From: Candidatus Fusicatenibacter intestinigallinarum
GTDB lineage: Bacteria; Bacillota; Clostridia; Lachnospirales; Lachnospiraceae
Length of the DNA: 64,000 nt
Assembly: GCA_019119555.1 (NCBI GenBank)
Contig: DWWU01000044.1
Span: forward strand, 16,898-80,897
Reading direction: 5' to 3'
The notes below the pieces were generated by a model. It worked only from the letters and a program-made list of their open reading frames with translations. It had not been told where the DNA came from and did no database searches. A program made the translations under genes and the position numbers. This document shows, in pieces, positions 1 through 64,000 of this stretch (within the stretch, counting starts at the first letter, position 1; each line of letters opens with the position of its first letter).

Positions 1-29
1 AGAAAAAACGGGGGCGAAGCAGACTTCTC

Positions 30-842
30 TCACAGACTGTAAAAAACAGGCTTCCGGCCGACGAACTGCGCATAGCAGCGGAAGCCGAGCGTTTTCAGCA
101 ACTCCGCGGCAGAGTCAAAGGAACAGGCCACGTGGCGGGGCTCGTGGGCGTCGGAACCTATGGTGATCAGTTCGCCGCCCAGTTCCCTGTAACGGCGGAT
201 GATATCCGGATGAGGGTTCGGATATCCCAGGCCGTATTTCAGGCCGCCGGTGTTGATTTCCAGGGCAATCTGATACTCAATCAGAAGTCTCAGGATCTCG
301 TCCAGTTCTTCCTGATAATCGCTGCAGCGGTAGCCGGCAGCCTTTCGTTTTCCGTAACGTGTGGCGTAATCCAGATGTCCCAGAGTCTGAAAATCGTGAA
401 AACTGCGGAGGTTTTCGGCCGTCGCGCGAAAGTAGGCCCGATACATTTCTTCGTCTGTCATGTCCGGAAACGAATCCGCATAGTACGGATCTTTTCCATC
501 CAGCAAATGCATGGAACCGATCACAAAATCGAACGGCCACCCGGAGACGTACTCTCTCAGGCGTTCCTTCAAATGGACCTGAAGACCCAGTTCTACGCCG
601 AAACGAATGGAAATGCGGCCGCGATACTGTTCCTGAAGATTGAGAATTTTTTCCCAATAAACCGGCGTATCCAGCCGGAACTCCGTCTCTCCTGTTTCGG
701 GATTTACAGGGTAATCCATATCGTAATGGTCTGTAATACACATCTCCTTCATTCCAAGGCGAAACGCCTGTTCAATCATATCTTCCGGACGGGCTTCACT
801 GTCCGAAGAAAACCATGTGTGCATATGACAGTCTGCGATCAT
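30..842 (-). CDS. PHP-superfamily phosphatase (histidinol-phosphatase, HisJ-like)
   Basis: A 270-residue metal-dependent phosphoesterase of the PHP superfamily, closest to HisJ/HisK histidinol-phosphate phosphatases and of normal length for them. Metal-ligand motifs appear in order: HxH in CHMHTW at the N-terminus, DH in ITDHYDMD, E in GVELGLQ, H in GSMHLL, LGHLDY, and C-terminal SDAHEP. The ATG at 842 has GGAGG at good spacing, so it is preferred over an in-frame TTG at 875. It is the last gene of the iscR-iscS-iscU-mnmA run, 42 nt after mnmA. No other histidine genes are in view, so the histidinol-phosphate substrate is inferred from the family only. Confidence 0.85.
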   Translation of the reverse strand: MIADCHMHTWFSSDSEARPEDMIEQAFRLGMKEMCITDHYDMDYPVNPETGETEFRLDTPVYWEKILNLQEQYRGRISIRFGVELGLQVHLKERLREYVSGWPFDFVIGSMHLLDGKDPYYADSFPDMTDEEMYRAYFRATAENLRSFHDFQTLGHLDYATRYGKRKAAGYRCSDYQEELDEILRLLIEYQIALEINTGGLKYGLGYPNPHPDIIRRYRELGGELITIGSDAHEPRHVACSFDSAAELLKTLGFRCYAQFVGRKPVFYSL

Positions 843-884
843 CGTATCTCCTCCTCTGTACCTTTCTGTTCCCAATGGCGTCTC

Positions 885-1976
885 TCAGAGTTTCCCGGTA
901 ATGGTCCCCCCGCCGGCCACATATCCGTCCCTGTAAAAGACCACCGCCTGTCCCGGGGTTACTGCGCGGACCTTTTCCGGGAACACACACTGAATCTCGT
1001 CTTCCCCCGTACGTGTCACAATACAGGGCGCGCCTTTGTGTCCATATCGTATCTTTGCAGTGCAGGAGAACTCTTCCCCGATTTCCAGAGGCGGAATTGC
1101 CATGTAGCTGACCCGGCTGGCCTTCAGGCCATCGGCGAACACTTCCTCATTTTCTCCCACAACGACCTCGTTGGTCTCCGGGCGGATTTCCAGGACAAAG
1201 ACCCGATGCCCCATCGGCAGATTCAGGCCTCTTCTCTGCCCGACCGTGTAATGCGTGATTCCTTCGTGGGTTCCGATAATCTCTCCGCTGGGGGTGACAA
1301 AATTTCCCGCGGGCGGCTGTTCGCCGGTCTCCCGCTCGATAAAAGATGCATAGTCGTTGTCCGGCACAAAACAGATTTCCTGGGAATCTTTTTTATGTGC
1401 CACCGGAAGACCGATGGATTCGGCGATCGAACGGATTTCATCCTTGGTATATTCTCCTACGGGCATCAATGTCCGGGACAGCTGTTCCTGTGTGAGACTG
1501 TACAGGGCGTAGGTCTGATCCTTTGCGGCAGTGACAGAATTCCGGATGGCATACCTTCCGTTGGGAAGCCGTGCAATTCTGGCGTAATGTCCGGTTGCAA
1601 TATAATCGGCTCCGATGGCCAGACTCCGCTGAAGCAGCGATTCCCATTTCACATACCGGTTACAGGCGATACAGGGATTCGGCGTTCTTCCATGCCGGTA
1701 CTCGTCCACAAAATAATCCATCACATGGCGGCGGAATTCTTTTCTGAAATTCATCACATAGTACGGAATGTCCAGGTGCTGCGCCACTCTCCGCGCATCC
1801 TCCACAGCCGAGAGGCCGCAACAGCCGCCGTTTTCCTCGACGACCGTCCCGGCCTCATCCTGCCAGATCTGCATGGTCACTCCGATCACCTCATAGCCTG
1901 CTTCCTTCAGAAGATAGGCCGCCACCGAGGAATCTACGCCGCCGGACATTCCGACAACTACTTTTTTCTTTGCCAT
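885..1976 (-). CDS. mnmA: tRNA-specific 2-thiouridylase MnmA
   Basis: MnmA adenylates and thiolates U34 of tRNA-Lys, -Glu and -Gln in the cytoplasm, using sulfur that starts at a cysteine desulfurase. The 363-residue protein has the N-terminal ATP-pyrophosphatase loop GMSGGVDSS, the tRNA-contact stretch ATGHYAR and KDQTYAL, and both catalytic cysteines (NPCIACNRYVKW and SQEICFV). The length is normal. It starts 3 nt downstream of the iscU stop, with the GA-rich end of iscU serving as ribosome binding site, so translation is probably coupled. Its place behind iscS and iscU fits the sulfur supply route. Confidence 0.97.
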   Translation of the reverse strand: MAKKKVVVGMSGGVDSSVAAYLLKEAGYEVIGVTMQIWQDEAGTVVEENGGCCGLSAVEDARRVAQHLDIPYYVMNFRKEFRRHVMDYFVDEYRHGRTPNPCIACNRYVKWESLLQRSLAIGADYIATGHYARIARLPNGRYAIRNSVTAAKDQTYALYSLTQEQLSRTLMPVGEYTKDEIRSIAESIGLPVAHKKDSQEICFVPDNDYASFIERETGEQPPAGNFVTPSGEIIGTHEGITHYTVGQRRGLNLPMGHRVFVLEIRPETNEVVVGENEEVFADGLKASRVSYMAIPPLEIGEEFSCTAKIRYGHKGAPCIVTRTGEDEIQCVFPEKVRAVTPGQAVVFYRDGYVAGGGTITGKL

Positions 1977-1979
1977 GAT

Positions 1980-2417
1980 TCAGTATTCTTCCTCTTCTTC
2001 CTCTTCGCTGATATCAGACTTCGGTTTCTCCAGCCCCTCGATCTTGATTCCGTGCTTTTCCGCATAATCCCACAGAGCCGCATGGATTGCCTCCTCCGCG
2101 AGCAGAGAACAGTGTACTTTCACCGGCGGAAGACCGTCCAGCGCGTCCATTACCGCTTTGTTGGTGACTTCCAGCGCCTGCTGGATGGTTTTTCCCTTCA
2201 CCAGCTCGGTGGCCATACTGCTGGTTGCCACCGCAGCGCCGCAGCCAAAGGTTTTGAATTTGCAGTCCTGGATCACACCGTTATCGTCGATGTCCAGATA
2301 CATTCTCATAATATCTCCGCATTTCGCGTTTCCCACGGTGCCTACGCCGCTGGCGTTCTCGATCTCCCCTACATTTCTCGGATTCTGAAAATGATCCATT
2401 ACTTTATCGCTGTACAT
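1980..2417 (-). CDS. iscU: Fe-S cluster assembly scaffold IscU/NifU N-terminal type
   Basis: Scaffold on which a [2Fe-2S] or [4Fe-4S] cluster is assembled from sulfur delivered by the neighbouring cysteine desulfurase. The 145-residue protein has the three conserved cysteines in NAKCGD, KTFGCGAA and KVHCSLL, which are the cluster ligands, and the N-terminal stretch DHFQNPRNVG typical of clostridial NifU-like proteins. The C-terminus ends in a run of glutamates, an acidic tail beyond the core domain. AGGAGG precedes the ATG. It lies 69 nt after iscS; the gap holds a small inverted repeat (2461-2482). Confidence 0.95.
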   Translation of the reverse strand: MYSDKVMDHFQNPRNVGEIENASGVGTVGNAKCGDIMRMYLDIDDNGVIQDCKFKTFGCGAAVATSSMATELVKGKTIQQALEVTNKAVMDALDGLPPVKVHCSLLAEEAIHAALWDYAEKHGIKIEGLEKPKSDISEEEEEEEY

Positions 2418-2486
2418 AGTATTCTTTCCTCCTGTATTCCTGTAAAATATTTCTTCTGTGACCGTTCGGCAGACGGAACGGTTCCT

Positions 2487-3665
2487 TTATTTTCCCTGCT
2501 TCTTCAGAAAATCCTCGTAAAGCGGCGACATGCTGCGCAGTCTCGCCACAATCTCCCTGATCTGGTCCACGGTGTAATCGATGTCTTCTTTCGTCGTCTC
2601 CGCGCTCAGCGTCAGCCGCAGAGAACCATGAGCAATCTCATGGGGCAGTCCGATAGCCAGCAGGACATGAGACGGATCCAGGGAACCGGAGGTACAGGCA
2701 GAACCGCTGGACGCCGCAATTCCCTTCATGTCAAGCATAATCAGCAGGGACTCTCCCTCAATAAATTCAAAACTGATGTTGCAGTTGTTCGGCAGACGCT
2801 TTTCCGCGTCTCCGTTCAGGCGGCTGTGGGGAATCTCTGTGAGAATCCTGTGGATCAGGTGATCTCTCAGTTCTTTTTCCTTATCTGTTCTCTCTTTCAT
2901 CGTATCCGCCGCCAGCTTTGCCGCAGCCCCATATCCGACGATGCCCGGCACGTTTTCCGTCCCGGCGCGGCGTTTTCTTTCCTGGGCTCCTCCGTGAATG
3001 AAAGAACGGATTTTCACTCCCTTACGGATATAAAGGAATCCAATCCCCTTCGGGCCGTTGATCTTATGTCCGCTGGAGCTGAGCATGTCAATATGGCAGT
3101 CATCCACATTCAGCGGAATCTGCCCGAACGCCTGTACCGCATCGGTGTGGAAAAAGATATTGTGCTCTCTGGCAATTCTGCCGATCTCTTCCACCGGCTG
3201 AATGGTTCCGATTTCATTGTTTGCAGTCATCACCGAGATCAGAATCGTCTCAGGCGTGATCGCTTTCTGAAGATCGTCCAGCCGGACGATTCCGTTCTCA
3301 TCCACATCCACATAAGTGATCCGCGCCCCGCGCTGTTTTTCCAGGTATTCACAGGTGTGAAGAATCGCATGGTGCTCAATCTTTGTGGTGATGATATGAT
3401 TTCCTCTGGACGCGTACGCCTCATAGGTCGCCACAAGCGCCCAGTTGTCCGCTTCCGTTCCTCCCGCAGTAAAGTAAATCTCTTCGGGACGGGCTCCGAT
3501 CACCTCCGCGATCTGCTCTCTGGCTTTCGTGATCGCTTCCTTGCTCTTTCCGGCAATCTCATAAATGCTGGATGGGTTTCCATAATATTCGCTGAAGTAG
3601 GGGAGCATCGCCTCCACAACTTCCGGCGCGGTTCTTGTCGTTGCTGCATTATCCAGATAAATCAT
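2487..3665 (-). CDS. iscS: Cysteine desulfurase NifS/IscS family
   Basis: PLP enzyme that converts cysteine to alanine and a protein-bound persulfide for Fe-S clusters and tRNA thiolation. The 392-residue protein begins MIYLDNAATT, carries the PLP lysine in SSSGHKINGPKG, the histidine motif TKIEHHAIL, and the active-site cysteine loop SSGSACTSGS, the long loop of group I (IscS/NifS) enzymes. The ATG at 3665 has AAGGAGG upstream and is preferred over an in-frame start 75 nt earlier. It follows iscR by 38 nt and precedes iscU, a standard clostridial arrangement. Confidence 0.96.
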   Translation of the reverse strand: MIYLDNAATTRTAPEVVEAMLPYFSEYYGNPSSIYEIAGKSKEAITKAREQIAEVIGARPEEIYFTAGGTEADNWALVATYEAYASRGNHIITTKIEHHAILHTCEYLEKQRGARITYVDVDENGIVRLDDLQKAITPETILISVMTANNEIGTIQPVEEIGRIAREHNIFFHTDAVQAFGQIPLNVDDCHIDMLSSSGHKINGPKGIGFLYIRKGVKIRSFIHGGAQERKRRAGTENVPGIVGYGAAAKLAADTMKERTDKEKELRDHLIHRILTEIPHSRLNGDAEKRLPNNCNISFEFIEGESLLIMLDMKGIAASSGSACTSGSLDPSHVLLAIGLPHEIAHGSLRLTLSAETTKEDIDYTVDQIREIVARLRSMSPLYEDFLKKQGK

Positions 3666-3703
3666 TCTTCTGCCTCCTTCTGTTTCTGTATTTTCTCTTC
3701 CGT

Positions 3704-4255
3704 TCAGGATGCACTGTCCGGGCTGTGATTCCCGCTGCATGCCCTCCGGGATCCGTTTTTTTCTTTCTTCTGTGCACAGCCGCCCGGCGCTGTCTTTCCT
3801 GTCGCTGCCGTGTCTTCCCCGGCTGCGCCCGCACAGGCAAGCTGATTGCTCTCCTCCACCAGTTCTCCGAGAGTGATCGTATCAACCGCCTGCGTAATAC
3901 TGTCGTTGATCCGTTTCCAGACAAACCGGGTGACACAGAAATCCGCTTCCTCGCAGCTTCCGCTCCCCTCGTTTGCCGGGCAGGTGACAGCGTTCAGATT
4001 TCCTTCCAGCGCCCGGAGAATATCTCCCACGGAAATCTCCTCTGCCGGCCGCCCCAGCTGGTAACCGCCTTTGGCGCCGCGGACACTGACTATGATTCCA
4101 GCTTTCTTCAGAAGTCTTGCAAGCTGTTCCAGATAACTCTCGGAAATCTTCTGTCGCTCGGCGATACTCTGGATCGAAACCGCTCCCTCGTCTGCGTGAA
4201 CCGCAAGGTCGATCAAAGCGCGCAGGCCATATCTTCCTTTCGTTGATAATTTCAT
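3704..4255 (-). CDS. iscR: Rrf2-family Fe-S regulator, IscR-like
   Basis: Winged-helix Rrf2 transcription factor that probably senses Fe-S cluster status and controls its own operon. It opens MKLSTKGRYGLRA, with the wing motif RGAKGGYQL. Three cysteines in the linker (residues 92, 101, 107) correspond to the IscR cluster ligands. After the usual end of the domain (about residue 135) there is a 45-residue tail rich in Ala, Gly and Lys with three further cysteines, which is unusual. GGAGGAG precedes the ATG. First gene of the operon; a TTGACA/TATTCT promoter and a dyad operator lie just upstream. Confidence 0.92.
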   Translation of the reverse strand: MKLSTKGRYGLRALIDLAVHADEGAVSIQSIAERQKISESYLEQLARLLKKAGIIVSVRGAKGGYQLGRPAEEISVGDILRALEGNLNAVTCPANEGSGSCEEADFCVTRFVWKRINDSITQAVDTITLGELVEESNQLACAGAAGEDTAATGKTAPGGCAQKKEKNGSRRACSGNHSPDSAS

Positions 4256-4283
4256 CTTCTCCTCCTGTACTGTCAGAGTTATT

Positions 4284-4308
4284 AATTCCGACAAAACTGC
4301 TCGGATTT
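4284..4308 (-). promoter_or_regulatory. Probable IscR/Rrf2 operator
   Basis: Imperfect dyad with ATTCCGA (4285-4291) and TCGGATT (4301-4307), spaced 9 nt, located between the -10 box and the iscR start. The position and half-site style fit autoregulation by an Rrf2 protein; the match to IscR is inferred. Confidence 0.5.
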
Positions 4309-4319
4309 ATTTCTTTTTT

Positions 4320-4348
4320 AGAATAGCACCGGGCTTTTGTTCTGTCAA
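4320..4348 (-). promoter_or_regulatory. iscR operon promoter
   Basis: Reading the minus strand: TTGACA (4343-4348), 17-nt spacer, TATTCT (4320-4325). Near-consensus sigma-A promoter followed by the operator dyad and the iscR ribosome binding site. Confidence 0.75.
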
Positions 4349-4404
4349 GCACGTTTTTCACATATTCTTTAATAATTCCGTCCGTTGTATTCCGGAGGCG
4401 TCCA

Positions 4405-5946
4405 TTGTCGCGAAAAAAAACTCTGCTCATCGGCACCTTCATCCTGACTCTGACGGGGATGATCAGCCGAATCATAGGTTTCTTCTACAGAATATTCCTC
4501 TCTCACACCATTGGTGCGGAACAGCTGGGAATTTTTCAGCTTGTGTCGCCCGTCTATTCCATGGCTCTGTCCATTTGCTCCGCAGGGATCCAGACGAGCC
4601 TTTCCCGCTACATCGCAGCAAAGACAGCGGAAAAAGACAAAACCAGTGCCCTGCATTTTCTGGTGACGGGAACCGTGTTTTCTTTCGCCCTTTCCATGCT
4701 GGCGGCACTGATTCTCTATTTCTTCGCGGTTCCTCTGGGGGAAGGATTTCTCGGAGAACCGCGTACTGTTCCGCTCCTGCAGGTTCTGGCATTTTCCCTG
4801 CCCCTGTCCGTGATACATTCCTGCATTGCCGGATGGTATTACGGCCAGAACAAGACCGGAATTCCTTCCCTGTCTCAGCTTCTGGAACAGACCGTGCGGG
4901 TCCTTGCCTCTTATGTGATCTATATGATCTTTCTCTCTGAGGGGAGGACTCCCTCCGCACTTCTGGCTGTGCTCGGCACCCTGGCCGGGGATCTGGTTTC
5001 CTGCCTCTTCTCGCTGATCGTGATCCGTATGGAAACCTCCCGGCTCAGTTATCGCCTCCGGACGCTGATCCATCCGGGACATTTTCTGAAGCTTCTGCTT
5101 CTGATGTCCTATCCGTTGATGGCAAACCGGGTCTGTATGAGTCTCCTTCACAGTCTGGAAACCGTCCTGATTCCCGGACGCCTCGAGGCAAGCGGCATGA
5201 ACGCCCCGGAGGCGCTGAGCCTTTACGGCATTCTGACCGGAATGACAATGCCTTTGATTTTCTTTCCGTCCACAATCACCAACTCCGTCTCAGTTATGCT
5301 GATGCCCGATGTGGCCAGAAATCAGGCTTCCGGCAACCGCGCCTCCATCGCCCACACCATCTCCCGGACCATCCGCTTCTGTCTCTTTCTGGGCATTTTC
5401 TCCCTGGGCCTCTTTTTCTTTTTCGGAGACTCCATGGGAACCGTCCTGTTCCAGAGCACAGAAGTCGGAGTTTTTCTGCGGATTCTGTCGTTTCTCTGCC
5501 CCTTCCTGTATCTGGACGCCACGCTGGCAAGCATTCTCACGGGACTCGGCTGTACACGGCTGGTATTTCTTCAGAATATCGCAGGCCACAGCATCCGGAT
5601 CGCTTTCGTCTGGTTTGCGGTGCCGCTTCAGGGCATCAAAGGCTACCTGACCGGAATTCTGGTCAGTGAAATCCTGACCACCTTTCTGCGCCTTACGGCT
5701 CTTTACCGGAAGATCCCGTTTACCTTCCGGGCAGTCCCCGACCTTCTGCTGCCCGCAGGCGCAATGGCCGCCGCTGCCGGATGCACGCTCCTGCTGTCAC
5801 ATTTTCTGGCTCCGCTTTCTCTCCCGCCCCTTATATCGTTATTTCTGGAAGCAGGGACAGCCGCCGGTATCTACCTGATCCTTCTGGGACCGCTTCTTCC
5901 CGGAACACCGTCTTTCCGATCACCTGGCAGCAGCACCCGTCCATGA
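4405..5946 (+). CDS. spoVB: SpoVB-like polysaccharide/lipid flippase (MVF/MATE-type)
   Basis: Integral membrane protein of 513 residues with about 14 hydrophobic segments, of the MurJ/SpoVB branch of the MOP exporter superfamily. Stage V sporulation protein B is needed for spore cortex synthesis, probably moving lipid-linked precursors. N-terminal features include LTLTGMISRIIGF and a charged cytoplasmic loop near SLSRYIAAK. The start is TTG at 4405: GGAGG at 4393-4397 gives correct spacing and no ATG fits. The gene is divergent from iscR and stands before aroF. Several SpoVB paralogues are common in Clostridia, so the exact role is less certain than the family. Confidence 0.85.
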   Translation: MSRKKTLLIGTFILTLTGMISRIIGFFYRIFLSHTIGAEQLGIFQLVSPVYSMALSICSAGIQTSLSRYIAAKTAEKDKTSALHFLVTGTVFSFALSMLAALILYFFAVPLGEGFLGEPRTVPLLQVLAFSLPLSVIHSCIAGWYYGQNKTGIPSLSQLLEQTVRVLASYVIYMIFLSEGRTPSALLAVLGTLAGDLVSCLFSLIVIRMETSRLSYRLRTLIHPGHFLKLLLLMSYPLMANRVCMSLLHSLETVLIPGRLEASGMNAPEALSLYGILTGMTMPLIFFPSTITNSVSVMLMPDVARNQASGNRASIAHTISRTIRFCLFLGIFSLGLFFFFGDSMGTVLFQSTEVGVFLRILSFLCPFLYLDATLASILTGLGCTRLVFLQNIAGHSIRIAFVWFAVPLQGIKGYLTGILVSEILTTFLRLTALYRKIPFTFRAVPDLLLPAGAMAAAAGCTLLLSHFLAPLSLPPLISLFLEAGTAAGIYLILLGPLLPGTPSFRSPGSSTRP

Positions 5947-5984
5947 AAATATTACATCATTTTGACGAATCCCCGAAAATAATA

Positions 5985-6013
5985 TCGACAGTCCCACATT
6001 TTTGTATTATAAT
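5985..6013 (+). promoter_or_regulatory. aroF promoter
   Basis: TCGACA (5985-5990), 17-nt spacer, TATAAT (6008-6013). This puts the transcript start about 75 nt before the aroF ATG. Confidence 0.6.
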
Positions 6014-6095
6014 TGAGAAGTCGCACCGCCGGTTTTCCAATCGGTATGTGCGGAACATTTACTATTTCTGATACGTGAAAAAGAAGGAGAGTACC

Positions 6096-7130
6096 ATGAG
6101 TTTTAATTTTGAGAAACGGCTTCCAACGCCGGCGGAGATTCGTGAACAGTATCCGCTCAGCGCTCATGCAGCTTCCGTGAAGGCCGCGCGCGATGCGGAA
6201 ATCGCTAAAATTTTTACCGGAGAATCCGATAAATTTCTTGTAATCGTCGGTCCATGTTCCGCAGACAACGAAGACGCTGTCTGCGATTATGTCAGCCGTC
6301 TGGCAAAAGTCGCCGACAAGGTTTCCGACAAACTAATCATCGTTCCCCGTGTTTATACCAACAAGCCGAGAACCACCGGCGAAGGCTATAAAGGAATCGT
6401 TCATCAGCCGGATCCGGAGAAAAAACCGGATCTGCTTCACGGACTCATTGCAATGCGTAAAATGCATATGCGCGTCATTGAGGAGAGCAGTCTGACTTCT
6501 GCGGACGAAATGCTGTATCCGGATAACTGGAGCTATCTGTCCGATATTCTCTCTTACGTCGCAGTGGGCGCCCGCTCTGTGGAAAACCAGCAGCACCGTC
6601 TGACCATTTCCGGTCTGGACATTCCGGCCGGCATGAAAAATCCCACCAGCGGAGATTTTTCCGTCATGCTTAACTCCGTGATTGCCGCCCAGGGTTCCCA
6701 CACATTCATTTACCGGAACTGGGAGGTCAAAACCACCGGAAATCCGCTGACCCATACGATTCTGCGCGGCGCGGTCAACAAACACGGAAACGCAATTCCA
6801 AACTACCATTACGAAGACATCCAGCTTCTGCTGGAGAAATATCACGAGACAAATCTGAAAAACCCTGCGGTTATCATTGACGCCAACCACTCCAACTCCA
6901 ACAAACAGTACGAGCAGCAGATCCGTATTGTGCGGGAGGTCATGCACAACCGTCAGTATTCCGAAGATATCTTCGGACTGGTCAAGGGCGTCATGATTGA
7001 AAGTTATCTGGAGCCGGGTAATCAGAAAATCGGCTGCGGAACTCACATTTACGGCAAATCCATCACAGATCCATGTCTTGGATGGGAGGATACGGAAAAG
7101 CTTATCTATACCATTGCAGATTTGTGCTGA
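6096..7130 (+). CDS. aroF: 3-deoxy-7-phosphoheptulonate (DAHP) synthase, AroFGH type
   Basis: First enzyme of the shikimate pathway: condenses phosphoenolpyruvate and erythrose 4-phosphate. The 344-residue protein matches class I AroF/AroG/AroH enzymes with VGPCSADN, the substrate loop KPRTTGEGYKG, the arginine region GARSVENQQHR and the metal-binding stretch DANHSNSNK. The ATG at 6096 has AAGGAG 8 nt upstream; an in-frame GTG 21 nt earlier has no such site. It is monocistronic, with its own promoter and a strong bidirectional terminator. Which aromatic amino acid inhibits it cannot be told from the sequence. Confidence 0.95.
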   Translation: MSFNFEKRLPTPAEIREQYPLSAHAASVKAARDAEIAKIFTGESDKFLVIVGPCSADNEDAVCDYVSRLAKVADKVSDKLIIVPRVYTNKPRTTGEGYKGIVHQPDPEKKPDLLHGLIAMRKMHMRVIEESSLTSADEMLYPDNWSYLSDILSYVAVGARSVENQQHRLTISGLDIPAGMKNPTSGDFSVMLNSVIAAQGSHTFIYRNWEVKTTGNPLTHTILRGAVNKHGNAIPNYHYEDIQLLLEKYHETNLKNPAVIIDANHSNSNKQYEQQIRIVREVMHNRQYSEDIFGLVKGVMIESYLEPGNQKIGCGTHIYGKSITDPCLGWEDTEKLIYTIADLC

Positions 7131-7131
7131 A

Positions 7132-7183
7132 AAGCTGCCGGAGGCAGGGAACACCCGCATATGTTCCCTGCCTCCGGCAGCTT
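7132..7183. terminator. Bidirectional terminator between aroF and NlpC/P60 gene
   Basis: Perfect 22-bp stem (7132-7153 with 7162-7183) and an 8-nt loop, with T-rich flanks on both sides (CTTTCTTT on plus). It sits between two convergent genes. Confidence 0.9.
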
Positions 7184-7198
7184 TCTTTGAAAAAATAT

Positions 7199-8020
7199 TC
7201 AGACATAGATACTTCCCGCCGCAGTGAGGCTCCGGGCAAGATCAGACCGGTAACCGGGGGAGGCGGGATTCAGGCTGTTCACCGTCACACAGTGGCGGTC
7301 CGGAGCCGCCGTGACGTGAACGTAGTCCTGGTTTCCCAGATAAATGGCCATATGGCCGGGAAAATACAGAAGGTCCCCCGGCTGAATGTCCTTCAGCGGA
7401 ATCTTCCGCACAGGATAGCCAGGCTTTATCTGCGCATCCCGGTAGATGATCCACCCATTCAGGAGATACGTCATCTGCGCCAGGCCCGAACAGTCAATCC
7501 CAAGAGAAGTTTTTCCTCCCCACCGGTAGGGAGTTCCCAGATAGCTGAGCGCAGTTTCCGTCAGGCGTTTTCTTTGTTCCGGCACCGGAAGACGCCGGAA
7601 CGCTTCGCCGGTTTCCCGAACAGATTCTGTCACCGCCGTCCGAGGCACATACCCACATCTGCCGCAGAACAGCTGTACCGGCAGCCACTCCTCTTCTTCC
7701 CATGTACCGCAGTTCATCAGCCAGGCGCCCCTCGGAACGCAGAGCAGCGTCTCCGCCTGTACCCTGGGCTGTGCCTTCACATCGGCGAAAGAGGCTCTCA
7801 CCACCTGTATCTTCCGCACGTCTGTTCTTTCCGTTTTGCGGAACACCACCCCATCCTCAGGTACCCAGCCTTCATATCCGTAGAACATCCGAAGTTTCAG
7901 CCAGCCGTCCTGCCGCCCGGTCACTTCCGCCTCCATCCCGTACAGGCCTTCGTCGACGATCTCTGTTCCTCCAGGCGCCTTTTTCAGAGATACGATACTT
8001 TTTCCAATATAAGTTTTCAT
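7199..8020 (-). CDS. NlpC/P60 peptidase with bacterial SH3 domains
   Basis: Predicted gamma-D-glutamyl-L-diamino-acid endopeptidase acting on muropeptides. The 273-residue protein has two SH3-like repeats in roughly residues 1-140 (YEGWVPEDGV marks the first) and a C-terminal NlpC/P60 domain with the catalytic cysteine in GIDCSGLAQ, histidine in GHMAIYLG and a further histidine in YVHVTAA. No signal peptide is visible, so it may work in the cytoplasm on recycled wall peptides, as YkfC-type enzymes do. The ATG at 8020 has AGGAG 7 nt upstream. Confidence 0.88.
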   Translation of the reverse strand: MKTYIGKSIVSLKKAPGGTEIVDEGLYGMEAEVTGRQDGWLKLRMFYGYEGWVPEDGVVFRKTERTDVRKIQVVRASFADVKAQPRVQAETLLCVPRGAWLMNCGTWEEEEWLPVQLFCGRCGYVPRTAVTESVRETGEAFRRLPVPEQRKRLTETALSYLGTPYRWGGKTSLGIDCSGLAQMTYLLNGWIIYRDAQIKPGYPVRKIPLKDIQPGDLLYFPGHMAIYLGNQDYVHVTAAPDRHCVTVNSLNPASPGYRSDLARSLTAAGSIYV

Positions 8021-8104
8021 ATACCGCTCCTTTCCCTCCTGCCTGTGCTGTCTTCCGTTCCTGCAAGCCCGATACAGACACATTCTATTCTATGCGCCCG
8101 GCGC

Positions 8105-8168
8105 GCGAGTGCGCATCCCGCGGAGCCTTTTCATATAACAGGGAACAAAGTTTCCTGCTATATAAAAT
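8105..8168 (-). repeat. Family B hairpin repeat, copy B1
   Basis: Shares the GCGAGTGCGCATCC / GCGGAGC block and a following hairpin (ATATAACAGGGAAC-type arms) with copies at 35851 and 38879. It directly adjoins the T-tract of the xerD terminator. Confidence 0.8.
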
Positions 8169-8198
8169 CCAGGCGGGCTTTGCAGAAAAGCCGCCTGG
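8169..8198 (-). terminator. xerD terminator
   Basis: Stem CCAGGCGG/CCGCCTGG with further pairing inside; on the minus strand it is followed by ATTTTATAT, where the family B repeat begins. Confidence 0.7.
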
Positions 8199-8202
8199 AT
8201 CC

Positions 8203-8324
8203 TATCTGTCTGTTCCCTGCACAGACCGTATGAAACCATAGCGTCTGCAGGCATCCGGCCTATCACGAAAGGATTTCTATGGCCGATGCCGTAACAGTTC
8301 ATCCAACTGGATGAACTGTTACAG
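8203..8324 (+). repeat. Family A repeat, copy A1 (diverged)
   Basis: Lacks the outer left arm but keeps the GTCTG...CAGAC hairpin, the GGCATCCGGCC-type hairpin (diverged) and a perfect terminal palindrome with arms GTAACAGTTCATCCA/TGGATGAACTGTTAC. It ends 5 nt from the xerD stop codon. Confidence 0.75.
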
Positions 8325-8329
8325 AACTG

Positions 8330-9244
8330 TTATTTTCTTGGATGAGATTTGTTGTATACCGCGCGCATCTGATAGATTCCCATATTCAGATACATCTGTG
8401 TCGTAGAGATATCTGAGTGGCCCAGCATTTCCTGAACACTTTTCAGATCCGCTCCGTTCTGCAGCAGATGAGCGGCGAACGAGTGGCGCAGGGTATGTGG
8501 TGTGATATCCGACGTAATGCCGGCTTCCTTTCCATAAACCTTCAGCACCTTCCAGAAGCCCTGACGGCTCATGGGATTTCCCGAGCAGTTCACGAACACG
8601 TACTCGCTGGTTTTCTGGTGCAGGAGCTTCTCGCGCCCCTGCTGCAGATACGTCTCCAATGCGTTTTTTGCCGCGCTTCCAAAGGGAATGACACGCCCTC
8701 TCTCCTGTTCGGTACAGTTTATGTAGCCCATGCGGATATTCAGGTTGCTCATCTTCAGATGAATCAGCTCGCTGACCCGGATCCCTGTCGCATAAAGCAG
8801 TTCCAGCATTGCCTTGTCGCGCAGGCCCTTCGGCGTCGCGCCGTCCGGCTGCCGCATCAGCAGGTCCACTTCTTCCACCGAAAGGATCTCCGGCATCTTC
8901 CGCTCCACTTTCGGCGGCCGCAGGTTTTCCGAGGGATCACTGCTCACATAATGCTGCTTCAGCACATACTGATAAAATTTCCGGATTGCGGCCACGTTTC
9001 TTGAGACTGTGGCAGGAGCCATCTGTTCCCGCTCCAGATACAGCATATAGGAATTGAGAAACGTCTCCGTCACGGCATTCAGCTCTGTCACCTGCTGTTC
9101 CGCCAGATAACGCTCCATTTTTCTGAGGTCATGTTCATAGGAAACCTCCGTGTTGTGAGGAGTTTTCTTCACCGTGCGCAGGTAACTGATAAACTCCCAG
9201 ATCGCATCTTTGATTTTCCAGTTTTCTTCTTTTTCCAGCATCAT
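8330..9244 (-). CDS. xerD: Tyrosine recombinase XerD-like
   Basis: Site-specific tyrosine recombinase of 304 residues, the length of XerC/XerD. An N-terminal core-binding domain (residues 1-100) precedes the catalytic domain with arginine in TGIRVSEL, HxxR in HTLRHSFAAH, histidine in LGHSDIST and the nucleophilic tyrosine in TQMYLNM. It probably resolves chromosome dimers or serves another single-site recombination. The start is set at the first of two adjacent ATGs (9244/9241); the frame stays open to 9355 but the promoter -10 box lies just beyond. No integrase-type neighbours suggest a mobile element. Its stop is 5 nt from repeat A1. Confidence 0.88.
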   Translation of the reverse strand: MMLEKEENWKIKDAIWEFISYLRTVKKTPHNTEVSYEHDLRKMERYLAEQQVTELNAVTETFLNSYMLYLEREQMAPATVSRNVAAIRKFYQYVLKQHYVSSDPSENLRPPKVERKMPEILSVEEVDLLMRQPDGATPKGLRDKAMLELLYATGIRVSELIHLKMSNLNIRMGYINCTEQERGRVIPFGSAAKNALETYLQQGREKLLHQKTSEYVFVNCSGNPMSRQGFWKVLKVYGKEAGITSDITPHTLRHSFAAHLLQNGADLKSVQEMLGHSDISTTQMYLNMGIYQMRAVYNKSHPRK

Positions 9245-9366
9245 ACTACGAACAGACCGACCTGTTTGATAACAACGGTTCCGTTTCCCCGAACTGTGCG
9301 CTTCCGATAACCGTTTCCGTGCAATGCAGCCGTGTCTTTTTACCTTTCCTTTCAATTCTTTGAACT

Positions 9367-9395
9367 ATTATATACATATTTTTTTCAAATTGCAA
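9367..9395 (-). promoter_or_regulatory. xerD promoter
   Basis: Minus strand: TTGCAA (9390-9395), 17-nt spacer, TATAAT (9367-9372). Predicts a leader of about 115 nt. Confidence 0.6.
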
Positions 9396-9515
9396 TTCGG
9401 ATTTTTATCGCAGAATTGCCCGGAATCCCCTGTGTTTTGCGGACTTCTGATATCTTGTGGACATTGCCGAATTATGTCTACCACATATGGTAATTTCCTA
9501 TTTGTAAATTTTTTG

Positions 9516-10106
9516 TTAACTTTTCAGAATCCAGCGAAGAAACGGAGGATTCACATAAGCTTCCAGCAAAATTCCCCACAGGACCACCGTCAGGAACAGG
9601 ACGCACCACAGACAGTACTGCACCGCCTTTCTCCCAAAAAAACTGCTTCTTCGCATCACCTGACCGGACATACAGCAGATTACCGTAAACATGCCGATCG
9701 CCGCCGGCACGTAGATCAGATACTGGGGAAGAAGTGCTGCCAGGAACAGGAACATCCCACGGATTCCATTCTGAAGCAACGCAATCCCGAAGAAGGTTCC
9801 GCAGAAAAATCCATACATCAGAAGTTCCGTGATCACCAGCGGCGTTCCAAGCGCTGTCGCACCGATCACCTGAAGCGCCGCCATACCCGCCAGCCGTCTC
9901 GGAAGAAGGTAAAAAAAATACTCCTTCTCATTCCACAGAGCAGAACCGGCGGCTTCCAGCGAAAAAAGCTCCAGCTCTGCCACATCCTGTCCGCGGTTCT
10001 GATAGGCCAGATTCGCAAATATGGTTCCAATCACAAACCCTCCTGCAAACAGAAGGAAGAAAAATCTCCAGTATGGGAAAATTTCACGCCTGACAAACTT
10101 TTTCAC
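9516..10106 (-). CDS. spoIIM: Stage II sporulation protein M
   Basis: Membrane protein of 196 residues with four to five hydrophobic helices. It matches SpoIIM, which with SpoIID and SpoIIP forms the peptidoglycan-degrading complex driving forespore engulfment. Recognisable stretches are FLLFAGGFVIGTIFAN after a short basic N-terminus and a hydrophobic ELLMYGFFCG segment. Translation starts at GTG (10106) with GGAGGAG 4 nt upstream. It sits alone between xerD and rny; in many Clostridia spoIIM is likewise next to xerD. A sigma-E promoter would be expected but was not identified. Confidence 0.9.
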   Translation of the reverse strand: MKKFVRREIFPYWRFFFLLFAGGFVIGTIFANLAYQNRGQDVAELELFSLEAAGSALWNEKEYFFYLLPRRLAGMAALQVIGATALGTPLVITELLMYGFFCGTFFGIALLQNGIRGMFLFLAALLPQYLIYVPAAIGMFTVICCMSGQVMRRSSFFGRKAVQYCLWCVLFLTVVLWGILLEAYVNPPFLRWILKS

Positions 10107-10198
10107 AGAACTCCTCCGCCATTTTCTTCCGGTCTTCGCAGCAAACGCGGAGACTCACCCCACAACTACCACTCCTTTCAATATATGACGGAAAAGGC

Positions 10199-10242
10199 AA
10201 AAAAAGAAGCCGGAGGCTGCCGACTTTTATCGACAGCCTCCG
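10199..10242 (-). terminator. rny terminator
   Basis: Minus strand: 9-bp stem CGGAGGCTG/CAGCCTCCG (10211-10219 with 10234-10242) followed by GCTTCTTTTTTT. Confidence 0.85.
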
Positions 10243-10266
10243 ACTCTACTTTCATGCCTGCGGGCC

Positions 10267-11835
10267 TTACTTCGCGTATTCAGTTACGCGGCTCTCACGA
10301 ATTACATTTACTTTAATCTGTCCCGGATACTCCAGTTCCGCCTCGATCTGTTTGGAGATATCCCTTGCTACCAGTACCATATCAGAATCAGATACCTGAT
10401 CCGGCACTACCATAACACGGATTTCTCTTCCTGCCTGAATTGCAAAAGATTTTTCCACTCCCTTGAAGGAGTTTGCGATATCCTCTAACTGTTTTAATCT
10501 GTTGGTATATGTTTCCAATGTCTCCCTTCTCGCACCCGGACGTGCAGCAGAAATCGCGTCTGCCGCCTGCACCAGACATGCAATCAGAGACTGTGGTTCT
10601 ACATCGCCATGATGTGCCTCCACCGCATTGACAACCAGCACGGACTCTTTATATTTCTTACACAGAGTCACGCCGATCTGAATGTGGGAACCTTCCACCT
10701 CATGATCGATGGATTTTCCAATGTCATGAAGGAGACCTGCACGTTTCGCCATGCGAACGTCGCAGCCCACCTCACCTGCCAGAAGTCCTGACAGCTGTGC
10801 AACCTCAATTGAGTGCTTCAAAGCATTCTGTCCATAGCTGGAACGGAATTTCATTCTTCCCAAAAGCCGAATCAGTTCCGGATGGAGTCCATGCACTCCG
10901 ACTTCCAGAGCTGCTGCTTCACCTTCTTCTCGGATATTCTGTTCAACTTCTTTTTTGGCTTTCTCCACCATCTCTTCAATACGAGCCGGATGGATACGCC
11001 CGTCAACTATCAATTTTTCCAGTGCGATTCTTGCAATCTCACGCCGAATCGGGTCGAACGCGGACAGCACAACCGCTTCCGGAGTGTCGTCAATAATCAA
11101 ATCTACGCCAGTCAGTGTCTCAAGAGTCCGGATATTTCGTCCTTCACGTCCGATAATCCGTCCTTTCATCTCATCGCTGGGAAGCTGTACCACAGAGATC
11201 GTACTCTCAGCCACATGATCCACCGCACATTTCTGAATCGCTGTGACCACATATTCCTTAGCCTTTCGTCCTGCTTCCTCTTTGGCTTTGCTTTCCATTT
11301 CCTTGATCAGCTTTGCCGTGTCGATCTTCACTTCGTCTTCTACAGATTTCAACAGATAATCTTTTGCTTCTTCGGAGGTCAAACCGGAAAGTCTTTCCAG
11401 TTCCTGTACTCCTTTCGCATGTAACTCGTCTACTTCCTTTTCTTTCTTTCTGACATTTGCTTCTTTTGCTGTAAGTTCGTTCTCACGACGCTCTAATACG
11501 TCTGCCTTCTTGTCCACGGATTCTTCCTTGGCAAGAACGCGCTTTTCGTATTTCTGCAGTTCTGCTCTGCGCTCTCTGGTCTCTCTCTCCACCTCGTTTT
11601 TGGTTTTCAGAGATTCCTCCTTCGCCTCCAGCAGGGCCTCCCGTTTCTTAGTTTCCGCTGTTTTTAATGCTTCGTCTATGATGTTTCTCGCCTTAGCTTC
11701 TGCTATTCCGACAGTGTCCGCATCTTCACGGATTTTCCTGTCCACAGCACGTTTTTTTACAATCGGAACTGCGATAAGCAACGTGACTACTACAGCAATG
11801 ACTGCAACAATAATACATGTTATGATTGTAGTCAT
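10267..11835 (-). CDS. rny: Ribonuclease Y
   Basis: Membrane-anchored endoribonuclease that initiates mRNA decay in Firmicutes. The 522-residue protein has an N-terminal transmembrane helix (residues 5-25), a long charged coiled coil to about residue 200, a KH RNA-binding domain with [12 protein letters not shown], and an HD domain with [12 protein letters not shown]. Length is typical. AAGGAGG is well spaced from the ATG at 11835; an adjacent in-frame GTG is the alternative start. It has its own promoter and terminator. Confidence 0.97.
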
Positions 11836-11888
11836 CACCGGAGCACCTCCTTATTTAGTTTTCATTGTACAATTTCTACAACACTACA

Positions 11889-11917
11889 ATTTTATAATGT
11901 TTTAACAAATTTGTCAA
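11889..11917 (-). promoter_or_regulatory. rny promoter
   Basis: Minus strand: TTGACA (11912-11917), 17-nt spacer, TAAAAT (11889-11894). Confidence 0.7.
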
Positions 11918-11957
11918 TCTGATTGTTATTTTTTTGGAAAGGAGTACGGAAAAAGAA

Positions 11958-11983
11958 GGCGGGGAACAGCAAAACACCCCGCC
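11958..11983 (-). terminator. recX terminator
   Basis: Minus strand: stem GGCGGGG/CCCCGCC with a 12-nt loop, followed by TTCTTTTTCC. Ends the recA-recX transcript. Confidence 0.85.
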
Positions 11984-11998
11984 TGAAGCGGCGGGGCG

Positions 11999-12622
11999 TC
12001 AGAATTCTTTGGTTTTGTATTCGTCCAGGGCGAAGCAGATGTCGGAAGAAGAAAAGCCGCGGCGAGCCAGATAGGCGTAAGTGCGGCGATATTCTTTGTC
12101 GTCCAGACGGTGCGGCTCTCCCACGCGTTTCCGGGCAAGGGAAACGGCTTTTTCACGCTCGGTTTCTTCGGATTCCGCTTCCGTTTCCTGCAGAATTCTG
12201 TCGACCAGATCGGAGGAGATCCCTTTGCGGATCAGGTCCACGCGGGCAGCGGTACGGCTCTTCCTCTCGCCGGGACCGTCCAGGTAACGCCGGGCATAGC
12301 GGCTGTCATCAATATAGCCGAAAGATTCCGCATAGGCGACGGCCTGTTCCGCAATCTCCGGCGGATATCCGTCGGTCAACAGTTTCTGCAGCAGCTGACT
12401 TCTCGTCCTGTCGGATTTCAGAAGAAGATTCAGCGCTCGTTTTCGGGAGCGTTTGACCAGAACCTCCTCCATCAGCTCTCTCCACACAGACTGAGGCAGT
12501 TCCTCTCCCTCCCGGATACGATAGCGAGACAGCTCGCCGTTGTACAGTACAAAGGCAGGCTGTCCCTCTACAGAAACCCGGGATCGCTTTCTGGTCACCG
12601 GTTTTATTTCTGTTACGATCAT
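11999..12622 (-). CDS. recX: RecA regulatory protein RecX
   Basis: Small cytoplasmic protein of 207 residues that modulates RecA filaments. It has the three-helix repeat architecture of RecX, with the central signature [15 protein letters not shown] and a basic, charged composition. The gene overlaps recA in an ATGA, the common arrangement that couples their translation, and is followed by a terminator, so the two form a closed SOS unit. Confidence 0.93.
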
Positions 12623-13668
12623 TCTTCATTCTCTTCCTGTGCAGACGCAGGATCCGCTTCCTCGGACGCAGCTTCCAGGCCGTAGGAAACGCGTACCTGA
12701 TGTTCGATTTCTTCCATCACATCCGGATGTTCCCTCAGATATTGTTTTGCATTTTCACGGCCCTGGCCGATCTTATCGTCACGGTATGCAAACCACGCGC
12801 CGCTTTTCTGCACGACTCCCAGGTTTGCCGCCAGATCAAGGATATCGCCCTCTCGGGAAATTCCCTTTCCGAACATGATATCAAACTCGGCCTCGCGGAA
12901 CGGAGGAGCCACTTTATTTTTCACCACTTTGATTCGTGTTCGGTTTCCGACCACTTCTCCGCCCTGTTTCAAAGCCTCGATTCTACGGACATCCAGACGG
13001 ATCGAAGAATAAAACTTCAGCGCACGTCCACCTGTGGTAGTCTCCGGATTTCCGAACATTACGCCGACTTTTTCGCGGAGCTGGTTGATAAAAATAACGA
13101 TACAGTTGGATTTGCTGATCGCTGCCGTCAGCTTCCGCAAAGCCTGAGACATCAGACGAGCCTGAAGACCCACGTGGCTGTCTCCCATATCTCCGTCAAT
13201 TTCAGCCTTTGGCACCAGAGCGGCAACAGAGTCTACGATAATAATGTCCACAGCGCCGGAGCGAACCATCGTCTCGGTAATTTCCAGTGCCTGCTCTCCG
13301 TTATCCGGCTGGGAAATATAAAGATTGTCAATATCCACGCCGATATTTTTTGCGTATGCCGGATCCAGCGCATGCTCCGCATCAATAAATCCGGCGATGC
13401 CGCCTCGTTTCTGCACCTCCGCCACCATATGAAGCGCAACGGTCGTCTTACCGGAAGACTCCGGACCGTAAATCTCGATAATCCTTCCTTTCGGAACGCC
13501 TCCAAGTCCCAGAGCGATATCCAGACTCAGAGAACCGGTGGGTACGGTCTCCACGTTCATATTTGCCTGGGAATCTCCCAGTTTCATCACGGAACCTTTT
13601 CCATACTGTTTTTCAATCTGTCCAAGCGCAGCTTCCAGCGCGCGAAGCTTTTCATCGTTATTTGCCAT
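12619..13668 (-). CDS. recA: Recombinase RecA
   Basis: ATP-dependent strand-exchange protein and SOS coprotease. The 349-residue protein has Walker [10 protein letters not shown], Walker B region [10 protein letters not shown], the L2-type loop [10 protein letters not shown] and an acidic C-terminal tail ending in glutamates. AGGAG lies before the ATG. Upstream are a TTGACA/TACTAT promoter and a consensus LexA box, so it should be SOS-inducible. It is followed immediately by recX. Confidence 0.99.
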
Positions 13669-13686
13669 AATATTTTCTCCTTCATG

Positions 13687-13700
13687 CGAACGGATGTTCG
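13687..13700 (-). promoter_or_regulatory. LexA/SOS box of recA
   Basis: CGAACATCCGTTCG on the minus strand, an exact fit to the Gram-positive form CGAAC-N4-GTTCG, placed 10-24 nt downstream of the -10 box, over the transcript start. Confidence 0.88.
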
Positions 13701-13710
13701 TTACCTGTTC

Positions 13711-13739
13711 ATAGTATTACAAATTTTCCGAGTTGTCAA
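13711..13739 (-). promoter_or_regulatory. recA promoter
   Basis: Minus strand: TTGACA (13734-13739), 17-nt spacer, TACTAT (13711-13716). Confidence 0.75.
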
Positions 13740-13866
13740 CTGATTTTTTCTTCTTTGAGATTTCCGGGAAAAACTGCGCCGAACGGTGCAGCAGATATTG
13801 GATATTTTTACTTTAGCATATGCAGAGACACGCGTCAATCTTTTTTGCGGCCAGAAACAGGCGGTT

Positions 13867-13980
13867 CGTTATGGTTCCGCCAGGTCTGCGCATTCACTGC
13901 ACAGACCGTGTGAAAGGCATAGTGCCTGCGGGCATCCGGCCCATCGCAAAGCGATTTTAATGGCCGGATGCCGGACACAG
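13867..13980 (+). repeat. Family A repeat, copy A2 (ends diverged)
   Basis: Contains the GTCTGCGCA-type hairpin and the GGCATCCGGCC/GGCCGGATGCC hairpin of family A, but the terminal GTAACAG palindrome is lost (GGACACAG instead). It abuts the glgA stop codon. The rest of the 313-bp recA-glgA gap (13669-13981) holds the recA promoter and SOS box. Confidence 0.8.
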
Positions 13981-13981
13981 C

Positions 13982-15424
13982 CTAGCCGATGAGCCAGTCG
14001 TACATTTCCTGATACTGTCTTGCGGAATTTCCCCAGGAATAATCCTGAGCCATCGCACGGTCTACCATTTTGTTCCAGTCTCTCTTATGGTCGTAGTAAA
14101 TCCTCTCCGCATAACGGACAGTTCCAAGCATCTCATGGGCATTGTAGTTTGTAAAGCTGAATCCCGTGCCCGTTCCCTCGTACTCATTGTACGGCTGTAC
14201 CGTATCCTTCAGTCCTCCTGTCTCGCGGACGATCGGAAGCGTTCCGTAACGGAGACTCATCAGCTGACTCAGGCCACAGGGTTCAAACAGAGACGGCATC
14301 AGAAACGCATCGCAGCCTGCATAAATCTTGTGGGACAGCGGTTCGGAGTAGTAAATGTTCGCAGACACTTTCTTGTCATATTTCCATGCAAAATGGCGGA
14401 ACATATTCTCGTACTGCGCCTCTCCGGTTCCCAGGATCACAAACTGCACCGCATCCTGACACATTTCTTCCATCATATAAGCGATCAGATCGAATCCTTT
14501 CTGATCAGTCAGACGGGATACGATACCGATCATCATCATCTTCGGGTTCACTTCCAGCCCCAGATCCTGCTGAAGGCCGGTCTTGTTTTTTACTTTCTCT
14601 TTTCTGAAGTTTTTTGCGTTAAATGTTTTATAAATATGCGGGTCCGTTTCAGGATTATATTCGTTGTAGTCCAGGCCGTTTACAATACCGCGAAGATCGT
14701 TGGAACGCGCCCGGAGAAGCCCGTCCAGTCCTTCTCCGTAGAACGGAGTCTTGATCTCCTCCGCATAGGTTTTGCTCACTGTGGTGATAGCGTCGGAGTA
14801 TACCAGACCGCCTTTCAGATAATTGGCATCCTTTTTAAATTCAAGCTTATCCGGAGTAAAGAAATAGTCGGACAGACCTGTGATATTCTGTATCGTCTTT
14901 TTGTCCCAGATACCCTGAAATTTCAGGTTATGTATCGTGAACACAGTTTTGATTCCACGATAAAATTCGTTAGCCTGGAAGCGCTCTTTGAGATATACGG
15001 GAATCAGTCCCGTCTGCCAGTCGTGGCAGTGGATCAGATCCGGCCGGAAATTAACTGTCGGGAGGATAGACAGCACCGCCTTTGAGAAAAATGCAAATTT
15101 TTCAAGATCCCACGGCATCCCCGCATAAGGCGTCGCGCCGCCGAAATGCTCTTCATTGTCAATCAGATAAAATTTTACGCCGTCATACTCTGTCTCAAAA
15201 ATTCCCACATACTGCTGCCGCCAGTTCAGATCGATGTAGAAATTGGTGATATAGCGCATCTGATTTTTCAATTCCTGCTTAATCGCGGTATACTTCGGTA
15301 TCACTACGCGCACATCGTATTCTTCCTTTGGAAAATATTTCGGCAGCGACCCCACAACATCTGCCAGTCCGCCCGTCTTGATAAATGGCACAGCTTCCGA
15401 AGAAACGAATAAAATCTTTTTCAT
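13982..15424 (-). CDS. glgA: Glycogen synthase (ADP-glucose type, GT5)
   Basis: Transfers glucose from ADP-glucose to the non-reducing end of glycogen. The 480-residue GT-B protein has the N-terminal KTGGLADVVG motif that binds the sugar nucleotide and the C-terminal stretch PSLFEPCGLSQL with the conserved glutamate; both are hallmarks of GlgA. The ATG at 15424 has GGAGGG upstream; the frame stays open to 15445. A TATAAT at 15457-15462 (minus) may be its -10 box. The gene stands alone here; glgC, glgD and glgB are not in the window. Confidence 0.96.
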   Translation of the reverse strand: MKKILFVSSEAVPFIKTGGLADVVGSLPKYFPKEEYDVRVVIPKYTAIKQELKNQMRYITNFYIDLNWRQQYVGIFETEYDGVKFYLIDNEEHFGGATPYAGMPWDLEKFAFFSKAVLSILPTVNFRPDLIHCHDWQTGLIPVYLKERFQANEFYRGIKTVFTIHNLKFQGIWDKKTIQNITGLSDYFFTPDKLEFKKDANYLKGGLVYSDAITTVSKTYAEEIKTPFYGEGLDGLLRARSNDLRGIVNGLDYNEYNPETDPHIYKTFNAKNFRKEKVKNKTGLQQDLGLEVNPKMMMIGIVSRLTDQKGFDLIAYMMEEMCQDAVQFVILGTGEAQYENMFRHFAWKYDKKVSANIYYSEPLSHKIYAGCDAFLMPSLFEPCGLSQLMSLRYGTLPIVRETGGLKDTVQPYNEYEGTGTGFSFTNYNAHEMLGTVRYAERIYYDHKRDWNKMVDRAMAQDYSWGNSARQYQEMYDWLIG

Positions 15425-15502
15425 CTGTGTAACCCTCCAAATCATTTATTAGCATAATTATAGAACATTTTCCAAAGAATGAAAAGTCTAATGTTGAGAA
15501 AA

Positions 15503-16300
15503 CTAAAATGATTTTTTGTATTCCAAACGGATTTTATCCGCGATTAACGCAATAAATTCCGAGTTTGTCGGTTTCCCTTTTCCGTTGCTTACCGTATATC
15601 CGAAAAGCTCGTCAATCGTGTCCATTTTTCCCCGGCTCCATGCCACTTCAATTGCATGGCGGATGGCACGCTCTACACGGCTGGGTGTGGTCTGATGCTT
15701 TTTCGCGATGGTGGGATAAAGGATTTTCGTAATGGAATTCAGCATCTCCACATCATCCACAGAAAGGATAATCGCATCCCTCAGATACTGATATCCCTTA
15801 ATGTGTGCCGGAACTCCGATTTCATGGATAATATTTGTCACATCCATCTCCAGGTTCCGCTCCGGATTCGGAAGAATCGTCTGTCCCTGTGCAGGTCTGC
15901 GCATCGTGTGTTTTCTGCCGGACAGATTTCCGATATCCTTGATCTTCTCCAGTAAAATTTCATTGTCAAAAGGTTTCAGAATATAGTAACATGCTCCCAG
16001 ATTGAACGCATCCTCTGTAATCCGCTCCTGACCGACTGCGGACACAATGATGAAAGCCGGACGTTTCTTTAAAGACTGATCTTCATTGACTTTCTCCATC
16101 ACGGTGAGCCCGTCCATCTTGGGCATAAAAATATCAAGAAGTACCACATCCGGTTCTTTTGTCTTTATAATTTCGTATACATCCTTGCCGTTTTCCGCCT
16201 GCCCGACCAGCTCCAGCTCTTTATCCTGATGAATGATGTTTCCAAGCAGATCCAGCATCCGTTCGTTATCATCTGCAATTGCTATATTCAGCTTGTTCAT
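15503..16300 (-). CDS. spo0A: Sporulation master regulator Spo0A
   Basis: Response regulator that commits the cell to sporulation. The 265-residue protein has a receiver domain with acidic pocket ADDN, phosphorylatable aspartate in VVLLDIFMP (about residue 56), switch serine in IIVSAVG and lysine in LKPFD. It also has the Spo0A DNA-binding effector with the diagnostic [18 protein letters not shown]. The ATG at 16300 follows GGAGGAG; the frame extends upstream but lacks a better start. It is downstream of spoIVB, the conserved order, with its own promoter. Confidence 0.98.
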
Positions 16301-16336
16301 TTTCTTTCTCTCCTCCGCTCCAAAATGCTCCGCCTG

Positions 16337-16371
16337 CGCGTACCGTATTGCATGCTTCCGGACGGTACGCG
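16337..16371 (-). promoter_or_regulatory. Hairpin in the spo0A leader
   Basis: Perfect 10-bp stem CGCGTACCGT/ACGGTACGCG (16337-16346 with 16362-16371) with a 15-nt loop, inside the predicted spo0A 5' leader about 40 nt before the start codon. There is no T-tract, so it is not a simple terminator; its role is unknown. Confidence 0.5.
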
Positions 16372-16482
16372 TCCAGGCTGAAATATATTCTGTCAGATTT
16401 ACTCCCGCGGGCAATGAGCCACTCCTGCGACCTAAAAAATGGCGGGCCCTCCATTCAGGACTGCATTTCCAAACTCAAAAAT

Positions 16483-16511
16483 ATTATAATTTTATTTGTA
16501 CCGTTATTCAA
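16483..16511 (-). promoter_or_regulatory. spo0A promoter
   Basis: Minus strand: TTGAAT (16506-16511), 17-nt spacer, TATAAT (16483-16488). Sigma-A-like; a sigma-H promoter was not identified. Confidence 0.6.
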
Positions 16512-16589
16512 TACAACAGCCGGAAAAACTCCCGTTTTTGTGTGACAATTCAGAATATTTTTCGACCCCAATCGACCGACAGCGGAAAT

Positions 16590-17666
16590 TTACGTTTTTT
16601 CCAGATCCAGCATATTTTCAATAAATATGCCATATCCACAGGATGCGTCAGCAACAAACACATGTGTCACCGCGCCGACAATCCTGCCGTTCTGAAGAAT
16701 CGGAGATCCGCTCATTCCCTGCACGATTCCTCCTGTTTTTTCCAGAAGGCCGTCGTCTGTCACCCGAATCGTGAAATTTTTATTGGTATCCTCTGCGTTG
16801 TCATCAATTTTTGTAATTTCCGCATCGTAAGCGCACACAGTTCCGTCGACGCTTGTAAGAATCTGTGCCGGTCCTTCCGTCACTTCCTCTTTCCATGCGA
16901 TCTCCGCCGGCTGCAGGTTCAGTTCTCCCATCGCACTGGCGTTGATGGTTCCATGAATTCCCAATCCCGAGTTTGCGGTGATGCTTCCCAGACGATTTCC
17001 CTGTTCATAGTGAATCACTCCCTGAAGCTCTCCGGGAATTCCCTTCTGCCCCTTCACCACAGACAGGATCTCCGTCAGGTAAAGCTCGCCTTCTTTCAGA
17101 TTCAGGATCTCTCCGGTATCCACATCGCTGATCGCATGCCCCAGCGCACCGAAGGTTCCATCCTCCTCCACATAAGTTAATGTCCCGATTCCCTGAATAT
17201 TGTCACGAACCCACACACCAATTTTATAAATTCCGTCGGAGGCCAGCGCCGGCTGCACAGAAACGGGAATCTCCTGCCCGTCCCTTCGGATCAGAAGCTC
17301 AATGGCCTCACCGCCGGAGGCTGCCACCAGTTCAGTCAGCTGGCGTTTCCCTGACAGCGGTGTTCCGTTCACTGCACAGATATAATCTCCTGCTCGGACA
17401 ATATTTCGCGCGGGATCCGCATACAGACCGTCTGAGGTGGGAATCTGGCTGACGTCGATGACCATCACACCGTCTGTCTCCATATAAATTCCCACCGTAT
17501 TGCCGCACACCTGAACCGTCGGACGCTCCCGGTCTGCCGCTCGCGCCGGCACAGCCTGAAATATTCCTGTCAGCAGCAGAACCGCCGTCAGGAAGGAAAG
17601 AAAACGACCTGCTCTCCGACCGTCCTCACAGCCGGAATTCCGTCCTTCTCTCCGTCTGCGCTCCAT
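16590..17666 (-). CDS. spoIVB: SpoIVB serine peptidase (S55)
   Basis: Forespore-secreted signalling protease that triggers sigma-K (or analogous) activation across the intermembrane space. The 358-residue protein has a basic N-terminus and a hydrophobic signal/anchor (about residues 22-43), a PDZ domain (about 80-150) and the S55 peptidase domain with histidine and aspartate in GALGHAISDVDTG and catalytic serine in GMSGSPIL. The gene lies between recN and spo0A, the canonical position. Confidence 0.96.
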   Translation of the reverse strand: MERRRREGRNSGCEDGRRAGRFLSFLTAVLLLTGIFQAVPARAADRERPTVQVCGNTVGIYMETDGVMVIDVSQIPTSDGLYADPARNIVRAGDYICAVNGTPLSGKRQLTELVAASGGEAIELLIRRDGQEIPVSVQPALASDGIYKIGVWVRDNIQGIGTLTYVEEDGTFGALGHAISDVDTGEILNLKEGELYLTEILSVVKGQKGIPGELQGVIHYEQGNRLGSITANSGLGIHGTINASAMGELNLQPAEIAWKEEVTEGPAQILTSVDGTVCAYDAEITKIDDNAEDTNKNFTIRVTDDGLLEKTGGIVQGMSGSPILQNGRIVGAVTHVFVADASCGYGIFIENMLDLEKT

Positions 17667-17699
17667 GTTCTCACATCCTTTCTCTTACGTATTTTGTCT

Positions 17700-17727
17700 G
17701 TAACAGTTCAGCCCGCTGAACTGTTAC
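17700..17727. repeat. Family A terminal palindrome, copy A3
   Basis: Isolated palindrome with arms GTAACAGTTCAGC/GCTGAACTGTTAC, 33 nt upstream of spoIVB. Confidence 0.8.
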
Positions 17728-17767
17728 TTTGTTTTTTTCCATTCCCCGCAATAAATCAGGAAACAGA

Positions 17768-17806
17768 AAAAGAGAACATACGAAAAACACTTCGTACATC
17801 CTCTTT
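17768..17806 (-). terminator. recN terminator
   Basis: Minus strand: imperfect stem GAGGATGTACGAA/TTCGTATGTTCTC followed by TTTTTCTG. Confidence 0.65.
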
Positions 17807-17824
17807 TAGTATGTGGCTTCTGTT

Positions 17825-19513
17825 TTATTTCAGTCTTGTATTTTTTTGCACCTGTGCCAATTCTTTCATTTCTTTTGCATTGGCAATGACAGAGTCTGTA
17901 ATTTTCGCTCCGCCAAGCATCCGGGCAAGCTCGAGAACGGATTTCTCCTCGTCCAGGACATGAATCCTGGTAACCGTATCCTGATTTTCCACATCTTTCC
18001 TGATTTCGAAATGACGGTCCGCCATCGCTGCGATCTGGGGCAGATGGGTAATACACAGCACCTGGTGGCGCCGGCCGATCCGGGCCATTTTCTCCGACAC
18101 CATCTGCGCGGTCCTTCCGCTGATTCCCGTGTCGATCTCGTCAAAAATCAGTGTTTCCGTTTCATCCCGGTCCGCCAGAATGGTTTTGATCGCCAGCATA
18201 ATCCGCGAAAGCTCGCCTCCCGACACCACCTTCGCCAGGTTCCGCAGCGGTTCGCCCGGATTGGTGGAAATCTGAAATTCCACCGTATCGTATCCGTGCT
18301 CCGTGTACTGGAGCGCCCGTCCGAAGCGTATCTCAAATGCGACATGAAGAAAATTCAGATCCCGCAGGCCTTCTTCGATGCCGGCGGACAGACGGTCCGC
18401 ATATTTCTGCCGGAGGAGGGACAGCTCGGACGAACATTCCTCCAGGATTGCTCTCGCCTGCTCCTCCTCCCGCCGAAGCTTCGCCTTCTGCTCCTCAAAA
18501 TTCTGCATTTTCTCCAGCCTTTCCTGCTTCTCTTCCCGGTAACGGTAAATCGCGGCTATGGAATCTCCGTATTTTGTCTTTAAACGGTTGATTTCATCCA
18601 GCCGTTTCTCCGTCTCAAAATATTCTTCCTCGGAAAATGAAAACTCATCCATATAGCCGGCAATCTCACGGTTGAAATCGCTGAGCAGGTCGTCGACAGT
18701 CAGCAGGGAATCCTGCATCTGCTGAAGTGTTCCGTCCAGACCTGCGATCTGTGCCATCTCCCGGACGGCACGGCTCACCTGCTCTCCCGCACTCTGTCCG
18801 CCTTCCCCGGTCAGCGCCCGCACCGCGGACAGAGCTTCCAGAATTTTCCTGCTGTTTACCATCTTCCGGTAAGATTGTTCCAGCGCTTCATCCTCGCCTT
18901 CCTTCAGCTGTGCGTCCGTAATTTCACGGATCTCGAATTCCAGAAACGAAATTTCCCGCATTCTGGCATCCTCGTCCAGTTCATATTCCTTCAGACTGTT
19001 CTGCAGCTCTTTCCATTTCCGGAAAGCTTCTTTCACCCTGGCAAGAACCGGTTCCAGCTCTTCTTTTCCATAAGCATCCAGAATATCCAGCTGACGGTCC
19101 GGATACAATAAGGACTGGTGTTCATGCTGACCGTGAATATCCAGCAGGATCGACGCAATCTGACGCACCTGCGCTGCCGTGCAGGTCTCGCCGTTAATTT
19201 TGCTGATGCTGCGTCCCCCTGTGATTTTCCGTACGATCAGGACCTGTCCGTTCATGGATTCAATCTCCATTGCCTTCAGGGCTTCCTCCACCTTCGGATT
19301 CTCCGTGTCGAAAACCAGTTCCACCAACGCGGAGGTTTCCCCCTCCCGGATCATCTCCCTGGACAGCTTTTTCCCCAGCGCCAGGTTGATGGAACCGATC
19401 AGAATCGATTTTCCCGCGCCGGTCTCGCCGGTAAGGATGTTCAGTCCCGGACCGAACTCTACCTCCGCCTCCTGGATCAGCGCAAGATTTTTTACATGTA
19501 AACTTGAAAGCAT
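17825..19513 (-). CDS. recN: DNA repair protein RecN
   Basis: SMC-like ATPase acting early at double-strand breaks. The 562-residue protein has Walker A GETGAGKSI near the N-terminus, a central coiled coil (about residues 150-380), the ABC signature VSGGELSRIMLA and Walker B TLIFDEIDTGISG, followed by the C-terminal histidine loop CITHLPQIAA. Length is normal. It is located between argR and spoIVB as in most Clostridia and Bacilli. No LexA box was noticed directly upstream. Confidence 0.97.
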   Translation of the reverse strand: MLSSLHVKNLALIQEAEVEFGPGLNILTGETGAGKSILIGSINLALGKKLSREMIREGETSALVELVFDTENPKVEEALKAMEIESMNGQVLIVRKITGGRSISKINGETCTAAQVRQIASILLDIHGQHEHQSLLYPDRQLDILDAYGKEELEPVLARVKEAFRKWKELQNSLKEYELDEDARMREISFLEFEIREITDAQLKEGEDEALEQSYRKMVNSRKILEALSAVRALTGEGGQSAGEQVSRAVREMAQIAGLDGTLQQMQDSLLTVDDLLSDFNREIAGYMDEFSFSEEEYFETEKRLDEINRLKTKYGDSIAAIYRYREEKQERLEKMQNFEEQKAKLRREEEQARAILEECSSELSLLRQKYADRLSAGIEEGLRDLNFLHVAFEIRFGRALQYTEHGYDTVEFQISTNPGEPLRNLAKVVSGGELSRIMLAIKTILADRDETETLIFDEIDTGISGRTAQMVSEKMARIGRRHQVLCITHLPQIAAMADRHFEIRKDVENQDTVTRIHVLDEEKSVLELARMLGGAKITDSVIANAKEMKELAQVQKNTRLK

Positions 19514-19570
19514 AAACCGCCTCTCTTATCCGGCCATTCACGCATTCCGTTCTGTCGGCGGAACGCCCGG

Positions 19571-20038
19571 TTATTCCTCAGATTCAAAGTTATCCAGAAT
19601 TTTTTTCAGCCGTTCCAGAATCAGAAGCGCCGAATCGTCATCCCTGGTCACACACATAATCACGTCGTCGCCGGCGATACAGCCCACAATCTCCGGCCAG
19701 TTCAGTTCATCCAGCACTTTGGCCGCAGCCATCGCCATACCCGAAACCGTCTTGACCACCAGAATGTTTTTTGCCACATCGCCCGACACAAAAGCGTCTT
19801 TCAGCACCCGGACATACCGCGCGCCCATCTCCGGCGCGGTGTTCTGCAGCACCGCATACCGGAAACCTCCGTTTTCCTTCGGAACCTTTGTCAGCTTCAG
19901 CTGACGGATATCCCTCGATACCGTCGCCTGAGTCACCGCGAATCCGGTTTCCTCCAGCTTCTGGGCCAGTTCCTCCTGTGTCTCTATGTCATACTGACTG
20001 ATCAGTTTTAAAATCTGCGCATGTCTTGCGATTTTCAT
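19571..20038 (-). CDS. argR: Arginine repressor ArgR/AhrC
   Basis: Hexameric arginine-dependent regulator of arginine synthesis and catabolism. The 155-residue protein has the winged-helix DNA-binding domain with TQATVSRDIRQL and the C-terminal arginine-binding domain with GCIAGDDVIMCV, in which the paired aspartates bind the ligand. GGGAGG precedes the ATG. Lies between nadK and recN in the conserved cluster; its targets are elsewhere in the genome. Confidence 0.96.
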   Translation of the reverse strand: MKIARHAQILKLISQYDIETQEELAQKLEETGFAVTQATVSRDIRQLKLTKVPKENGGFRYAVLQNTAPEMGARYVRVLKDAFVSGDVAKNILVVKTVSGMAMAAAKVLDELNWPEIVGCIAGDDVIMCVTRDDDSALLILERLKKILDNFESEE

Positions 20039-20062
20039 CTGATTTCCTCCCTGTCAAAATCT

Positions 20063-20132
20063 GCAACCGTTCAGCAAGCGGAACGGTTACGCATCCGCCC
20101 ATTGAAAATCGCTTCACGATGGGCCGGATGCC
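20063..20132 (-). repeat. Family A repeat fragment, copy A4
   Basis: Minus-oriented fragment with the terminal palindrome (GTTCAGC/GCGGAAC variant with ACCGTTC-GAACGGT arms) and the GGCATCCGGCCC/ATTGAAAATCGC hairpin. It ends on the nadK stop codon. Confidence 0.75.
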
Positions 20133-21037
20133 TAAATATTATTTGCCATTTTCCTTCGAAGGGTTTCCAGAAAACTGATTTTGCTGACTTTTACCAGCCA
20201 GGTATCCTTTCTGGATTTTTTGATCTCAATTCTGTCTCCGGTCACCATCTGGATTCCGGTATCTCCGTCAAAAAATGCCATGCCCTGTTCCTCGCCGCCG
20301 TCTCTGGCCGGTCCCAGTTCCACAATGATCACATCGTGCTCCGGAAAAATAATGCTGCGCGTATTCAGCGTATGCGGCGCCAGAGGCGTCATCAGCAGCA
20401 TCGCCCCTTCCGGGGACACCACCGGACCGCCCGCAGAAAGGCTGTAACCGGTGGAGCCGGTAGGCGTCGCGATGATAATTCCGTCCGCCCGGTAGGAATT
20501 CAGGAATTCCCCATTAACATAGTTGTTGAACTGAACCACCCGAAGGCCTCCCCGTCTGCTGAGAACGATATCGTTCAGGGCGATATCCTCCGCGATTTTC
20601 CTGCTGCCCCGGTAAATGCTCCCGGTAAGCATCATCCTTCTCTGCAGCTCATACTCTCCCGCCAGAAGATGATCCAGCGCCGGAAAAATGGAGCTGCTGT
20701 CGATATCCGCCAGATACCCCAGGGTTCCCAGATTGATGCCGAGCAAAGGAATCTGCCGGTCCACCACATCTCTGGCAGCCTGCAGCAGCGTGCCGTCCCC
20801 GCCGAGGACAATCGCGCAGTCGATATTTTCCGGTATCTGCGACGGGTCCGTATAGTGGAACCCTTCTTCCTTCTCTCTGCCGTGCTCCGGAAAGCTTCCC
20901 TCCGCCTCCGGGCAGGAGCGGATCTGAGGGGACAGAAAACACTGTTTTCCATGTTCCTCCAGATACTTTACAACTTTCCGGGTAACGGCAAAATTTCTGT
21001 CCTTCGTCTGATTGGCAATCAGATAAAAACGTTCCAT
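20132..21037 (-). CDS. nadK: NAD kinase
   Basis: Phosphorylates NAD to NADP. The 301-residue protein has the diacylglycerol-kinase-like motif LGGDGTLLQA, the NE/D motif ALNDIVLSR and the glycine-rich ATPTGSTGYSLSAGGP. A start at 21037 is chosen because GGAGAG precedes it at 4 nt; an ATG 12 nt upstream (21049) is possible. It lies 48 nt after tlyA, with a small family-A-like inverted repeat between them. Part of the dxs-tlyA-nadK-argR-recN run. Confidence 0.96.
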   Translation of the reverse strand: MERFYLIANQTKDRNFAVTRKVVKYLEEHGKQCFLSPQIRSCPEAEGSFPEHGREKEEGFHYTDPSQIPENIDCAIVLGGDGTLLQAARDVVDRQIPLLGINLGTLGYLADIDSSSIFPALDHLLAGEYELQRRMMLTGSIYRGSRKIAEDIALNDIVLSRRGGLRVVQFNNYVNGEFLNSYRADGIIIATPTGSTGYSLSAGGPVVSPEGAMLLMTPLAPHTLNTRSIIFPEHDVIIVELGPARDGGEEQGMAFFDGDTGIQMVTGDRIEIKKSRKDTWLVKVSKISFLETLRRKMANNI

Positions 21038-21085
21038 CTCTCTCTCCATGCTCTGTCTGTATGCAACCGTCGGATCGGCTGACTG

Positions 21086-21898
21086 TCACTGCTTATCCAA
21101 TGTATCGTGTGCCTGACGGACAACCTCCTCCGGCTGTACCGGCACATCCTCCTCCGTAACTCCATCGGGAAGTCTGACCAGATGAATCAGATATTCGATA
21201 TTTCCCTCCGGGCCCTTGATCGGAGAAAACTCCAGGTGACGCACGCCGAAGGAAATGCTCTGGGCATACCGGATCACCTGCCAGATCACCTCAAGATGAA
21301 CCGCAGGGTCACGAACCACGCCCTTTTTCCCGACTTTTTCCCTTCCGGCCTCAAACTGTGGTTTGATCAGCGCCGTCATCTGCGCGTTCTCCTCCATCAG
21401 CCCGCGCACCGGGAGAAGCACTTTTGTCAGAGAAATAAAGGAGACGTCAATGGACACAAACTGCACCGGCTCCTGTATGTCTTCCGGCGTCACATAGCGG
21501 ATGTTGGTTCGCTCCATACAGACAACCCTTTCATCGTTGCGCAGTTTCCAGTCCAGCTGTCCGTGTCCCACGTCCACTGCATAAACCTTCGCCGCGCCGT
21601 TCTGCAGCATACAGTCGGTAAACCCGCCTGTGGAGGCGCCCACATCCATACATATTTTTCCATCCAGCTCCAGGCCGAAATGGGTCATCGCCTTTTCCAG
21701 CTTCAGGCCGCCGCGGCTTACATAGGGCAGGGGCCGACCTTTCTGCGTAATCGTAACCGTCTCCGGAAACATGGATCCGGCCTTGTCCTCGCGCTCTCCG
21801 TCCACGAGAATCTCGCCGGCCATAATCATGGCCTTCGCCTTTTCTCTGGACGGGGCCATTCCTCTTTGTACCAGCAATACGTCCAAACGCTCTTTCAT
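21086..21898 (-). CDS. tlyA: TlyA-family rRNA methyltransferase/S4 protein
   Basis: Predicted 2'-O-ribose rRNA methyltransferase of the hemolysin-A-like TlyA family, 270 residues. An S4 RNA-binding domain (residues 3-65, RLDVLLVQRG) is followed by an FtsJ-like Rossmann domain with the SAM loop CMDVGASTGGFTDC and the KPQFEAGR motif. It overlaps the dxs stop codon in an ATGA, so translation is coupled. In Clostridia this gene always travels with dxs, nadK and recN. Confidence 0.94.
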   Translation of the reverse strand: MKERLDVLLVQRGMAPSREKAKAMIMAGEILVDGEREDKAGSMFPETVTITQKGRPLPYVSRGGLKLEKAMTHFGLELDGKICMDVGASTGGFTDCMLQNGAAKVYAVDVGHGQLDWKLRNDERVVCMERTNIRYVTPEDIQEPVQFVSIDVSFISLTKVLLPVRGLMEENAQMTALIKPQFEAGREKVGKKGVVRDPAVHLEVIWQVIRYAQSISFGVRHLEFSPIKGPEGNIEYLIHLVRLPDGVTEEDVPVQPEEVVRQAHDTLDKQ

Positions 21899-23814
21899 CT
21901 GTTCTGCTCCAATCTCTCTTCTGCTTTCCTCCCGTTTTCCTCTTCGGGCGCGCTTCCGTTCCGGCGGTACTTTTTCAGAACCTTTTCCGCCACGCTGTCC
22001 GCGTCGATTCCCGTCTCCTTCATCTGAGACGCCACGCTGCCCTGATGGACAAAACGGTTCGGCAGGGCGACGATCTGCACCCGCGCCGGAAGCTCTTCCT
22101 CCATCACAAAGGACGCCACCTGCTCGCCGAATCCTCCGTTTCTGATATTCTCCTCCATGGTCACCAGAAGCGAATGGCTCCGGGACAGTTCCTGCACCAG
22201 AGCTGTGTCAAACGGTTTGACAAAACGCATATTGACCAGGGTCACATCATATCCCTGTTCCTTCAGCAGTTCCCTGACGCGAACCGCAATTTTTACCATA
22301 TTGCCCACTGCGAGAAGCGCAATTTCTTTTCCCTCCTCCAGTACCTCCGCTTTGCCGTACCGAATCGGTTCCCTGTGGTCTTCCAGTCCGGTGTAGGCTT
22401 CCCCGCGGGGATATCTCAGGGCGATCGGCCCGCTAAAATGCACCGCAAATTTCATCATATCCGAAAGCTCCCAGAGATTTTTCGGCGCCATCACCGTCAT
22501 ATTCGGCATGGAATTCAGATAAGAGAGGTCAAAGATTCCATGATGTGTCTCCCCGTCCGATCCCACCAGACCGGCACGGTCAATGGCAAAAACCACATGC
22601 AGTTCCTGCATGCAGACGTCATGGAGCATCTGATCATAGGCTCTCTGAAGGAACGACGAGTAAATCGCCACCACCGGAATCAGACCGCCAAGCGCCAGTC
22701 CCGCCGCAAACGTCACCGCATGCTCCTCTGCGATTCCCACGTCGTAACACCGCCCAGGGAACATGTTGGAAAACCGCTTCAGTCCGACGCCCGTAGGCAT
22801 CGCGGCAGTCACGGCAACCACATCCGGCTCCCGGTCCCCCATCTTTCGCATGACGGTGGAAAAAATATCCGTGTACGTCGCATTGCTTTTTGTCGCCGGA
22901 AGGCCGGTCTCAATCTCAAAAGGCCCCGCGCCGTGAAATCTGGCCGGATGACGAAGCGCCGGCTCATAGCCCTGACCCTTCACCGTCAGCACATGGACCA
23001 GAATCGGACCCTCAAATCTCCTGGCCTCCTGGAAAGTCCGGATCATCTGCGGGATATCGTGTCCGTCCACCGGTCCCAGATAGGTGATTCCCATGTCCTC
23101 AAAAAACATCCCGGGAATGATGATCTGCTTGATACTGCTCTTTGTCTTCCGCACAGCGTCAACCATTCCCTGACCGATTTTCGGAATTCTCTCCAGCGCC
23201 CGGGTCACGCCCATCTTCAGCTCTGTGTAGGACGCTGCCGTGCGGATTCCGCTGAGGTAGGTGGAAATTCCTCCCACATTCTTTGAGATGGACATTTCAT
23301 TGTCGTTGAGCACAATGATAAAGTTGGTTTTCAGCTCCGCCGCATTGTTCAGAGCCTCATAGGCCATGCCTCCGGTCAGGGCTCCGTCCCCGATGATGGA
23401 GATCACGGAATAATTTTCTTTCTTCAGTTCCCGGGCTTTCACATACCCGACGCCTGCTGAGATGGACGTCGAACTGTGTCCCGTGTCAAAGACGTCGCAG
23501 TCGCTCTCCGACCGTTTGGGGAAACCGCTCAGTCCCCCTTCCTGGCGAAGGCTGTCAAAGGCGTCCTTCCTTCCGGTGAGGATCTTATGGGTATATGACT
23601 GATGTCCCACATCCCAGATCATCTTGTCTTCAGGCAGATCAAACACACGGTGCAGCGCGATGGTCAGCTCCACAACGCCCAGGTTGGAAGCCAGATGGCC
23701 TCCCGTTCTGCTCATCGTCTGAATCAGAAACTCCCGGATCTCACCTGCAAGCTCCGGAAGCTGTTCTGCAGGTATTTTTTTGATATCGTTGGGTTTTTTT
23801 ATTTTTTCTAACAT
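21895..23814 (-). CDS. dxs: 1-deoxy-D-xylulose-5-phosphate synthase
   Basis: Thiamine-diphosphate enzyme that makes DXP from pyruvate and glyceraldehyde 3-phosphate, the first step of the MEP isoprenoid pathway. The 639-residue protein has the ThDP motif GDGALTGGMAYEALN, the transketolase middle domain with the glutamate in DVGIAEEHAVT, and GLVGSDGETHHG. The ATG at 23814 fits family alignments; an in-frame GTG at 23847 lies within an inverted repeat and is rejected. Directly downstream of ispA, so the two precursor steps are co-transcribed. Confidence 0.97.
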   Translation of the reverse strand: MLEKIKKPNDIKKIPAEQLPELAGEIREFLIQTMSRTGGHLASNLGVVELTIALHRVFDLPEDKMIWDVGHQSYTHKILTGRKDAFDSLRQEGGLSGFPKRSESDCDVFDTGHSSTSISAGVGYVKARELKKENYSVISIIGDGALTGGMAYEALNNAAELKTNFIIVLNDNEMSISKNVGGISTYLSGIRTAASYTELKMGVTRALERIPKIGQGMVDAVRKTKSSIKQIIIPGMFFEDMGITYLGPVDGHDIPQMIRTFQEARRFEGPILVHVLTVKGQGYEPALRHPARFHGAGPFEIETGLPATKSNATYTDIFSTVMRKMGDREPDVVAVTAAMPTGVGLKRFSNMFPGRCYDVGIAEEHAVTFAAGLALGGLIPVVAIYSSFLQRAYDQMLHDVCMQELHVVFAIDRAGLVGSDGETHHGIFDLSYLNSMPNMTVMAPKNLWELSDMMKFAVHFSGPIALRYPRGEAYTGLEDHREPIRYGKAEVLEEGKEIALLAVGNMVKIAVRVRELLKEQGYDVTLVNMRFVKPFDTALVQELSRSHSLLVTMEENIRNGGFGEQVASFVMEEELPARVQIVALPNRFVHQGSVASQMKETGIDADSVAEKVLKKYRRNGSAPEEENGRKAEERLEQNR

Positions 23815-23832
23815 AAAATCAGTTCCCTTACC

Positions 23833-23860
23833 GTAACCATTCCGCACGAAGAACGGTTAC
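23833..23860. repeat. Family A-like degenerate palindrome
   Basis: Arms GTAACCATTC and GAACGGTTAC in the dxs-ispA gap; resembles the terminal palindrome of family A. Confidence 0.45.
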
Positions 23861-23863
23861 CCC

Positions 23864-24778
23864 TTATTTTCTTCTGGAAGCCAGCCAGAGCAGAAGCTGA
23901 TCAAGGAACGTGTGCTCTCCCGGAATCTGTGCCACCAGTTCCCGCGCTTCTCTGGTATAAGCCTCCACTTCCCGTCCTGCGCCTTCCACGCCGAACAGCG
24001 TCACATAGGTGGTTTTCTCATTCTTCGCGTCGCTTCCGGCCGGTTTTCCCAGCTCTTCCGTCGTGCCCGTCGCATCCAGAATATCGTCCTGAATCTGGAA
24101 TGCGAGACCGGTTTTCTTTGCCGCAAGTTCCACGATCTCCACCTGTCGTTCTTCGGCGCCTGCCAGAACCGCTCCTATCATCATTGACGCCTCAATCAGC
24201 GCGGAGGTCTTGTTTTCATAGATATAGTCCAGCATCGTCCTGTCGATTTCCGCCCGGTGATGCTTTTCATTCATCACATCTACGCTCTGCCCTCCCAGCA
24301 TTCCGTATGCGCCGGTCTTCCGGGCGAGTATTTTCAGCGCCGCCGCCACCCTCTCGGGACTGTTTTCGCAGTCAAAGGCTTTCAGCGCCGTCTCATAGGC
24401 ATAATTCAGAAGCGCATCACCGCTCAGAACCCCCAGGGCCTCACCGTAAACCGCATGATTCGTCTTCTTTCCTCTGCGGTAGTCGTCGTTGTCGATGGCC
24501 GGAAGATCGTCATGAATCAGCGAATGGGTATGAACCATCTCAATCGCCGCCATAAACGGTTCCACTGCCTGATCCGTTCCCCCGAATACGCGGTATGTCT
24601 CCTGCATCAGCAGCGGACGCAGCCGCTTGCCGCCGGAACGCATACTGTAATTCATCGCCTCCAGGAGAAGCTTTGGAAAGCCTTCCTCCTCCGGCAGAAA
24701 TTTCATCACCACATCGTTGGCCTGTTTCGTTTTTTCTCTCAGGCTCTTGTTAAATTCCAAATTCTGTAATTGTTCCAT
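23864..24778 (-). CDS. ispA: Polyprenyl (farnesyl/geranyl) diphosphate synthase
   Basis: Trans-prenyltransferase of 304 residues that condenses IPP with allylic diphosphates. Both aspartate-rich motifs are visible: the first as LIHDDLPAIDNDDYRRG and the second as FQIQDDILDATG, along with GGKRLRP. Length and N-terminal spacing match short-chain (C15) synthases. The gene starts inside the last 29 nt of xseB in another frame, a tight overlap typical of this cluster. Product chain length is inferred, not proven. Confidence 0.95.
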   Translation of the reverse strand: MEQLQNLEFNKSLREKTKQANDVVMKFLPEEEGFPKLLLEAMNYSMRSGGKRLRPLLMQETYRVFGGTDQAVEPFMAAIEMVHTHSLIHDDLPAIDNDDYRRGKKTNHAVYGEALGVLSGDALLNYAYETALKAFDCENSPERVAAALKILARKTGAYGMLGGQSVDVMNEKHHRAEIDRTMLDYIYENKTSALIEASMMIGAVLAGAEERQVEIVELAAKKTGLAFQIQDDILDATGTTEELGKPAGSDAKNEKTTYVTLFGVEGAGREVEAYTREARELVAQIPGEHTFLDQLLLWLASRRK

Positions 24779-25100
24779 CCTGATTTATCTGGAGCATCTT
24801 TTTCTCTACCGTGTCAATTTTGGCACTGCACTCCCTGAGAAGCTCCATCCCTTCCTTGTAGACCCGGAACGAATCTTCCAGGCTGATTTCACTGTTCTCA
24901 AGCTGCGCGATTTTCTGATCCAGAAGCGCAAAATTTTCTTCCAGCGTACGCTCCCCGGAAGCCTCACCGGTTTCCTCCGCATCCGCAGCAACGTTCTGAT
25001 TGCTTTCCTCATTCAAAGCCATTGTTCTGCTTTTCTCTGTCTTCATGCCTGTCTCTGCCCTCTCTTCCGCCTTTTCTCCGTCTGTCCGCCGTCCATTCAC
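24750..25100 (-). CDS. xseB: Exodeoxyribonuclease VII small subunit
   Basis: Small subunit of ExoVII. The XseB core is residues 53-105 (TLEENFALLDQKIAQLE, then SLEDSFRVYKEGMELL). An extra acidic N-terminal stretch of about 50 residues is present if the ATG at 25100 is used; that start overlaps the xseA stop as ATGA, which favours it, but internal ATGs at 25046 or 25022 would give a more usual 80-100 residue protein. The 3' end overlaps ispA by 29 nt. Confidence 0.88.
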   Translation of the reverse strand: MNGRRTDGEKAEERAETGMKTEKSRTMALNEESNQNVAADAEETGEASGERTLEENFALLDQKIAQLENSEISLEDSFRVYKEGMELLRECSAKIDTVEKKMLQINQDGTITEFGI

Positions 25101-26332
25101 AGGGATTCTGTCCCCCGGAACGGAACCGGATACGTCCTTTTTACTTCCGCCTCGATGGTTCCATCTGTCACCTGAATGTTCAGGAGTTCGCCTTCCCGTA
25201 CCTGAGCAATCTGTGTTACCGGCCGGTGGTCATAATTTTCCACATAGGAAAAGCCCTGATTCAGCTTATCCAGCGGGGAAAGCCCCTGCATCTGCCGGAT
25301 ATACAGTTCCAGAATATGGCGTTTGCCCTTCAGCACCACCTCCATAGTTTCCTGCAGCCTGCGCTCCGCTTCCGCCATCCGCTCTTTCTGCTTCTCAAGC
25401 TTCTGCACCGGATTCAGATAATTCCAGCGGGCCTGAAAGCTCTGCAGTCTGGCTCTTGCCTGCTGCACCTGCGTCTGCATCGAATAGTTCATTCTCCGGC
25501 GATACTGACCCATCCGTTCCAGAATCGCCCGGATGTCCGTCACCGCCAGCTCTGCAGCGGCGGAGGGCGTCGGCGCACGCAGATCCGCGACATAATCGGC
25601 GATCGTCGTATCCGTCTCATGTCCCACCGCTGAGATTACCGGAGTCTCGCAGTTAAAAATCGCCCGCGCGACCGCTTCCTCATTAAAGGCCCAGAGATCC
25701 TCAATGGAACCGCCGCCTCTTCCGACAATCAGCACATCAAGATGCAGCCGATCCAGCGTCTCAATGCCCCGGACAATGCTCTGCACCGCTCCCTCTCCCT
25801 GCACCAGCGCCGGATAAAGAACGATCTGCACATAAGGGTTCCTGCGGTACGCCACATTCCGGATGTCCTGGATCACCGCGCCGGTGGGCGCAGTGACAAC
25901 ACCCAGCCGTTTCACATAAAACGGAACCGGCTGCTTGTATTCCGGAGCGAACATTCCCATCTCCTCCAGCTCCTTTTTCAGAGCCAGAAAACGTTCATAG
26001 AGAAGGCCCGCCCCTTCCAGGCTGATTTCCTTTGCGTAAAGCTGGTATTTACCGTCCCGTTCGTAGACATTGACACTGCCCCCGACAATGACTTTGTCAC
26101 CATCCTTCATCCGAAAAGCCAGACCCCTGCGCTGTCCCGCAAACATCACACAGGCGATCGTACCGGAAGCATCCTTCAGAGAAAAGTAAAGATGACCGGA
26201 GGTGTGGTACTTACAGTTGCTCACCTCACCCCGGACATAGATTCTGCTCAGCATAAAATCCTGAGTAAACATATTCTTGATATAACTGTTGACCTGGCTT
26301 ACGGAATAAACGCTCTGACTGGAACTACGCAT
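25097..26332 (-). CDS. xseA: Exodeoxyribonuclease VII large subunit
   Basis: Catalytic subunit of the single-strand-specific nuclease ExoVII. The 411-residue protein has an N-terminal OB-fold ([20 protein letters not shown]), the catalytic core with [27 protein letters not shown] and [17 protein letters not shown], and a C-terminal coiled coil. The ATG at 26332 overlaps nusB by 8 nt; an in-frame TTG at 26356 has no clear ribosome binding site. Translationally linked to nusB upstream and xseB downstream. Confidence 0.96.
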
Positions 26333-26738
26333 CGGCTTTTTTCGCCAGTTTTCCAAGAATTCCGTTTACAAACGAAGACGAATCATCCGTGCCGAACCGT
26401 TTTGCCAGCTCCACGGCTTCATTGATCGCCACGCCCACCGGCACGTCCTCGTCAAAAAGCATCTCATAAACCGCCAGCCGCAGAATCGCCAGGTCCACCT
26501 TTCCCATACGGCTGGTTTTCCATCCCTCAGAAGTCTGGTTGAGCATCCGGTCGATTTCCTCCACATGCTCCTTCACCTTCAGGTATTTTCCTTCGATATA
26601 TGCCTGATCTTTCGCTCCGGGAACAGTATCCTGTCCCTCAAAATACAGAGATATCTGACTCTCCATCTCATCCTCACTGTTAAACCCGGAAAGATAAAGC
26701 AGCTTAAAAACATTTTCTCTCAGTTGACTTCTGTTCAT
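26325..26738 (-). CDS. nusB: Transcription antitermination factor NusB
   Basis: RNA-binding protein of the rRNA antitermination complex, with NusE. The 137-residue all-helical protein shows the N-terminal [12 protein letters not shown] stretch and the C-terminal [25 protein letters not shown] regions of NusB. The ATG at 26738 has AGGA just upstream; an ATG four codons earlier is possible. In most relatives nusB directly follows asp23; here thyX is between them. Confidence 0.94.
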
Positions 26739-26781
26739 TCTTCCTATCATCCTCTCCCTGTTTCTCTGATTTCAGCAGTCT

Positions 26782-27399
26782 TTATAATTCTTCAAAAACG
26801 ACGGGAATCTGTCTGCGGAATTCTTCCAGCACCATACACGCGATCTCCCGCATCTGCGGATGAGCGGCGCCTGCCGTCCGCAGCCGGAAGAAATGTCTCC
26901 ACTCCCGCAGATTCATCGTGACGACAATCTCCGTCTTCAGACTGTTCGGCAGAATACTTCTCGCCTCCTGGGGAGAAGCTCCCAGCCGGATCAGGTGCAT
27001 ATACTGCTCCTCGCACTGCTGCATCATATGTTTCCAGACTGCATATTCTTCTGAATCCTCACTCCAGAATACCGGCTTGATAAACGTCAGCTCATTGCCG
27101 AACTTGTCCTTCTGGTAATTGCAGTACCGTGTGCTCTCCTGACTGTAACTGGCCACACGATGGCGAACAATCTCGTGGGTAACCCCTCTGTCGCACACCA
27201 TTTTGACAGAGATCTTCTCGTGTTCAATCACCGACTCATGGCCCCGCTTCAGTATATTCCTCACAAACGTTTCTGCGGAATCCTCTGTGATCAGCTCCTC
27301 GCTCTTATAGCAGACTCTTCCGATCTTTTCAATTTTCTGCAGCATTTTTCTGCCGTCCACTTCGTCCATGATCTCAAAATACGGTTCAATAATTTTCAT
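26782..27399 (-). CDS. thyX: FAD-dependent thymidylate synthase ThyX
   Basis: Makes dTMP from dUMP using FAD, NADPH and methylene-tetrahydrofolate. The 205-residue protein has the ThyX signature RHRVASYSQESTRY (RHRx7S) and the glutamine/serine region TRYCNYQKDKFG. Preceded by AAAGGG and by the family B hairpin B2. It sits between asp23 and nusB, an insertion relative to the common gene order. No thyA is in the window. Confidence 0.96.
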   Translation of the reverse strand: MKIIEPYFEIMDEVDGRKMLQKIEKIGRVCYKSEELITEDSAETFVRNILKRGHESVIEHEKISVKMVCDRGVTHEIVRHRVASYSQESTRYCNYQKDKFGNELTFIKPVFWSEDSEEYAVWKHMMQQCEEQYMHLIRLGASPQEARSILPNSLKTEIVVTMNLREWRHFFRLRTAGAAHPQMREIACMVLEEFRRQIPVVFEEL

Positions 27400-27420
27400 T
27401 TGTTTCCCTTTCTGTTTATT

Positions 27421-27456
27421 TATATAACATGGAGCAAAGTTCCCTGTTATATAAAA
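27421..27456 (-). repeat. Family B hairpin repeat, copy B2 (hairpin only)
   Basis: Arms TATATAACA.../...TGTTATATA with the GGAAC-type centre of family B. It lies between the T-tract of the asp23 terminator and the thyX ribosome binding site. The GCGAGTGCGCATCC block is missing. Confidence 0.65.
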
Positions 27457-27457
27457 G

Positions 27458-27504
27458 AAAACCGCGAAAGGTCAGCCAAATTTCTCAACCATCCCCCGCG
27501 GTTT
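27458..27504 (-). terminator. asp23 terminator
   Basis: Minus strand: AAACCGCG ... CGCGGTTT with additional internal pairing, followed by TCTTTTATAT, which runs into repeat B2. Confidence 0.8.
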
Positions 27505-27513
27505 CAGCTTCTC

Positions 27514-27906
27514 TTATTTCGTCTGCTCCATATCCACACCTGCGATTGCAACATTTACATCCGACACTTCCAGTCCTGTCATGTTCTCGATCGCAGCTTT
27601 TACTTTTTCCTGCACCGTCTGGCTGGTTTCCGGAATTCCATACCCGTATTTGATATTCAGGGCAAGATCCACGCAGACAACACCTTCCAGCACATCAACC
27701 TTCACGCCTTTGGAAAGATTTTTCATTCCCAGCTTGCCCACCAGCTCGTTGGTAATATTTCCCGCCATGGAGGCTACGCCTTCCACTTCTGTAGCGGCAA
27801 GGCCGGCGATAATCGCTACTACTTCGTCGGCAATCTGAACGGTTCCGATTCCCTCATCATCATAGATCGTATAAGCGTCTCTCTTTTGGTTCTTTGTATC
27901 TGCCAT
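27514..27906 (-). CDS. Asp23/Gls24 family envelope stress protein
   Basis: A 130-residue Asp23/Gls24 (YqhY-type) protein, a small family linked to cell-envelope stress and, in Bacillus, to acetyl-CoA carboxylase regulation. The signature parts are GTVQIADEVVAIIAGLAATEVEGVA near the N-terminus and the C-terminal VNVAIAGVDM. GGAGG precedes the ATG. It follows sdaAA by 32 nt but has an extended -10 promoter at the sdaAA end and its own terminator, so it may be expressed separately. Confidence 0.92.
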   Translation of the reverse strand: MADTKNQKRDAYTIYDDEGIGTVQIADEVVAIIAGLAATEVEGVASMAGNITNELVGKLGMKNLSKGVKVDVLEGVVCVDLALNIKYGYGIPETSQTVQEKVKAAIENMTGLEVSDVNVAIAGVDMEQTK

Positions 27907-27937
27907 TTCGAAACCTCCTTCGGCTAAACTTTCTATT

Positions 27938-27946
27938 ATTATACCA
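27938..27946 (-). promoter_or_regulatory. Probable extended -10 promoter of asp23
   Basis: Minus strand: TGGTATAAT, with TATAAT at 27938-27943 covering the sdaAA stop codon. No good -35 box was seen. Confidence 0.5.
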
Positions 27947-28814
27947 AACCTTCCACAAAAATAAAAGCGTTTTTTGCATCCGGAGTCGCCGCCAGACCGC
28001 CTTCTCCGGTCTCCTTCAGAGACGGATGCATCTGTTCCCCGACCTCGCGCATCGCGTCGATCACCTGATCCGGAGAGATCCGGCTCTCGATCCCTGCCAG
28101 GGACATATCAGCGGCTGACAGAGCGTTCACGGCTCCGATCACATTCCGTTTCACACATGGGACTTCCACCAGTCCGCCCACCGGATCGCAGACAAGACCG
28201 AGCAGATTTTTCAGCGCCATAGCGGCCGCATGGGAGATCTGTCTTTCCCCGCCGCCGCGGAGGGATACCAGAGCGCCTGCGGCCATCGCGCTGGCAGACC
28301 CGATCTCTGCCTGACAGCCGCCCAGAGCCCCGGCGATAAAGGCGCGGCTTGCAATCACCTGACCAATGCCTGCCGCCACGTAGAGAGCATCCACAATTTC
28401 CCTGTCCGAAACACTGTATTCCTTCTGGTAGTTGACCAGCACTGCCGGAAGCACGCCGCAGGCTCCTGCCGTCGGCGCTGCGACGATTCTCTTCATGCAG
28501 GCGTTGGATTCTCCCATCTCCAGCGCGGAGGCGATCACTTTTCCCGTAAATTCGCCGCTCAGAGGCTTCTCATGCTCCAGATAACTCCGCATCCTGTTTC
28601 CAGCGCCTCCCACCAGCCCGCTGCGGGAACGAAGCGACGGATCATATCCGGCAGCCGCTTCCTTCATTGCTTTCCAGAGATCTCCCATTGCGGCAAGAGA
28701 TTCCTCCCGGCCCACACCTCTCTCGTTCAGGTCGTCCAGCAGCACTGCCTCCTGAAAGGAAATCTGTTCTTCCCGGCAGCGGTTCTCTATTTCCTCCAGT
28801 GATTTATAGGCCAT
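27939..28814 (-). CDS. sdaAA: L-serine dehydratase, iron-sulfur-dependent, alpha subunit
   Basis: Catalytic subunit that converts L-serine to pyruvate and ammonia using a [4Fe-4S] cluster. The 291-residue protein has cysteines in PTAGACGVLP, LGGCQAEIGSA and GLVCDPVGG, the cluster-binding pattern of the family, with glycine-rich loops around them. It overlaps the end of sdaAB by 11 nt, so the two subunits are co-translated. The split alpha/beta form is the usual one in Firmicutes. Confidence 0.95.
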   Translation of the reverse strand: MAYKSLEEIENRCREEQISFQEAVLLDDLNERGVGREESLAAMGDLWKAMKEAAAGYDPSLRSRSGLVGGAGNRMRSYLEHEKPLSGEFTGKVIASALEMGESNACMKRIVAAPTAGACGVLPAVLVNYQKEYSVSDREIVDALYVAAGIGQVIASRAFIAGALGGCQAEIGSASAMAAGALVSLRGGGERQISHAAAMALKNLLGLVCDPVGGLVEVPCVKRNVIGAVNALSAADMSLAGIESRISPDQVIDAMREVGEQMHPSLKETGEGGLAATPDAKNAFIFVEGLV

Positions 28815-29487
28815 TTTTTTCTTCTCCTTTTGCTGCGTTGATATAAGTTACTTTCTTGATTCCCTCCTGCTGTTTCAGCCATTCCAGCATCTGTTCCGGA
28901 ATTTCCTTGTCCGCCTCGATCACCATGACGGCAATTCCGCCCCTCCGGTCACGGTACAGAGACATATTCGCAATATTGATATTGCTCTCAAACAGCATGG
29001 AGGTGACTTTCGCCACATGCCCCGGCTGATCAATGTTATGGACAATCAGCGTCGGCATCTCACAGGTACAGTTTACTTCAATCCCATCCAGCCGGTTGAT
29101 CATGATCCTTCCGCCGCCAAGAGAGCTCGCCTGCACTTCCAGTTTTCTTCCGGAAACCCCTTCCACCTTCAGCACCGCGGTGTTCGGATGGGCGCCGGAA
29201 AGGCTGATCTCACCGATCTGGAATTTCATCTTTTCCCGCTCCGCCTGGGCGAAGCTGTCAGGAATCCGGATATCGTCCGGCTCCATGCCGAGCAGCCCCG
29301 CCACCAGAGCGCGGTCGGTTCCGTGGCCCTTTCCGGTCGCCGCAAAAGAACCGTACATCCCGATCCGGGCCGTTTTTACCTTTTCTCCCAGCAGTCTCCT
29401 CGTCACAAGACCGATCCGCACGGCGCCGGCTGTGTGAGAGCTGGAAGGGCCTACCATCACAGGTCCAAGTATATCAAAAATGTTCAT
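28804..29487 (-). CDS. sdaAB: L-serine dehydratase, iron-sulfur-dependent, beta subunit
   Basis: Beta subunit of the Fe-S serine dehydratase, 227 residues. The N-terminal part has GPVMVGPSSSHTAGAVRIG and a C-terminal ACT domain (about residues 150-220, TLIVHNIDQPGHVAKV), expected to bind serine. The ATG at 29487 is preceded by AAGGGAAG; an in-frame ATG six codons upstream is weaker. It follows prfC by 48 nt. Confidence 0.95.
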   Translation of the reverse strand: MNIFDILGPVMVGPSSSHTAGAVRIGLVTRRLLGEKVKTARIGMYGSFAATGKGHGTDRALVAGLLGMEPDDIRIPDSFAQAEREKMKFQIGEISLSGAHPNTAVLKVEGVSGRKLEVQASSLGGGRIMINRLDGIEVNCTCEMPTLIVHNIDQPGHVAKVTSMLFESNINIANMSLYRDRRGGIAVMVIEADKEIPEQMLEWLKQQEGIKKVTYINAAKGEEKNGL

Positions 29488-29535
29488 CTGTGCTTCCCTT
29501 TTCATTCATTTCCGCCTGACTTTTGACTTACAGAC

Positions 29536-31128
29536 TTAATTTCTGCTGAATTCCTCCAGCTTCACATCCGGATTCCGCTCTTCCACCATGCCGACACTCC
29601 ACGGATTCACAAACAGCAGCAGCGGATTTCCTTTCAGATCCATAACCTTCTTCATGTCAGAGGTTCCGGCGATCCGGTCCACATCCACTTCCTCTTTGTT
29701 TGCGATCCACCGGATATGTTCATAGGGAAGATTTTCCAGACGGATGTCCACATTGTACTCGTTTTCCAGACGGTATTTCAGTACGTCGAACTGCAGAACT
29801 CCCACGACGCCGACGATGATCTCTTCCATACCGCCCTTGTATTCCTGGAAAATCTGAATCGCGCCTTCCTGGGCGATCTGATTGATTCCCTTGACAAACT
29901 GTTTTCTCTTCATGGAATCCAGCAGACGCACTCTCGCAAAGTGCTCCGGCGCGAAAGTGGGAATTCCCTCATAGGCAAACTTTTTGCCCGGCGTACAGAC
30001 CGTATCTCCGATGGAAAAGATTCCCGGGTCGAATACTCCGATAATATCTCCGGCAAACGCTTCATCCACCACATGGCGGTCGCTGGCCATCATCTGCTGC
30101 GGCTGGGAAAGACGCATTTTCTTGTTTCCCTGCACATGGTAGACTTCCATACCTGCATCAAATCTTCCGGAGCAGATACGCATAAACGCAATACGGTCTC
30201 TGTGCGCTTTATTCATATTTGCCTGGATCTTAAAGACGAATGCGGAGAAGTCTTCCTTCATGGGATCGATGATTCCGCAGTCTGCCTTTCTCGGGAGCGG
30301 TGAAGTGGTCATCGTGAGGAAATGGCGAAGAAAGGTTTCCACACCGAAATTGGTCAGCGCTGAACCGAAAAATACCGGCGACAGTTCTCCTTTGCTGACC
30401 AGTTCCTGGTCGAACTCAGCGCTGGCTCCGTCCAGAAGCTCGATCTCCTCCAGCAGCTGCTCTTTCTGATCCTCGTCCACAACATCCAGAAGATGCGGGT
30501 CTTCCAGGTCGATCTCCTCCTCGATTCCTTCTTTTGTTCCCTTCATAGTATCTGAAAAGGTCAGAACCTTATTCGTGTTCCGGTCGTATACTCCGCGGAA
30601 TTTCTTTCCGGAGCCGATGGGCCAGTTGATCGGACAGGTGGCAATGCCCAGTTCCTTTTCGATCTCATCCAGAAGGTCAAACGTATCGTTGGCGTCGCGG
30701 TCCATCTTGTTGATAAAGGTAAAAATCGGGATATGGCGCATCACGCAGACCTTGAACAGCTTTCTCGTCTGCGCCTCCACACCTTTGGAGCCGTCGATCA
30801 CCATCACGGCGGAGTCCGCCGCCATCAGGGTCCGGTAGGTGTCCTCTGAGAAGTCCTGATGTCCCGGGGTGTCCAGAATATTGATACAGTACCCGTCGTA
30901 ATTAAACTGGAGAACGGAGGACGTCACGGAAATTCCTCTTTCTTTCTCGATCTCCATCCAGTCGGATACTGCATGGCGGGCCGTCGCCTTTCCCTTTACA
31001 GAGCCGGCCAGATTGATCGCACCTCCATACAGAAGAAACTTTTCGGTCAGCGTCGTTTTTCCGGCGTCGGGGTGCGAGATGATCGCAAAGATCCGGCGTT
31101 TTTCTATTTCTTTCGTGTAATCAGCCAC
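29536..31128 (-). CDS. prfC: Peptide chain release factor 3
   Basis: GTPase that recycles RF1/RF2 from the ribosome after peptide release. The 530-residue protein has G1 HPDAGKTTLTEK, the G3 motif LDTPGHQDFSEDTYR and G4 FINKMDRD, then the RF3-specific C-terminal domain. The start is GTG at 31128 with AAGGAG 9 nt upstream. A TTGACA/TAAAAT promoter lies about 110 nt upstream, and a terminator-like hairpin with a T-tract lies between them, suggesting possible attenuation. Confidence 0.96.
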   Translation of the reverse strand: MADYTKEIEKRRIFAIISHPDAGKTTLTEKFLLYGGAINLAGSVKGKATARHAVSDWMEIEKERGISVTSSVLQFNYDGYCINILDTPGHQDFSEDTYRTLMAADSAVMVIDGSKGVEAQTRKLFKVCVMRHIPIFTFINKMDRDANDTFDLLDEIEKELGIATCPINWPIGSGKKFRGVYDRNTNKVLTFSDTMKGTKEGIEEEIDLEDPHLLDVVDEDQKEQLLEEIELLDGASAEFDQELVSKGELSPVFFGSALTNFGVETFLRHFLTMTTSPLPRKADCGIIDPMKEDFSAFVFKIQANMNKAHRDRIAFMRICSGRFDAGMEVYHVQGNKKMRLSQPQQMMASDRHVVDEAFAGDIIGVFDPGIFSIGDTVCTPGKKFAYEGIPTFAPEHFARVRLLDSMKRKQFVKGINQIAQEGAIQIFQEYKGGMEEIIVGVVGVLQFDVLKYRLENEYNVDIRLENLPYEHIRWIANKEEVDVDRIAGTSDMKKVMDLKGNPLLLFVNPWSVGMVEERNPDVKLEEFSRN

Positions 31129-31169
31129 AGATTTTCTCTCCTTATGATTTCCGTTTTTTGCACACGCAG

Positions 31170-31210
31170 AAAAAGCTGACGGCCGGTGATTTTGCCGGGC
31201 GGCGGCTTTT
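31170..31210 (-). promoter_or_regulatory. Terminator-like hairpin in the prfC leader
   Basis: Minus strand: AAAAGCCGCCGCCCGG pairs with CCGGCCGTCAGCTTTTT (13 of 16 positions by eye) and ends in a T-tract, between the promoter and the start codon. Candidate attenuator. Confidence 0.5.
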
Positions 31211-31239
31211 CTTTGGGTGGTGTGATATGTTTCTGGTAC

Positions 31240-31269
31240 ATTTTAGTATATCTCGGGCGGAACTGTCAA
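31240..31269 (-). promoter_or_regulatory. prfC promoter
   Basis: Minus strand: TTGACA (31264-31269), 18-nt spacer, TAAAAT (31240-31245). The long palindrome begins 13 nt upstream of the -35 box. Confidence 0.6.
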
Positions 31270-31281
31270 GGGTGGGGGGAC

Positions 31282-31525
31282 GAAAACCGGCAGTCACAGG
31301 CCGTGCAGCCCGGTCGGGATATGGAATGCGTGCTCACTCCGACATCCGGACAAGCCAGGGGAAGGTGTTCGCCGTGCATCAGAGCGGGATTCCGGTTTTC
31401 ACCGGCGTTTTGTGTTCTTCGCTCTGTGCCCGGCGGACGCCTTCCCCTGGCCTGTCCGTCTGTAGTCGCAAGCACTGCATTTCCATATCCCATCCGGGCT
31501 GCACGGCCTGTAGCTGCCGGTTTTC
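31282..31525. repeat. 244-bp imperfect palindrome
   Basis: Two arms of about 120 nt, 31282-31396 and 31405-31525, are inverted copies: GAAAACCGGCAG against CTGCCGGTTTTC at the ends, then CAGGCCGTGCAGCCCGG, GGGATATGGA, CCAGGGGAAGG and CAGAGCG each with a matching complement. The tip is a small hairpin CCGG-TTTTCA-CCGG. No credible gene is inside. It occupies most of the gene-free stretch 31270-31614. Confidence 0.85.
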
Positions 31526-31614
31526 TGGGGATGGAGGGCGGGAGGGTGATCGTCCGTGAGTTCTTTTAGTTTCTTTTAAATTTTAATCTTTTTTCTGTTT
31601 TCCCTCTGTTGCTT

Positions 31615-31749
31615 CGTTACAGTTCAGCCAGGTCTGTGCATTCACTGCACAGACCGTATGAAAACGCAGAGCCTGCGGGCATCCGGCCCATCGCGAAGCG
31701 ATTTTCAATGGCCGGATGCCGTAACCGTTCAGCTGGCTGAACTGTTACG
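31615..31749 (+). repeat. Family A repeat, full copy A5 (135 bp)
   Basis: Starts CGTTACAGTTCAGCCAG and ends CTGGCTGAACTGTTACG (inverted ends, one mismatch). Inside: hairpin GTCTGTGCA/TGCACAGAC, then hairpin GGCATCCGGCC/GGCCGGATGCC, then the terminal palindrome. Flanked by TTGCTT on both sides (31609-31614, 31750-31755), a possible target duplication. Its right end supplies the stop codon of the small gene at 31745-31972. Confidence 0.92.
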
Positions 31750-31972
31750 TTGCTTTTTTGCCGGGTGTTTCCGTTTTGGCCATGTAGGGGAACAGGTCCT
31801 GGTACATTTCGATCTGTGCTTCGGATTCCGGCAGGGAGGGGATCAGGCCGGTGCAGTCCTGGGCGGAGCAGGCGAATCCGGTATCTTCTCCAATGTTATA
31901 GGGGTCTTCTGCGGATTGTCTGTTTCCGGTTTTTTCTGTGGTTTTCGGGTTCTCTGAATTGTGATTTTTCAT
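31745..31972 (-). CDS. Small conserved-looking protein of unknown function
   Basis: A 75-residue protein with a convincing start: GAGGAG lies 6 nt before the ATG at 31972. No domain is recognised. It is hydrophilic, with one Cys pair in ACSAQDCTGLIP followed by an acidic stretch and the motif YQDLFPYM near the C-terminus, a pattern that looks functional rather than random. There is no signal peptide or membrane segment. The final codons and TAA stop lie at the junction with repeat A5, so the original C-terminus may have been different. It is divergent from the radical SAM gene. Confidence 0.6.
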   Translation of the reverse strand: MKNHNSENPKTTEKTGNRQSAEDPYNIGEDTGFACSAQDCTGLIPSLPESEAQIEMYQDLFPYMAKTETPGKKAT

Positions 31973-32154
31973 CTTTCTCCTCTTTCCTGATGTACTTGCC
32001 GCATCCTGTTTTTCTTTTCTGACATATGCTTGTCCGCGCATATCAGAAATACCCGGCGCAGCCCGCTGCGCCTTCGCTTTTCCAACGGCATTCTCGAAAA
32101 AAATAGTTTCCCGGATTGCTATAGCTTTTCCAGATTTCGCAGAATTATCCCTGC

Positions 32155-32183
32155 TTGTAAAAAAACACCGGATGATTTATACT
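32155..32183 (+). promoter_or_regulatory. Promoter of the radical SAM-DUF4364 pair
   Basis: TTGTAA (32155-32160), 17-nt spacer, TATACT (32178-32183). The 277-bp gap 31973-32249 also holds a small GGCGCAGC/GCTGCGCC hairpin near 32055-32072. Confidence 0.55.
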
Positions 32184-32249
32184 GAAGAGGACTGAACCGC
32201 TCCCGAACGGGTGGGGCAGGCGAAAGATTTTCTTTGAAAGGAACTGTTT

Positions 32250-33272
32250 ATGCATCTGCCTTCGGAATGGCTGGGGAAACCGTATTATTCCCTGGACGCG
32301 TACTTGAAAAAAGAATTTGGAGAGAAAGTATATAAACTTTCTCTGGACGGCGGGATGACCTGCCCGAACCGGGATGGAACCTGCGGAACCCGCGGCTGTA
32401 TTTTCTGCAGCGAGGGTGGTTCCGGAGATTTTGCCGGCGACCGGCGGCTTTCGATTACGGAACAAATGCAGACGCAGAAAGCTATGCTGCAGGGAAAGCG
32501 TCCGGTTCGAAAATACATCGCATATTTCCAGGCTTATACGAATACCTATGCTCCTGTGGATATGCTGGAATCGTTGTTTTCGGAGGCACTGTCGGATCCG
32601 GAGGTTGTCATTCTGTCTGTTGCGACGCGGCCGGACTGTCTGGGCGCCGATGTGCTGGAACTTCTGGAACGGCTGAATCGCCAGAAACCGGTCTGGGTCG
32701 AACTGGGGCTTCAGACGATCCATGCATCCACCGCCGCTTATATCCGGCGCGGATACCCTCTTTCCTGTTTTGAGACGGCTCTGGAGGAACTGCACCGGCG
32801 GGGGATTCCGGTCATTGTCCACACGATTCTCGGACTTCCTTTTGAATCGGAGGAAATGGTGCTGGATACCATGCGCTATCTGAACCGCATGCCCGTCAGC
32901 GGAATCAAGCTTCAGCTTCTTCACGTTCTGAAGCATACGGATCTCGCGGCAGAATACCGGAAAGGAAGCTTTCAGGTGCTGGACCGGGACGCCTATCTTA
33001 CACTGGTGATGCGCTGTCTTGCACAGCTGCGCCCGAACCTTGTCATCCACCGTCTTACCGGAGACGGACCGAAAGATCTGCTGATCGCTCCTCTGTGGAG
33101 TCAGGCCAAGCGCTCTGTCCTCAATGATCTGCACCGCAGACTGAAGGAAGAACAGATCTGGCAGGGAAAAGAACTGGGATTTGTTCCGGACGCCCATGTT
33201 TCCGGCGCTCTCATGCAGCCATCGCAGGAACTGCGCAGATTTGACAGACTTCCAGACATGGCTGAACTGTAA
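32250..33272 (+). CDS. Radical SAM protein, TIGR01212 (YhcC-like) family
   Basis: Radical S-adenosylmethionine enzyme of the Elp3-related TIGR01212/YhcC family, 340 residues. The cluster-binding cysteines are in CPNRDGTCGTRGCIFC, preceded by KLSLDGGMTCP as in the family. The core has the conserved AYFQAYTNTYAP and ELGLQTIH motifs. The substrate is not established for this family. AAAGGAA precedes the ATG. It is followed after 36 nt by the DUF4364 gene, likely in one transcript. Confidence 0.9.
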   Translation: MHLPSEWLGKPYYSLDAYLKKEFGEKVYKLSLDGGMTCPNRDGTCGTRGCIFCSEGGSGDFAGDRRLSITEQMQTQKAMLQGKRPVRKYIAYFQAYTNTYAPVDMLESLFSEALSDPEVVILSVATRPDCLGADVLELLERLNRQKPVWVELGLQTIHASTAAYIRRGYPLSCFETALEELHRRGIPVIVHTILGLPFESEEMVLDTMRYLNRMPVSGIKLQLLHVLKHTDLAAEYRKGSFQVLDRDAYLTLVMRCLAQLRPNLVIHRLTGDGPKDLLIAPLWSQAKRSVLNDLHRRLKEEQIWQGKELGFVPDAHVSGALMQPSQELRRFDRLPDMAEL

Positions 33273-33308
33273 CCAGATGTGTTCTGACAGAAAGGAAAGG
33301 TGAAACAT

Positions 33309-33827
33309 TTGATTGAATCTACATTTACTTTATACAAACTGATCATTCTCTATATGCTCCAGAAAGTGAATTTTCCGCTCACAAACGCACAGATCTCAGA
33401 TTTCATTCTCGACCGTGGATATACCAACTATTTCCACCTTCAGCAGGCGATCTCTGAAATGCTGGATACCCATCTGGTGGAAGTCGAGACGATCCGGAAT
33501 ACCTCCTACTATCAGATGACCGAGGAGGGACGTCACACGCTGGAATTTTTCGGAAAGGAAATATCCAGTGAAATCCGGGACGACATCGATCAGTATCTGA
33601 AGGAGCATTCCTACGAACTGCGGAATGAAGTGTCCACAATCGCTGATTATTACAAAAACACCCGGCAGGAGTATGAGGTGCGCTGTCAGGTTCGTGAACA
33701 GAACAGCAGCCTGATTGACCTGACGCTCACCGTACCCTCCGAGAAGGCCGCCAACGCGATCTGCAACAACTGGAAATCGAAAAGTCAGGCTGTATACTCT
33801 TTTCTGATGAAAACTCTGGCGGAATAG
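33309..33827 (+). CDS. DUF4364 family protein
   Basis: A 172-residue protein of the DUF4364 family, common in Clostridia and of unknown function. The N-terminal 80 residues (STFTLYKLIILYMLQKV, then LTNAQISDFIL) look like a winged-helix transcription-factor fold, so a regulatory role is plausible. The start is taken as TTG at 33309, with AAGGTG 6 nt upstream; an in-frame GTG at 33300 is too close to its GGAAAG. Ends at a bidirectional terminator shared with nagB. Confidence 0.88.
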   Translation: MIESTFTLYKLIILYMLQKVNFPLTNAQISDFILDRGYTNYFHLQQAISEMLDTHLVEVETIRNTSYYQMTEEGRHTLEFFGKEISSEIRDDIDQYLKEHSYELRNEVSTIADYYKNTRQEYEVRCQVREQNSSLIDLTLTVPSEKAANAICNNWKSKSQAVYSFLMKTLAE

Positions 33828-33867
33828 GCGCACCGGATTCTGTCGATCCTGCCGCTTCCACCCGTCG

Positions 33868-33933
33868 AAAAAGAGTATCCTGTAGCATGCAGGCCCGTTC
33901 TGAAATGCCTGCGCGTTACAGGATACTCTTTTT
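33868..33933. terminator. Bidirectional terminator between DUF4364 and nagB
   Basis: Long stem AAAAAGAGTATCCTGTA/TACAGGATACTCTTTTT with an internal GCAGGC/GCCTGC hairpin; A-tract and T-tract on opposite sides serve both convergent genes. Confidence 0.88.
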
Positions 33934-33953
33934 CACATAAGAGAAAACTCCCT

Positions 33954-34700
33954 TTACACACCAACAGATATTTTTCCGATCTCCGACAGCGCAGCCTCAT
34001 CCGCGATCAGCACAAAATCCGGATGGAACTGCAGAATCGATGCGGGTACCTGCGGCGTCACCGGACCGAAAAATGCCTTCCGGATAATCTCCGCCTTGTC
34101 TGCGCCGCTGACAATCATCAGAACTTTCGCCGCAGACATGATCGTCTGAATTCCCATCGTATACGCCTGCGTGGGGACTTCCTCCCGGCTGGAAAAGAAA
34201 CGGGCGTTGGCCTCAATGGTCATCTCGGCCAGATCCACACAGTGGGTCATTTTTGCAAACGTATCCGCCGGTTCGTTAAAACCGATATGGCCGTCGTGTC
34301 CGATTCCCAGAAGCTGCAGATCCGCCGGACCTGTTCTGCGCAGGATCTCATCGTAAGCGCCGCAGGCCTTTTCGCTGTCTTCCTCTGTTCCGTCCGGAAG
34401 AAAGGTGCGGGCCGGATCGATATTTACGTGAGAAAACAGGTTTTCCCTCATAAAATAGCGGTAACTCTGTGGATTTTCTCCGTCCAGTCCCTTATATTCA
34501 TCGAGATTCACCGTTGTAACCTGTGAAAAATCCAGATCACCATTTTCATAGCGGCGAATCAGATTGCGGTAGGTTCCCACCGGCGATGATCCTGTCGCCA
34601 GCCCCAGAACGCAGTCCGGTTTCATCGTCATAACCGCAGAAATAAGATTCGCTGCCTTTCTGCTCATATCTTCATAATCTCTTGTCCTGATTATCCTCAT
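33954..34700 (-). CDS. nagB: Glucosamine-6-phosphate deaminase
   Basis: Converts glucosamine 6-phosphate to fructose 6-phosphate and ammonia in amino-sugar catabolism. The 248-residue protein has LGLATGSSPVGTY, the active-site NLDEYKGL and the GIGHDGHIGFNEP motif of NagB. The ATG at 34700 has GAGGAG upstream. It starts 14 nt downstream of the RpiR-family gene, so the two form an operon, with the regulator probably responding to an amino-sugar phosphate. Confidence 0.95.
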   Translation of the reverse strand: MRIIRTRDYEDMSRKAANLISAVMTMKPDCVLGLATGSSPVGTYRNLIRRYENGDLDFSQVTTVNLDEYKGLDGENPQSYRYFMRENLFSHVNIDPARTFLPDGTEEDSEKACGAYDEILRRTGPADLQLLGIGHDGHIGFNEPADTFAKMTHCVDLAEMTIEANARFFSSREEVPTQAYTMGIQTIMSAAKVLMIVSGADKAEIIRKAFFGPVTPQVPASILQFHPDFVLIADEAALSEIGKISVGV

Positions 34701-34714
34701 AGCCCTTCTCCTCA

Positions 34715-35572
34715 TTAAAATATTTTTTCAACAACCGCGCGGGAAGCCTTCTCTCTTATGTTCCGGCATTCCTCATAATGTCTCGTGTAATACTCCTGAT
34801 ACAGCAGATCAATCAGATAAAGCTGACTGACCTTTGCCGAGACAGACCCTCCGTCCATCGGCCCCTCCGCAGCGCCGCAGAGCAGCGTCACATCGCTGTA
34901 AGCGGTCAGCGGAGATTTCTTAAAACGGGTAATGCACCCGACAGACGCGCCCTCCTGCTTTGCCGTCTTTGCCGTACAGATATTGTCTTTGGTGGCCCCC
35001 GAATAAGAAATCATAACGGCAAAATCCTCCTGCGTCATGGAAGACGCCGCGATCGCCTGCATGTGAGGATCTGTGATACAATATGCTTTTCCCGTAATAC
35101 TGGCAAACTTGTGGCAGGCCTCCTGGGCAATCAGAAGGCTATCTCCAATGCCGAAAAAGAACACTCTCTTTGCCTTCTCAATCCGTTCCAGAAACACCTC
35201 CAGATCTTCCTGCCTCAGCAGACAGTATGTCTCACGAAGCGCGCTCAGATGGGACTGCATGATTTTCTCTGCGGTTTCCTTCAGTGTGTCTCCCAGCATT
35301 TGATTGCTTTCCGGCGGGTTCTCCTTTTCCGGCGTTTCCGTCATTCCCAGAGAGAGCTGCATCTTAAACTCCTGATATCCCTGCATGTTCATACTCCGGC
35401 AGAATCTGTATACGCTGGTTTCCCCCACCTGACACGCATCCGCAAGATCTGTGATCGACATGAACAGGACAGGTCTGGGATTTCGCAGGACAAAGTCCGC
35501 CACTTTTTTCTCCGCCTTCGTCAGCGAATGGTATGTTTCTTCTATGCACTGTACGAAATGATTCTGCTCCAT
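34715..35572 (-). CDS. RpiR/MurR-family transcriptional regulator
   Basis: A 285-residue regulator with an N-terminal RpiR helix-turn-helix domain (residues 1-75, ITDLADACQVGETSVYRFCR) and a C-terminal SIS sugar-phosphate-binding domain (residues 120-250, VFFFGIGDSLLIAQ and MISYSGATKD). Upstream neighbour of nagB and probably its regulator, sensing glucosamine 6-phosphate, N-acetylmuramate 6-phosphate or a related ligand. The promoter overlaps an A/T-rich inverted repeat that could be its operator. Confidence 0.92.
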   Translation of the reverse strand: MEQNHFVQCIEETYHSLTKAEKKVADFVLRNPRPVLFMSITDLADACQVGETSVYRFCRSMNMQGYQEFKMQLSLGMTETPEKENPPESNQMLGDTLKETAEKIMQSHLSALRETYCLLRQEDLEVFLERIEKAKRVFFFGIGDSLLIAQEACHKFASITGKAYCITDPHMQAIAASSMTQEDFAVMISYSGATKDNICTAKTAKQEGASVGCITRFKKSPLTAYSDVTLLCGAAEGPMDGGSVSAKVSQLYLIDLLYQEYYTRHYEECRNIREKASRAVVEKIF

Positions 35573-35646
35573 TCTGTTCTCTCCCTTTCTGAGCCTTCCG
35601 CTCCGGGCTTTGCCCGCCCGTTCGATTTCTCTCTTGCTTCGATGAT

Positions 35647-35675
35647 ACTATATCACTTGTGAAAATTTTTTTCAA
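35647..35675 (-). promoter_or_regulatory. rpiR-nagB promoter
   Basis: Minus strand: TTGAAA (35670-35675), 17-nt spacer, TATAGT (35647-35652). Confidence 0.6.
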
Positions 35676-35700
35676 TATTTTTTTCAGTGAAAATTTTTTC
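35660..35700 (-). promoter_or_regulatory. Possible RpiR operator repeats
   Basis: TGAAAATTTTTTTCA (35660-35674) overlaps the -35 region and a second TGAAAATTTTTTC (35688-35700) lies upstream. TGAAA-N-TTTCA dyads are the style of RpiR-family sites; assignment is inferred. Confidence 0.45.
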
Positions 35701-35787
35701 TTTTTTTGATTTCTTTTCGTCCTGCTGCCCTCGTTCTATCCACTGCAAAGCATGGTCAGAGAACGCAGTTTCCTGTGACAGAGTAAA

Positions 35788-35835
35788 GAGTTTCGCTTGC
35801 GGAACTCCCGCGCCGAGCGCGGTCGCTTTAGCGAC
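35788..35835. repeat. Three consecutive short hairpins
   Basis: GAGTTTCGC/GCGGAACTC (35788-35807), CCGCGC/GCGCGG (35808-35822) and GTCGCT/AGCGAC (35822-35835) follow each other with almost no spacing, just before repeat B3. The gene-free stretch 35573-36081 holds the rpiR promoter, these hairpins, B3, a terminator and A6. Confidence 0.7.
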
Positions 35836-35850
35836 AGATTTCTGCTCCAC

Positions 35851-35914
35851 GCGAGTGCGCATCCTGCGGAGCGCTTTTGTATCACAGGGAACCGTGTTCC
35901 CTGTGATACAAAAA
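35851..35914 (-). repeat. Family B hairpin repeat, copy B3 (best copy)
   Basis: GCGAGTGCGCATCC, GCGGAGCG, then a perfect 14-bp stem GTATCACAGGGAAC/GTTCCCTGTGATAC (35879-35892 with 35896-35909) and a CGT loop. On the minus strand it begins in the T-tract of the terminator at 35916-35986. Confidence 0.88.
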
Positions 35915-35915
35915 A

Positions 35916-35986
35916 CGTTCAGATTCCTGAGAAGATCGGAAAACTTTCTGCTGAAATTTCCGGATCCTCTCAGGAACCTGAACGTC
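35916..35986 (-). terminator. Terminator of the heavy-metal domain gene
   Basis: Minus strand: ACGTTCAGG-TTCCTGAGA pairs with TCTCAGGAAT-CTGAACGT, with an inner TCCGGAAA/TTTTCCGA stem, followed by TTTTTTG. Confidence 0.75.
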
Positions 35987-36027
35987 TGCTGCCGTCTGCT
36001 CTGATCAGCTGCGGCTGTCTCTTATTC

Positions 36028-36055
36028 GTAACAGTTCAACTGGCTGAACTGTTAC
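36028..36055. repeat. Family A terminal palindrome, copy A6
   Basis: Arms GTAACAGTTCA and TGAACTGTTAC around ACTGGC, 26 nt after the stop of the heavy-metal domain gene. Confidence 0.8.
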
Positions 36056-36081
36056 TCTTATTCTACGGCGGAATGTTTCTT

Positions 36082-36453
36082 TCATCCGGCCTTCCGCGTT
36101 ACCACTGAGCGCACGGAATATCCGCTCTTCTGTATGATTCTGCGGAGCTCTTCCTCCGATACCGGCGCCTTCGCGTGAATCACCGCACAGTTCTCTTTCA
36201 GATTGACTTTCGCAAGAAAGCCGTCCCGCTCGTGAAACGCATTTTCCACACGAATCGCACAGTTCTGGCATTTCATTCCGTCCACACCGACTTCATATTC
36301 ATAAGGAAAATGCGCCGGATTTCTGTCATCGGGCTTTACCCTCTGCTCGCCGCCTCCGGATCCGCAGCAGCCATACCGTGTTTTCTTCAGATATCCGCGA
36401 ATGCTGAAGATAACGACCACCACCAGTATCAGTAATACAATCGCTGTCCCCAT
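36082..36453 (-). CDS. Membrane-anchored heavy-metal-associated (HMA) domain protein
   Basis: A 123-residue protein with an N-terminal transmembrane helix (residues 3-19), then a short Cys motif RYGCCGSGG resembling FeoB-associated Cys-rich proteins, and a C-terminal HMA domain (residues 53-120) with the metal site GMKCQNCAIRV. This is a CopZ-like metallochaperone fold tethered to the membrane. Copper or another soft metal is the likely ligand, but a Fe-linked role is possible because of the CCGSGG element and the operator type upstream. It has its own promoter inside the end of rarA and a strong terminator. No transporter is adjacent. Confidence 0.75.
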   Translation of the reverse strand: MGTAIVLLILVVVVIFSIRGYLKKTRYGCCGSGGGEQRVKPDDRNPAHFPYEYEVGVDGMKCQNCAIRVENAFHERDGFLAKVNLKENCAVIHAKAPVSEEELRRIIQKSGYSVRSVVTRKAG

Positions 36454-36494
36454 GCCTGATCCCTCCCTTGATAACCTGTTTCAGATAAATTCTG

Positions 36495-36512
36495 AGTTAG
36501 TTTTTTCTAACT
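36495..36512 (-). promoter_or_regulatory. Perfect dyad operator before the HMA gene
   Basis: AGTTAG-TTTTTT-CTAACT, a perfect 6+6+6 dyad placed 6 nt downstream of the -10 box. The half-sites resemble those of DtxR-family metalloregulators; assignment is inferred. Confidence 0.55.
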
Positions 36513-36518
36513 ATTTTC

Positions 36519-36547
36519 ATTTTATCACCGGAGAAATTCTTTGTCAA
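36519..36547 (-). promoter_or_regulatory. Promoter of the HMA gene
   Basis: Minus strand: TTGACA (36542-36547, overlapping the rarA stop), 17-nt spacer, TAAAAT (36519-36524). Confidence 0.75.
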
Positions 36548-37869
36548 TATTCCGAAGCGCTTTCCATTTTGTCAAAATACGCTCTGATTTTCTGCTCGTA
36601 TCCGTTTTCCGAGGGATGATAAAATTTCCGGTCCGCCACCTCATCCGGAAGATACTGCTGTTTCACATAATGCATCGGGTAATCGTGTGCATACAGATAT
36701 CCTTTGCCATGTCCCAGCTTCGCCGCTCCCTTATAATGAGCATCCTGCAGATGTACAGGGACCGTCGTCTTTACTTCCTCCACACACCGGGACGCCTCGT
36801 CGATCGCCCGGATCGCCGAATTGCTCTTCGGCGCGCAGGCCACATACATGGCAGCCTCCGAGAGTACAATCCTCGCTTCCGGAAGTCCGAGCCGTTCCAC
36901 CGCCAGAGAAGCGGAAACCGCCACGTTCAGCGCCTGCGGGTCGGCGAGACCCACATCCTCCGCCGCACAGATCATAATTCTTCTCGCGATAAATTTGATA
37001 TCCTCCCCGGCATACAGCATTTTTGCCAGATAGAAAACTGCCGCATCCGGATCGGATCCCCGCATGCTCTTAATAAATGCGGAGATCGTATCGTAATGCT
37101 GATCGCCGCCTTTGTCATAGCGCACGGCCCGCTTCTGGATACACTCGGAGGCCGTTTCCAGATCAATATGGATTTTCCCGTCCGCACTTCTCTCGGTGGA
37201 CAGAACGCCCAGCTCCACAGCGTTCAGCGCCGCCCGCGCATCGCCGCCGGCAATATCCGCCAGGAATTCCCGCGCATCATCCTCCAGAACCACATCGTAA
37301 GCCCCAAGCCCCCGTTCTCTGTCTGATACCGCACGGATCAGGAGTGTCGCAATATCCTCTTTGTCCAGAGGCTTCAGTTCAAAAATCACCGACCGGGAGA
37401 GCAGAGCTCCGTTTACCTCAAAATACGGATTTTCTGTCGTGGCTCCGATCAGGATTACCGTTCCGTCTTCCACAAACGGAAGCAGATAATCCTGCTGTCC
37501 CTTATTGAAACGGTGAATCTCATCGATGAACAGAATCGTCTTTCTCCCGTACATTCCCATCTGATCCTGTGCCTGTTTCACCGCCTCCTCCATATCCTTC
37601 TTGCCCGCGGTGGTCGCATTCAGCTGGCGGAACTCTGCGCTGGTGGTGTTGGCAATCACTCTGGCAAGCGTCGTCTTTCCGGTTCCCGGAGGGCCGTAAA
37701 AAATAATCGAGCTCAGCTTATCCGCCTTGATGGCCCGATACAGAAGGCAGCCTTTCCCGATGATATGCTCCTGTCCCACCACCTCTTCCAGCGTCCTCGG
37801 ACGCATCCGCGACGCCAGAGGAGATTCTTTTTCCATCGTCGTTTCTTTCATATAGTCAAATAAATTCAT
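36544..37869 (-). CDS. rarA: Replication-associated recombination protein RarA (MgsA)
   Basis: AAA+ ATPase related to clamp loaders, acting at stalled replication forks. The 441-residue protein has Walker A GPPGTGKTTLAR, Walker B ILFIDEIHRF, sensor 1 IGATTENP, and the C-terminal tetramerisation domain with RGSDPDAAVFYLAKM and KLGHGKGYLYAHDYP. Length matches the family. GGAGAG lies before the ATG. The last codons overlap the promoter of the downstream HMA gene. Confidence 0.97.
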   Translation of the reverse strand: MNLFDYMKETTMEKESPLASRMRPRTLEEVVGQEHIIGKGCLLYRAIKADKLSSIIFYGPPGTGKTTLARVIANTTSAEFRQLNATTAGKKDMEEAVKQAQDQMGMYGRKTILFIDEIHRFNKGQQDYLLPFVEDGTVILIGATTENPYFEVNGALLSRSVIFELKPLDKEDIATLLIRAVSDRERGLGAYDVVLEDDAREFLADIAGGDARAALNAVELGVLSTERSADGKIHIDLETASECIQKRAVRYDKGGDQHYDTISAFIKSMRGSDPDAAVFYLAKMLYAGEDIKFIARRIMICAAEDVGLADPQALNVAVSASLAVERLGLPEARIVLSEAAMYVACAPKSNSAIRAIDEASRCVEEVKTTVPVHLQDAHYKGAAKLGHGKGYLYAHDYPMHYVKQQYLPDEVADRKFYHPSENGYEQKIRAYFDKMESASEY

Positions 37870-37945
37870 CTCTCCGATTTCTCAGGCACATCCAGACCGC
37901 CGGATTTCCCGAGATTCCTCCTCCAATGGTTCTCCTGCTGCAGCC

Positions 37946-37963
37946 GAACTGTAGTTACAGTTC
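37946..37963. repeat. Short palindrome, possibly a family A remnant
   Basis: GAACTGTA-GT-TACAGTTC in the gap between the deacetylase and rarA genes. Confidence 0.4.
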
Positions 37964-37999
37964 TTTTTCGATTGCTGTATGTTCCACTTTATCACACTT

Positions 38000-38758
38000 T
38001 TATTCCAAAAGCAAATCGTCGGCGGTCACAAAGCGGTACCCTTCCTGCTGCAGCGTATCTACGATCCGCAGCGCCGCCTCCACGGATTCTGCAAACTCAT
38101 CATGCATCAGAATAATGCTCCCATCCTCCACCTTCGGAAGAACCGTGTCCAGTATCTGCCCCACATCCTGGAACACCCAGTCCCTGGAGTCGATGGTCCA
38201 GAGCACCGGAATCATCGTCACATGAAACTCCAGGCCCTTCTTCCACTCTCCAAACGGCGGACGGACAAACGAAGTATACACACCGGTCAGTTCGTAAATC
38301 GCATTGCTGGTGCTCTCAATCTCCTCCACCGCCTCCGTCTCGCTGATTCCGGAGATCCGGACGTGATGATACGTATGGTTTCCGATCAGATGACCTTCCT
38401 CCTGCATTCTCCGGACCAGCGCCTCGTTTCCCTCAAGATTCTGTCCCAGAAGAAAAAAAGTCGCCCGGACATTCCGTTCTTTCAGTCCGTCCAACAGCGC
38501 TCCCGTAAATTCCCGGTTCGGTCCGTCGTCAAAGGTAAGCGCCACCCGCGGCTGCTCCCCGCCGTCTGAGCCGGCGCCATTCTCCTCCGTTTCTCCGGCC
38601 GCTCCGGCATCCTCCTGAATCCTTCCGTCTGACATTCGGGCGCTTTCCTGCGCCGTCCCCCGGAAAGAATTTTTCATCTTCGCAGCCTCCCATCCGGCCA
38701 GAAACATCACTCCCAGGCTGCAGAACAAAAAGATCAGCCGTTTCAACGGCACAGACAT
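38000..38758 (-). CDS. Polysaccharide deacetylase (NodB homology domain)
   Basis: Predicted membrane-anchored CE4 deacetylase of 252 residues. An N-terminal hydrophobic anchor (about residues 6-22) is followed by an acidic, low-complexity linker (30-70) and the NodB domain with ALTFDDGPN (metal aspartate and base), NHTYHHV (HxxxH-type metal site), RPPFGEW and the C-terminal MHDE motif. Target is probably peptidoglycan or another N-acetylated wall glycan. The start is placed at ATG 38758; a GTG two codons earlier is possible. Confidence 0.9.
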   Translation of the reverse strand: MSVPLKRLIFLFCSLGVMFLAGWEAAKMKNSFRGTAQESARMSDGRIQEDAGAAGETEENGAGSDGGEQPRVALTFDDGPNREFTGALLDGLKERNVRATFFLLGQNLEGNEALVRRMQEEGHLIGNHTYHHVRISGISETEAVEEIESTSNAIYELTGVYTSFVRPPFGEWKKGLEFHVTMIPVLWTIDSRDWVFQDVGQILDTVLPKVEDGSIILMHDEFAESVEAALRIVDTLQQEGYRFVTADDLLLE

Positions 38759-38878
38759 CAGCACCTGCCTTCAAAAACTGCCTGACAAAAAATTTCTCGC
38801 CGGCAGACAGCTTTCGCTTTTTTCCTATTATATGATCCACGGTCGCCATCTATCACTCCTCCCGGCGCAATAAAAAAG

Positions 38879-38940
38879 GCGAGTTCGCCTCCCGCGGAGC
38901 GTTTTGTATCACAGGAAACTGTGTTTCCTGTGATACAAAA
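38879..38940 (-). repeat. Family B hairpin repeat, copy B4
   Basis: GCGAGTTCGCCTCC, GCGGAGCG, then stem GTATCACAGGAAAC/GTTTCCTGTGATAC (38906-38919 with 38923-38936). It runs into the T-tract of the terminator at 38938-38980. Confidence 0.85.
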
Positions 38941-38980
38941 ACCCCTGACGCCAAGGTTTCTGCCTCAACATCAGGGGTTT
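38938..38980 (-). terminator. Terminator of the DUF2298 operon
   Basis: Minus strand: AAACCCCTGA/TCAGGGGTTT stem followed by TTG at the start of repeat B4. Confidence 0.8.
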
Positions 38981-39019
38981 CCTCACTGTTCTGGTCTCCG
39001 GCAGCGTTCCTCTGCCCGC

Positions 39020-41347
39020 TCAGCCGTCCTCCCGGACGATCTGCAGGATGTAGGTTCCGGTCTGCTCATCCTGATAGACGATTTCTCCCACCTGCTGAAG
39101 AACCGCCTCATTCAGCGCCGTATATTTTTCCCGCTCTTTCGAGCCGACGAAAATATAGGACACCTGATACTTCTGCAGCAGTTCCTCCACCAGATCAGGA
39201 TCCGAAGAAGTATAAATCTGTTCCACATCCGCGGAACGGGTATTCAGATCCAGAGTATCTCCTCTCCACAGCCACTCATGGACATACCAGCCCAGTACCG
39301 TCGGAAGACCTGTCATCGCAGATACACGCTCATAATCGCTGTAGCTGTCTCCGTTGGCTTCCAGAACCACCGGCTGGCCCTCTACCGTCTCGTCCAGCCA
39401 CCGGATTGCCGACGCATCCTCCGGAAACACGTTTTCCAGATAGGCCGTCGCATCCAGGCCCCGGTATTCCGACGGATCCAGAACGTTTCCGAACCAGGAA
39501 TACACCGCCGTGCCGAAATACCCGCAGGTCCACAGCAGACACACCAGCCCCACAGCGCCGAAGGCCTTGATGATATGTTCTTTCTTCCAGGTCAGGAAGC
39601 GCACAAGAATATAACCCATGACAATGCCGAACAGGATAAACGCCTGGTACGTCAGCTTGAACATGGTATTGGACCGGGCGTAATATTCCTCATAGATATC
39701 CCGCACATAAACGATTTCCGGAATCACTACAAGTCCGATCGCGCAGACGCCCAGAATTCCCGCGAAAATATCGCTCAGCGGCGCTCTCGCCCAGAAATCC
39801 CGGAACTTCAGAGCCTTCCGTTCTTCCGCCAGCGCCTTCTGCTTCGCATCGTCCGCCGCCCGTTCTGTCATCTCCCTGGAAAAGGCGTCCTCTCTCCGTT
39901 TTTCGGAGTGGTCCGCCTCCGCGCCAGCCGGCGCCTCGATCCGCTTCCAGGTCAGAAAGACCGCCGCCAGGAACAGAAGCACCAGACAGACCGGAAGGCC
40001 CCAGAGAATCGCCAGCTGATACAGCATGGAATGGCGCTGAGCCAGAGCAACTCCGGACACCATCGTATCAAAAGATATGGTAAACGGCAGAGCGATCATC
40101 GTACCGATTGCAAAAACCTCCACGGCCTGAGCCAGCACGGTGGACACCACCTGCTTCGCCCTGCATCGATACCGGTACAGCGCCCCATAAAGGGCTCCAC
40201 AGCATACCACGACAAAGTAAATCACAAAATCCCAGTAATTGGTCCAGTGAAAAATCCCGATGAAAAACGCCAGAAGAATCAGATGGGGCTGCAGCAGGAT
40301 TGTCTTCACATCCCATTTTCCCTCGCCGGCTTTTTCCTCCTGCACTCTTCTCACATAGGCATAGACGCCTCCGATCACAAAAAGGACAAACATCACATTG
40401 ACCACATGGGCATGGAGATCTCCCAGCACAAAGGAATAGGAAGGAAACTCGTGGATCGTTCTGTCGTTTTCCACCACAGGGTTATAGCCGATATATCTGG
40501 TGGAATCCGGGAACCAGTAATCCGCGGCGCTTTCCCATCCAAGCCATTTTCCGATGCATCCGTACACCACATAATGCATATTTCCGGCGAGAGAAACCGC
40601 CGCTCCAGACAGCAGACCTCCAATCACCGGGGAAAGCTTTTTCTTTTTCCGTCTCTGAAGAATTCTTGCACAGAGCATCTGATAGCAGACAGAAAACGGC
40701 AGTACAAACGCAAATGCCGCTACCAGCGTCCGCATCAGATTATACGTCTGTTTTACATCCGTAAAGGACAGCTTTGTGAGAAAGACCGCGTAATACTGTC
40801 CCCCGTAATAGTAATTGATCCCTTCTGTGCCGTACCAGATATCCTTCGCCGGAAGCTCCGTGCTCCGCATCATCGCCTTCATGAATCCATAATCCATGAA
40901 TTTTTCCGTTCCGTGGGCTTCCGGATGGAAACCGGCCAGATAGGTCCACAGCAGGAAGAACAGCAGAAACAGCGCCTCCTCCTGAAAGATCAGATCTACA
41001 TCCGGCATTTCCACCTTTACTTTTTTAAAGCCATAGATCCAGCAAACCAGAAAACAGACCACCGTCACCCCAATACAGGTCAGACTCACAAACTGTGTAA
41101 CCTTGCATACGGTCAGGGCAAAAACAAGAAATCCGCTGACTGCAACGCCGAATACTTTGGAAAACAGCCATCCCCGATCCGTGTAGGCTGCAAACAGTGA
41201 TGCTGTCACCGGATAAAAACCGATTCCGATGATCAGAATCATAATCCACCATTTCAAAAAGGGGACATTGTCACTCCCCAAAAGCGGAATCGTCGCCAGC
41301 ACCATCAGGATCATCGCGATGCCGGCGACCGTTGACTTTCTGCTCAT
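39020..41347 (-). CDS. DUF2298 (YYY-type) polytopic membrane protein
   Basis: A 775-residue protein with about 14 transmembrane helices and the tyrosine-rich extracytoplasmic motif NYYYGGQYY that names the Chlor_Arch_YYY/DUF2298 family. Other fixed points are GDLHAHVVNVMF and, in the soluble C-terminus, VLEANGDSYSDYERVS and a TGLPTVLGWYVHEW stretch. The layout resembles GT-C-type lipid-linked glycosyltransferases, but no activity is known. A charged insertion rich in Ala/Glu/Lys (about residues 465-520) is cytoplasmic. It is last in an apparent ABC-F, nucleotidyltransferase, DUF2298 operon. Confidence 0.85.
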   Translation of the reverse strand: MSRKSTVAGIAMILMVLATIPLLGSDNVPFLKWWIMILIIGIGFYPVTASLFAAYTDRGWLFSKVFGVAVSGFLVFALTVCKVTQFVSLTCIGVTVVCFLVCWIYGFKKVKVEMPDVDLIFQEEALFLLFFLLWTYLAGFHPEAHGTEKFMDYGFMKAMMRSTELPAKDIWYGTEGINYYYGGQYYAVFLTKLSFTDVKQTYNLMRTLVAAFAFVLPFSVCYQMLCARILQRRKKKKLSPVIGGLLSGAAVSLAGNMHYVVYGCIGKWLGWESAADYWFPDSTRYIGYNPVVENDRTIHEFPSYSFVLGDLHAHVVNVMFVLFVIGGVYAYVRRVQEEKAGEGKWDVKTILLQPHLILLAFFIGIFHWTNYWDFVIYFVVVCCGALYGALYRYRCRAKQVVSTVLAQAVEVFAIGTMIALPFTISFDTMVSGVALAQRHSMLYQLAILWGLPVCLVLLFLAAVFLTWKRIEAPAGAEADHSEKRREDAFSREMTERAADDAKQKALAEERKALKFRDFWARAPLSDIFAGILGVCAIGLVVIPEIVYVRDIYEEYYARSNTMFKLTYQAFILFGIVMGYILVRFLTWKKEHIIKAFGAVGLVCLLWTCGYFGTAVYSWFGNVLDPSEYRGLDATAYLENVFPEDASAIRWLDETVEGQPVVLEANGDSYSDYERVSAMTGLPTVLGWYVHEWLWRGDTLDLNTRSADVEQIYTSSDPDLVEELLQKYQVSYIFVGSKEREKYTALNEAVLQQVGEIVYQDEQTGTYILQIVREDG

Positions 41348-41387
41348 ACGCTCCTCTTTCCTTCTTCCCCATGAATGCCGCAGTGAT

Positions 41388-42311
41388 TCAGTTCAGAAAG
41401 TTCTCCGGATAAAGCCCTTCCTGTTTCATTCTGCGCACAGCTTCCACAACCACCGGCTTATCCTCCCTGTAGGTCACGCCATACCACTGATCCGGAGATT
41501 TGCACACCTGTACCGTGGCCTTTCCTTCCTCGAGAAGCTCCTCGATCACAGAGGGAAGAAAATATTCACATTTCAGAGGATCCGCAGCGATTCCCTTTTC
41601 CAGGAACTTAGGGAAGCGTGCCTGCAGTTCATCGAGAATACTGTTGGAAAATCCCCACATATTCATCGAAACCGTCGTATCCGCCGGCAGTTCGGTGTAA
41701 GTCATTCCGTCTTCCTCCAGATACGCCGCCCTGTCTCCTCTCTTTTCAATATGCGTCCGCTCACAGATGCCCTTCAGAAAACCCTTGTCATCCATCGTGC
41801 AGATGCCCCGGGACACATGGCCGTTCTCTGTCAGCGTCTTTCCCAGCTCGTATCCCACCATCATGTAACGATAAGTCTCATCATCGTCCTGATGTGTCGT
41901 CAGATACTGATAGATCAGGGAAAACGCCTGCTTTCCATAATAATCATCCGCATTGATCACTGCGATCGGCGCTTCTGTCTGATAGATACAACTCAGCACC
42001 GCATGCCCGGTGCCCCAGGGCTTTACTCTGCCTTCGGGAACGGAAAATCCCTCCGGCAGATCATTGATTCCCTGGAAAACATAGTGTACCCGGACATGGC
42101 GCGCAATCCGGTCGCCGATTTTTTCACGGAATTCTTTCTCCGTCTCTCTCTTGATAATAAAAATTACCTCTTCGAATCCTGCCTGCACCGCATCGTAGAT
42201 GGAAAAATCCATGATGATATGTCCCTCAGGATCCACCGGATCCAGCTGCTTCAGCCCGCCGTAGCGGCTTCCCATTCCAGCAGCCATGATCACCAGGACC
42301 GGCTTCCTCAT
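41388..42311 (-). CDS. Sugar-phosphate nucleotidyltransferase
   Basis: A 307-residue Rossmann-like nucleotidyltransferase that probably makes an NDP-sugar from a sugar 1-phosphate. The N-terminal signature MAAGMGSRYGGLKQ is a GxG-x-R-x9-K variant, and the metal aspartate is in VINADDYYGKQAF. The C-terminus is short, without a beta-helix acyltransferase domain. It begins 2 nt after the ABC-F stop codon and precedes the DUF2298 gene by 40 nt; the pairing suggests an activated sugar used for a surface glycan. The sugar is not predictable. Confidence 0.88.
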   Translation of the reverse strand: MRKPVLVIMAAGMGSRYGGLKQLDPVDPEGHIIMDFSIYDAVQAGFEEVIFIIKRETEKEFREKIGDRIARHVRVHYVFQGINDLPEGFSVPEGRVKPWGTGHAVLSCIYQTEAPIAVINADDYYGKQAFSLIYQYLTTHQDDDETYRYMMVGYELGKTLTENGHVSRGICTMDDKGFLKGICERTHIEKRGDRAAYLEEDGMTYTELPADTTVSMNMWGFSNSILDELQARFPKFLEKGIAADPLKCEYFLPSVIEELLEEGKATVQVCKSPDQWYGVTYREDKPVVVEAVRRMKQEGLYPENFLN

Positions 42312-42313
42312 TA

Positions 42314-43945
42314 TCAGTTGTCCTCCTCCGTCATATTGTAAACGTGTCTCTTTCTCGCCATCGCATCACTGGCCAGATATTCATCATAAGTGGTAATCTT
42401 GTCGATCAGCTGTCCGCCCGGAAGGATCTCCATGATCCGGTTCGCCGTCGTCTGCACAAACTGATGATCATGACAGGTAAACAGCAGCACGCCCGGGAAC
42501 TTGATCAGTCCGTTGTTCAGGGCTGTAATCGACTCCATGTCCAGATGGTTGGTCGGCTCGTCCAGAATCAGAATATTCGCTCCGGAAATCATCATCTTGG
42601 AGAGCAGACAGCGCACCTTCTCTCCTCCGGACAGTACGCGCACACGCTTCACGCCGTCCTCTCCGGCAAACAGCATCCGGCCCAGGAATCCGCGCACATA
42701 CGTCACATCCTTGTTCTCCGAATACTGGGTCAGCCAGTCGGCAATGGTCAGGTCACTGTCAAATTCCCTGGTGTTGTCCTTGGGGAAGTAGGCCTGGCTG
42801 GTGGTGACACCCCACTTGTAGGTTCCCTCATCCGGCTCTTCCTCTCCCATCAGGATACGGAACAGCATCGTCACAGCCTGCTCGTTGCTTCCGACGAACG
42901 CCACCTTGTCCTCTCTTCCCAGGGTAAAGGTAAGATTATCCAGAATTTTCACGCCATCCACCGTCTTTGACAGGCCTTCCACCTGAAGCACTTCGTTTCC
43001 GATTTCACGGTTCGGGCGGAAATCAATGTACGGATACTTTCTGCTGGACGGTTTGATCTCATCCAGCTGGATTTTCTCCAGCGCACGCTTTCTGGAGGTC
43101 GCCTGCTTACTCTTGGATGCGTTGGCGCTGAACCGGGAGATAAACTCCTGCAGTTCCTTGATCTTCTCCTCTTTTTTCTTGTTGGCTTCCTTCATCTGCT
43201 TGATCAGCAGCTGACTGGATTCAAACCAGAAATCGTAGTTTCCTGCATACAGCTGGATCTTTCCGTAATCAATATCCGCGATCTGCGTACAGACCTTGTT
43301 CAGGAAATACCGGTCGTGAGAAACGACAATTACCGTATTCTCGAAATTGATCAGGAACTCCTCCAGCCAGTTGATCGCGTCCAGATCCAGATGGTTGGTC
43401 GGCTCGTCCAGAAGCAGAATATCCGGATTTCCGAACAGTGCGCGGGCAAGGAGCACCTTGACCTTCTGACTTCCGGAGAGATCGCTCATCAGGGAATAGT
43501 GAAGATCGCTCTCTATGCCAAGGCCGTTGAGAAGCTGCTCCGCATCCGATTCCGCCTCCCAGCCGTTCATCTCGGCAAACTCGCCCTCCAACTCGCTGGC
43601 ACGGATTCCGTCCTCATCGGTAAAATCCTCTTTGGCATAAAGGGCTTCTTTCTCTTTCATGATTTCATAAAGGCGGGCATTGCCCATAATGACCGTATCG
43701 AGCACCGGATACGCATCATATTTGAAGTGGTCCTGCTCCAGAAATGAAAGGCGCTGACCCGGAGTAATGGTTACATCGCCTTTGGTCGGCTCAAGCTGAC
43801 CGGACAGGATCTTCAGAAACGTAGATTTTCCCGCACCGTTGGCGCCGATCAGACCGTAGCAGTTTCCTTCGGTAAATTTAATGTTTACTTCCTCGAAAAG
43901 GGCCTTCTTTCCGACTCTCAGTGTTACGTTGTTGGCTGCAATCAT
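42314..43945 (-). CDS. ABC-F family ATPase (YbiT/YkpA-like)
   Basis: Soluble duplicated ABC ATPase of 543 residues, of the ABC-F group that acts on ribosomes. NBD1 is complete: Walker A GANGAGKST (residue 34), signature LSGSQ (156), Walker B ILLLDEPTNHLD (176). A charged linker spans about 245-310. In NBD2 the Walker A position reads VGSNEQAVTM (351), lacking the GKS/T lysine, while its signature LSGGE and Walker B ILILDEPTNHLD are intact. AAGGAGG precedes the ATG at 43945. First gene of the operon with the nucleotidyltransferase and DUF2298 genes. An antibiotic-resistance role is not indicated. Confidence 0.92.
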   Translation of the reverse strand: MIAANNVTLRVGKKALFEEVNIKFTEGNCYGLIGANGAGKSTFLKILSGQLEPTKGDVTITPGQRLSFLEQDHFKYDAYPVLDTVIMGNARLYEIMKEKEALYAKEDFTDEDGIRASELEGEFAEMNGWEAESDAEQLLNGLGIESDLHYSLMSDLSGSQKVKVLLARALFGNPDILLLDEPTNHLDLDAINWLEEFLINFENTVIVVSHDRYFLNKVCTQIADIDYGKIQLYAGNYDFWFESSQLLIKQMKEANKKKEEKIKELQEFISRFSANASKSKQATSRKRALEKIQLDEIKPSSRKYPYIDFRPNREIGNEVLQVEGLSKTVDGVKILDNLTFTLGREDKVAFVGSNEQAVTMLFRILMGEEEPDEGTYKWGVTTSQAYFPKDNTREFDSDLTIADWLTQYSENKDVTYVRGFLGRMLFAGEDGVKRVRVLSGGEKVRCLLSKMMISGANILILDEPTNHLDMESITALNNGLIKFPGVLLFTCHDHQFVQTTANRIMEILPGGQLIDKITTYDEYLASDAMARKRHVYNMTEEDN

Positions 43946-44060
43946 TTTTTCCTCCTTCTGACACACCTGCTGCGTCATCAAGGTAGATTTTGGAAGTCTG
44001 CTTCCAAATTTTATACCTTTTTTCTTTCATTATTGACTCGGTTATTGCTTACAATTTCCC

Positions 44061-44089
44061 ATTCTACCATAGAAAAATACGCCTTTCAA
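44061..44089 (-). promoter_or_regulatory. Promoter of the ABC-F operon
   Basis: Minus strand: TTGAAA (44084-44089), 17-nt spacer, TAGAAT (44061-44066). It lies in the 310-bp gap 43946-44255, which also holds A7 and the nptA-like terminator. Confidence 0.65.
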
Positions 44090-44104
44090 TATAATTTTCC
44101 AAAT

Positions 44105-44180
44105 CGTAACAGTTCTGGGGTAAGGCACTGCTTTCATACGGTCTGTGCATTACTGCCAGGTCAGGCGGCGGAACAGTTGC
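44105..44180 (-). repeat. Family A fragments, copy A7 (rearranged)
   Basis: Contains CGTAACAGTTC, CATACGGTCTGTGCA and GGAACAGTTGC, pieces of family A in shortened order. Confidence 0.55.
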
Positions 44181-44219
44181 AAAAAAGGAGCGCGAAGCAA
44201 TATGCCTGCTTTGCGCCCC
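44181..44219 (-). terminator. Terminator of the Na/Pi cotransporter gene
   Basis: Minus strand: GGGGCGCAAAGCA/TGCTTCGCGCTCC stem followed by TTTTTT. Confidence 0.85.
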
Positions 44220-44255
44220 TTCCGTCCGCCTGACGTTCTCTTATTCGCCAGACTC

Positions 44256-45905
44256 CTATTCGCTTACCTGTCCCTGTCCCATTTCCTGGCTGATGTTCAG
44301 AATATGATCGCCGATTCGCTCGAAATCCGTCAGCATCTCGGAATACAGGATACATGCCTCGTCCGAGCACTTTCCGGTCTGCATCCGGCCGATCTGCGCT
44401 TTCCGGTATTCCTCGGTCATATCGTCGAACCTCTGCTCCAGATCCTCGATTTTCTTCAGCATACTCTCCGCAGGTTCTTCTGTCCCCTGCAGCTTCTGCA
44501 GCATCTCAAGCGCCTGGTTGCTTACCTTCTGCATTTCCGTAATCTCGCCGGAAACCGCCTCCGAGAAGGAGATGTTCTTCTCCCGCATCATCTGTGTATA
44601 CTCGCAGATGTTTACGGCGTGATCGCCGATTCGCTCCAGATTTCCGCATACTTTAAACAGCGCGCTGATATACTGGGAATCTTTCGGGTTGGTTTCATTG
44701 ACCAGCACTTTGGAAATGTATTTGGAAATTTCCTTATTTAAATAGTCGATATACTCTTCCCGTTCTTCCACCTGGGGCAGCATTCCTGCATTTCCCTCTC
44801 TCACTGCCTCAAAGCTGGCATTGACATTTTCCTTTGCCATAAGCAGCATACGGGAAAGTTCTCCGCGGATTTCGTTGGTGACGATCGCAGAGCTTCCGAT
44901 CTGGCTTTCCCTCTTCTTCTCCATCGGACGGATATATTCCAGATGCATAACGTCGCTCTGTTCTTCCTGTTTCTCCGGGAGAATCTTTGTGGCCAGCAGC
45001 GCCAGATAGTTTCCGAACGGCAGGAGAAGCAGCGTCGTCACAATATTAAACAACGTGTGCATATTTGCAATCTGCGCAGCCACCCGTCCCGGCGTAATGC
45101 TTTCGATCACAGATGTCAGCGGAGTGGTCATGCATATGATCGTAAACAGAACGGTTCCGATCACATTGAACATCAGATGAATGATCGTCGTCCGTTTTGC
45201 ATTCCGGTTTGTTCCGATCGACGCCAGAACCGCAGTAATACAGGTGCCGATGTTCTGTCCGAACAGCACGTAGACCGCGCTGGGAAGACCGATCAGTCCG
45301 CTGGTAGCCAGCGCCTGGAGAATACCCACCGACGCCGAGGAAGACTGAATGATCGCGGTAAACACCATTCCGGCAAGAATTCCAACCAGCGGGTTGGAGA
45401 AGTTGGTCATCATCGACGCAAAAGCCTCCGACTCACGCAGCGGCATCATCGAGGAACTCATCATATCCATTCCTATGAAAAGAATACCCAGGCCGGCCAC
45501 GATCAGCCCGATATGGTGAACTCTCTGTTTCTTGACAAACACAATCAATGCGACTCCCAGGAACGCAAACAGCGGCGCGATCGCTCCTACATCCAGAGCA
45601 ATCAGCTGACCGGTGATCGTCGTACCGATATTGGCGCCCATGATAATCCAGACAGCCTGACGCAGCGTCATCATTCCGGAATTTACAAATCCTACGACCA
45701 TTACCGTTGTCGCAGAAGACGACTGGATCACTGCGGTAATCACCGCGCCGACCAGCACGCCCAGAAACCGGTTGGCCGTCAGCTTTTCCAGAATCTGTTT
45801 CATCTTGTTTCCTGCTGCCGCTTCCAGTCCGTTGCTCATCATCTGCATTCCATAAAGGAATAACGCCAGACCTCCGAGAAGACTGAAGAAATCTGTAATC
45901 TTCAC
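44256..45905 (-). CDS. Na/Pi cotransporter family protein with C-terminal PhoU domain
   Basis: A 549-residue inner-membrane protein of the NptA/PNaS type. The N-terminal part (residues 5-310) has two inverted Na/Pi cotransporter repeats marked by AVIQSSSATT and AIIQSSSASV; the cytoplasmic C-terminus (330-545) is a PhoU-like helical bundle. It should import phosphate with sodium, or act as a phosphate-linked regulator. GTG at 45905 is taken as start because GGAGG is 8 nt upstream and the protein then begins MKITDFFSLLGG as in relatives; an ATG at 45920 is the alternative. Confidence 0.92.
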   Translation of the reverse strand: MKITDFFSLLGGLALFLYGMQMMSNGLEAAAGNKMKQILEKLTANRFLGVLVGAVITAVIQSSSATTVMVVGFVNSGMMTLRQAVWIIMGANIGTTITGQLIALDVGAIAPLFAFLGVALIVFVKKQRVHHIGLIVAGLGILFIGMDMMSSSMMPLRESEAFASMMTNFSNPLVGILAGMVFTAIIQSSSASVGILQALATSGLIGLPSAVYVLFGQNIGTCITAVLASIGTNRNAKRTTIIHLMFNVIGTVLFTIICMTTPLTSVIESITPGRVAAQIANMHTLFNIVTTLLLLPFGNYLALLATKILPEKQEEQSDVMHLEYIRPMEKKRESQIGSSAIVTNEIRGELSRMLLMAKENVNASFEAVREGNAGMLPQVEEREEYIDYLNKEISKYISKVLVNETNPKDSQYISALFKVCGNLERIGDHAVNICEYTQMMREKNISFSEAVSGEITEMQKVSNQALEMLQKLQGTEEPAESMLKKIEDLEQRFDDMTEEYRKAQIGRMQTGKCSDEACILYSEMLTDFERIGDHILNISQEMGQGQVSE

Positions 45906-45950
45906 ATTTTCATCCTCCATATTTTTCCAGAATTTTACCTGTTCTTTATT

Positions 45951-45979
45951 TTTATAACGAATTTTTTTACATTTTTCAA
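45951..45979 (-). promoter_or_regulatory. Promoter of the Na/Pi cotransporter gene
   Basis: Minus strand: TTGAAA (45974-45979), 17-nt spacer, TATAAA (45951-45956). The remainder of the 45906-46271 gap holds a terminator and a family A fragment; nothing else was seen. Confidence 0.65.
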
Positions 45980-46144
45980 GCTCTTATACGTATTCTTAAC
46001 ATGATTTTACATAGATTTAACATTATGGCATGTCAGAGCATCCGTTCCTGCAGTCTGCGCGCCACGGCAGTTCTGCATGGACAAGAACCCGGCCTTCGGC
46101 ATTTTTTATAAAAAGCCGCGCCCTTCGGCGGAACGGTCACGGAA

Positions 46145-46189
46145 AAAGGCGTCTCAGAAGCCTTTCTTCCGGACTTCCGAGACGCCTTT
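46145..46189 (-). terminator. Terminator downstream of the LTA-synthase-like gene
   Basis: Stem AAAGGCGTCTC/GAGACGCCTTT (11 bp) with T-tracts; the minus strand shows GCCTTTTTCC. Confidence 0.8.
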
Positions 46190-46196
46190 CTGTCAC

Positions 46197-46230
46197 ATTC
46201 AGCCAGGTCTGTACAGCGAATGCACAGACC
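46197..46230 (+). repeat. Family A fragment, copy A8
   Basis: TTCAGCCAG followed by hairpin GTCTGTACA/TGCACAGAC only; placed between the LTA-synthase-like stop and its terminator. Confidence 0.65.
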
Positions 46231-46271
46231 GCAAAAGCGATACGTCGCAGTTTGCAGGGATCTTCCTGTCT

Positions 46272-48371
46272 TTATTCTGTCTGTTTTATCTGAAAAAATT
46301 CATCCACACGATTCTGACTGTCCATCAGCTCATTATACTGGAGACATTCGTATTCCCGTTCCAGTTCCAGCGTTTCGCTGTCGCCGTTTTCCCAGCGGTG
46401 CCAGATCCCGTAAGGATCCAGATAGCCAAGATGATTCAGCGCCGGAATTTTTTCCCGGAGATTCAGAAGGTACTCGTTGTACGGCGTCAGTTCAAGACCT
46501 GTGAGACTCAGCATGTAGCTGGAGAGATAGTTGGTGCTCGTCCACACATTCTCCTGGCTCTCCATCTTATAATTGGTCCAGATAAAGAACGGCGTTCCGT
46601 AAAACTTTTCCTGATCCCTTATGGACAGGCTGTCGTAGGAATTTCCGGCGATCCATGTCTCAAATTCATCCGGCAGTTTCGGCGAGTGATCGCCGAACAT
46701 CACAATCATCGTCGGCTCATCCACCTGTTCAAAATATGTGATCAGGTACTCGATGGCCTGGTCGGAAAGCTTCAGCAGAGAGAAGTACTGGTCCGCCTCA
46801 TCGCTGTCGTATCCCTCACAGTTGACGTCCGCCTGGAAGTACTTGTTCGTATAGCCGCTGTGGTTCTGCATCGTAATATCAAACAGGAACAGCGGCTCCC
46901 CTTTCTCCTTTTCCTCGTAGACACGGACAATCTCCTCATAATTTGCCTGATCGCTGATCATATTCCGATACCGTTCCGCGTCGGACGGAAACTGATCAAT
47001 CGCAATGAATTCATCAAAATCCAGGAACCGGTACGCTGTCGTCCGCTTCCAGTTTGTCGCTTTATTGGGATGCATCGCGACTGTGCGGTATCCCTGATCG
47101 CTGAGGGTTGTGACGATGGAATACTGGCTGTGCGTGAAATAGCTGACATAGGGCACCATTCCCGGAAACCTCTTGCAGGAATTTCCCGTCAGGAATTCAT
47201 ACTCCGTTTTCGCCGTGCCTCCGCCTTTGGTACAGGTCAGGGTATGCCCTTTGATGATATTGTCGGTCAGCGAATCAAGGAACGGCATATAATCTTCACT
47301 GGTCTGAGGATCTCCGATGGTCCGATAGTCAAACCAGGATTCATTCATAATCGCAATGATATTCACCGGCGTCACAGTCCCGCTGGCTTTTGCCTCCGCG
47401 CCGGCATCCTCCTTCTGGTCTTCCTCCCCCGCATCTGACGACGCCTCTTCTTCCTGCCCGCTTTCAAAGTCTCCGATGATCCGTTCCACCTCTGCGGCGG
47501 AATAGCCCTCAGGCGGCGTCAATCGCATATATTTGGCCACGGCCATGAACCCCACTGTGGTTCCATACTGACGATATGTCTTCGCCGGGTTCCAAAGATC
47601 GCTGATGACTCCGAACTGTGCATTCCAGTTCAGATACATATAGAGCAGATAAAAGCCTCCGATCGCCAGCGCAGTGACGCCTCTCAGAAGAATTCTGGGA
47701 AGCACTCCCCTGCGGATCAGCACATAATTTCTGCTCTGCTTCCAGAGGTTGACAACGATCATCGTGGCCACCAGCATCAGCACCATCTGGCGGGTAATGT
47801 CAAAGGTGTAACCTCCGACCACTTCCGCCGCTGTCCCGATGCTGTACAGATCGATCAGCTGAAAGGCTTCTCCCCGGAAATGGTATACATAGTAAAACAC
47901 GAGGCTCATGACATAATAAAAAATGTTCAGGAAAATCATTGCCCGCTTCAGCGAATTAAAAATCCCCGTCAGGAACAGGCAGAACAGAAAAATCACCCCG
48001 ACATTCAGCAGCATGTAATACCATTTCATCTCAAAGAATTCCGTATTTCCGATATACTCGATCTCAAAAAAGAGATACCCTGCATTCAGCAGTACCGGAA
48101 GCAGCAGCTTCGCGTTCAGCAGTACCGGCTTTTTCCGTTTCTCCGACGCCCTGGCAAATCTTGCAAGGGATACTCCCCAGGCCGCAAAGCAGAGAACAAT
48201 CATCCCAGCGAAAACCGGCAGATACAGCTTCCGGTCTTTCTCCGTTGTCCCGACGATCAATTCTCTCTCAAAAAGAAGAAGGCCCAAAGCAATGCCCCAG
48301 TACAGGATCCATCCTGCGCAGGCAGCCCTGGCCTTCCCCCCTGTTTTCAGTTTTTCATACAGTCGCACCAT
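46272..48371 (-). CDS. LTA synthase family sulfatase-like membrane protein
   Basis: A 699-residue phosphoglycerol-transferase-type enzyme. The N-terminal half has about five to six transmembrane helices (residues 20-270), then a Glu/Ala-rich linker (about 305-335) and an extracellular alkaline-phosphatase-fold domain (335-640). That domain has the metal site NESWFDY, the catalytic threonine in GGGTAKTEYEF, and the GDHSPKLP motif of LtaS and OpgB relatives. It probably transfers glycerol phosphate to a lipid- or glycan-linked acceptor. AAGGAG lies upstream of the ATG. Which polymer it builds is unknown. Confidence 0.9.
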   Translation of the reverse strand: MVRLYEKLKTGGKARAACAGWILYWGIALGLLLFERELIVGTTEKDRKLYLPVFAGMIVLCFAAWGVSLARFARASEKRKKPVLLNAKLLLPVLLNAGYLFFEIEYIGNTEFFEMKWYYMLLNVGVIFLFCLFLTGIFNSLKRAMIFLNIFYYVMSLVFYYVYHFRGEAFQLIDLYSIGTAAEVVGGYTFDITRQMVLMLVATMIVVNLWKQSRNYVLIRRGVLPRILLRGVTALAIGGFYLLYMYLNWNAQFGVISDLWNPAKTYRQYGTTVGFMAVAKYMRLTPPEGYSAAEVERIIGDFESGQEEEASSDAGEEDQKEDAGAEAKASGTVTPVNIIAIMNESWFDYRTIGDPQTSEDYMPFLDSLTDNIIKGHTLTCTKGGGTAKTEYEFLTGNSCKRFPGMVPYVSYFTHSQYSIVTTLSDQGYRTVAMHPNKATNWKRTTAYRFLDFDEFIAIDQFPSDAERYRNMISDQANYEEIVRVYEEKEKGEPLFLFDITMQNHSGYTNKYFQADVNCEGYDSDEADQYFSLLKLSDQAIEYLITYFEQVDEPTMIVMFGDHSPKLPDEFETWIAGNSYDSLSIRDQEKFYGTPFFIWTNYKMESQENVWTSTNYLSSYMLSLTGLELTPYNEYLLNLREKIPALNHLGYLDPYGIWHRWENGDSETLELEREYECLQYNELMDSQNRVDEFFQIKQTE

Positions 48372-48400
48372 ATTCCGTCGTACTCCTTTATGTCAGAACA

Positions 48401-48532
48401 GTAAGCGTTCAGCCCGCTGAACTGTTACGGCATCCGTCCATTGAAAATCGCTTCGCGATGGGCCGGATGCCTGCAGGCATTATGCATTCATACGGTCTGT
48501 GCAGTGAATGCACAGACCTGGCTGAACTGTTT
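48401..48532 (-). repeat. Family A repeat, near-full copy A9
   Basis: Minus orientation: terminal palindrome (GTTCAGC/GCTGAACTGTTACG), hairpin GGCATCC/GGATGCC enclosing ATTGAAAATCGCTTCGCGAT, then GTCTGTGCA/TGCACAGAC and GCTGAACTGTTTC. It abuts the DUF5662 stop codon at 48538. Confidence 0.9.
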
Positions 48533-48537
48533 CTATT

Positions 48538-49074
48538 CTATCGCTCTTTCAAGAATTTATATCGAATATAGGCCAGCGTTTTCTTTTCTCCTTTCACCGC
48601 CAGCATATGAAGCAGAAATTCAAGCTGCCGTTTGGTACGGCGATGCACAAACCAGAGATGTTCTCTGCTCTTCATATAATATTCATAGGGCGCCCGGTCC
48701 GTATAGCGGTCTCCCAGATATACTTTCGACGCGCTGATGCGGTCCATAATCATCTCCGCCACATACTTTCTCGGCATCGGGACTCCCTCGATCACCGTCT
48801 CACAGTCGATTCCATAATCAATCCAATACTCGAAGTGATGTTTGTTTCTCCCTTTGTGGTGAAGCCAGGACGTCGACAGCCCCGTCGCTTCTCTCTCCGC
48901 GTTGTTCGGGCTGCGGCTGCCCTGGTAGTATTTCACTCCAACAAGAAACTCTGTCGGCGAATACTTGGACAGATCATGCAGCAGCCCCTGCCGGTAAAGA
49001 CCGATGCGGAAACAGTAACGCATCACCAGAAGTTTATGTTTCGTGATCGTCTCAAAATGTTTCCATGGATGCAT
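48538..49074 (-). CDS. DUF5662 family protein (possible HD-like)
   Basis: A 178-residue protein matching DUF5662, a family of unknown function seen in Firmicutes and phages. Histidine/aspartate pairs in GLLHDLSKYSPTEF and WLHHKGRNKHHFEYW resemble an HD-domain metal site, so a metal-dependent hydrolase is possible. The start is ATG at 49074, 4 nt after the GlgX-like stop codon, with AAGGCAGG upstream. The 3' end is followed at once by repeat A9. Confidence 0.8.
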   Translation of the reverse strand: MHPWKHFETITKHKLLVMRYCFRIGLYRQGLLHDLSKYSPTEFLVGVKYYQGSRSPNNAEREATGLSTSWLHHKGRNKHHFEYWIDYGIDCETVIEGVPMPRKYVAEMIMDRISASKVYLGDRYTDRAPYEYYMKSREHLWFVHRRTKRQLEFLLHMLAVKGEKKTLAYIRYKFLKER

Positions 49075-49078
49075 TTTT

Positions 49079-50950
49079 TTACGCCTGCCTTCCAACTAAA
49101 ATCACAATGGAACGGGGAGCAACCACAATACTCTTTCCCTCCACGATTTCCGCAGCCTCTCCCAGGAAGGATTCCTCCCTGCCCGTGTCAACGGTTCTGC
49201 GCCATACCCGCTTCTCCGGCAAAGACGGAAGCGCCAGCTCATGGGAATTCCAGTGCATGTTGTATCCCACATAAAGATAATCGTCCGGTTCCCCGTCTTC
49301 TCTTCTGGCGTAGTCGCCGCAGTACATCACACCGATAAATCTGCAGGTATTTTCCATCTGGGAAAACCACGCCCTCTGGCTGTGATAAGAGAGATCCGGA
49401 CAGCCGGCCCCCAGATAATCCATCAGGCGCAGTTCCTTCGCCCCGTGCAGAACCGGATGACTTTTCCGGAACTGAATCAGCTGCTTCACAAACGCAAGAA
49501 GTTCCTCTCCCTCTTTTCCGTTGTTCCAGTTGACCCAGCCGATGCGGTTATCCTGGCACCAGGCATTATTGTTTCCTTTCTGGCTATTCATGAATTCATC
49601 TCCGCCGTAAATCATCGGAGTGCCCTGGCTGGTCATCAGCATCAGAAACGCATTTTTCAGCTGGCGCATCCGGAGATGATGCACTGCCTGTCTCCTGGTT
49701 TTCCCCTCCGCTCCGCAGTTCCAGCTGTAATTGCTGTTGCTTCCGTCCGTATTGTCATCGCCGTTGTCCATGTTGTGCTTTCTCTCATAGGAAACCATAT
49801 CGGCCATCGTAAAACCGTCGTGATCCGCGAAGAAATTGATCACTCCGTGGGTCTGTGGATTTCTTCTCTGAAAATATGTGAAACCGCTGACGCATCCTTC
49901 ATCTCCCTTCAGATAACGCCGCAGCATCTCCTGATATCCCAGATTATGCTCTCCCAGATTCCGGCAGGCCGGCGCTGTGCCGTCGCCGTACACCATCGAA
50001 GGGTCAAAGCCCGTAAAAATCAGCTTTGTCTTTTTGAGCAGTTCGTCCTTTGAGATTTCCTCTACCTTCGCGCCCTCTCCGATCAGATGAAACCCATCCA
50101 CCCGGAACGTCAGCTGCCAGTAGTGGAGAACATTCAGAATAAAATATGTGGACAATTCCGGGCCGAAATAGAATTCCAGAATACAGGCAATCCCGGCCTC
50201 ATGCAGCGCGTCCACAAGGTCCGCAAACTCCTGAACCGGATGTCCCGTCGCAGAGAACGCCTCCTTCGGAGCGAAATAGAGGGCATGGGCGGCATAGCCC
50301 CAGTAATTGATCCGCACCGGCTGCTCCACATCACAGAGCACTCCGTTTTCATCCGGAATCCTGCGCTTCTCTCCCTCCGGCGTCTCAAAGAACTCATATA
50401 CCGGCATCAGTTCCAGCGCGTTGACGCCCAGCTCCCTGAGATATGGGATTTTTTCCCGGATGCCCTGGAAGGTACCTTTCGCCTTTACCTTCGAGCTGGA
50501 GTCCTTTGTAAAGCCGCGGACATGCGTCTTATACAGCACCATCTCCTCGTAGGGAAGCTTCAGCGGCCGCGTCTTCATCGCCGGAGCTTCCGGTACCATC
50601 GACGCGATTCCGTCCGGCGTTTCCGGCATCTTCTGTCCGAATTTTTCCCTCCCATATAACTGTCTTGTATAAATATCCTGCAGAATTTTTCCGTCTATCC
50701 TGTAATTATACGCGAAAGAACCATCTGTCAGACCTCTGATCAGAACGCTGCTCACATTGCCGACACGATCTTCCTCCCTCAGGGGAATCTCCTGCCAGAC
50801 ATCCTTCCGCCTCTTTTTATATAACAGCAGGCTTGCTTCCTTTCCCTCCGGAACCGCCACGGTAAAGTTATACCCTTCCGTTGTCCGAACGGCGCCCCAG
50901 AGCGCCGGATTTCCCGATTCCACATGGATGTTTCCCGTTCCTGTACTCAT
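49079..50950 (-). CDS. GlgX-like GH13 protein with degenerate active site
   Basis: A 623-residue protein clearly related to glycogen debranching enzyme GlgX/isoamylase: an N-terminal CBM48-like domain (to about 130), then a GH13 barrel with INYWGY, SQGTPMIYGGDEF and GNNNAWCQDN intact. The catalytic regions are eroded. Region I (normally ILDIVLNH) reads ILEFYFGP (about 257-264). Region II (VDGFRFDLA) reads VDGFHLIGE, losing the nucleophilic Asp and the invariant Arg. Region III (LIAEPWD) reads LIFTGFD, losing the acid/base Glu. Region IV (AHDGFT) is kept as DHDGFT. So hydrolysis is unlikely; a glycogen-binding or regulatory role is inferred. The ATG at 50950 follows GGCAGG. Confidence 0.88.
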   Translation of the reverse strand: MSTGTGNIHVESGNPALWGAVRTTEGYNFTVAVPEGKEASLLLYKKRRKDVWQEIPLREEDRVGNVSSVLIRGLTDGSFAYNYRIDGKILQDIYTRQLYGREKFGQKMPETPDGIASMVPEAPAMKTRPLKLPYEEMVLYKTHVRGFTKDSSSKVKAKGTFQGIREKIPYLRELGVNALELMPVYEFFETPEGEKRRIPDENGVLCDVEQPVRINYWGYAAHALYFAPKEAFSATGHPVQEFADLVDALHEAGIACILEFYFGPELSTYFILNVLHYWQLTFRVDGFHLIGEGAKVEEISKDELLKKTKLIFTGFDPSMVYGDGTAPACRNLGEHNLGYQEMLRRYLKGDEGCVSGFTYFQRRNPQTHGVINFFADHDGFTMADMVSYERKHNMDNGDDNTDGSNSNYSWNCGAEGKTRRQAVHHLRMRQLKNAFLMLMTSQGTPMIYGGDEFMNSQKGNNNAWCQDNRIGWVNWNNGKEGEELLAFVKQLIQFRKSHPVLHGAKELRLMDYLGAGCPDLSYHSQRAWFSQMENTCRFIGVMYCGDYARREDGEPDDYLYVGYNMHWNSHELALPSLPEKRVWRRTVDTGREESFLGEAAEIVEGKSIVVAPRSIVILVGRQA

Positions 50951-51009
50951 CTTGATACCTGCCTTTCCCTTCGCCCCGGATGTGCGTTTCACCCGGGATC
51001 AGTCTCCCT

Positions 51010-51073
51010 GTAACAGTTCCGCCCTGCAGAACTGCTGCGCTTTTCCGACCGTTCATCCAGCTGAACCGTCACG
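51010..51073. repeat. Family A-like palindrome pair
   Basis: GTAACAGTTCCGC/GCAGAACTGCTGC and CCGTTCATCCAGCTGAACCGTCAC, two degenerate terminal palindromes in the exoA-GlgX gap (50951-51168). Confidence 0.5.
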
Positions 51074-51168
51074 CGCCTTCTTCTGTACTTCTCTGCCGGC
51101 TGCTGCTTCCGCCGTCATTCGGCCATCCTGCCCGCCGGATCTCCCCGGCGGATCCGCGATCCCAATCG

Positions 51169-51927
51169 TCAGGCTTCCTTCAGATCCAGTTCCACAGGAC
51201 AATGATCGGAACCTAAGATTTCCGTATGGATCTTCGCATCTTCCAGACGCGCCTCCAGAGTCTTTGATACACAGAAATAATCAATTCGCCACCCTGCGTT
51301 TTTTGCACGTGCGGAGAAGCGGTAAGACCACCAGGAATAAATCTGTTCTTTGTCCGGATAAAAATATCGGAATGTATCAATGAATCCGTTTTCCAGAAGT
51401 ACCGAAAACTTTTCTCTCTCTTCGTCGGTAAAACCTGCATTCTTACGGTTTGTCTTTGGATTTTTCAGGTCGATTTCTCTGTGAGCGACATTCAGATCGC
51501 CGCAGAAAATCACCGGCCGCTTCTCCTCCAGATCTTTCAGATAAGAAAGAAATGCATCCTCCCATTCCATCCGGTAAGGAAGCCGGGCCAGCTCATTCTG
51601 GGAATTCGGCGTATAGACAGTGACCAGATAAAACTCCGGATACTCCAGAGTGATCACACGCCCTTCTCTGTCGTGCTCCGGAATACCGATCCCATAAGAG
51701 ACGGACAGCGGTTCCTGCTTTGCAAAAACTGCAGTTCCGGAATATCCCTTTTTCTCGGCGTAATTCCAGTACTGATAATAGCCCGGAAGATCCAGCTGGA
51801 TCTGTCCCTCCTGCAGTTTTGTCTCCTGGATGCAGAAAATATCTGCGTCGGCTTCCCTGAAGTACTCCAGAAAGCCTTTGTTCACGCAGGCGCGCAGTCC
51901 ATTTACGTTCCATGAAATAAGTTTCAT
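51169..51927 (-). CDS. exoA: Exodeoxyribonuclease III (AP endonuclease ExoA/XthA)
   Basis: Base-excision-repair AP endonuclease and 3'-5' exonuclease of 252 residues. All active-site motifs of the family are present: [37 protein letters not shown] and GSDHCPVE. Length is typical. GGAGG precedes the ATG. An extended -10 box TGATATAAT (52009-52017, minus) and a GTCTGA-GTTT-TCAGAC dyad (51979-51994) lie upstream. Monocistronic in appearance. Confidence 0.97.
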
Positions 51928-52008
51928 CGGTCCCTCCTGTTTTCTGATCTATGTTTATGCTGTGAACTGTTCTCACTCGTCTGAGTTTTCAGACAATAAT
52001 ACGATTTT

Positions 52009-52017
52009 ATTATATCA
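52009..52017 (-). promoter_or_regulatory. Extended -10 promoter of exoA
   Basis: Minus strand TGATATAAT (TATAAT at 52009-52014); the -35 region is weak. Confidence 0.5.
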
Positions 52018-52064
52018 TAGAAACCAATCGAAGAAAACCTTTTCTTTGAAAAATCCAACGGTAA

Positions 52065-52199
52065 CGTTACAGTTCAGCCAGGTCTGTGCATTCACTGCAC
52101 AGACCGTATGAAAACGCAGAGCCTGCGGGCATCCGGCCCATCGCGAAGCGATTTTCAATGGCCGGATGCCGTAACAATTCAGTGGTCTGAACTGTTGCG
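52065..52199 (+). repeat. Family A repeat, full copy A10 (135 bp)
   Basis: Nearly identical to A5 over its first 115 bp, including hairpins GTCTGTGCA/TGCACAGAC and GGCATCCGGCC/GGCCGGATGCC. The right palindrome is diverged (AATTCAGTGGTCTGAACTG). Its right end encodes the last codons and stop of the decarboxylase gene. Confidence 0.92.
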
Positions 52200-53663
52200 C
52201 AGAACCCGCAATGTCTTTCCTGCTTTGTCCGCAGTTCCGTGAAATTCACAGCCGGCTTCCCGGTACCGGCGGACTGCCAGAATATGTTCCCGGGTGACAA
52301 TCTCCCCCGGACAGAGAAGCGGAATTCCGGGAGGATAGGGAACAATCATTTCCTTTGTGACTCTTCCGGCGGCCTCCTCCAGCGGCAATGTCTCCCACGA
52401 CGGGGCAAAATATGCTTCCCGGGGCGTCAGAGCCTGGGCGGGCAGCGCAAACACTCCGAATTCTTTTGTATGCATTTTCTCCGGTGCTTTTTCGGAAAGC
52501 TTCTGCGCAAAAGCTTCCCTGACCAGAACTTCCACTCCGTGAACCAGCCGGTCGATGTCCTCCTGCTCATTGGCAAAGGTCACAACGGCAACCACATTTT
52601 CCTCATCGGTCAGCTCCGGGCTGACACGAAAACGTTCGTAGAGCAGTTCTCCCAGCCGGTATCCGGAGATTCCTGCGTCCGACGCGGAAAAAACCAGACG
52701 GGTCACATCCTTGTCAAACATTGCCGGAAGGCTCTGCTTTCCGTTGTCCAGCACGCGGACTCCCGGAATGTTTCTCAGTTTCTCCCCGGCCTGCCCGGCC
52801 AGGCGGACGGCTTTCTCCATCATATCCGTCCCGTGCACCGCAAGCTCTCTTCGCGCCGCGTCGAGGGACGCCATCAGAAGATAGGAGGGCGAAGTGCTCT
52901 GCACGAGATGAAGATTCTCCTCCACTCTTTGGCTGTCAATCCGGTCGGTTCCTAGATGGAGCAGAGAACTCTGCGTGAAGGAGCCGGCCGTCTTGTGAAA
53001 GCTCTGTGCCACAGCATCGGCTCCGCAGGCAAGCGCGCCTTTCGGCAGATCGTCCGAAAAATACAGATGAGAGCCATGGGCTTCGTCCACCAGGAGAAGC
53101 GCGTTGTGCCGGCGGCAGATTCCGGCGATCCGTTCCAGATCACTGGCAATTCCGTAATACGTCGGACTGACCAGAAGAACCGCGCGGCTTTCCGGCTCTC
53201 TCCGGAAAGCCTCCTCAATGGCCTCCGGCGTGACGCTTCCCCAGAGATTCCACGGTTCCAGATACTCCGGCATCACGTAAACCGGCGTGGCTCCGCTCAT
53301 AATCAGCCCCATCAGCACAGATTTGTGGACATTTCTCGGGACAATAATTTTTTCTCCCTCCCGGACGGCGGAAAGAACCATCGCCTCGTTGCCGCAGGTT
53401 GTTCCGTTGACCAGAAAAAAGGTGCGCCGGGCATGAAACAGTTCCGCCGCCAGTTCCTGCGCCTCCCGGATCGGCCCCGTGGGCTGATGGAGATCGTCCA
53501 GGCCTTCCGCCTCGGACAGATCCAGCGCAGCAAGATTTTCCCCCGCCAGCGCCGGAGACAGTCCCCGCAGGAAACGGTGAGCCGGAATGCGGAAATAGGC
53601 CGGCGACTCGTCTCTGAATGCTTTCAGCGCCTCAAGAAGAGGCATATGTTCCTGATTCGTCAT
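52179..53663 (-). CDS. Orn/Lys/Arg-type PLP decarboxylase
   Basis: A 494-residue fold-type I PLP enzyme of the short arginine/lysine/ornithine decarboxylase group (SpeA/Cad type of Firmicutes). PLP contacts are visible as VNGTTCGN, LLVDEAHGSHL and the lysine in QSFHKTAGSFTQSSLL. It probably makes agmatine or cadaverine for polyamine synthesis; substrate cannot be told from sequence. The ATG at 53663 has GGAGG upstream. The last seven codons and the stop lie within repeat A10. A multi-helix leader ending in a T-tract separates it from ilvE. Confidence 0.9.
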   Translation of the reverse strand: MTNQEHMPLLEALKAFRDESPAYFRIPAHRFLRGLSPALAGENLAALDLSEAEGLDDLHQPTGPIREAQELAAELFHARRTFFLVNGTTCGNEAMVLSAVREGEKIIVPRNVHKSVLMGLIMSGATPVYVMPEYLEPWNLWGSVTPEAIEEAFRREPESRAVLLVSPTYYGIASDLERIAGICRRHNALLLVDEAHGSHLYFSDDLPKGALACGADAVAQSFHKTAGSFTQSSLLHLGTDRIDSQRVEENLHLVQSTSPSYLLMASLDAARRELAVHGTDMMEKAVRLAGQAGEKLRNIPGVRVLDNGKQSLPAMFDKDVTRLVFSASDAGISGYRLGELLYERFRVSPELTDEENVVAVVTFANEQEDIDRLVHGVEVLVREAFAQKLSEKAPEKMHTKEFGVFALPAQALTPREAYFAPSWETLPLEEAAGRVTKEMIVPYPPGIPLLCPGEIVTREHILAVRRYREAGCEFHGTADKAGKTLRVLRNSSDH

Positions 53664-53686
53664 ACTTTTCCTCCACAAAAAAACTT

Positions 53687-53829
53687 CCGGCCCGAAAGCG
53701 CCGCCGCTCTTTCAGCCGCGCTTAAAGCGTATCTGACGATTCCGGTCTGCAGGATACGCGCTCCGCCAGGCGCGGTCCATATCCTGCAGACAACCGTTTC
53801 AAACACACTCTCCGGGAACCGGAAGTTCA
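53687..53829 (-). ncRNA. Structured leader or terminator between ilvE and the decarboxylase
   Basis: On the minus strand AACTTCCGG (53821-53829 region) pairs with CCGGAAGTT (53687 region), which is followed by TTTTTTG just before the decarboxylase ribosome binding site. Inside are a perfect 12-bp stem GTCTGCAGGATA/TATCCTGCAGAC (53745-53791) with a CGCG...CGCG inner stem, and an AAGCGC/GCGCTT stem. This could be an ilvE terminator or a regulatory leader; no known riboswitch class was recognised. Confidence 0.5.
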
Positions 53830-53853
53830 TTGAAAATCATTCGTTTGTTCAGA

Positions 53854-54918
53854 TTATTCCACCGGAACGATCCAGCCGTACTTGTCCTCAAGACGTCCCC
53901 ACTGGATACCGGTCAGCGTATCGTAAAGCTTCTGGGTCAGTTCGCCGATCTTGAAATCATTGACTGTCACCTTGTCGTCTTTGTATACCAGTTCGCCCAC
54001 CGGAGATACGACTGCCGCGGTTCCTGTTCCGAAAGCCTCCTCCAGCGTGCCGTCATGGCCGGCTTTCATCAGGTCATCGATGGAAAGATGTGTCTCGTTT
54101 ACCTTATATCCCCAGTCTTTCAGGATATGGATCAGCGAGTCACGGGTAACGCCCGGAAGAACGGTGCCCTCCAGCGGCGCAGTGTAGATCTCGCCTGCGA
54201 TCTTGAACATGATGTTCATGGTTCCGACTTCCTCCACGTATTTGCGGTGAACGCCGTCCAGCCACAGAACCTGGGTGCATCCCATTTTCTCAGCTTTTAC
54301 CTGTCCGGCAATGGAGCTGGCGTAGTTGCCGCCGCATTTTGTAAATCCGGTTCCGCCCTGTACCGCACGGACATATTCATCCTCCACAAGGATCTTTACC
54401 GGATCAATACCTTCCGGATAGTAAGCGCCTACCGGGCTGGTGATGATCACAAATTTATAGGATTTTGCCATATGTACGCCCAGGCTGTACTCTGTCGCGA
54501 ACATAAACGGGCGGATGTAAAGAGAAGTATCCGGTTCAGACGGTACCCAGTCTTCCTGCACGCGCACCAGCTCTTTTACCGCCTCCACAAACATATCCTC
54601 CGGGAACGCCGGCATGCACAGACGCTCGTTGGATTTGATCATACGGCGTGCGTTCATCTCCGGGCGGAACAGCTGTACCTTTCCCTCTGCGGTACGGTAT
54701 GCCTTCAGTCCCTCAAAAGTCTCCTGCGCGTAGTGGAGAACCATCGTTGCCGGATCCATAGCGATCGGCGCATACGGTACGATGCGCGCATCATGCCATT
54801 CCTGTCCCAGATCCCAGTCCATCACAAACATATAATCGGTAAAATATTTGCCAAAGCCAAGGTGCTTCTGATCCGGTTTCTCCAGTGGCTGCTCTCTTTT
54901 TTCAAATCTGATTTCCAT
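53854..54918 (-). CDS. ilvE: Branched-chain amino acid aminotransferase
   Basis: Fold-type IV PLP aminotransferase that interconverts leucine, isoleucine and valine with their keto acids. The 354-residue protein is of the longer BCAT type, with the PLP lysine in FTKCGGNYASS (about residue 194), LFRPEMNARRM, and the EVGTMNIMF and GTGTAAVVSPVG cofactor loops. GGGGAGG precedes the ATG. It has its own promoter about 90 nt upstream; no T-box leader was seen. Confidence 0.96.
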   Translation of the reverse strand: MEIRFEKREQPLEKPDQKHLGFGKYFTDYMFVMDWDLGQEWHDARIVPYAPIAMDPATMVLHYAQETFEGLKAYRTAEGKVQLFRPEMNARRMIKSNERLCMPAFPEDMFVEAVKELVRVQEDWVPSEPDTSLYIRPFMFATEYSLGVHMAKSYKFVIITSPVGAYYPEGIDPVKILVEDEYVRAVQGGTGFTKCGGNYASSIAGQVKAEKMGCTQVLWLDGVHRKYVEEVGTMNIMFKIAGEIYTAPLEGTVLPGVTRDSLIHILKDWGYKVNETHLSIDDLMKAGHDGTLEEAFGTGTAAVVSPVGELVYKDDKVTVNDFKIGELTQKLYDTLTGIQWGRLEDKYGWIVPVE

Positions 54919-54965
54919 AGTACATCCTCCCCGGCATTTTCTGCCTTTTCATAAAAATTTTTATC

Positions 54966-54989
54966 ACGGTTCAGCTGGCCGAACTGCAT
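54966..54989. repeat. Family A-like palindrome in the ilvE leader
   Basis: CGGTTCAGCTGGCCGAACTG, a diverged terminal palindrome between the ilvE promoter and start codon. Confidence 0.6.
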
Positions 54990-55007
54990 AAATTTTTGAC
55001 TGTAACC

Positions 55008-55036
55008 AGTATAAAACCGTAATCCTTTCGCGTCAA
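55008..55036 (-). promoter_or_regulatory. ilvE promoter
   Basis: Minus strand: TTGACG (55031-55036), 17-nt spacer, TATACT (55008-55013). Confidence 0.7.
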
Positions 55037-55067
55037 TAGAAAATCCTCCCAAACAAAAAAAGAATTA

Positions 55068-55096
55068 TTGTATTTTTTCCTGTAATCTGTTAAAAT
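55068..55096 (+). promoter_or_regulatory. DUF1292 gene promoter
   Basis: TTGTAT (55068-55073), 17-nt spacer, TAAAAT (55091-55096). Repeat A11 would lie in the transcribed leader. The 363-bp gap 54919-55281 holds both divergent promoters and A11. Confidence 0.55.
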
Positions 55097-55117
55097 TTCA
55101 GGACAGACGTAACCGTT

Positions 55118-55252
55118 CGTTATCGTTCAGCCAGGTCTGTGCATTCCCTGTACAGACTGTATGAAAACGCAGAGCCTGTGGGCATCCGGCCCATCGCGAA
55201 GTGTTTTTCAATGGACGGATGCCGTAACAGTTCAGCTGGCTGAACTGTTACG
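55118..55252 (+). repeat. Family A repeat, full copy A11 (135 bp)
   Basis: Same length and order of hairpins as A5 and A10, with scattered changes (for example CCCTGTACAGAC and GAAGTGTTTTTC) that weaken the inner stems, but with a perfect right palindrome. It ends 29 nt before the DUF1292 ATG. Confidence 0.92.
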
Positions 55253-55281
55253 AAAATATCAAAAGAAAGAAGGATCTTATC

Positions 55282-55626
55282 ATGGATGAAAAATTTACAC
55301 AGTCTGCCGCTTGTGCCGGCGACTGCGCTTCCTGCGGAAGCGACTGTGGAATCGACGGAAACCAGCCGACCGTCACACTGACTCTGGAAGATGACTCGGA
55401 AGTTGTCTGCGCGGTTCTGAACATCTTCTCCGCGCCGAACGACAGGGAATACATCGCTCTTCTTCCTCTGGACGAGGACGGAAAAAATCAGGACGGAGAA
55501 GTTTACCTCTACCGCTATTCCGAGACAGAAAACGGACAGCCGATGCTCGCAAACATCGAGGAGGACGAAGAATACGAGACAGCCGCGGAAGCGTTCAACG
55601 AACTGCTGGACCAGATGGCCCCGTAA
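55282..55626 (+). CDS. DUF1292 family protein with N-terminal Cys cluster
   Basis: A 114-residue acidic protein. Residues 28-105 form the DUF1292 domain (TVTLTLEDDSEVVCAVL, EYIALLPLDE, GEVYLYRY), a small family of unknown function widespread in Firmicutes. The N-terminus carries four cysteines in CAGDCASCGSDC (residues 11-22), a spacing suited to zinc or a cluster. GAAGGA lies before the ATG. The gene has its own promoter and a large terminator and is bracketed by family A elements. Confidence 0.88.
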   Translation: MDEKFTQSAACAGDCASCGSDCGIDGNQPTVTLTLEDDSEVVCAVLNIFSAPNDREYIALLPLDEDGKNQDGEVYLYRYSETENGQPMLANIEEDEEYETAAEAFNELLDQMAP

Positions 55627-55656
55627 AGACTCCCCTGCATCAGAGCTGAAATCAGA

Positions 55657-55684
55657 GTTACAGTTCCGCTGGCTGAACTGTTAC
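55657..55684. repeat. Family A terminal palindrome, copy A12
   Basis: GTTACAGTTCCGC/GGCTGAACTGTTAC, 31 nt after the DUF1292 stop. Confidence 0.75.
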
Positions 55685-55691
55685 AAATCAG

Positions 55692-55792
55692 AAAAAGAGC
55701 GCACGGAAATCAGAACGGTCTCTTTCCGCAGGACGGGCAGCGCCCGCCCTGCCGGGAAACGGATATGTTCTGATTTTCCGGCGCTCTTTTTT
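55692..55792 (+). terminator. Large two-tier terminator after DUF1292
   Basis: Outer stem AAAAAGAGCGC-CGGAAATCAGAAC pairs with GTTCTGATTTTCCGG-CGCTCTTTTTT; an inner GGGCAG-GCGC/GCGC-CTGCC-type stem sits at the tip. About 100 nt long and ends in six Ts. Confidence 0.8.
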
Positions 55793-55810
55793 GCTGTGCT
55801 TTCCGCGCCT

Positions 55811-55935
55811 GTAACAGTTCATCCGGCGGAACTGCCGTAACTGTTCATTCAGCAGAACGGTTACAACATCCGGCCATGGAAAATCGCCTCGCGATGGACC
55901 GGATGCCTGCAGGCACTATGCTGAAAGTGAATGCT
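55811..55935 (-). repeat. Family A repeat, copy A13 (rearranged)
   Basis: Two terminal palindromes in tandem (GTAACAGTTCATCC and GTAACTGTTCATTCAGCAGAAC) followed by the GGCATCC-type hairpin (ATCCGGCC/GGACCGGAT) and GCAGGCACTATG in minus orientation. It fills most of the 476-bp gap 55627-56102 together with A12, the terminator and A14. Confidence 0.75.
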
Positions 55936-56027
55936 ACAGCACACTGGTTAAACGGTAACATATACTTTTCAAATGCGACTGATTTTTACTGCTCTTTTTA
56001 ACATCTGTTTCACGAATGATATACAAG

Positions 56028-56033
56028 TATAAT
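56028..56033 (+). promoter_or_regulatory. Probable -10 box of the XRE regulator gene
   Basis: TATAAT at 56028-56033 with a weak -35 (CTGTTT at 56005-56010). A14 falls in the predicted leader. Confidence 0.45.
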
Positions 56034-56045
56034 GGAAATATGTAA

Positions 56046-56072
56046 TAACAGTTCAGCCGGCTGAACTGTAAC
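56046..56072. repeat. Family A terminal palindrome, copy A14
   Basis: TAACAGTTCAGCC/GGCTGAACTGTAAC, about 30 nt before the XRE gene start. Confidence 0.8.
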
Positions 56073-56102
56073 AAGACGTAACAGTAAAAGCTGAGGTAAA
56101 TT

Positions 56103-56426
56103 ATGCGAGATACAGATGTTATTCAGCACATTCAGGATCTGTGCAAAGAACGTAACTGGAGTTATTACCGTCTGGCAAAAGAGTCTGACATCCCTTACTC
56201 CACACTGAACAACATGATCAGCCGCACCAATATTCCCACGATCCCGACGCTGCAGAAGCTCTGTGACGGATTCGGCATCACACTGGCCGATTTTTTCCTA
56301 GACCAGCCCGAACATCCGCAGCTGACAGACGGTCAGAAAGAACTTGTGGAGCTGTACAATCGTCTGGATCATGAGAAAAAGAATGTTCTGAAAGCTTATA
56401 TCAAGGGGCTGCTGATGGAGGTATAG
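56103..56426 (+). CDS. XRE-family helix-turn-helix regulator
   Basis: A 107-residue cytoplasmic protein with a Cro/C1-type helix-turn-helix (residues 6-65, YRLAKESDIPYSTLNNMISR as recognition region) and a C-terminal helical segment (QKELVELYNRLD) seen in stand-alone clostridial regulators. The target is unknown. GAGGTAA precedes the ATG. It is convergent with the aldo/keto reductase gene, only 7 nt apart, with no clear terminator between them. Confidence 0.9.
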   Translation: MRDTDVIQHIQDLCKERNWSYYRLAKESDIPYSTLNNMISRTNIPTIPTLQKLCDGFGITLADFFLDQPEHPQLTDGQKELVELYNRLDHEKKNVLKAYIKGLLMEV

Positions 56427-56433
56427 ACCGCCG

Positions 56434-57576
56434 TTATCCCAGAAGGTTCTGGGCGGCGGTCATTTTTTCTGCCACGGGAACCCCGAACGGACATCGCTTC
56501 TCACAGGCGTGACAGGCAATGCAGTCCCCTCCGTTGGCCGACAGTCCCCGGTAATGCTCTTTCAGCGTTCCCGGCACATTGTCCTGCAGCAGCGCCAGAT
56601 CATACAGCTTATTCACCATCGCAATATCGATTCCCGACGGACAGGGAGCACAGTGGCCGCAGTACGTGCAGCTGCCGTAATATGCGTGGGCCGGCGCGCC
56701 GGCCAGAACGGTCGCATAATCCTTTTCCTCCCCGGAAGCCGTCTCATAAGCCGCCGCAGCTCTCACCTGCTCCGGCGTCTCGCAGCCAACCATGATGCTG
56801 GCCACTGCCGGCCGGGTCAGCGCATAGTGGATGCACTGCACAGGCGTCAGCGCAACGCCGAACGGCGAAGTATCTGCGGAAAACAGCCTGCCGCCGGCAT
56901 ATCCCTTCATCACCGTGATCCCCACGCCATTGGCCTCACAGATACGGTACAGCTCTGCTCGTTCCGGAGCGATGCCTCCCAGCGACTCGTCGTAGGTTTC
57001 ACTGAAATATTCGTTGAGATCCTCTGTCGCCGGCATCATATCGAACGCCGGATTGACGCTGAACAGAATCATCTCAATCTTTCCGCTCCCGGCAGCCAGC
57101 CGGGCAACCGCCGGATTGTGGGTGCTCATTCCGATATGGCGGATGACTCCCTTTTCTTTCAGCTCCTTTGCCCAGGCATAAAATTCCCCTTCCATGATCC
57201 GGTGAAATTCCTTCTGCTCGTCTACGAAATGAATCATCCCCAGATCAATGTAATCGGTTTCCAGCCGGTCCAGAAGATCCTGAAACGCGGTTTTTGCCGC
57301 CGCAAGATCCCTGGTCCGCACATACTGACCATTCTGCCAGGTGGATCCGAGATGCCCCTGGATCATCCACCGTTCCCGGCGGCCGCGGATTGCCTTTCCG
57401 ATGTTGGATCTCACGTTGGGCTCAGACATCCAGCAGTCCAGAAGATTGATTCCCGCAGCCTCACACTCCAGGATCACCTCCCGGACTTCTTCCTCGCCGT
57501 GACGTTCCAGCCACTCTGCGCCCAGGCCGATCTCGCTGACCTTTAACCCTGTTTTTCCAAGCTCTCTGTAAATCAT
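56434..57576 (-). CDS. Aldo/keto reductase with C-terminal ferredoxin-like clusters
   Basis: A 380-residue oxidoreductase. The N-terminal TIM-barrel AKR domain (residues 1-270) begins MIYRELGKTGLKVSEIGLG and has the catalytic-tetrad region with IHFVDEQ; the C-terminus has two cysteine clusters, CTYCGHCAPCPSG and CIACHACEKRCPFG, each able to hold a [4Fe-4S] cluster. This AKR-ferredoxin architecture is common in anaerobes; substrate is unknown. It starts 11 nt after the M18 peptidase gene, so they share a transcript. Confidence 0.92.
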   Translation of the reverse strand: MIYRELGKTGLKVSEIGLGAEWLERHGEEEVREVILECEAAGINLLDCWMSEPNVRSNIGKAIRGRRERWMIQGHLGSTWQNGQYVRTRDLAAAKTAFQDLLDRLETDYIDLGMIHFVDEQKEFHRIMEGEFYAWAKELKEKGVIRHIGMSTHNPAVARLAAGSGKIEMILFSVNPAFDMMPATEDLNEYFSETYDESLGGIAPERAELYRICEANGVGITVMKGYAGGRLFSADTSPFGVALTPVQCIHYALTRPAVASIMVGCETPEQVRAAAAYETASGEEKDYATVLAGAPAHAYYGSCTYCGHCAPCPSGIDIAMVNKLYDLALLQDNVPGTLKEHYRGLSANGGDCIACHACEKRCPFGVPVAEKMTAAQNLLG

Positions 57577-57587
57577 TTTTTCTCCTT

Positions 57588-58889
57588 TCAGAAAGCAAAG
57601 CCTCCCTCGTCCGCATGGAGAGGCGTCTCATAGAATTTTTTTGAAAACTGTACCAGATATTCCGTATCCTGGGTTCCCGCCGTCTCATAGGGCGAATGCA
57701 TCGCCAGCTGTGCAAGGCCGATGTCAACGCTTGCCGCGGATACCTGAGATGTGGAAATACCGCCCAGCGTAGAACCTCCCGGTATATTGGAATGGTTTGC
57801 AAACACCTGATACGGTACGCCTGCCTCCCGGCAGATCTTCTTTGTCACCGCCTCAGACACCGCATCCGTCGTATACTTCTGATTCGCACTCTGCTTGATG
57901 ACAATTCCCTTGTTCATATAAACGCGGCTGACCGGATCATATTTTTCCGGGTGCGCCGGGTGCTGGGCATGGGCATTGTCCGCCGAAACCAGAAAACTGT
58001 CCGCCACTGCACATTTCAGCGAAAGTGCATCTCCGCCGAGTCCGTACCAGACGCGTTCCAGCGTGTCGGCCAGAAACGTAGACGCAGCTCCCTGCTTCGT
58101 GCTGCTGCCAACTTCCTCATTGTCAAATACACAGTACACGGAAATTTTCTCTCCGCCCTCTGCAGCCAGGAATCCCTCCAGTGTTCCGTACGCACACTGG
58201 AGATCGTCCAGTCTTGTGCTTCCCACGTATTCCTCCTCTACTCCGTAGAGCGTACCGGGGACACGATTATACAGATACAGATCCATTCCCAGAATATCCT
58301 CTTTCGCCGCGCTGCATCCCAGCGCTTCGAAGAAATGATCTTTCGCATCCGGCCCGCCGATCACCGGCAGCAGTTCCTTCTGCGCGTCATAACTGAGATT
58401 CTCATTCAGCTGGCGGTTCAGGTGAATCGGCATGTTCGGAATCATGGTCAGATTTTTTCCGGAATCCACCAGTTCAGAGCGCACGCCGTTCTCTGTCTGC
58501 ACGATCACGCGGCCTGCAATTCCCAGCGGGCGATCCAGCCACGGCGCCATGATCATCCCTCCATAACGTTCCACATTCAGCCGGGTATAATTTCCGTCTG
58601 TCAGGAACGGATTTTCCCCTTTGACCTTGAAGGCAGGGGAGTCGCTGTGGCTTGCCATCAGCTGGAAACCGCCTTTCGGATCCTGCGGAATCCGGAAAGC
58701 GATGATGGAGGAACCGTTGCGCTGTGTATAATACTTCCCGCCGCAGGCTACATCAAACGGCTTTGTCTCCGGCAGATATTCAAACCCTTCCTGTTCCAGC
58801 CGTTCTGCGATCGCGCGGACTGCGTGAAAAGGGCTGGGGCTTTTTTCAATAAACGCTAATAACGCCTGTGTTCTCTCTTTTGCTGTCAT
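57588..58889 (-). CDS. M18 family aminopeptidase
   Basis: Cytoplasmic zinc aminopeptidase of 433 residues (aspartyl aminopeptidase/aminopeptidase I family), acting on N-terminal acidic or neutral residues of peptides. Zinc ligands and catalytic residues lie in LMASHSDSPAF, FDNEEVGSSTKQGA and the C-terminal MHSPYETAG. Length is normal. AAGGAGG is upstream of the ATG and a TTGACA/TATATT promoter lies beyond. First gene of a two-gene unit with the aldo/keto reductase. Confidence 0.95.
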   Translation of the reverse strand: MTAKERTQALLAFIEKSPSPFHAVRAIAERLEQEGFEYLPETKPFDVACGGKYYTQRNGSSIIAFRIPQDPKGGFQLMASHSDSPAFKVKGENPFLTDGNYTRLNVERYGGMIMAPWLDRPLGIAGRVIVQTENGVRSELVDSGKNLTMIPNMPIHLNRQLNENLSYDAQKELLPVIGGPDAKDHFFEALGCSAAKEDILGMDLYLYNRVPGTLYGVEEEYVGSTRLDDLQCAYGTLEGFLAAEGGEKISVYCVFDNEEVGSSTKQGAASTFLADTLERVWYGLGGDALSLKCAVADSFLVSADNAHAQHPAHPEKYDPVSRVYMNKGIVIKQSANQKYTTDAVSEAVTKKICREAGVPYQVFANHSNIPGGSTLGGISTSQVSAASVDIGLAQLAMHSPYETAGTQDTEYLVQFSKKFYETPLHADEGGFAF

Positions 58890-58929
58890 TGTATTTTCTG
58901 TACCTCCTTACATTTTCTGACACAACTAA

Positions 58930-58958
58930 AATATAGTAAAAAATGCAGGGGATGTCAA
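58930..58958 (-). promoter_or_regulatory. M18 aminopeptidase promoter
   Basis: Minus strand: TTGACA (58953-58958), 17-nt spacer, TATATT (58930-58935). Confidence 0.75.
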
Positions 58959-58975
58959 CACAGAAGGCACAAGAT

Positions 58976-59052
58976 CGGCGGGCATCCAACCCATCGCGAA
59001 GCGATTTTCAATGGCCGGATGCCGTAACAGTTCAGCCAGCTGAACTGTTACG
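58976..59052 (+). repeat. Family A repeat, right half, copy A15
   Basis: GGGCATCCAACCCATCGCGAAGC ... ATGGCCGGATGCC hairpin followed by a perfect terminal palindrome (CGTAACAGTTCAGC/GCTGAACTGTTACG arms). Confidence 0.85.
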
Positions 59053-59085
59053 ATGTAAGGTTAGATTTCGTAACAGCTCTCACAA

Positions 59086-59127
59086 CAGGAAGGACAGAGC
59101 CTCAGATCGGCTCTGTCCTTCCTGTTC
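59086..59127. terminator. Hairpin downstream of the GH32 genes
   Basis: Perfect stem ACAGGAAGGACAGAGCC/GGCTCTGTCCTTCCTGT (17 bp) with a 7-nt loop. The T-tract is short, so termination strength is uncertain. Confidence 0.6.
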
Positions 59128-59157
59128 GGCCGGAGACGGTATCTCCCGCCGTATTTC

Positions 59158-60522
59158 TTATGATTGTATTTCAAAAATCTGCACATCGCCGCTGCCCTCC
59201 AGCAGGACACGGTCATAAGGCGCTTCCGGATAAACAGCCATTGTGATCGGGATCAGCCCGTCGTCCGCAAGAATCTCCAGCACGGAGACATCAAAAATCA
59301 ATTCCATCTCCCCGTCTCTTCTGTATCGCGGAACCCTCACGCTGGAGTATTCCGGCATTTGATACTGTTCGTGAAACTCCCTCTCGCCTGCTATTGTACG
59401 GTCGACAAAGATTTCATCCTCCGTCACCTGAATCACCAGTTTCTGCCCCAGCGCATTGGCCAATGTAATCTTTTTGGTACCGCTCACCTTCATTCCAAAC
59501 GTATCCGTATAGATCCACTGTTGTCCGTCCGCCGGCCGTCCAGAAACACCGGTCAGGCCGTTTCCGGCGAAACCTGCAGCAAGCCGGTATCCATGATCTG
59601 TCTTCACCACTCGCAGTCTTCGCGCCAGCGTCATCTGTCCGCAGTATTCCCCGGTGGGCGTCTCATTGGCATATCCCCAGTTCATCGCCCAGCCCATAAA
59701 CAGCGGCTCGTCCAGGTTCTGAAACGTCACGCCCGCGTAATTGTCAAAGCCGAAATCGATCCACAATGGTCTGTCTTCTTCCTGCTGAAGGATGAAGCGG
59801 TCACCGTCAAAATCGCCAATAAAGTACTGGGTCCGGCATCTTCCGTCTTCCGTCGTTGTCGTCATGCTTACGATCAGCACCCACAGCCGCTTTCCGTCTT
59901 CCGCTTCCACCTGAAACAGATCCGGGCATTCCCAGATCCCCGAAGCCTGATTGCCTTTCGGACCGAATTCTCCGGTTTTTTCCCACTCTTTCAGGTTTTC
60001 TGACGCGTAAAAATAAACCCTGTCTTTCGCCGCCAGAACAAGCCCCCAACACTTTCTTACCGGATTGTAAAATACCTTCGGGTCACGGAAATCAGAGATC
60101 CCCGGATTCGGTATCACCGGATTCTGATAAGATTTTTCAAAATGAACGCCGTCCGTACTGTAGGCGATACTCTGCTGTTCCAGGCCGTGTCTGCCATGGT
60201 TGGTATAGACCGCCACGATCGGCGGGCACTCTTTCGTACCATACCCGGATGTGTTTTCCCGGTCATACGCACAGCTGCCGGAAAAGATCACGCCCAGCTC
60301 ATCCGGATACAGCGCAATCGGCTTGTGTTCCCAGTGAATCAGATCCCTGGAAACCGCATGCCCCCAGCACATAGGTCCCCAGTTGGGAGCTTTCGGATAA
60401 TGCTGATAAAATAAATGATAGATTCCATTGACGTATACCATACCGTTCGGATCGTTGGTCCACATGGACGGCGGGGTAAAATGAATGCGGGGTCTGTAGT
60501 CTCTGCTTCCTTTTGTGCTCAT
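59158..60522 (-). CDS. GH32 family hydrolase (sucrose/fructan), first copy
   Basis: Predicted beta-fructofuranosidase (invertase, levanase or inulinase type) of 454 residues. The five-blade propeller carries the nucleophile in MWTNDPNG, the transition-state aspartate in FRDPKVF and the acid/base glutamate in IWECPDLF; a C-terminal beta-sandwich follows (about 330-454). No signal peptide, so it is intracellular and would hydrolyse imported sugars or sucrose phosphate. It is a close tandem duplicate of the next gene, both opening MSTKGSRDYRP, 75 nt apart. AAGGAG precedes the ATG. Confidence 0.93.
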   Translation of the reverse strand: MSTKGSRDYRPRIHFTPPSMWTNDPNGMVYVNGIYHLFYQHYPKAPNWGPMCWGHAVSRDLIHWEHKPIALYPDELGVIFSGSCAYDRENTSGYGTKECPPIVAVYTNHGRHGLEQQSIAYSTDGVHFEKSYQNPVIPNPGISDFRDPKVFYNPVRKCWGLVLAAKDRVYFYASENLKEWEKTGEFGPKGNQASGIWECPDLFQVEAEDGKRLWVLIVSMTTTTEDGRCRTQYFIGDFDGDRFILQQEEDRPLWIDFGFDNYAGVTFQNLDEPLFMGWAMNWGYANETPTGEYCGQMTLARRLRVVKTDHGYRLAAGFAGNGLTGVSGRPADGQQWIYTDTFGMKVSGTKKITLANALGQKLVIQVTEDEIFVDRTIAGEREFHEQYQMPEYSSVRVPRYRRDGEMELIFDVSVLEILADDGLIPITMAVYPEAPYDRVLLEGSGDVQIFEIQS

Positions 60523-60597
60523 GCCTTCTCCTTTAGTCTTTTCCCTGTATTTTTCGATGTACCAGTCTGTACATTTTCTCCGCGAACAGCAAACAAC

Positions 60598-61959
60598 TTA
60601 CGGCGCGCTGCTGATCCACACTTCTCCGCTGCCCTCCGTCACAAGTCTGTCATAGGGCTGTGTCGGATAGAACGTCAGCGTAATCGGAACAGCGCCGTCG
60701 TCCGCCAGAATCTCTGCCACGGATACATCAAAAATCATCACCAGTTCCCCGTCTTTTCTGAGGCGCGGAACTCTCAGACGGGAATACCTCTCTGTCCCGA
60801 AAGATTCCTGAAATCCTTTTTCGCCGGCGCTGCTGCGGTTCACAAGAATTTCATCCTCTGTCACTTCAACCGTCAGCTGCTCTCCATTTCCATTGGCAAA
60901 AACAAGTTTCTTTGTTCCCTTCAGGCGAAGAGCAAAAGTTTCGCTTTTCAGTTCCTTCTGCTCCCCGACAGGTTCCATCTCTGCGGTGAGTACGTCCGTT
61001 CCGGCAAACCCGGAAATCAGACGCAGGCCTTTTTCCGTTTTTCCCGCATGCAGCTTTCTCCCCAAGGTCATCTGCCCACAGTACTCCCCGGTGGGCGTCT
61101 CGTTGGCATACTCCCAGTTTGAAGCCCATCCGATCAGAACAGGTTCTTCCGTATTCTGGAAAGTCACTCCGGCATAATTGTCGAAACCGAAATCCAGCCA
61201 CATTGGTTCCTCTGATTTTTCTGTAACCGTAAAACGGTCGCCATCGAAGTCCCCGAGAAAATACTGGGTGCGGCTGCGTCCGTTTTCCGTTGGCATCAGC
61301 ATACTGACCACAAGCACCCACAGGCTGTCCCCGTCCTCCGTCTTTACCCGGAACAGATCCGGACACTCCCAGATGCCGGGAGAATGATTTCCCTCCGGGC
61401 CAAATTCCCCGGTCTTTTCCCAGTGTTTCAGATCTTCCGAACTGTAAAAATGCACCCGGTCACCGGCCGCAAGCACCAGACTCCAGCAGTCTTTTACCGG
61501 ATTATAGAAGGCTTTCGGGTCACGGAAATCCCGGAGCCCCGGATTCGGTATCACCGGATTGTGAATGGTTTTTTCGAAATGTACCCCATCGGTACTGTAA
61601 GCCAGGCACTGGCGTTCCAGTCCGTCCGTCGCATGGTTCGTATACAACGCTACAAGGGGAGGATTTTCTTCCGTGCCATATCCGGATACATTCTTCCGGT
61701 CATAGACACAGCTTCCCGAATAAATATATCCCATCTCATCCGGATACAGGGCAATGGGAAGATGTTTCCAGTGCAGCAGATCTTTGGAAACCGCATGCCC
61801 CCAGTGCATCGGTCCCCAATGTGCTTCTTTCGGATAATGCTGATAAAACAGATGATAGGTTCCGTCCACATATACCATTCCGTTCGGATCGTTGATCCAC
61901 ATCGACGGCGGGGTAAAATGCAGCAGTGGTCTGTAATCTCTGCTTCCTTTCGTACTCAT
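60598..61959 (-). CDS. GH32 family hydrolase (sucrose/fructan), second copy
   Basis: Paralogue of the preceding gene with 453 residues and the same architecture: nucleophile in MWINDPNG (Ile replaces Thr of the other copy), FRDPKAF, acid/base glutamate in IWECPDLF and a C-terminal beta-sandwich. The frame is open upstream but the ATG at 61959, with AAAGGAG, gives the start shared with its duplicate. Both are downstream of a sugar-binding lipoprotein, pointing to uptake and hydrolysis of fructo-oligosaccharides or sucrose. The copies differ more in the C-terminal half, which may reflect different chain-length preference. Confidence 0.93.
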   Translation of the reverse strand: MSTKGSRDYRPLLHFTPPSMWINDPNGMVYVDGTYHLFYQHYPKEAHWGPMHWGHAVSKDLLHWKHLPIALYPDEMGYIYSGSCVYDRKNVSGYGTEENPPLVALYTNHATDGLERQCLAYSTDGVHFEKTIHNPVIPNPGLRDFRDPKAFYNPVKDCWSLVLAAGDRVHFYSSEDLKHWEKTGEFGPEGNHSPGIWECPDLFRVKTEDGDSLWVLVVSMLMPTENGRSRTQYFLGDFDGDRFTVTEKSEEPMWLDFGFDNYAGVTFQNTEEPVLIGWASNWEYANETPTGEYCGQMTLGRKLHAGKTEKGLRLISGFAGTDVLTAEMEPVGEQKELKSETFALRLKGTKKLVFANGNGEQLTVEVTEDEILVNRSSAGEKGFQESFGTERYSRLRVPRLRKDGELVMIFDVSVAEILADDGAVPITLTFYPTQPYDRLVTEGSGEVWISSAP

Positions 61960-62042
61960 AAATGCTGTTTCTCCTTTCCTCTGTCTCATTTTGCGCAGCC
62001 GCCTGATCCGGACAGCCGCTTTCAACCATCTGTGGGCAGGAA

Positions 62043-62075
62043 ACGAGCCGCCGCAAGCATCTCACGGCGGCTCGT
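62043..62075 (-). terminator. Hairpin between the binding-protein and GH32 genes
   Basis: Perfect 11-bp stem ACGAGCCGCCG/CGGCGGCTCGT with an 11-nt loop and a short TTT tail on the minus strand; likely a leaky terminator or RNA-stabilising hairpin. Confidence 0.6.
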
Positions 62076-62132
62076 CTCTATCATAAAATCATTACAGCCT
62101 TTTAACTTTCCATATACAGTTGTACGGTCTGT

Positions 62133-63956
62133 TTATGAAGCGCTGGATGTGCTGGATGCGCTGGATGTGGAAGCTGCAGACTCTGAGGAAGCGCTGCCTG
62201 CTTCGTTTTCAGCTGCACGGTCCACTGCAGTCTGGTAAATTTCAACCAGATCGTTCACACCTGCCGCCTCAAGTTCAGACTGATAGCTTGCCCAGCTCTC
62301 ATCTGTAACTCCGTTGGTTACCCAGTCAACAATATAACGGTCTACGGTATCGGAAATCGTCGGCTGAATCTGTGCCAGACGGGTCAGCTCGTCTGTCTCC
62401 ATCAGAACACGCGGAATCGTGTCGTACTCTGCAAGGATGTCGTCTTTGCCGTTCACCTTCTGCCACTCAAGCAGCGTTACCGCATCGTAAGTGTATCTGC
62501 AGACTGTGTCATAGTACTCGTCCAGAACGATCATGGAACCTCTCGCCGGCGTGGTGTTTGCTCTTGCCAGACCGAAAGTATTCCACTCTTCTGTTCCACC
62601 TGCGTAATATCCGTTCTCATCCAGAGGTGTTGCGAGGATGCCTTCCTCGTCTCTCACATAGTTATATCCTTCCGCGCCCCAGTTGGACTGTACGGCGATT
62701 TCCGGATCTCCTACCATGTAATCCACGAAAAGTGCAACAACATGCGGGAATTTACAGGTGGTTGTAATTGCAGTGTTGGAAGAATCCTGCAGCTCAGAGT
62801 AATTGTTTGCGGAACCAGTCATACCTGCTTCGCCCTGAAGTCTCGGAACTGCCACATACTGGTCATGTACGTCCAGATTCGTGATCTCCTGATCGGTCCA
62901 AACGCCCATGCAGCCGATTCTTGCAACGTCTTCCTTGATCAGGGAAGCGGTGTAAGCGGCGCTGGAATCAGCCTCGAAGGAACCGTTCCAGATCAGGCCC
63001 TCATCGTAAAGCATGTTGAAGAATTCAGCGGTTTTGCGGAACGCTTCATCCAGAGCGGTAAAGGTAACCTTGCCGTCGACCAGACGCAGATGGTCTGCGT
63101 ATTCGTTACCGCCGCAGTAAGAGTCTGCACAGCCGAACGCTCCTGTGAAGCGGTAGAACATATTGTAGGAACCGAAGGTATCGTCTGCGCCGAACCAGGT
63201 GGCCATCGGAATTTCGTCGTCCTCTCCGTTGCCGTTCAGGTCGCCGCCGTCACGGAAGGCTTTCAGGCATTCCACCCACTCATCGACTGTGGTCGGAACT
63301 TCCAGGCTCAGCTCGTCCAGCCAGGTTTTGTTGATGATCAGCGGACCAGGGGTCAGAACCAGGCCTTTCATCTCCTCAATGTACGGGAATCCGTAGGTAT
63401 GGCCGTTGGGAGCGGTAATCTCCTGGCGGTACTGCGGATTGTCGTCCAGAATCTTTTTCAGATTCGGCATGTACTCGTCGATAATGTTCTCAGTCGGCAG
63501 GAAGATATCCTGATCTGCGTACTGTACAACCGTATTGCCGGATTTTCCATCGCCAAAGGTCCAGAAAACATCCGGAAGATCTGCGCCGGAAACCAGCTGC
63601 AGGTTAATCTTCTCCGTTGCACTCTCGGAAGGAATCTCCGTCCACTCGAACTCAATACCGGTATCCTCTGTCCATTTCTTTACCATCGCCGTGTCCGCCA
63701 CGTCGATCGTACGGTCCGCGCTTCCAAGGGTCTGAACCGTGATCTTTCCGTATTTCTCCTCAAAGGCTTCTTTGTCCTTAATAATAGGAAGAGATCCGTC
63801 CAGTGCGATCAGTCCCTCGTCCAGAGCTTCCTTCTCCTCGGCCGTAAGCTCTGTCGCTCCGCTGTTGCTGCCTTCCTCACCTCCGCCGCCGCACGCGGAA
63901 AGCGCAGAGGCTGCCATTACGGCGCTCAACAGCACTGCAATCCATTTTCTCTTCAT
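62133..63956 (-). CDS. ABC transporter extracellular sugar-binding lipoprotein
   Basis: A 607-residue type 2 periplasmic-binding-fold lipoprotein. Residues 1-22 form a lipoprotein signal peptide ending in the lipobox SALSACGGGG. The mature protein has a cluster B/LplA-like solute-binding fold with a calcium-loop-like DLNGNGEDDE. The C-terminus is a Ser/Ala-rich low-complexity tail (about residues 580-607). It probably delivers fructans or sucrose to an ABC importer whose permeases would lie beyond the right edge. The ATG at 63956 has AAGGAGG upstream; an ATG 24 nt earlier is less well placed. Confidence 0.9.
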   Translation of the reverse strand: MKRKWIAVLLSAVMAASALSACGGGGEEGSNSGATELTAEEKEALDEGLIALDGSLPIIKDKEAFEEKYGKITVQTLGSADRTIDVADTAMVKKWTEDTGIEFEWTEIPSESATEKINLQLVSGADLPDVFWTFGDGKSGNTVVQYADQDIFLPTENIIDEYMPNLKKILDDNPQYRQEITAPNGHTYGFPYIEEMKGLVLTPGPLIINKTWLDELSLEVPTTVDEWVECLKAFRDGGDLNGNGEDDEIPMATWFGADDTFGSYNMFYRFTGAFGCADSYCGGNEYADHLRLVDGKVTFTALDEAFRKTAEFFNMLYDEGLIWNGSFEADSSAAYTASLIKEDVARIGCMGVWTDQEITNLDVHDQYVAVPRLQGEAGMTGSANNYSELQDSSNTAITTTCKFPHVVALFVDYMVGDPEIAVQSNWGAEGYNYVRDEEGILATPLDENGYYAGGTEEWNTFGLARANTTPARGSMIVLDEYYDTVCRYTYDAVTLLEWQKVNGKDDILAEYDTIPRVLMETDELTRLAQIQPTISDTVDRYIVDWVTNGVTDESWASYQSELEAAGVNDLVEIYQTAVDRAAENEAGSASSESAASTSSASSTSSAS

Positions 63957-64000
63957 TCTCTTTACCTCCTTTTTTATCATTTAATAATATTAATAAATAT

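What the first reader, a model, noticed from the sequence alone, without database searches (positions are those of the whole stretch)
35851..35986. Family B hairpins sit in the T-tract of Rho-independent terminators, four times out of four
The repeat GCGAGTGCGCATCC-GCGGAGCG plus a GTATCACAGGGAAC-type hairpin occurs at 8105, 35851 and 38879, with a hairpin-only copy at 27421. In each case, read on the minus strand, a gene's terminator stem is followed by its T-tract and the repeat hairpin begins in or right after those Ts (xerD, the HMA gene, the DUF2298 operon, asp23). The arms have compensating changes between copies (GGGAAC/GTTCCC versus GGAAAC/GTTTCC), so the stem is conserved as structure. 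This suggests either an element that targets terminators or a functional 3'-end RNA structure.
Basis: partly seen in the sequence, partly recalled or inferred. Interest (0 to 1): 0.7.

Follow-up and report, generated by a model that had tools for sequence, protein, structure and literature searches.

The report
Jumping element that lands behind terminators
A small DNA element found many times across a family of gut bacteria sits, mostly the same way round, right behind the signals that end gene transcription, and it shares its end sequence with a known class of jumping genes that is likely to carry it there.

Summary
The B unit is the right half of a ~130-bp multi-hairpin element. On the minus strand a gene terminator precedes the hairpin in all four window copies. 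A model finds at least 36 places in this genome and matches in 89 of 200 sampled genomes of its family. A stem directly follows the element's right end in 83 of 117 copies, against 19 of 117 on its left. Sites include tRNA terminators and T-box attenuators (five called by Rfam, four more by sequence). At the sites compared, relatives lack the element but have terminators, so the T-tracts are the host's. A 1.6-kb IS91-family (Y2/HUH) transposon carries the same right-end sequence (TTTCCTAT...AAAAAA), and a hairpin follows it in 6 of 6 resolved copies. Best reading: B is a non-autonomous passenger of an IS91-type transposon that targets intrinsic terminators; its own left end, hairpin plus T-rich tract, looks like its target. 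Movement by that enzyme is inferred. I did not find the transposase in the part of this genome I held. Several element-rich genomes lack Y1 transposases, group II maturases or reverse transcriptases. What the conserved core does is unknown.

The parts
35788..35915 (+). Full-length copy of the element (right end abuts the terminator of the minus-strand HMA gene)
   Evidence: R1 model match G000:C29:52685-52814 = window 35788-35917, 143 bits
35788..35807 (+). H1: left-end hairpin GAGTTTCG-CTTG-CGGAACTC; on the minus strand hairpin followed by a T-rich tract
   Evidence: fold and alignment
35808..35864 (+). Core: long-range stem P2 (..CGAGCGCGG / ..CGCGAG) enclosing H3 (GTCGC-TTTA-GCGAC)
   Evidence: compensatory changes, one copy from each of 37 genomes, 323 of 333 cells paired, shuffled maximum 291
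35865..35873 (+). Mini-hairpin TGC-GGA-GCG before the T-run
   Evidence: 31 of 39 genomes paired, shuffled maximum 21
35875..35915 (+). H5: right-end palindrome TTTTGTATCACAGGGAAC-CGT-GTTCCCTGTGATACAAAAAA; its 3' arm corresponds to the end shared with the IS91-type transposon
   Evidence: end comparison
35916..35984 (-). Terminator stem of the HMA gene, directly beside H5
   Evidence: sequence
35758..35783 (+). Degenerate second H5 half left of H1
   Evidence: sequence
8104..8167 (+). Copy lacking the left half (mini-hairpin and H5), beside the terminator of the recombinase gene (stem 8167-8200)
   Evidence: partial match 55-126
38879..38941 (+). Copy lacking the left half, beside the terminator of the DUF2298 gene (stem 38942-38977)
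27420..27456 (+). H5-only copy beside the terminator of the asp23 gene (stem 27459-27504)

Best explanation
B is a ~130-bp element that lies, with the same end facing the stem, directly behind intrinsic terminators in most copies, and it is likely a non-autonomous passenger of an IS91-family (Y2/HUH rolling-circle) transposon, which shares its right-end sequence and its place beside terminators and would insert it into the T-tract. Shown here: distribution, structure, terminator adjacency, sites without the element in relatives, and the right end shared by element and transposon. Inferred: the transposase acts on B in trans. Its own left end (hairpin followed, on the terminator strand, by TTTTTT or TTTNTT) would be read as the stop site of rolling-circle transfer, and host terminators (hairpin plus T-tract) would be hit because they look like that stop site. 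The right-end hairpin H5 would be recognised as a single strand of the + sense. The host would keep a working terminator because its stem and T-tract stay on the near side of the insertion.
For: Terminator stem directly right of the element 83/117 vs 19/117 left. Copy number 0 to 36 among 7 genomes of one genus. Site of the 35788 copy lacks it in the three congeners compared, of six with matches there, and an E. oxidoreducens site lacks it in a sister genome. IS91-type transposon: Y2_Tnp 1.8e-37, Zn_Tnp_IS91 3.5e-25. Its right end AATTTCCTATTAAA[C/T]AAAAAA or a close variant is followed by a hairpin in 6 of 6 resolved copies (two of the six right ends were located by a scan for A-run plus stem, which favours this result). 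Right ends of 71/118 B copies match these ends at >= 75%, 0/118 shuffled, 0/118 displaced. Left end of the transposon is A6 plus hairpin, like B's AAnAAA plus H1. B sits in the T6 of the transposon's left end in two Butyrivibrio genomes. Left tetranucleotide GAAC, CAAG or GGAC in 23/107 copies, 1-4/118 at six control offsets; these are published IS801 targets (PMC3189936, passages). G.T exceeds A.C in H5 on the + strand in 22 genomes, the reverse in 4, equal in 14.
Against: The transposase was not found in the own-genome DNA that I held (424,318 bases counted with overlaps) nor in 20 contig-start stretches of the element-rich genome G103. Co-occurrence of IS91-type genes with B over genomes is untested. 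No filled/empty pair is close enough to give the insertion point to the base or to test for a target-site duplication. B's H5 is a full palindrome, while the Butyrivibrio transposon has a different, shorter hairpin before TTTCCTAT. The classical IS91 target is a tetranucleotide, not a T-tract, and 84/107 left ends carry none of the published ones. 34/117 copies gave no strong stem. H1 shows no strand bias (A.C more in 7 genomes, G.T more in 2; G.T 4, A.C 1 cells). RVT_1 genes show a weak association with B.
Confidence: 0.77

Rival explanations
1. B is a functional 3'-end RNA or terminator accessory kept by selection: its hairpins protect or separate transcripts, and it arose beside terminators for that reason.
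For: Compensatory changes in P2, mini-hairpin and H5 and fold energies well below shuffles (z -6.55 on the + strand).
Against: Copy number jumps between close relatives; sites lack it in relatives; copies sit behind T-box attenuators in leaders of aminoacyl-tRNA synthetase genes; the right end is shared with a transposon. H5 lies beyond the point where either terminator would release its RNA (established knowledge, not tested).
Confidence: 0.08
2. B is mobilised by another enzyme, for example a Y1 (IS200/REP type) transposase or a reverse transcriptase such as that of group IIC introns, which also insert behind terminators.
For: Same kind of target as group IIC introns (PMC4424553, passages); weak association with RVT_1 (45/63 vs 71/137 genomes, p = 0.013 at E < 1e-8).
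Against: No association with Y1_Tnp (p = 0.31) or GIIM (p = 0.18) over 200 genomes; of 27 element-rich genomes 12 lack Y1, 16 lack GIIM and 7 lack RVT_1; no B-like ends at 14 Y1 gene loci compared with B copies of the same genome, apart from one 13-base match.
Confidence: 0.09
3. B and the IS91-type transposon share only the target preference, and the similar right ends arose by convergence.
For: The A-run is common to target and end, and both sit beside terminators.
Against: The match includes TTTCCTAT outside the A-run (50/118 exact, 84/118 with at most one mismatch). AATTTCCTATTAAACAAAAAA is identical between a B copy of Butyrivibrio MC2021 (L328) and a transposon copy of Butyrivibrio AC2005 (L321).
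Confidence: 0.06

Closest known systems
IS91 family (IS91, IS801, ISCR; Y2/HUH rolling-circle transposons)
   Same: Partner transposon encodes Y2_Tnp plus Zn_Tnp_IS91; IS801 has no terminal inverted repeats, an essential right end, and miniature derivatives moved by one-ended transposition (PMC3189936, passages); part of B's left ends carry GAAC or CAAG
   Different: Target here is the T-tract of intrinsic terminators rather than a lone tetranucleotide; B carries no gene and has a conserved multi-hairpin core
Group IIC introns
   Same: Insert at intrinsic terminators (PMC4424553, passages)
   Different: Ribozyme and reverse transcriptase; B has neither, and GIIM/RVT_1 genes are absent from several element-rich genomes
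Pneumococcal BOX, RUP and SPRITE repeats
   Same: Small structured interspersed repeats, MITE-like, one BOX beside two T-box leaders (PMC3049150, passages)
   Different: Other sequences and other partner transposons; no fixed place in terminator T-tracts is described in the passages I saw
REP/BIME elements with RAYT (Y1) transposases
   Same: Palindromic, intergenic, many copies (PMC2817692, abstract start in the listing; otherwise recalled)
   Different: No association with Y1 genes
Helitrons
   Same: HUH rolling-circle elements with a hairpin near the 3' end (PMC4778049, abstract start in the listing)
   Different: Eukaryotic; analogy only

Membership tests
IS91 family (as non-autonomous member) | Right (ori) end shared with an autonomous IS91-family element | tested here: met
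   71/118 B right ends match at >= 75%, controls 0/118 and 0/118
IS91 family (as non-autonomous member) | Encodes or co-resides with a Y2/HUH transposase | tested here: inconclusive
   B encodes none; partner seen in Butyrivibrio genomes that also hold B and in four viral-collection loci; none in the own-genome DNA held or in 20 stretches of G103; whole genomes not searched for it
IS91 family (as non-autonomous member) | Target and left end share a short sequence (GAAC/CAAG type) | tested here: inconclusive
   Left tetranucleotide matches in 23/107; the target instead is hairpin plus T-tract, which the left end resembles
IS91 family (as non-autonomous member) | No target-site duplication | not testable with these tools
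   No empty site found close enough to read the junction to the base
Group II intron | Maturase/RT in the genome; catalytic domains | tested here: not met
   16 of 27 element-rich genomes lack GIIM; no Rfam match at gathering score on the element
REP/RAYT (Y1) | Y1 transposase in the genome, shared ends | tested here: not met
   12 of 27 element-rich genomes lack Y1; no B-like ends at 14 Y1 loci apart from one 13-base match
Classical MITE | Terminal inverted repeats | tested here: not met
   By reading of the alignment, ends are the H1 hairpin and the H5 palindrome, of unrelated sequence
Known Rfam RNA | Covariance-model match to the element | tested here: not met
   Window: 0 matches. 12 loci at E <= 1: matches on the element only below gathering score (e.g. 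mir-4679, E 0.025 to 0.26), taken as chance

The most novel reading that the evidence does not exclude
A lineage of IS91-type HUH transposases treats intrinsic terminators throughout the cell as copies of its own rolling-circle stop site, reading hairpin plus T-tract as single-stranded DNA. A gene-less passenger with a compensatorily conserved multi-hairpin core has spread through a bacterial family by exploiting this, landing even between T-box riboswitches and essential tRNA-synthetase genes without silencing them.
Probability: 0.55. Interest if true: 0.78.

Novelty: new variant of a known kind. Interest (0 to 1): 0.68.

Why it matters
Group IIC introns are a known example of mobile elements that target terminators. 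A DNA transposon family with the same target by a different chemistry, and a structured passenger of it in 89 of 200 sampled genomes of one family, would make terminators a general safe harbour. It would explain many intergenic hairpins in Lachnospiraceae. It also offers a testable model of how an HUH enzyme picks targets (the target resembles its own stop site), and natural insertions behind T-box attenuators show how much extra structure such leaders tolerate.

Tried and rejected
Y1 transposase as mobiliser: no association, no shared ends at 14 loci apart from one 13-base match. Group II maturase: no association. Any reverse transcriptase: weak association, absent from 7 of 27 element-rich genomes. 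Phage carriage: 0 exact matches of two element patterns in the viral collection. Rfam: nothing at gathering score on the element. rRNA reading: in note 3 I called a repeated 541-bp Butyrivibrio region an rRNA end; some searches showed it is the left end of an IS91-family transposon, and the report uses the corrected reading. Host-templated H5: arms differ strongly among copies in one genome (G002, core identity 0.87, arm 0.59) and copy an irregular tract in L124, L310 and L347, but H5 is near-constant in other genomes, so I did not adopt it. A first regular expression for the mini-hairpin was one base off and was replaced. H1 as target of further copies: only 4 of 118 copies have a strong hairpin left of H1, two of them H5-like, so this is a hint only. 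Rows dropped before the counts: loci L065, L070, L071, L077 (contig edge), L080, L081, L083 (contig edge, weak or overlapping) were not entered; L047 gave no sequence; L146 ran into Ns. Literature: ten searches, listings seen, passages of four papers; no paper on terminator-targeting IS91 elements appeared in these listings, which is not proof of absence.

Full report
Observation. On the minus strand each hairpin follows a gene-specific terminator stem and T-tract; the genes are a tyrosine recombinase, an HMA protein, a DUF2298 protein and Asp23. The 14-base start of B occurs 18 times in this 2.53-Mb genome, against 0 for the reversed pattern. Reading these 18 copies side by side showed that B is the right half of a longer element. 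In + orientation: A-rich start (consensus AAnAAA); hairpin H1; a GC-rich core; a mini-hairpin; TTTTT; palindrome H5; AAAAAA; then the terminator stem of the minus-strand gene. In the window only the 35788-35915 copy is full length.

Structure. The + strand folds far below shuffled sequences (z -6.55; minus strand -4.95). RNAalifold on 13 own copies gives 47 pairs, 6 with changes on both sides. Over other genomes the core stem is better read as long-range: CGAGCGCGG pairs with CGCGCGAG through a tandem G-A mismatch in one form and CTGCGGCGG with CCGCCGCAG in another, enclosing H3. In one copy from each of 37 genomes (104 of 118 copies parsed) 323 of 333 cells pair, counting sheared G-A; the best of 1000 shuffles was 291. 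The 5' window was chosen per copy for best pairing, which favours the observed value. The mini-hairpin NNN-GGA-NNN is paired in 31 of 39 genomes, shuffled maximum 21 (110 of 118 copies parsed, 82 of them paired). H5 shows more G.T than A.C mismatches on the + strand: 22 genomes against 4, 14 equal, p = 0.0005, and 53 against 27 cells in a second, partly overlapping set. This points to recognition of the + strand as a single strand. H1 shows no clear bias (A.C more in 7 genomes, G.T more in 2; 4 G.T, 1 A.C cells).

Distribution. A covariance model from 13 copies finds 36 non-overlapping places in the own genome at E <= 8.1e-10 (150 of 1279 first-look candidates scored, a few hits fused to another repeat). 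It matches in 89 of 200 genomes drawn from the family, own genome included (only 17 candidates per genome were scored, so copy numbers there are lower bounds). G103 and G177 are taken to be E. oxidoreducens and Kineothrix sp. MSJ-39 because contig lengths agree. In the own genus, copy number goes from 36 to 0 over 7 genomes. Two viral-collection scans found no exact match. A class-wide search did not complete, so spread outside the family is unknown.

Terminators. For 117 of 118 copies from 40 genomes (one ran into Ns) I scored a stem directly right of the A-run: 83/117 reach the threshold, against 19/117 on the left side, 22/117 at +100 nt and 92/585 shuffles. The test is gapless; by eye, misses include stems with bulges and also a few sites with no stem (for example L055, L125). 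tRNA genes precede the junction in 7 of 118. Rfam calls T-box leaders beside the element in 5 of 20 loci scanned (L050, L064, L114, L145, L159). In four more of those 20 (L030, L069, L079, L168) Rfam did not reach its gathering score, but the sequence before the terminator has the T-box GGTGGTA-like motif (motif recalled) and a synthetase gene follows. In these nine loci the element lies between that terminator and a gene start. NCBIfam best matches for the genes are ileS (own genome), pheS, leuS, cysS, proS, tyrS twice, metG and TrpX (several are partial and below full-length cut-offs). Unless another promoter lies downstream, these genes are transcribed through the element, so it should not be a complete block in that direction.

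Empty sites. At the 35788 site, the three congeners compared (G200, G204, G201, of six with matches) keep the flanking genes and a terminator with T-tract but lack the element; by reading, the 38879 site lacks it there too. The terminator sequences have diverged, so the junction cannot be read to the base. An E. oxidoreducens copy is likewise absent in a sister genome. Hence the T-tracts are the host's.

Mobiliser. Y1_Tnp, GIIM and RVT_1 were tested in the same 200 genomes. Y1 p = 0.31 and GIIM p = 0.18 for any match; RVT_1 p = 0.043, or 0.013 for E < 1e-8. Of 27 element-rich genomes (8 or more matches, E < 1e-8), 12 lack Y1, 16 lack GIIM and 7 lack RVT_1, so none looks required, although most are drafts. 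The lead came from Butyrivibrio AC2005: a 1590-bp repeat whose left end is A6 plus hairpin encodes a protein with Y2_Tnp (1.8e-37) and Zn_Tnp_IS91 (3.5e-25). Its right end, GGCGAAATTTCCTATTAAA[C/T]AAAAAA, is followed directly by a hairpin in the three copies with a readable right flank (two in AC2005, one in P18). Three more relatives (67, 64 and 52% identity) end in TTTCCTATAATGTAAAAA, TTTCCTATAAAGTAAAAAA and TTTCCTACAAAGTAAAAAAA, each followed by a hairpin: 6 of 6 resolved. Two of these ends were found by a scan for A-run plus stem, so that part is not blind. L383 is cut before its right end. B's right ends match these ends at >= 75% in 71/118 copies, shuffled 0/118, displaced 0/118. B and transposon therefore share right end, place and orientation; both left ends are an A-rich run plus a hairpin. 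In AC2005 and VCD2006 a B copy sits in the T6 of the transposon's left hairpin, that is, in a hairpin-plus-T tract that is not a gene terminator.

Mechanism. In the IS91 family the right end starts transfer and the left end, or a sequence like it, stops it; for IS801 the left-end tetranucleotide GAAC is also a target, and miniature fragments move (PMC3189936, passages). Applied here (inference): the stop site is hairpin plus T-tract, so intrinsic terminators are its look-alikes, and an element with the right end and a stop-like H1 can be carried. The published tetranucleotides GAAC, CAAG or GGAC stand at B's left end in 23 of 107 copies, 1-4 of 118 at six other offsets; A-richness explains part of this, and 84 of 107 carry none of them. 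I could not find the transposase in 424,318 bases of own-genome stretches, counted with overlaps, nor in 20 contig-start stretches of G103; the rest of these genomes was not searched for it.

Relation to known things. It works like group IIC introns in its target (PMC4424553, passages) but is not one. It resembles pneumococcal BOX/RUP/SPRITE repeats in style (PMC3049150, passages). I file it as a likely non-autonomous IS91-family derivative with a new target habit. What the conserved core does is open: binding of the enzyme, DNA folding during transfer, or a transcript function are all possible.

Noticed in passing
window 31615-31749, 52065-52199, 55118-55252, 58918-59052 and 14 sites of GTAACAGTTCAGC..GCTGAACTGTTAC: A second, larger family of modular hairpin repeats (TCTGTGCA..TGCACAGA, GGCATCCGGCC..GGCCGGATGCC, GTAACAGTTCAG..CTGAACTGTTAC); some B copies of the own genome are fused to it (L044, L046).
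   Followed up: no
L310 (Butyrivibrio NC2002), L124 (G177), L347 (G002): The inner foot of H5 copies an irregular host tract, over ~15 bases in L310, as if templated by snap-back synthesis.
   Followed up: partly
L054, L134-L137, L346-L353 (G002): H5 arms differ strongly between copies (median arm identity 0.59 in five copies) while the core stays at 0.87, yet each H5 stays palindromic or nearly so.
   Followed up: partly
L333, L334, L336, L337, L342 and L064: Variants with extra hairpins inserted in the core or in H3, the same ~54-base insert in two Butyrivibrio genomes, as in loop expansion of structured nucleic acids.
   Followed up: no
L030 (own genome, C33:56788-56917): Copy between a T-box-like terminator and the start of ileS; a natural insertion in an essential leader.
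   Followed up: yes
L146, L147 (G196): Head-to-tail copies: an H5 with A-tract directly before the next H1.
   Followed up: partly
window 59158-60522 and 60598-62025: Two adjacent minus-strand frames share 69-72% identical stretches (59562-59861 vs 60999-61298; 59177-59349 vs 60614-60786), probably a tandem gene duplication.
   Followed up: no
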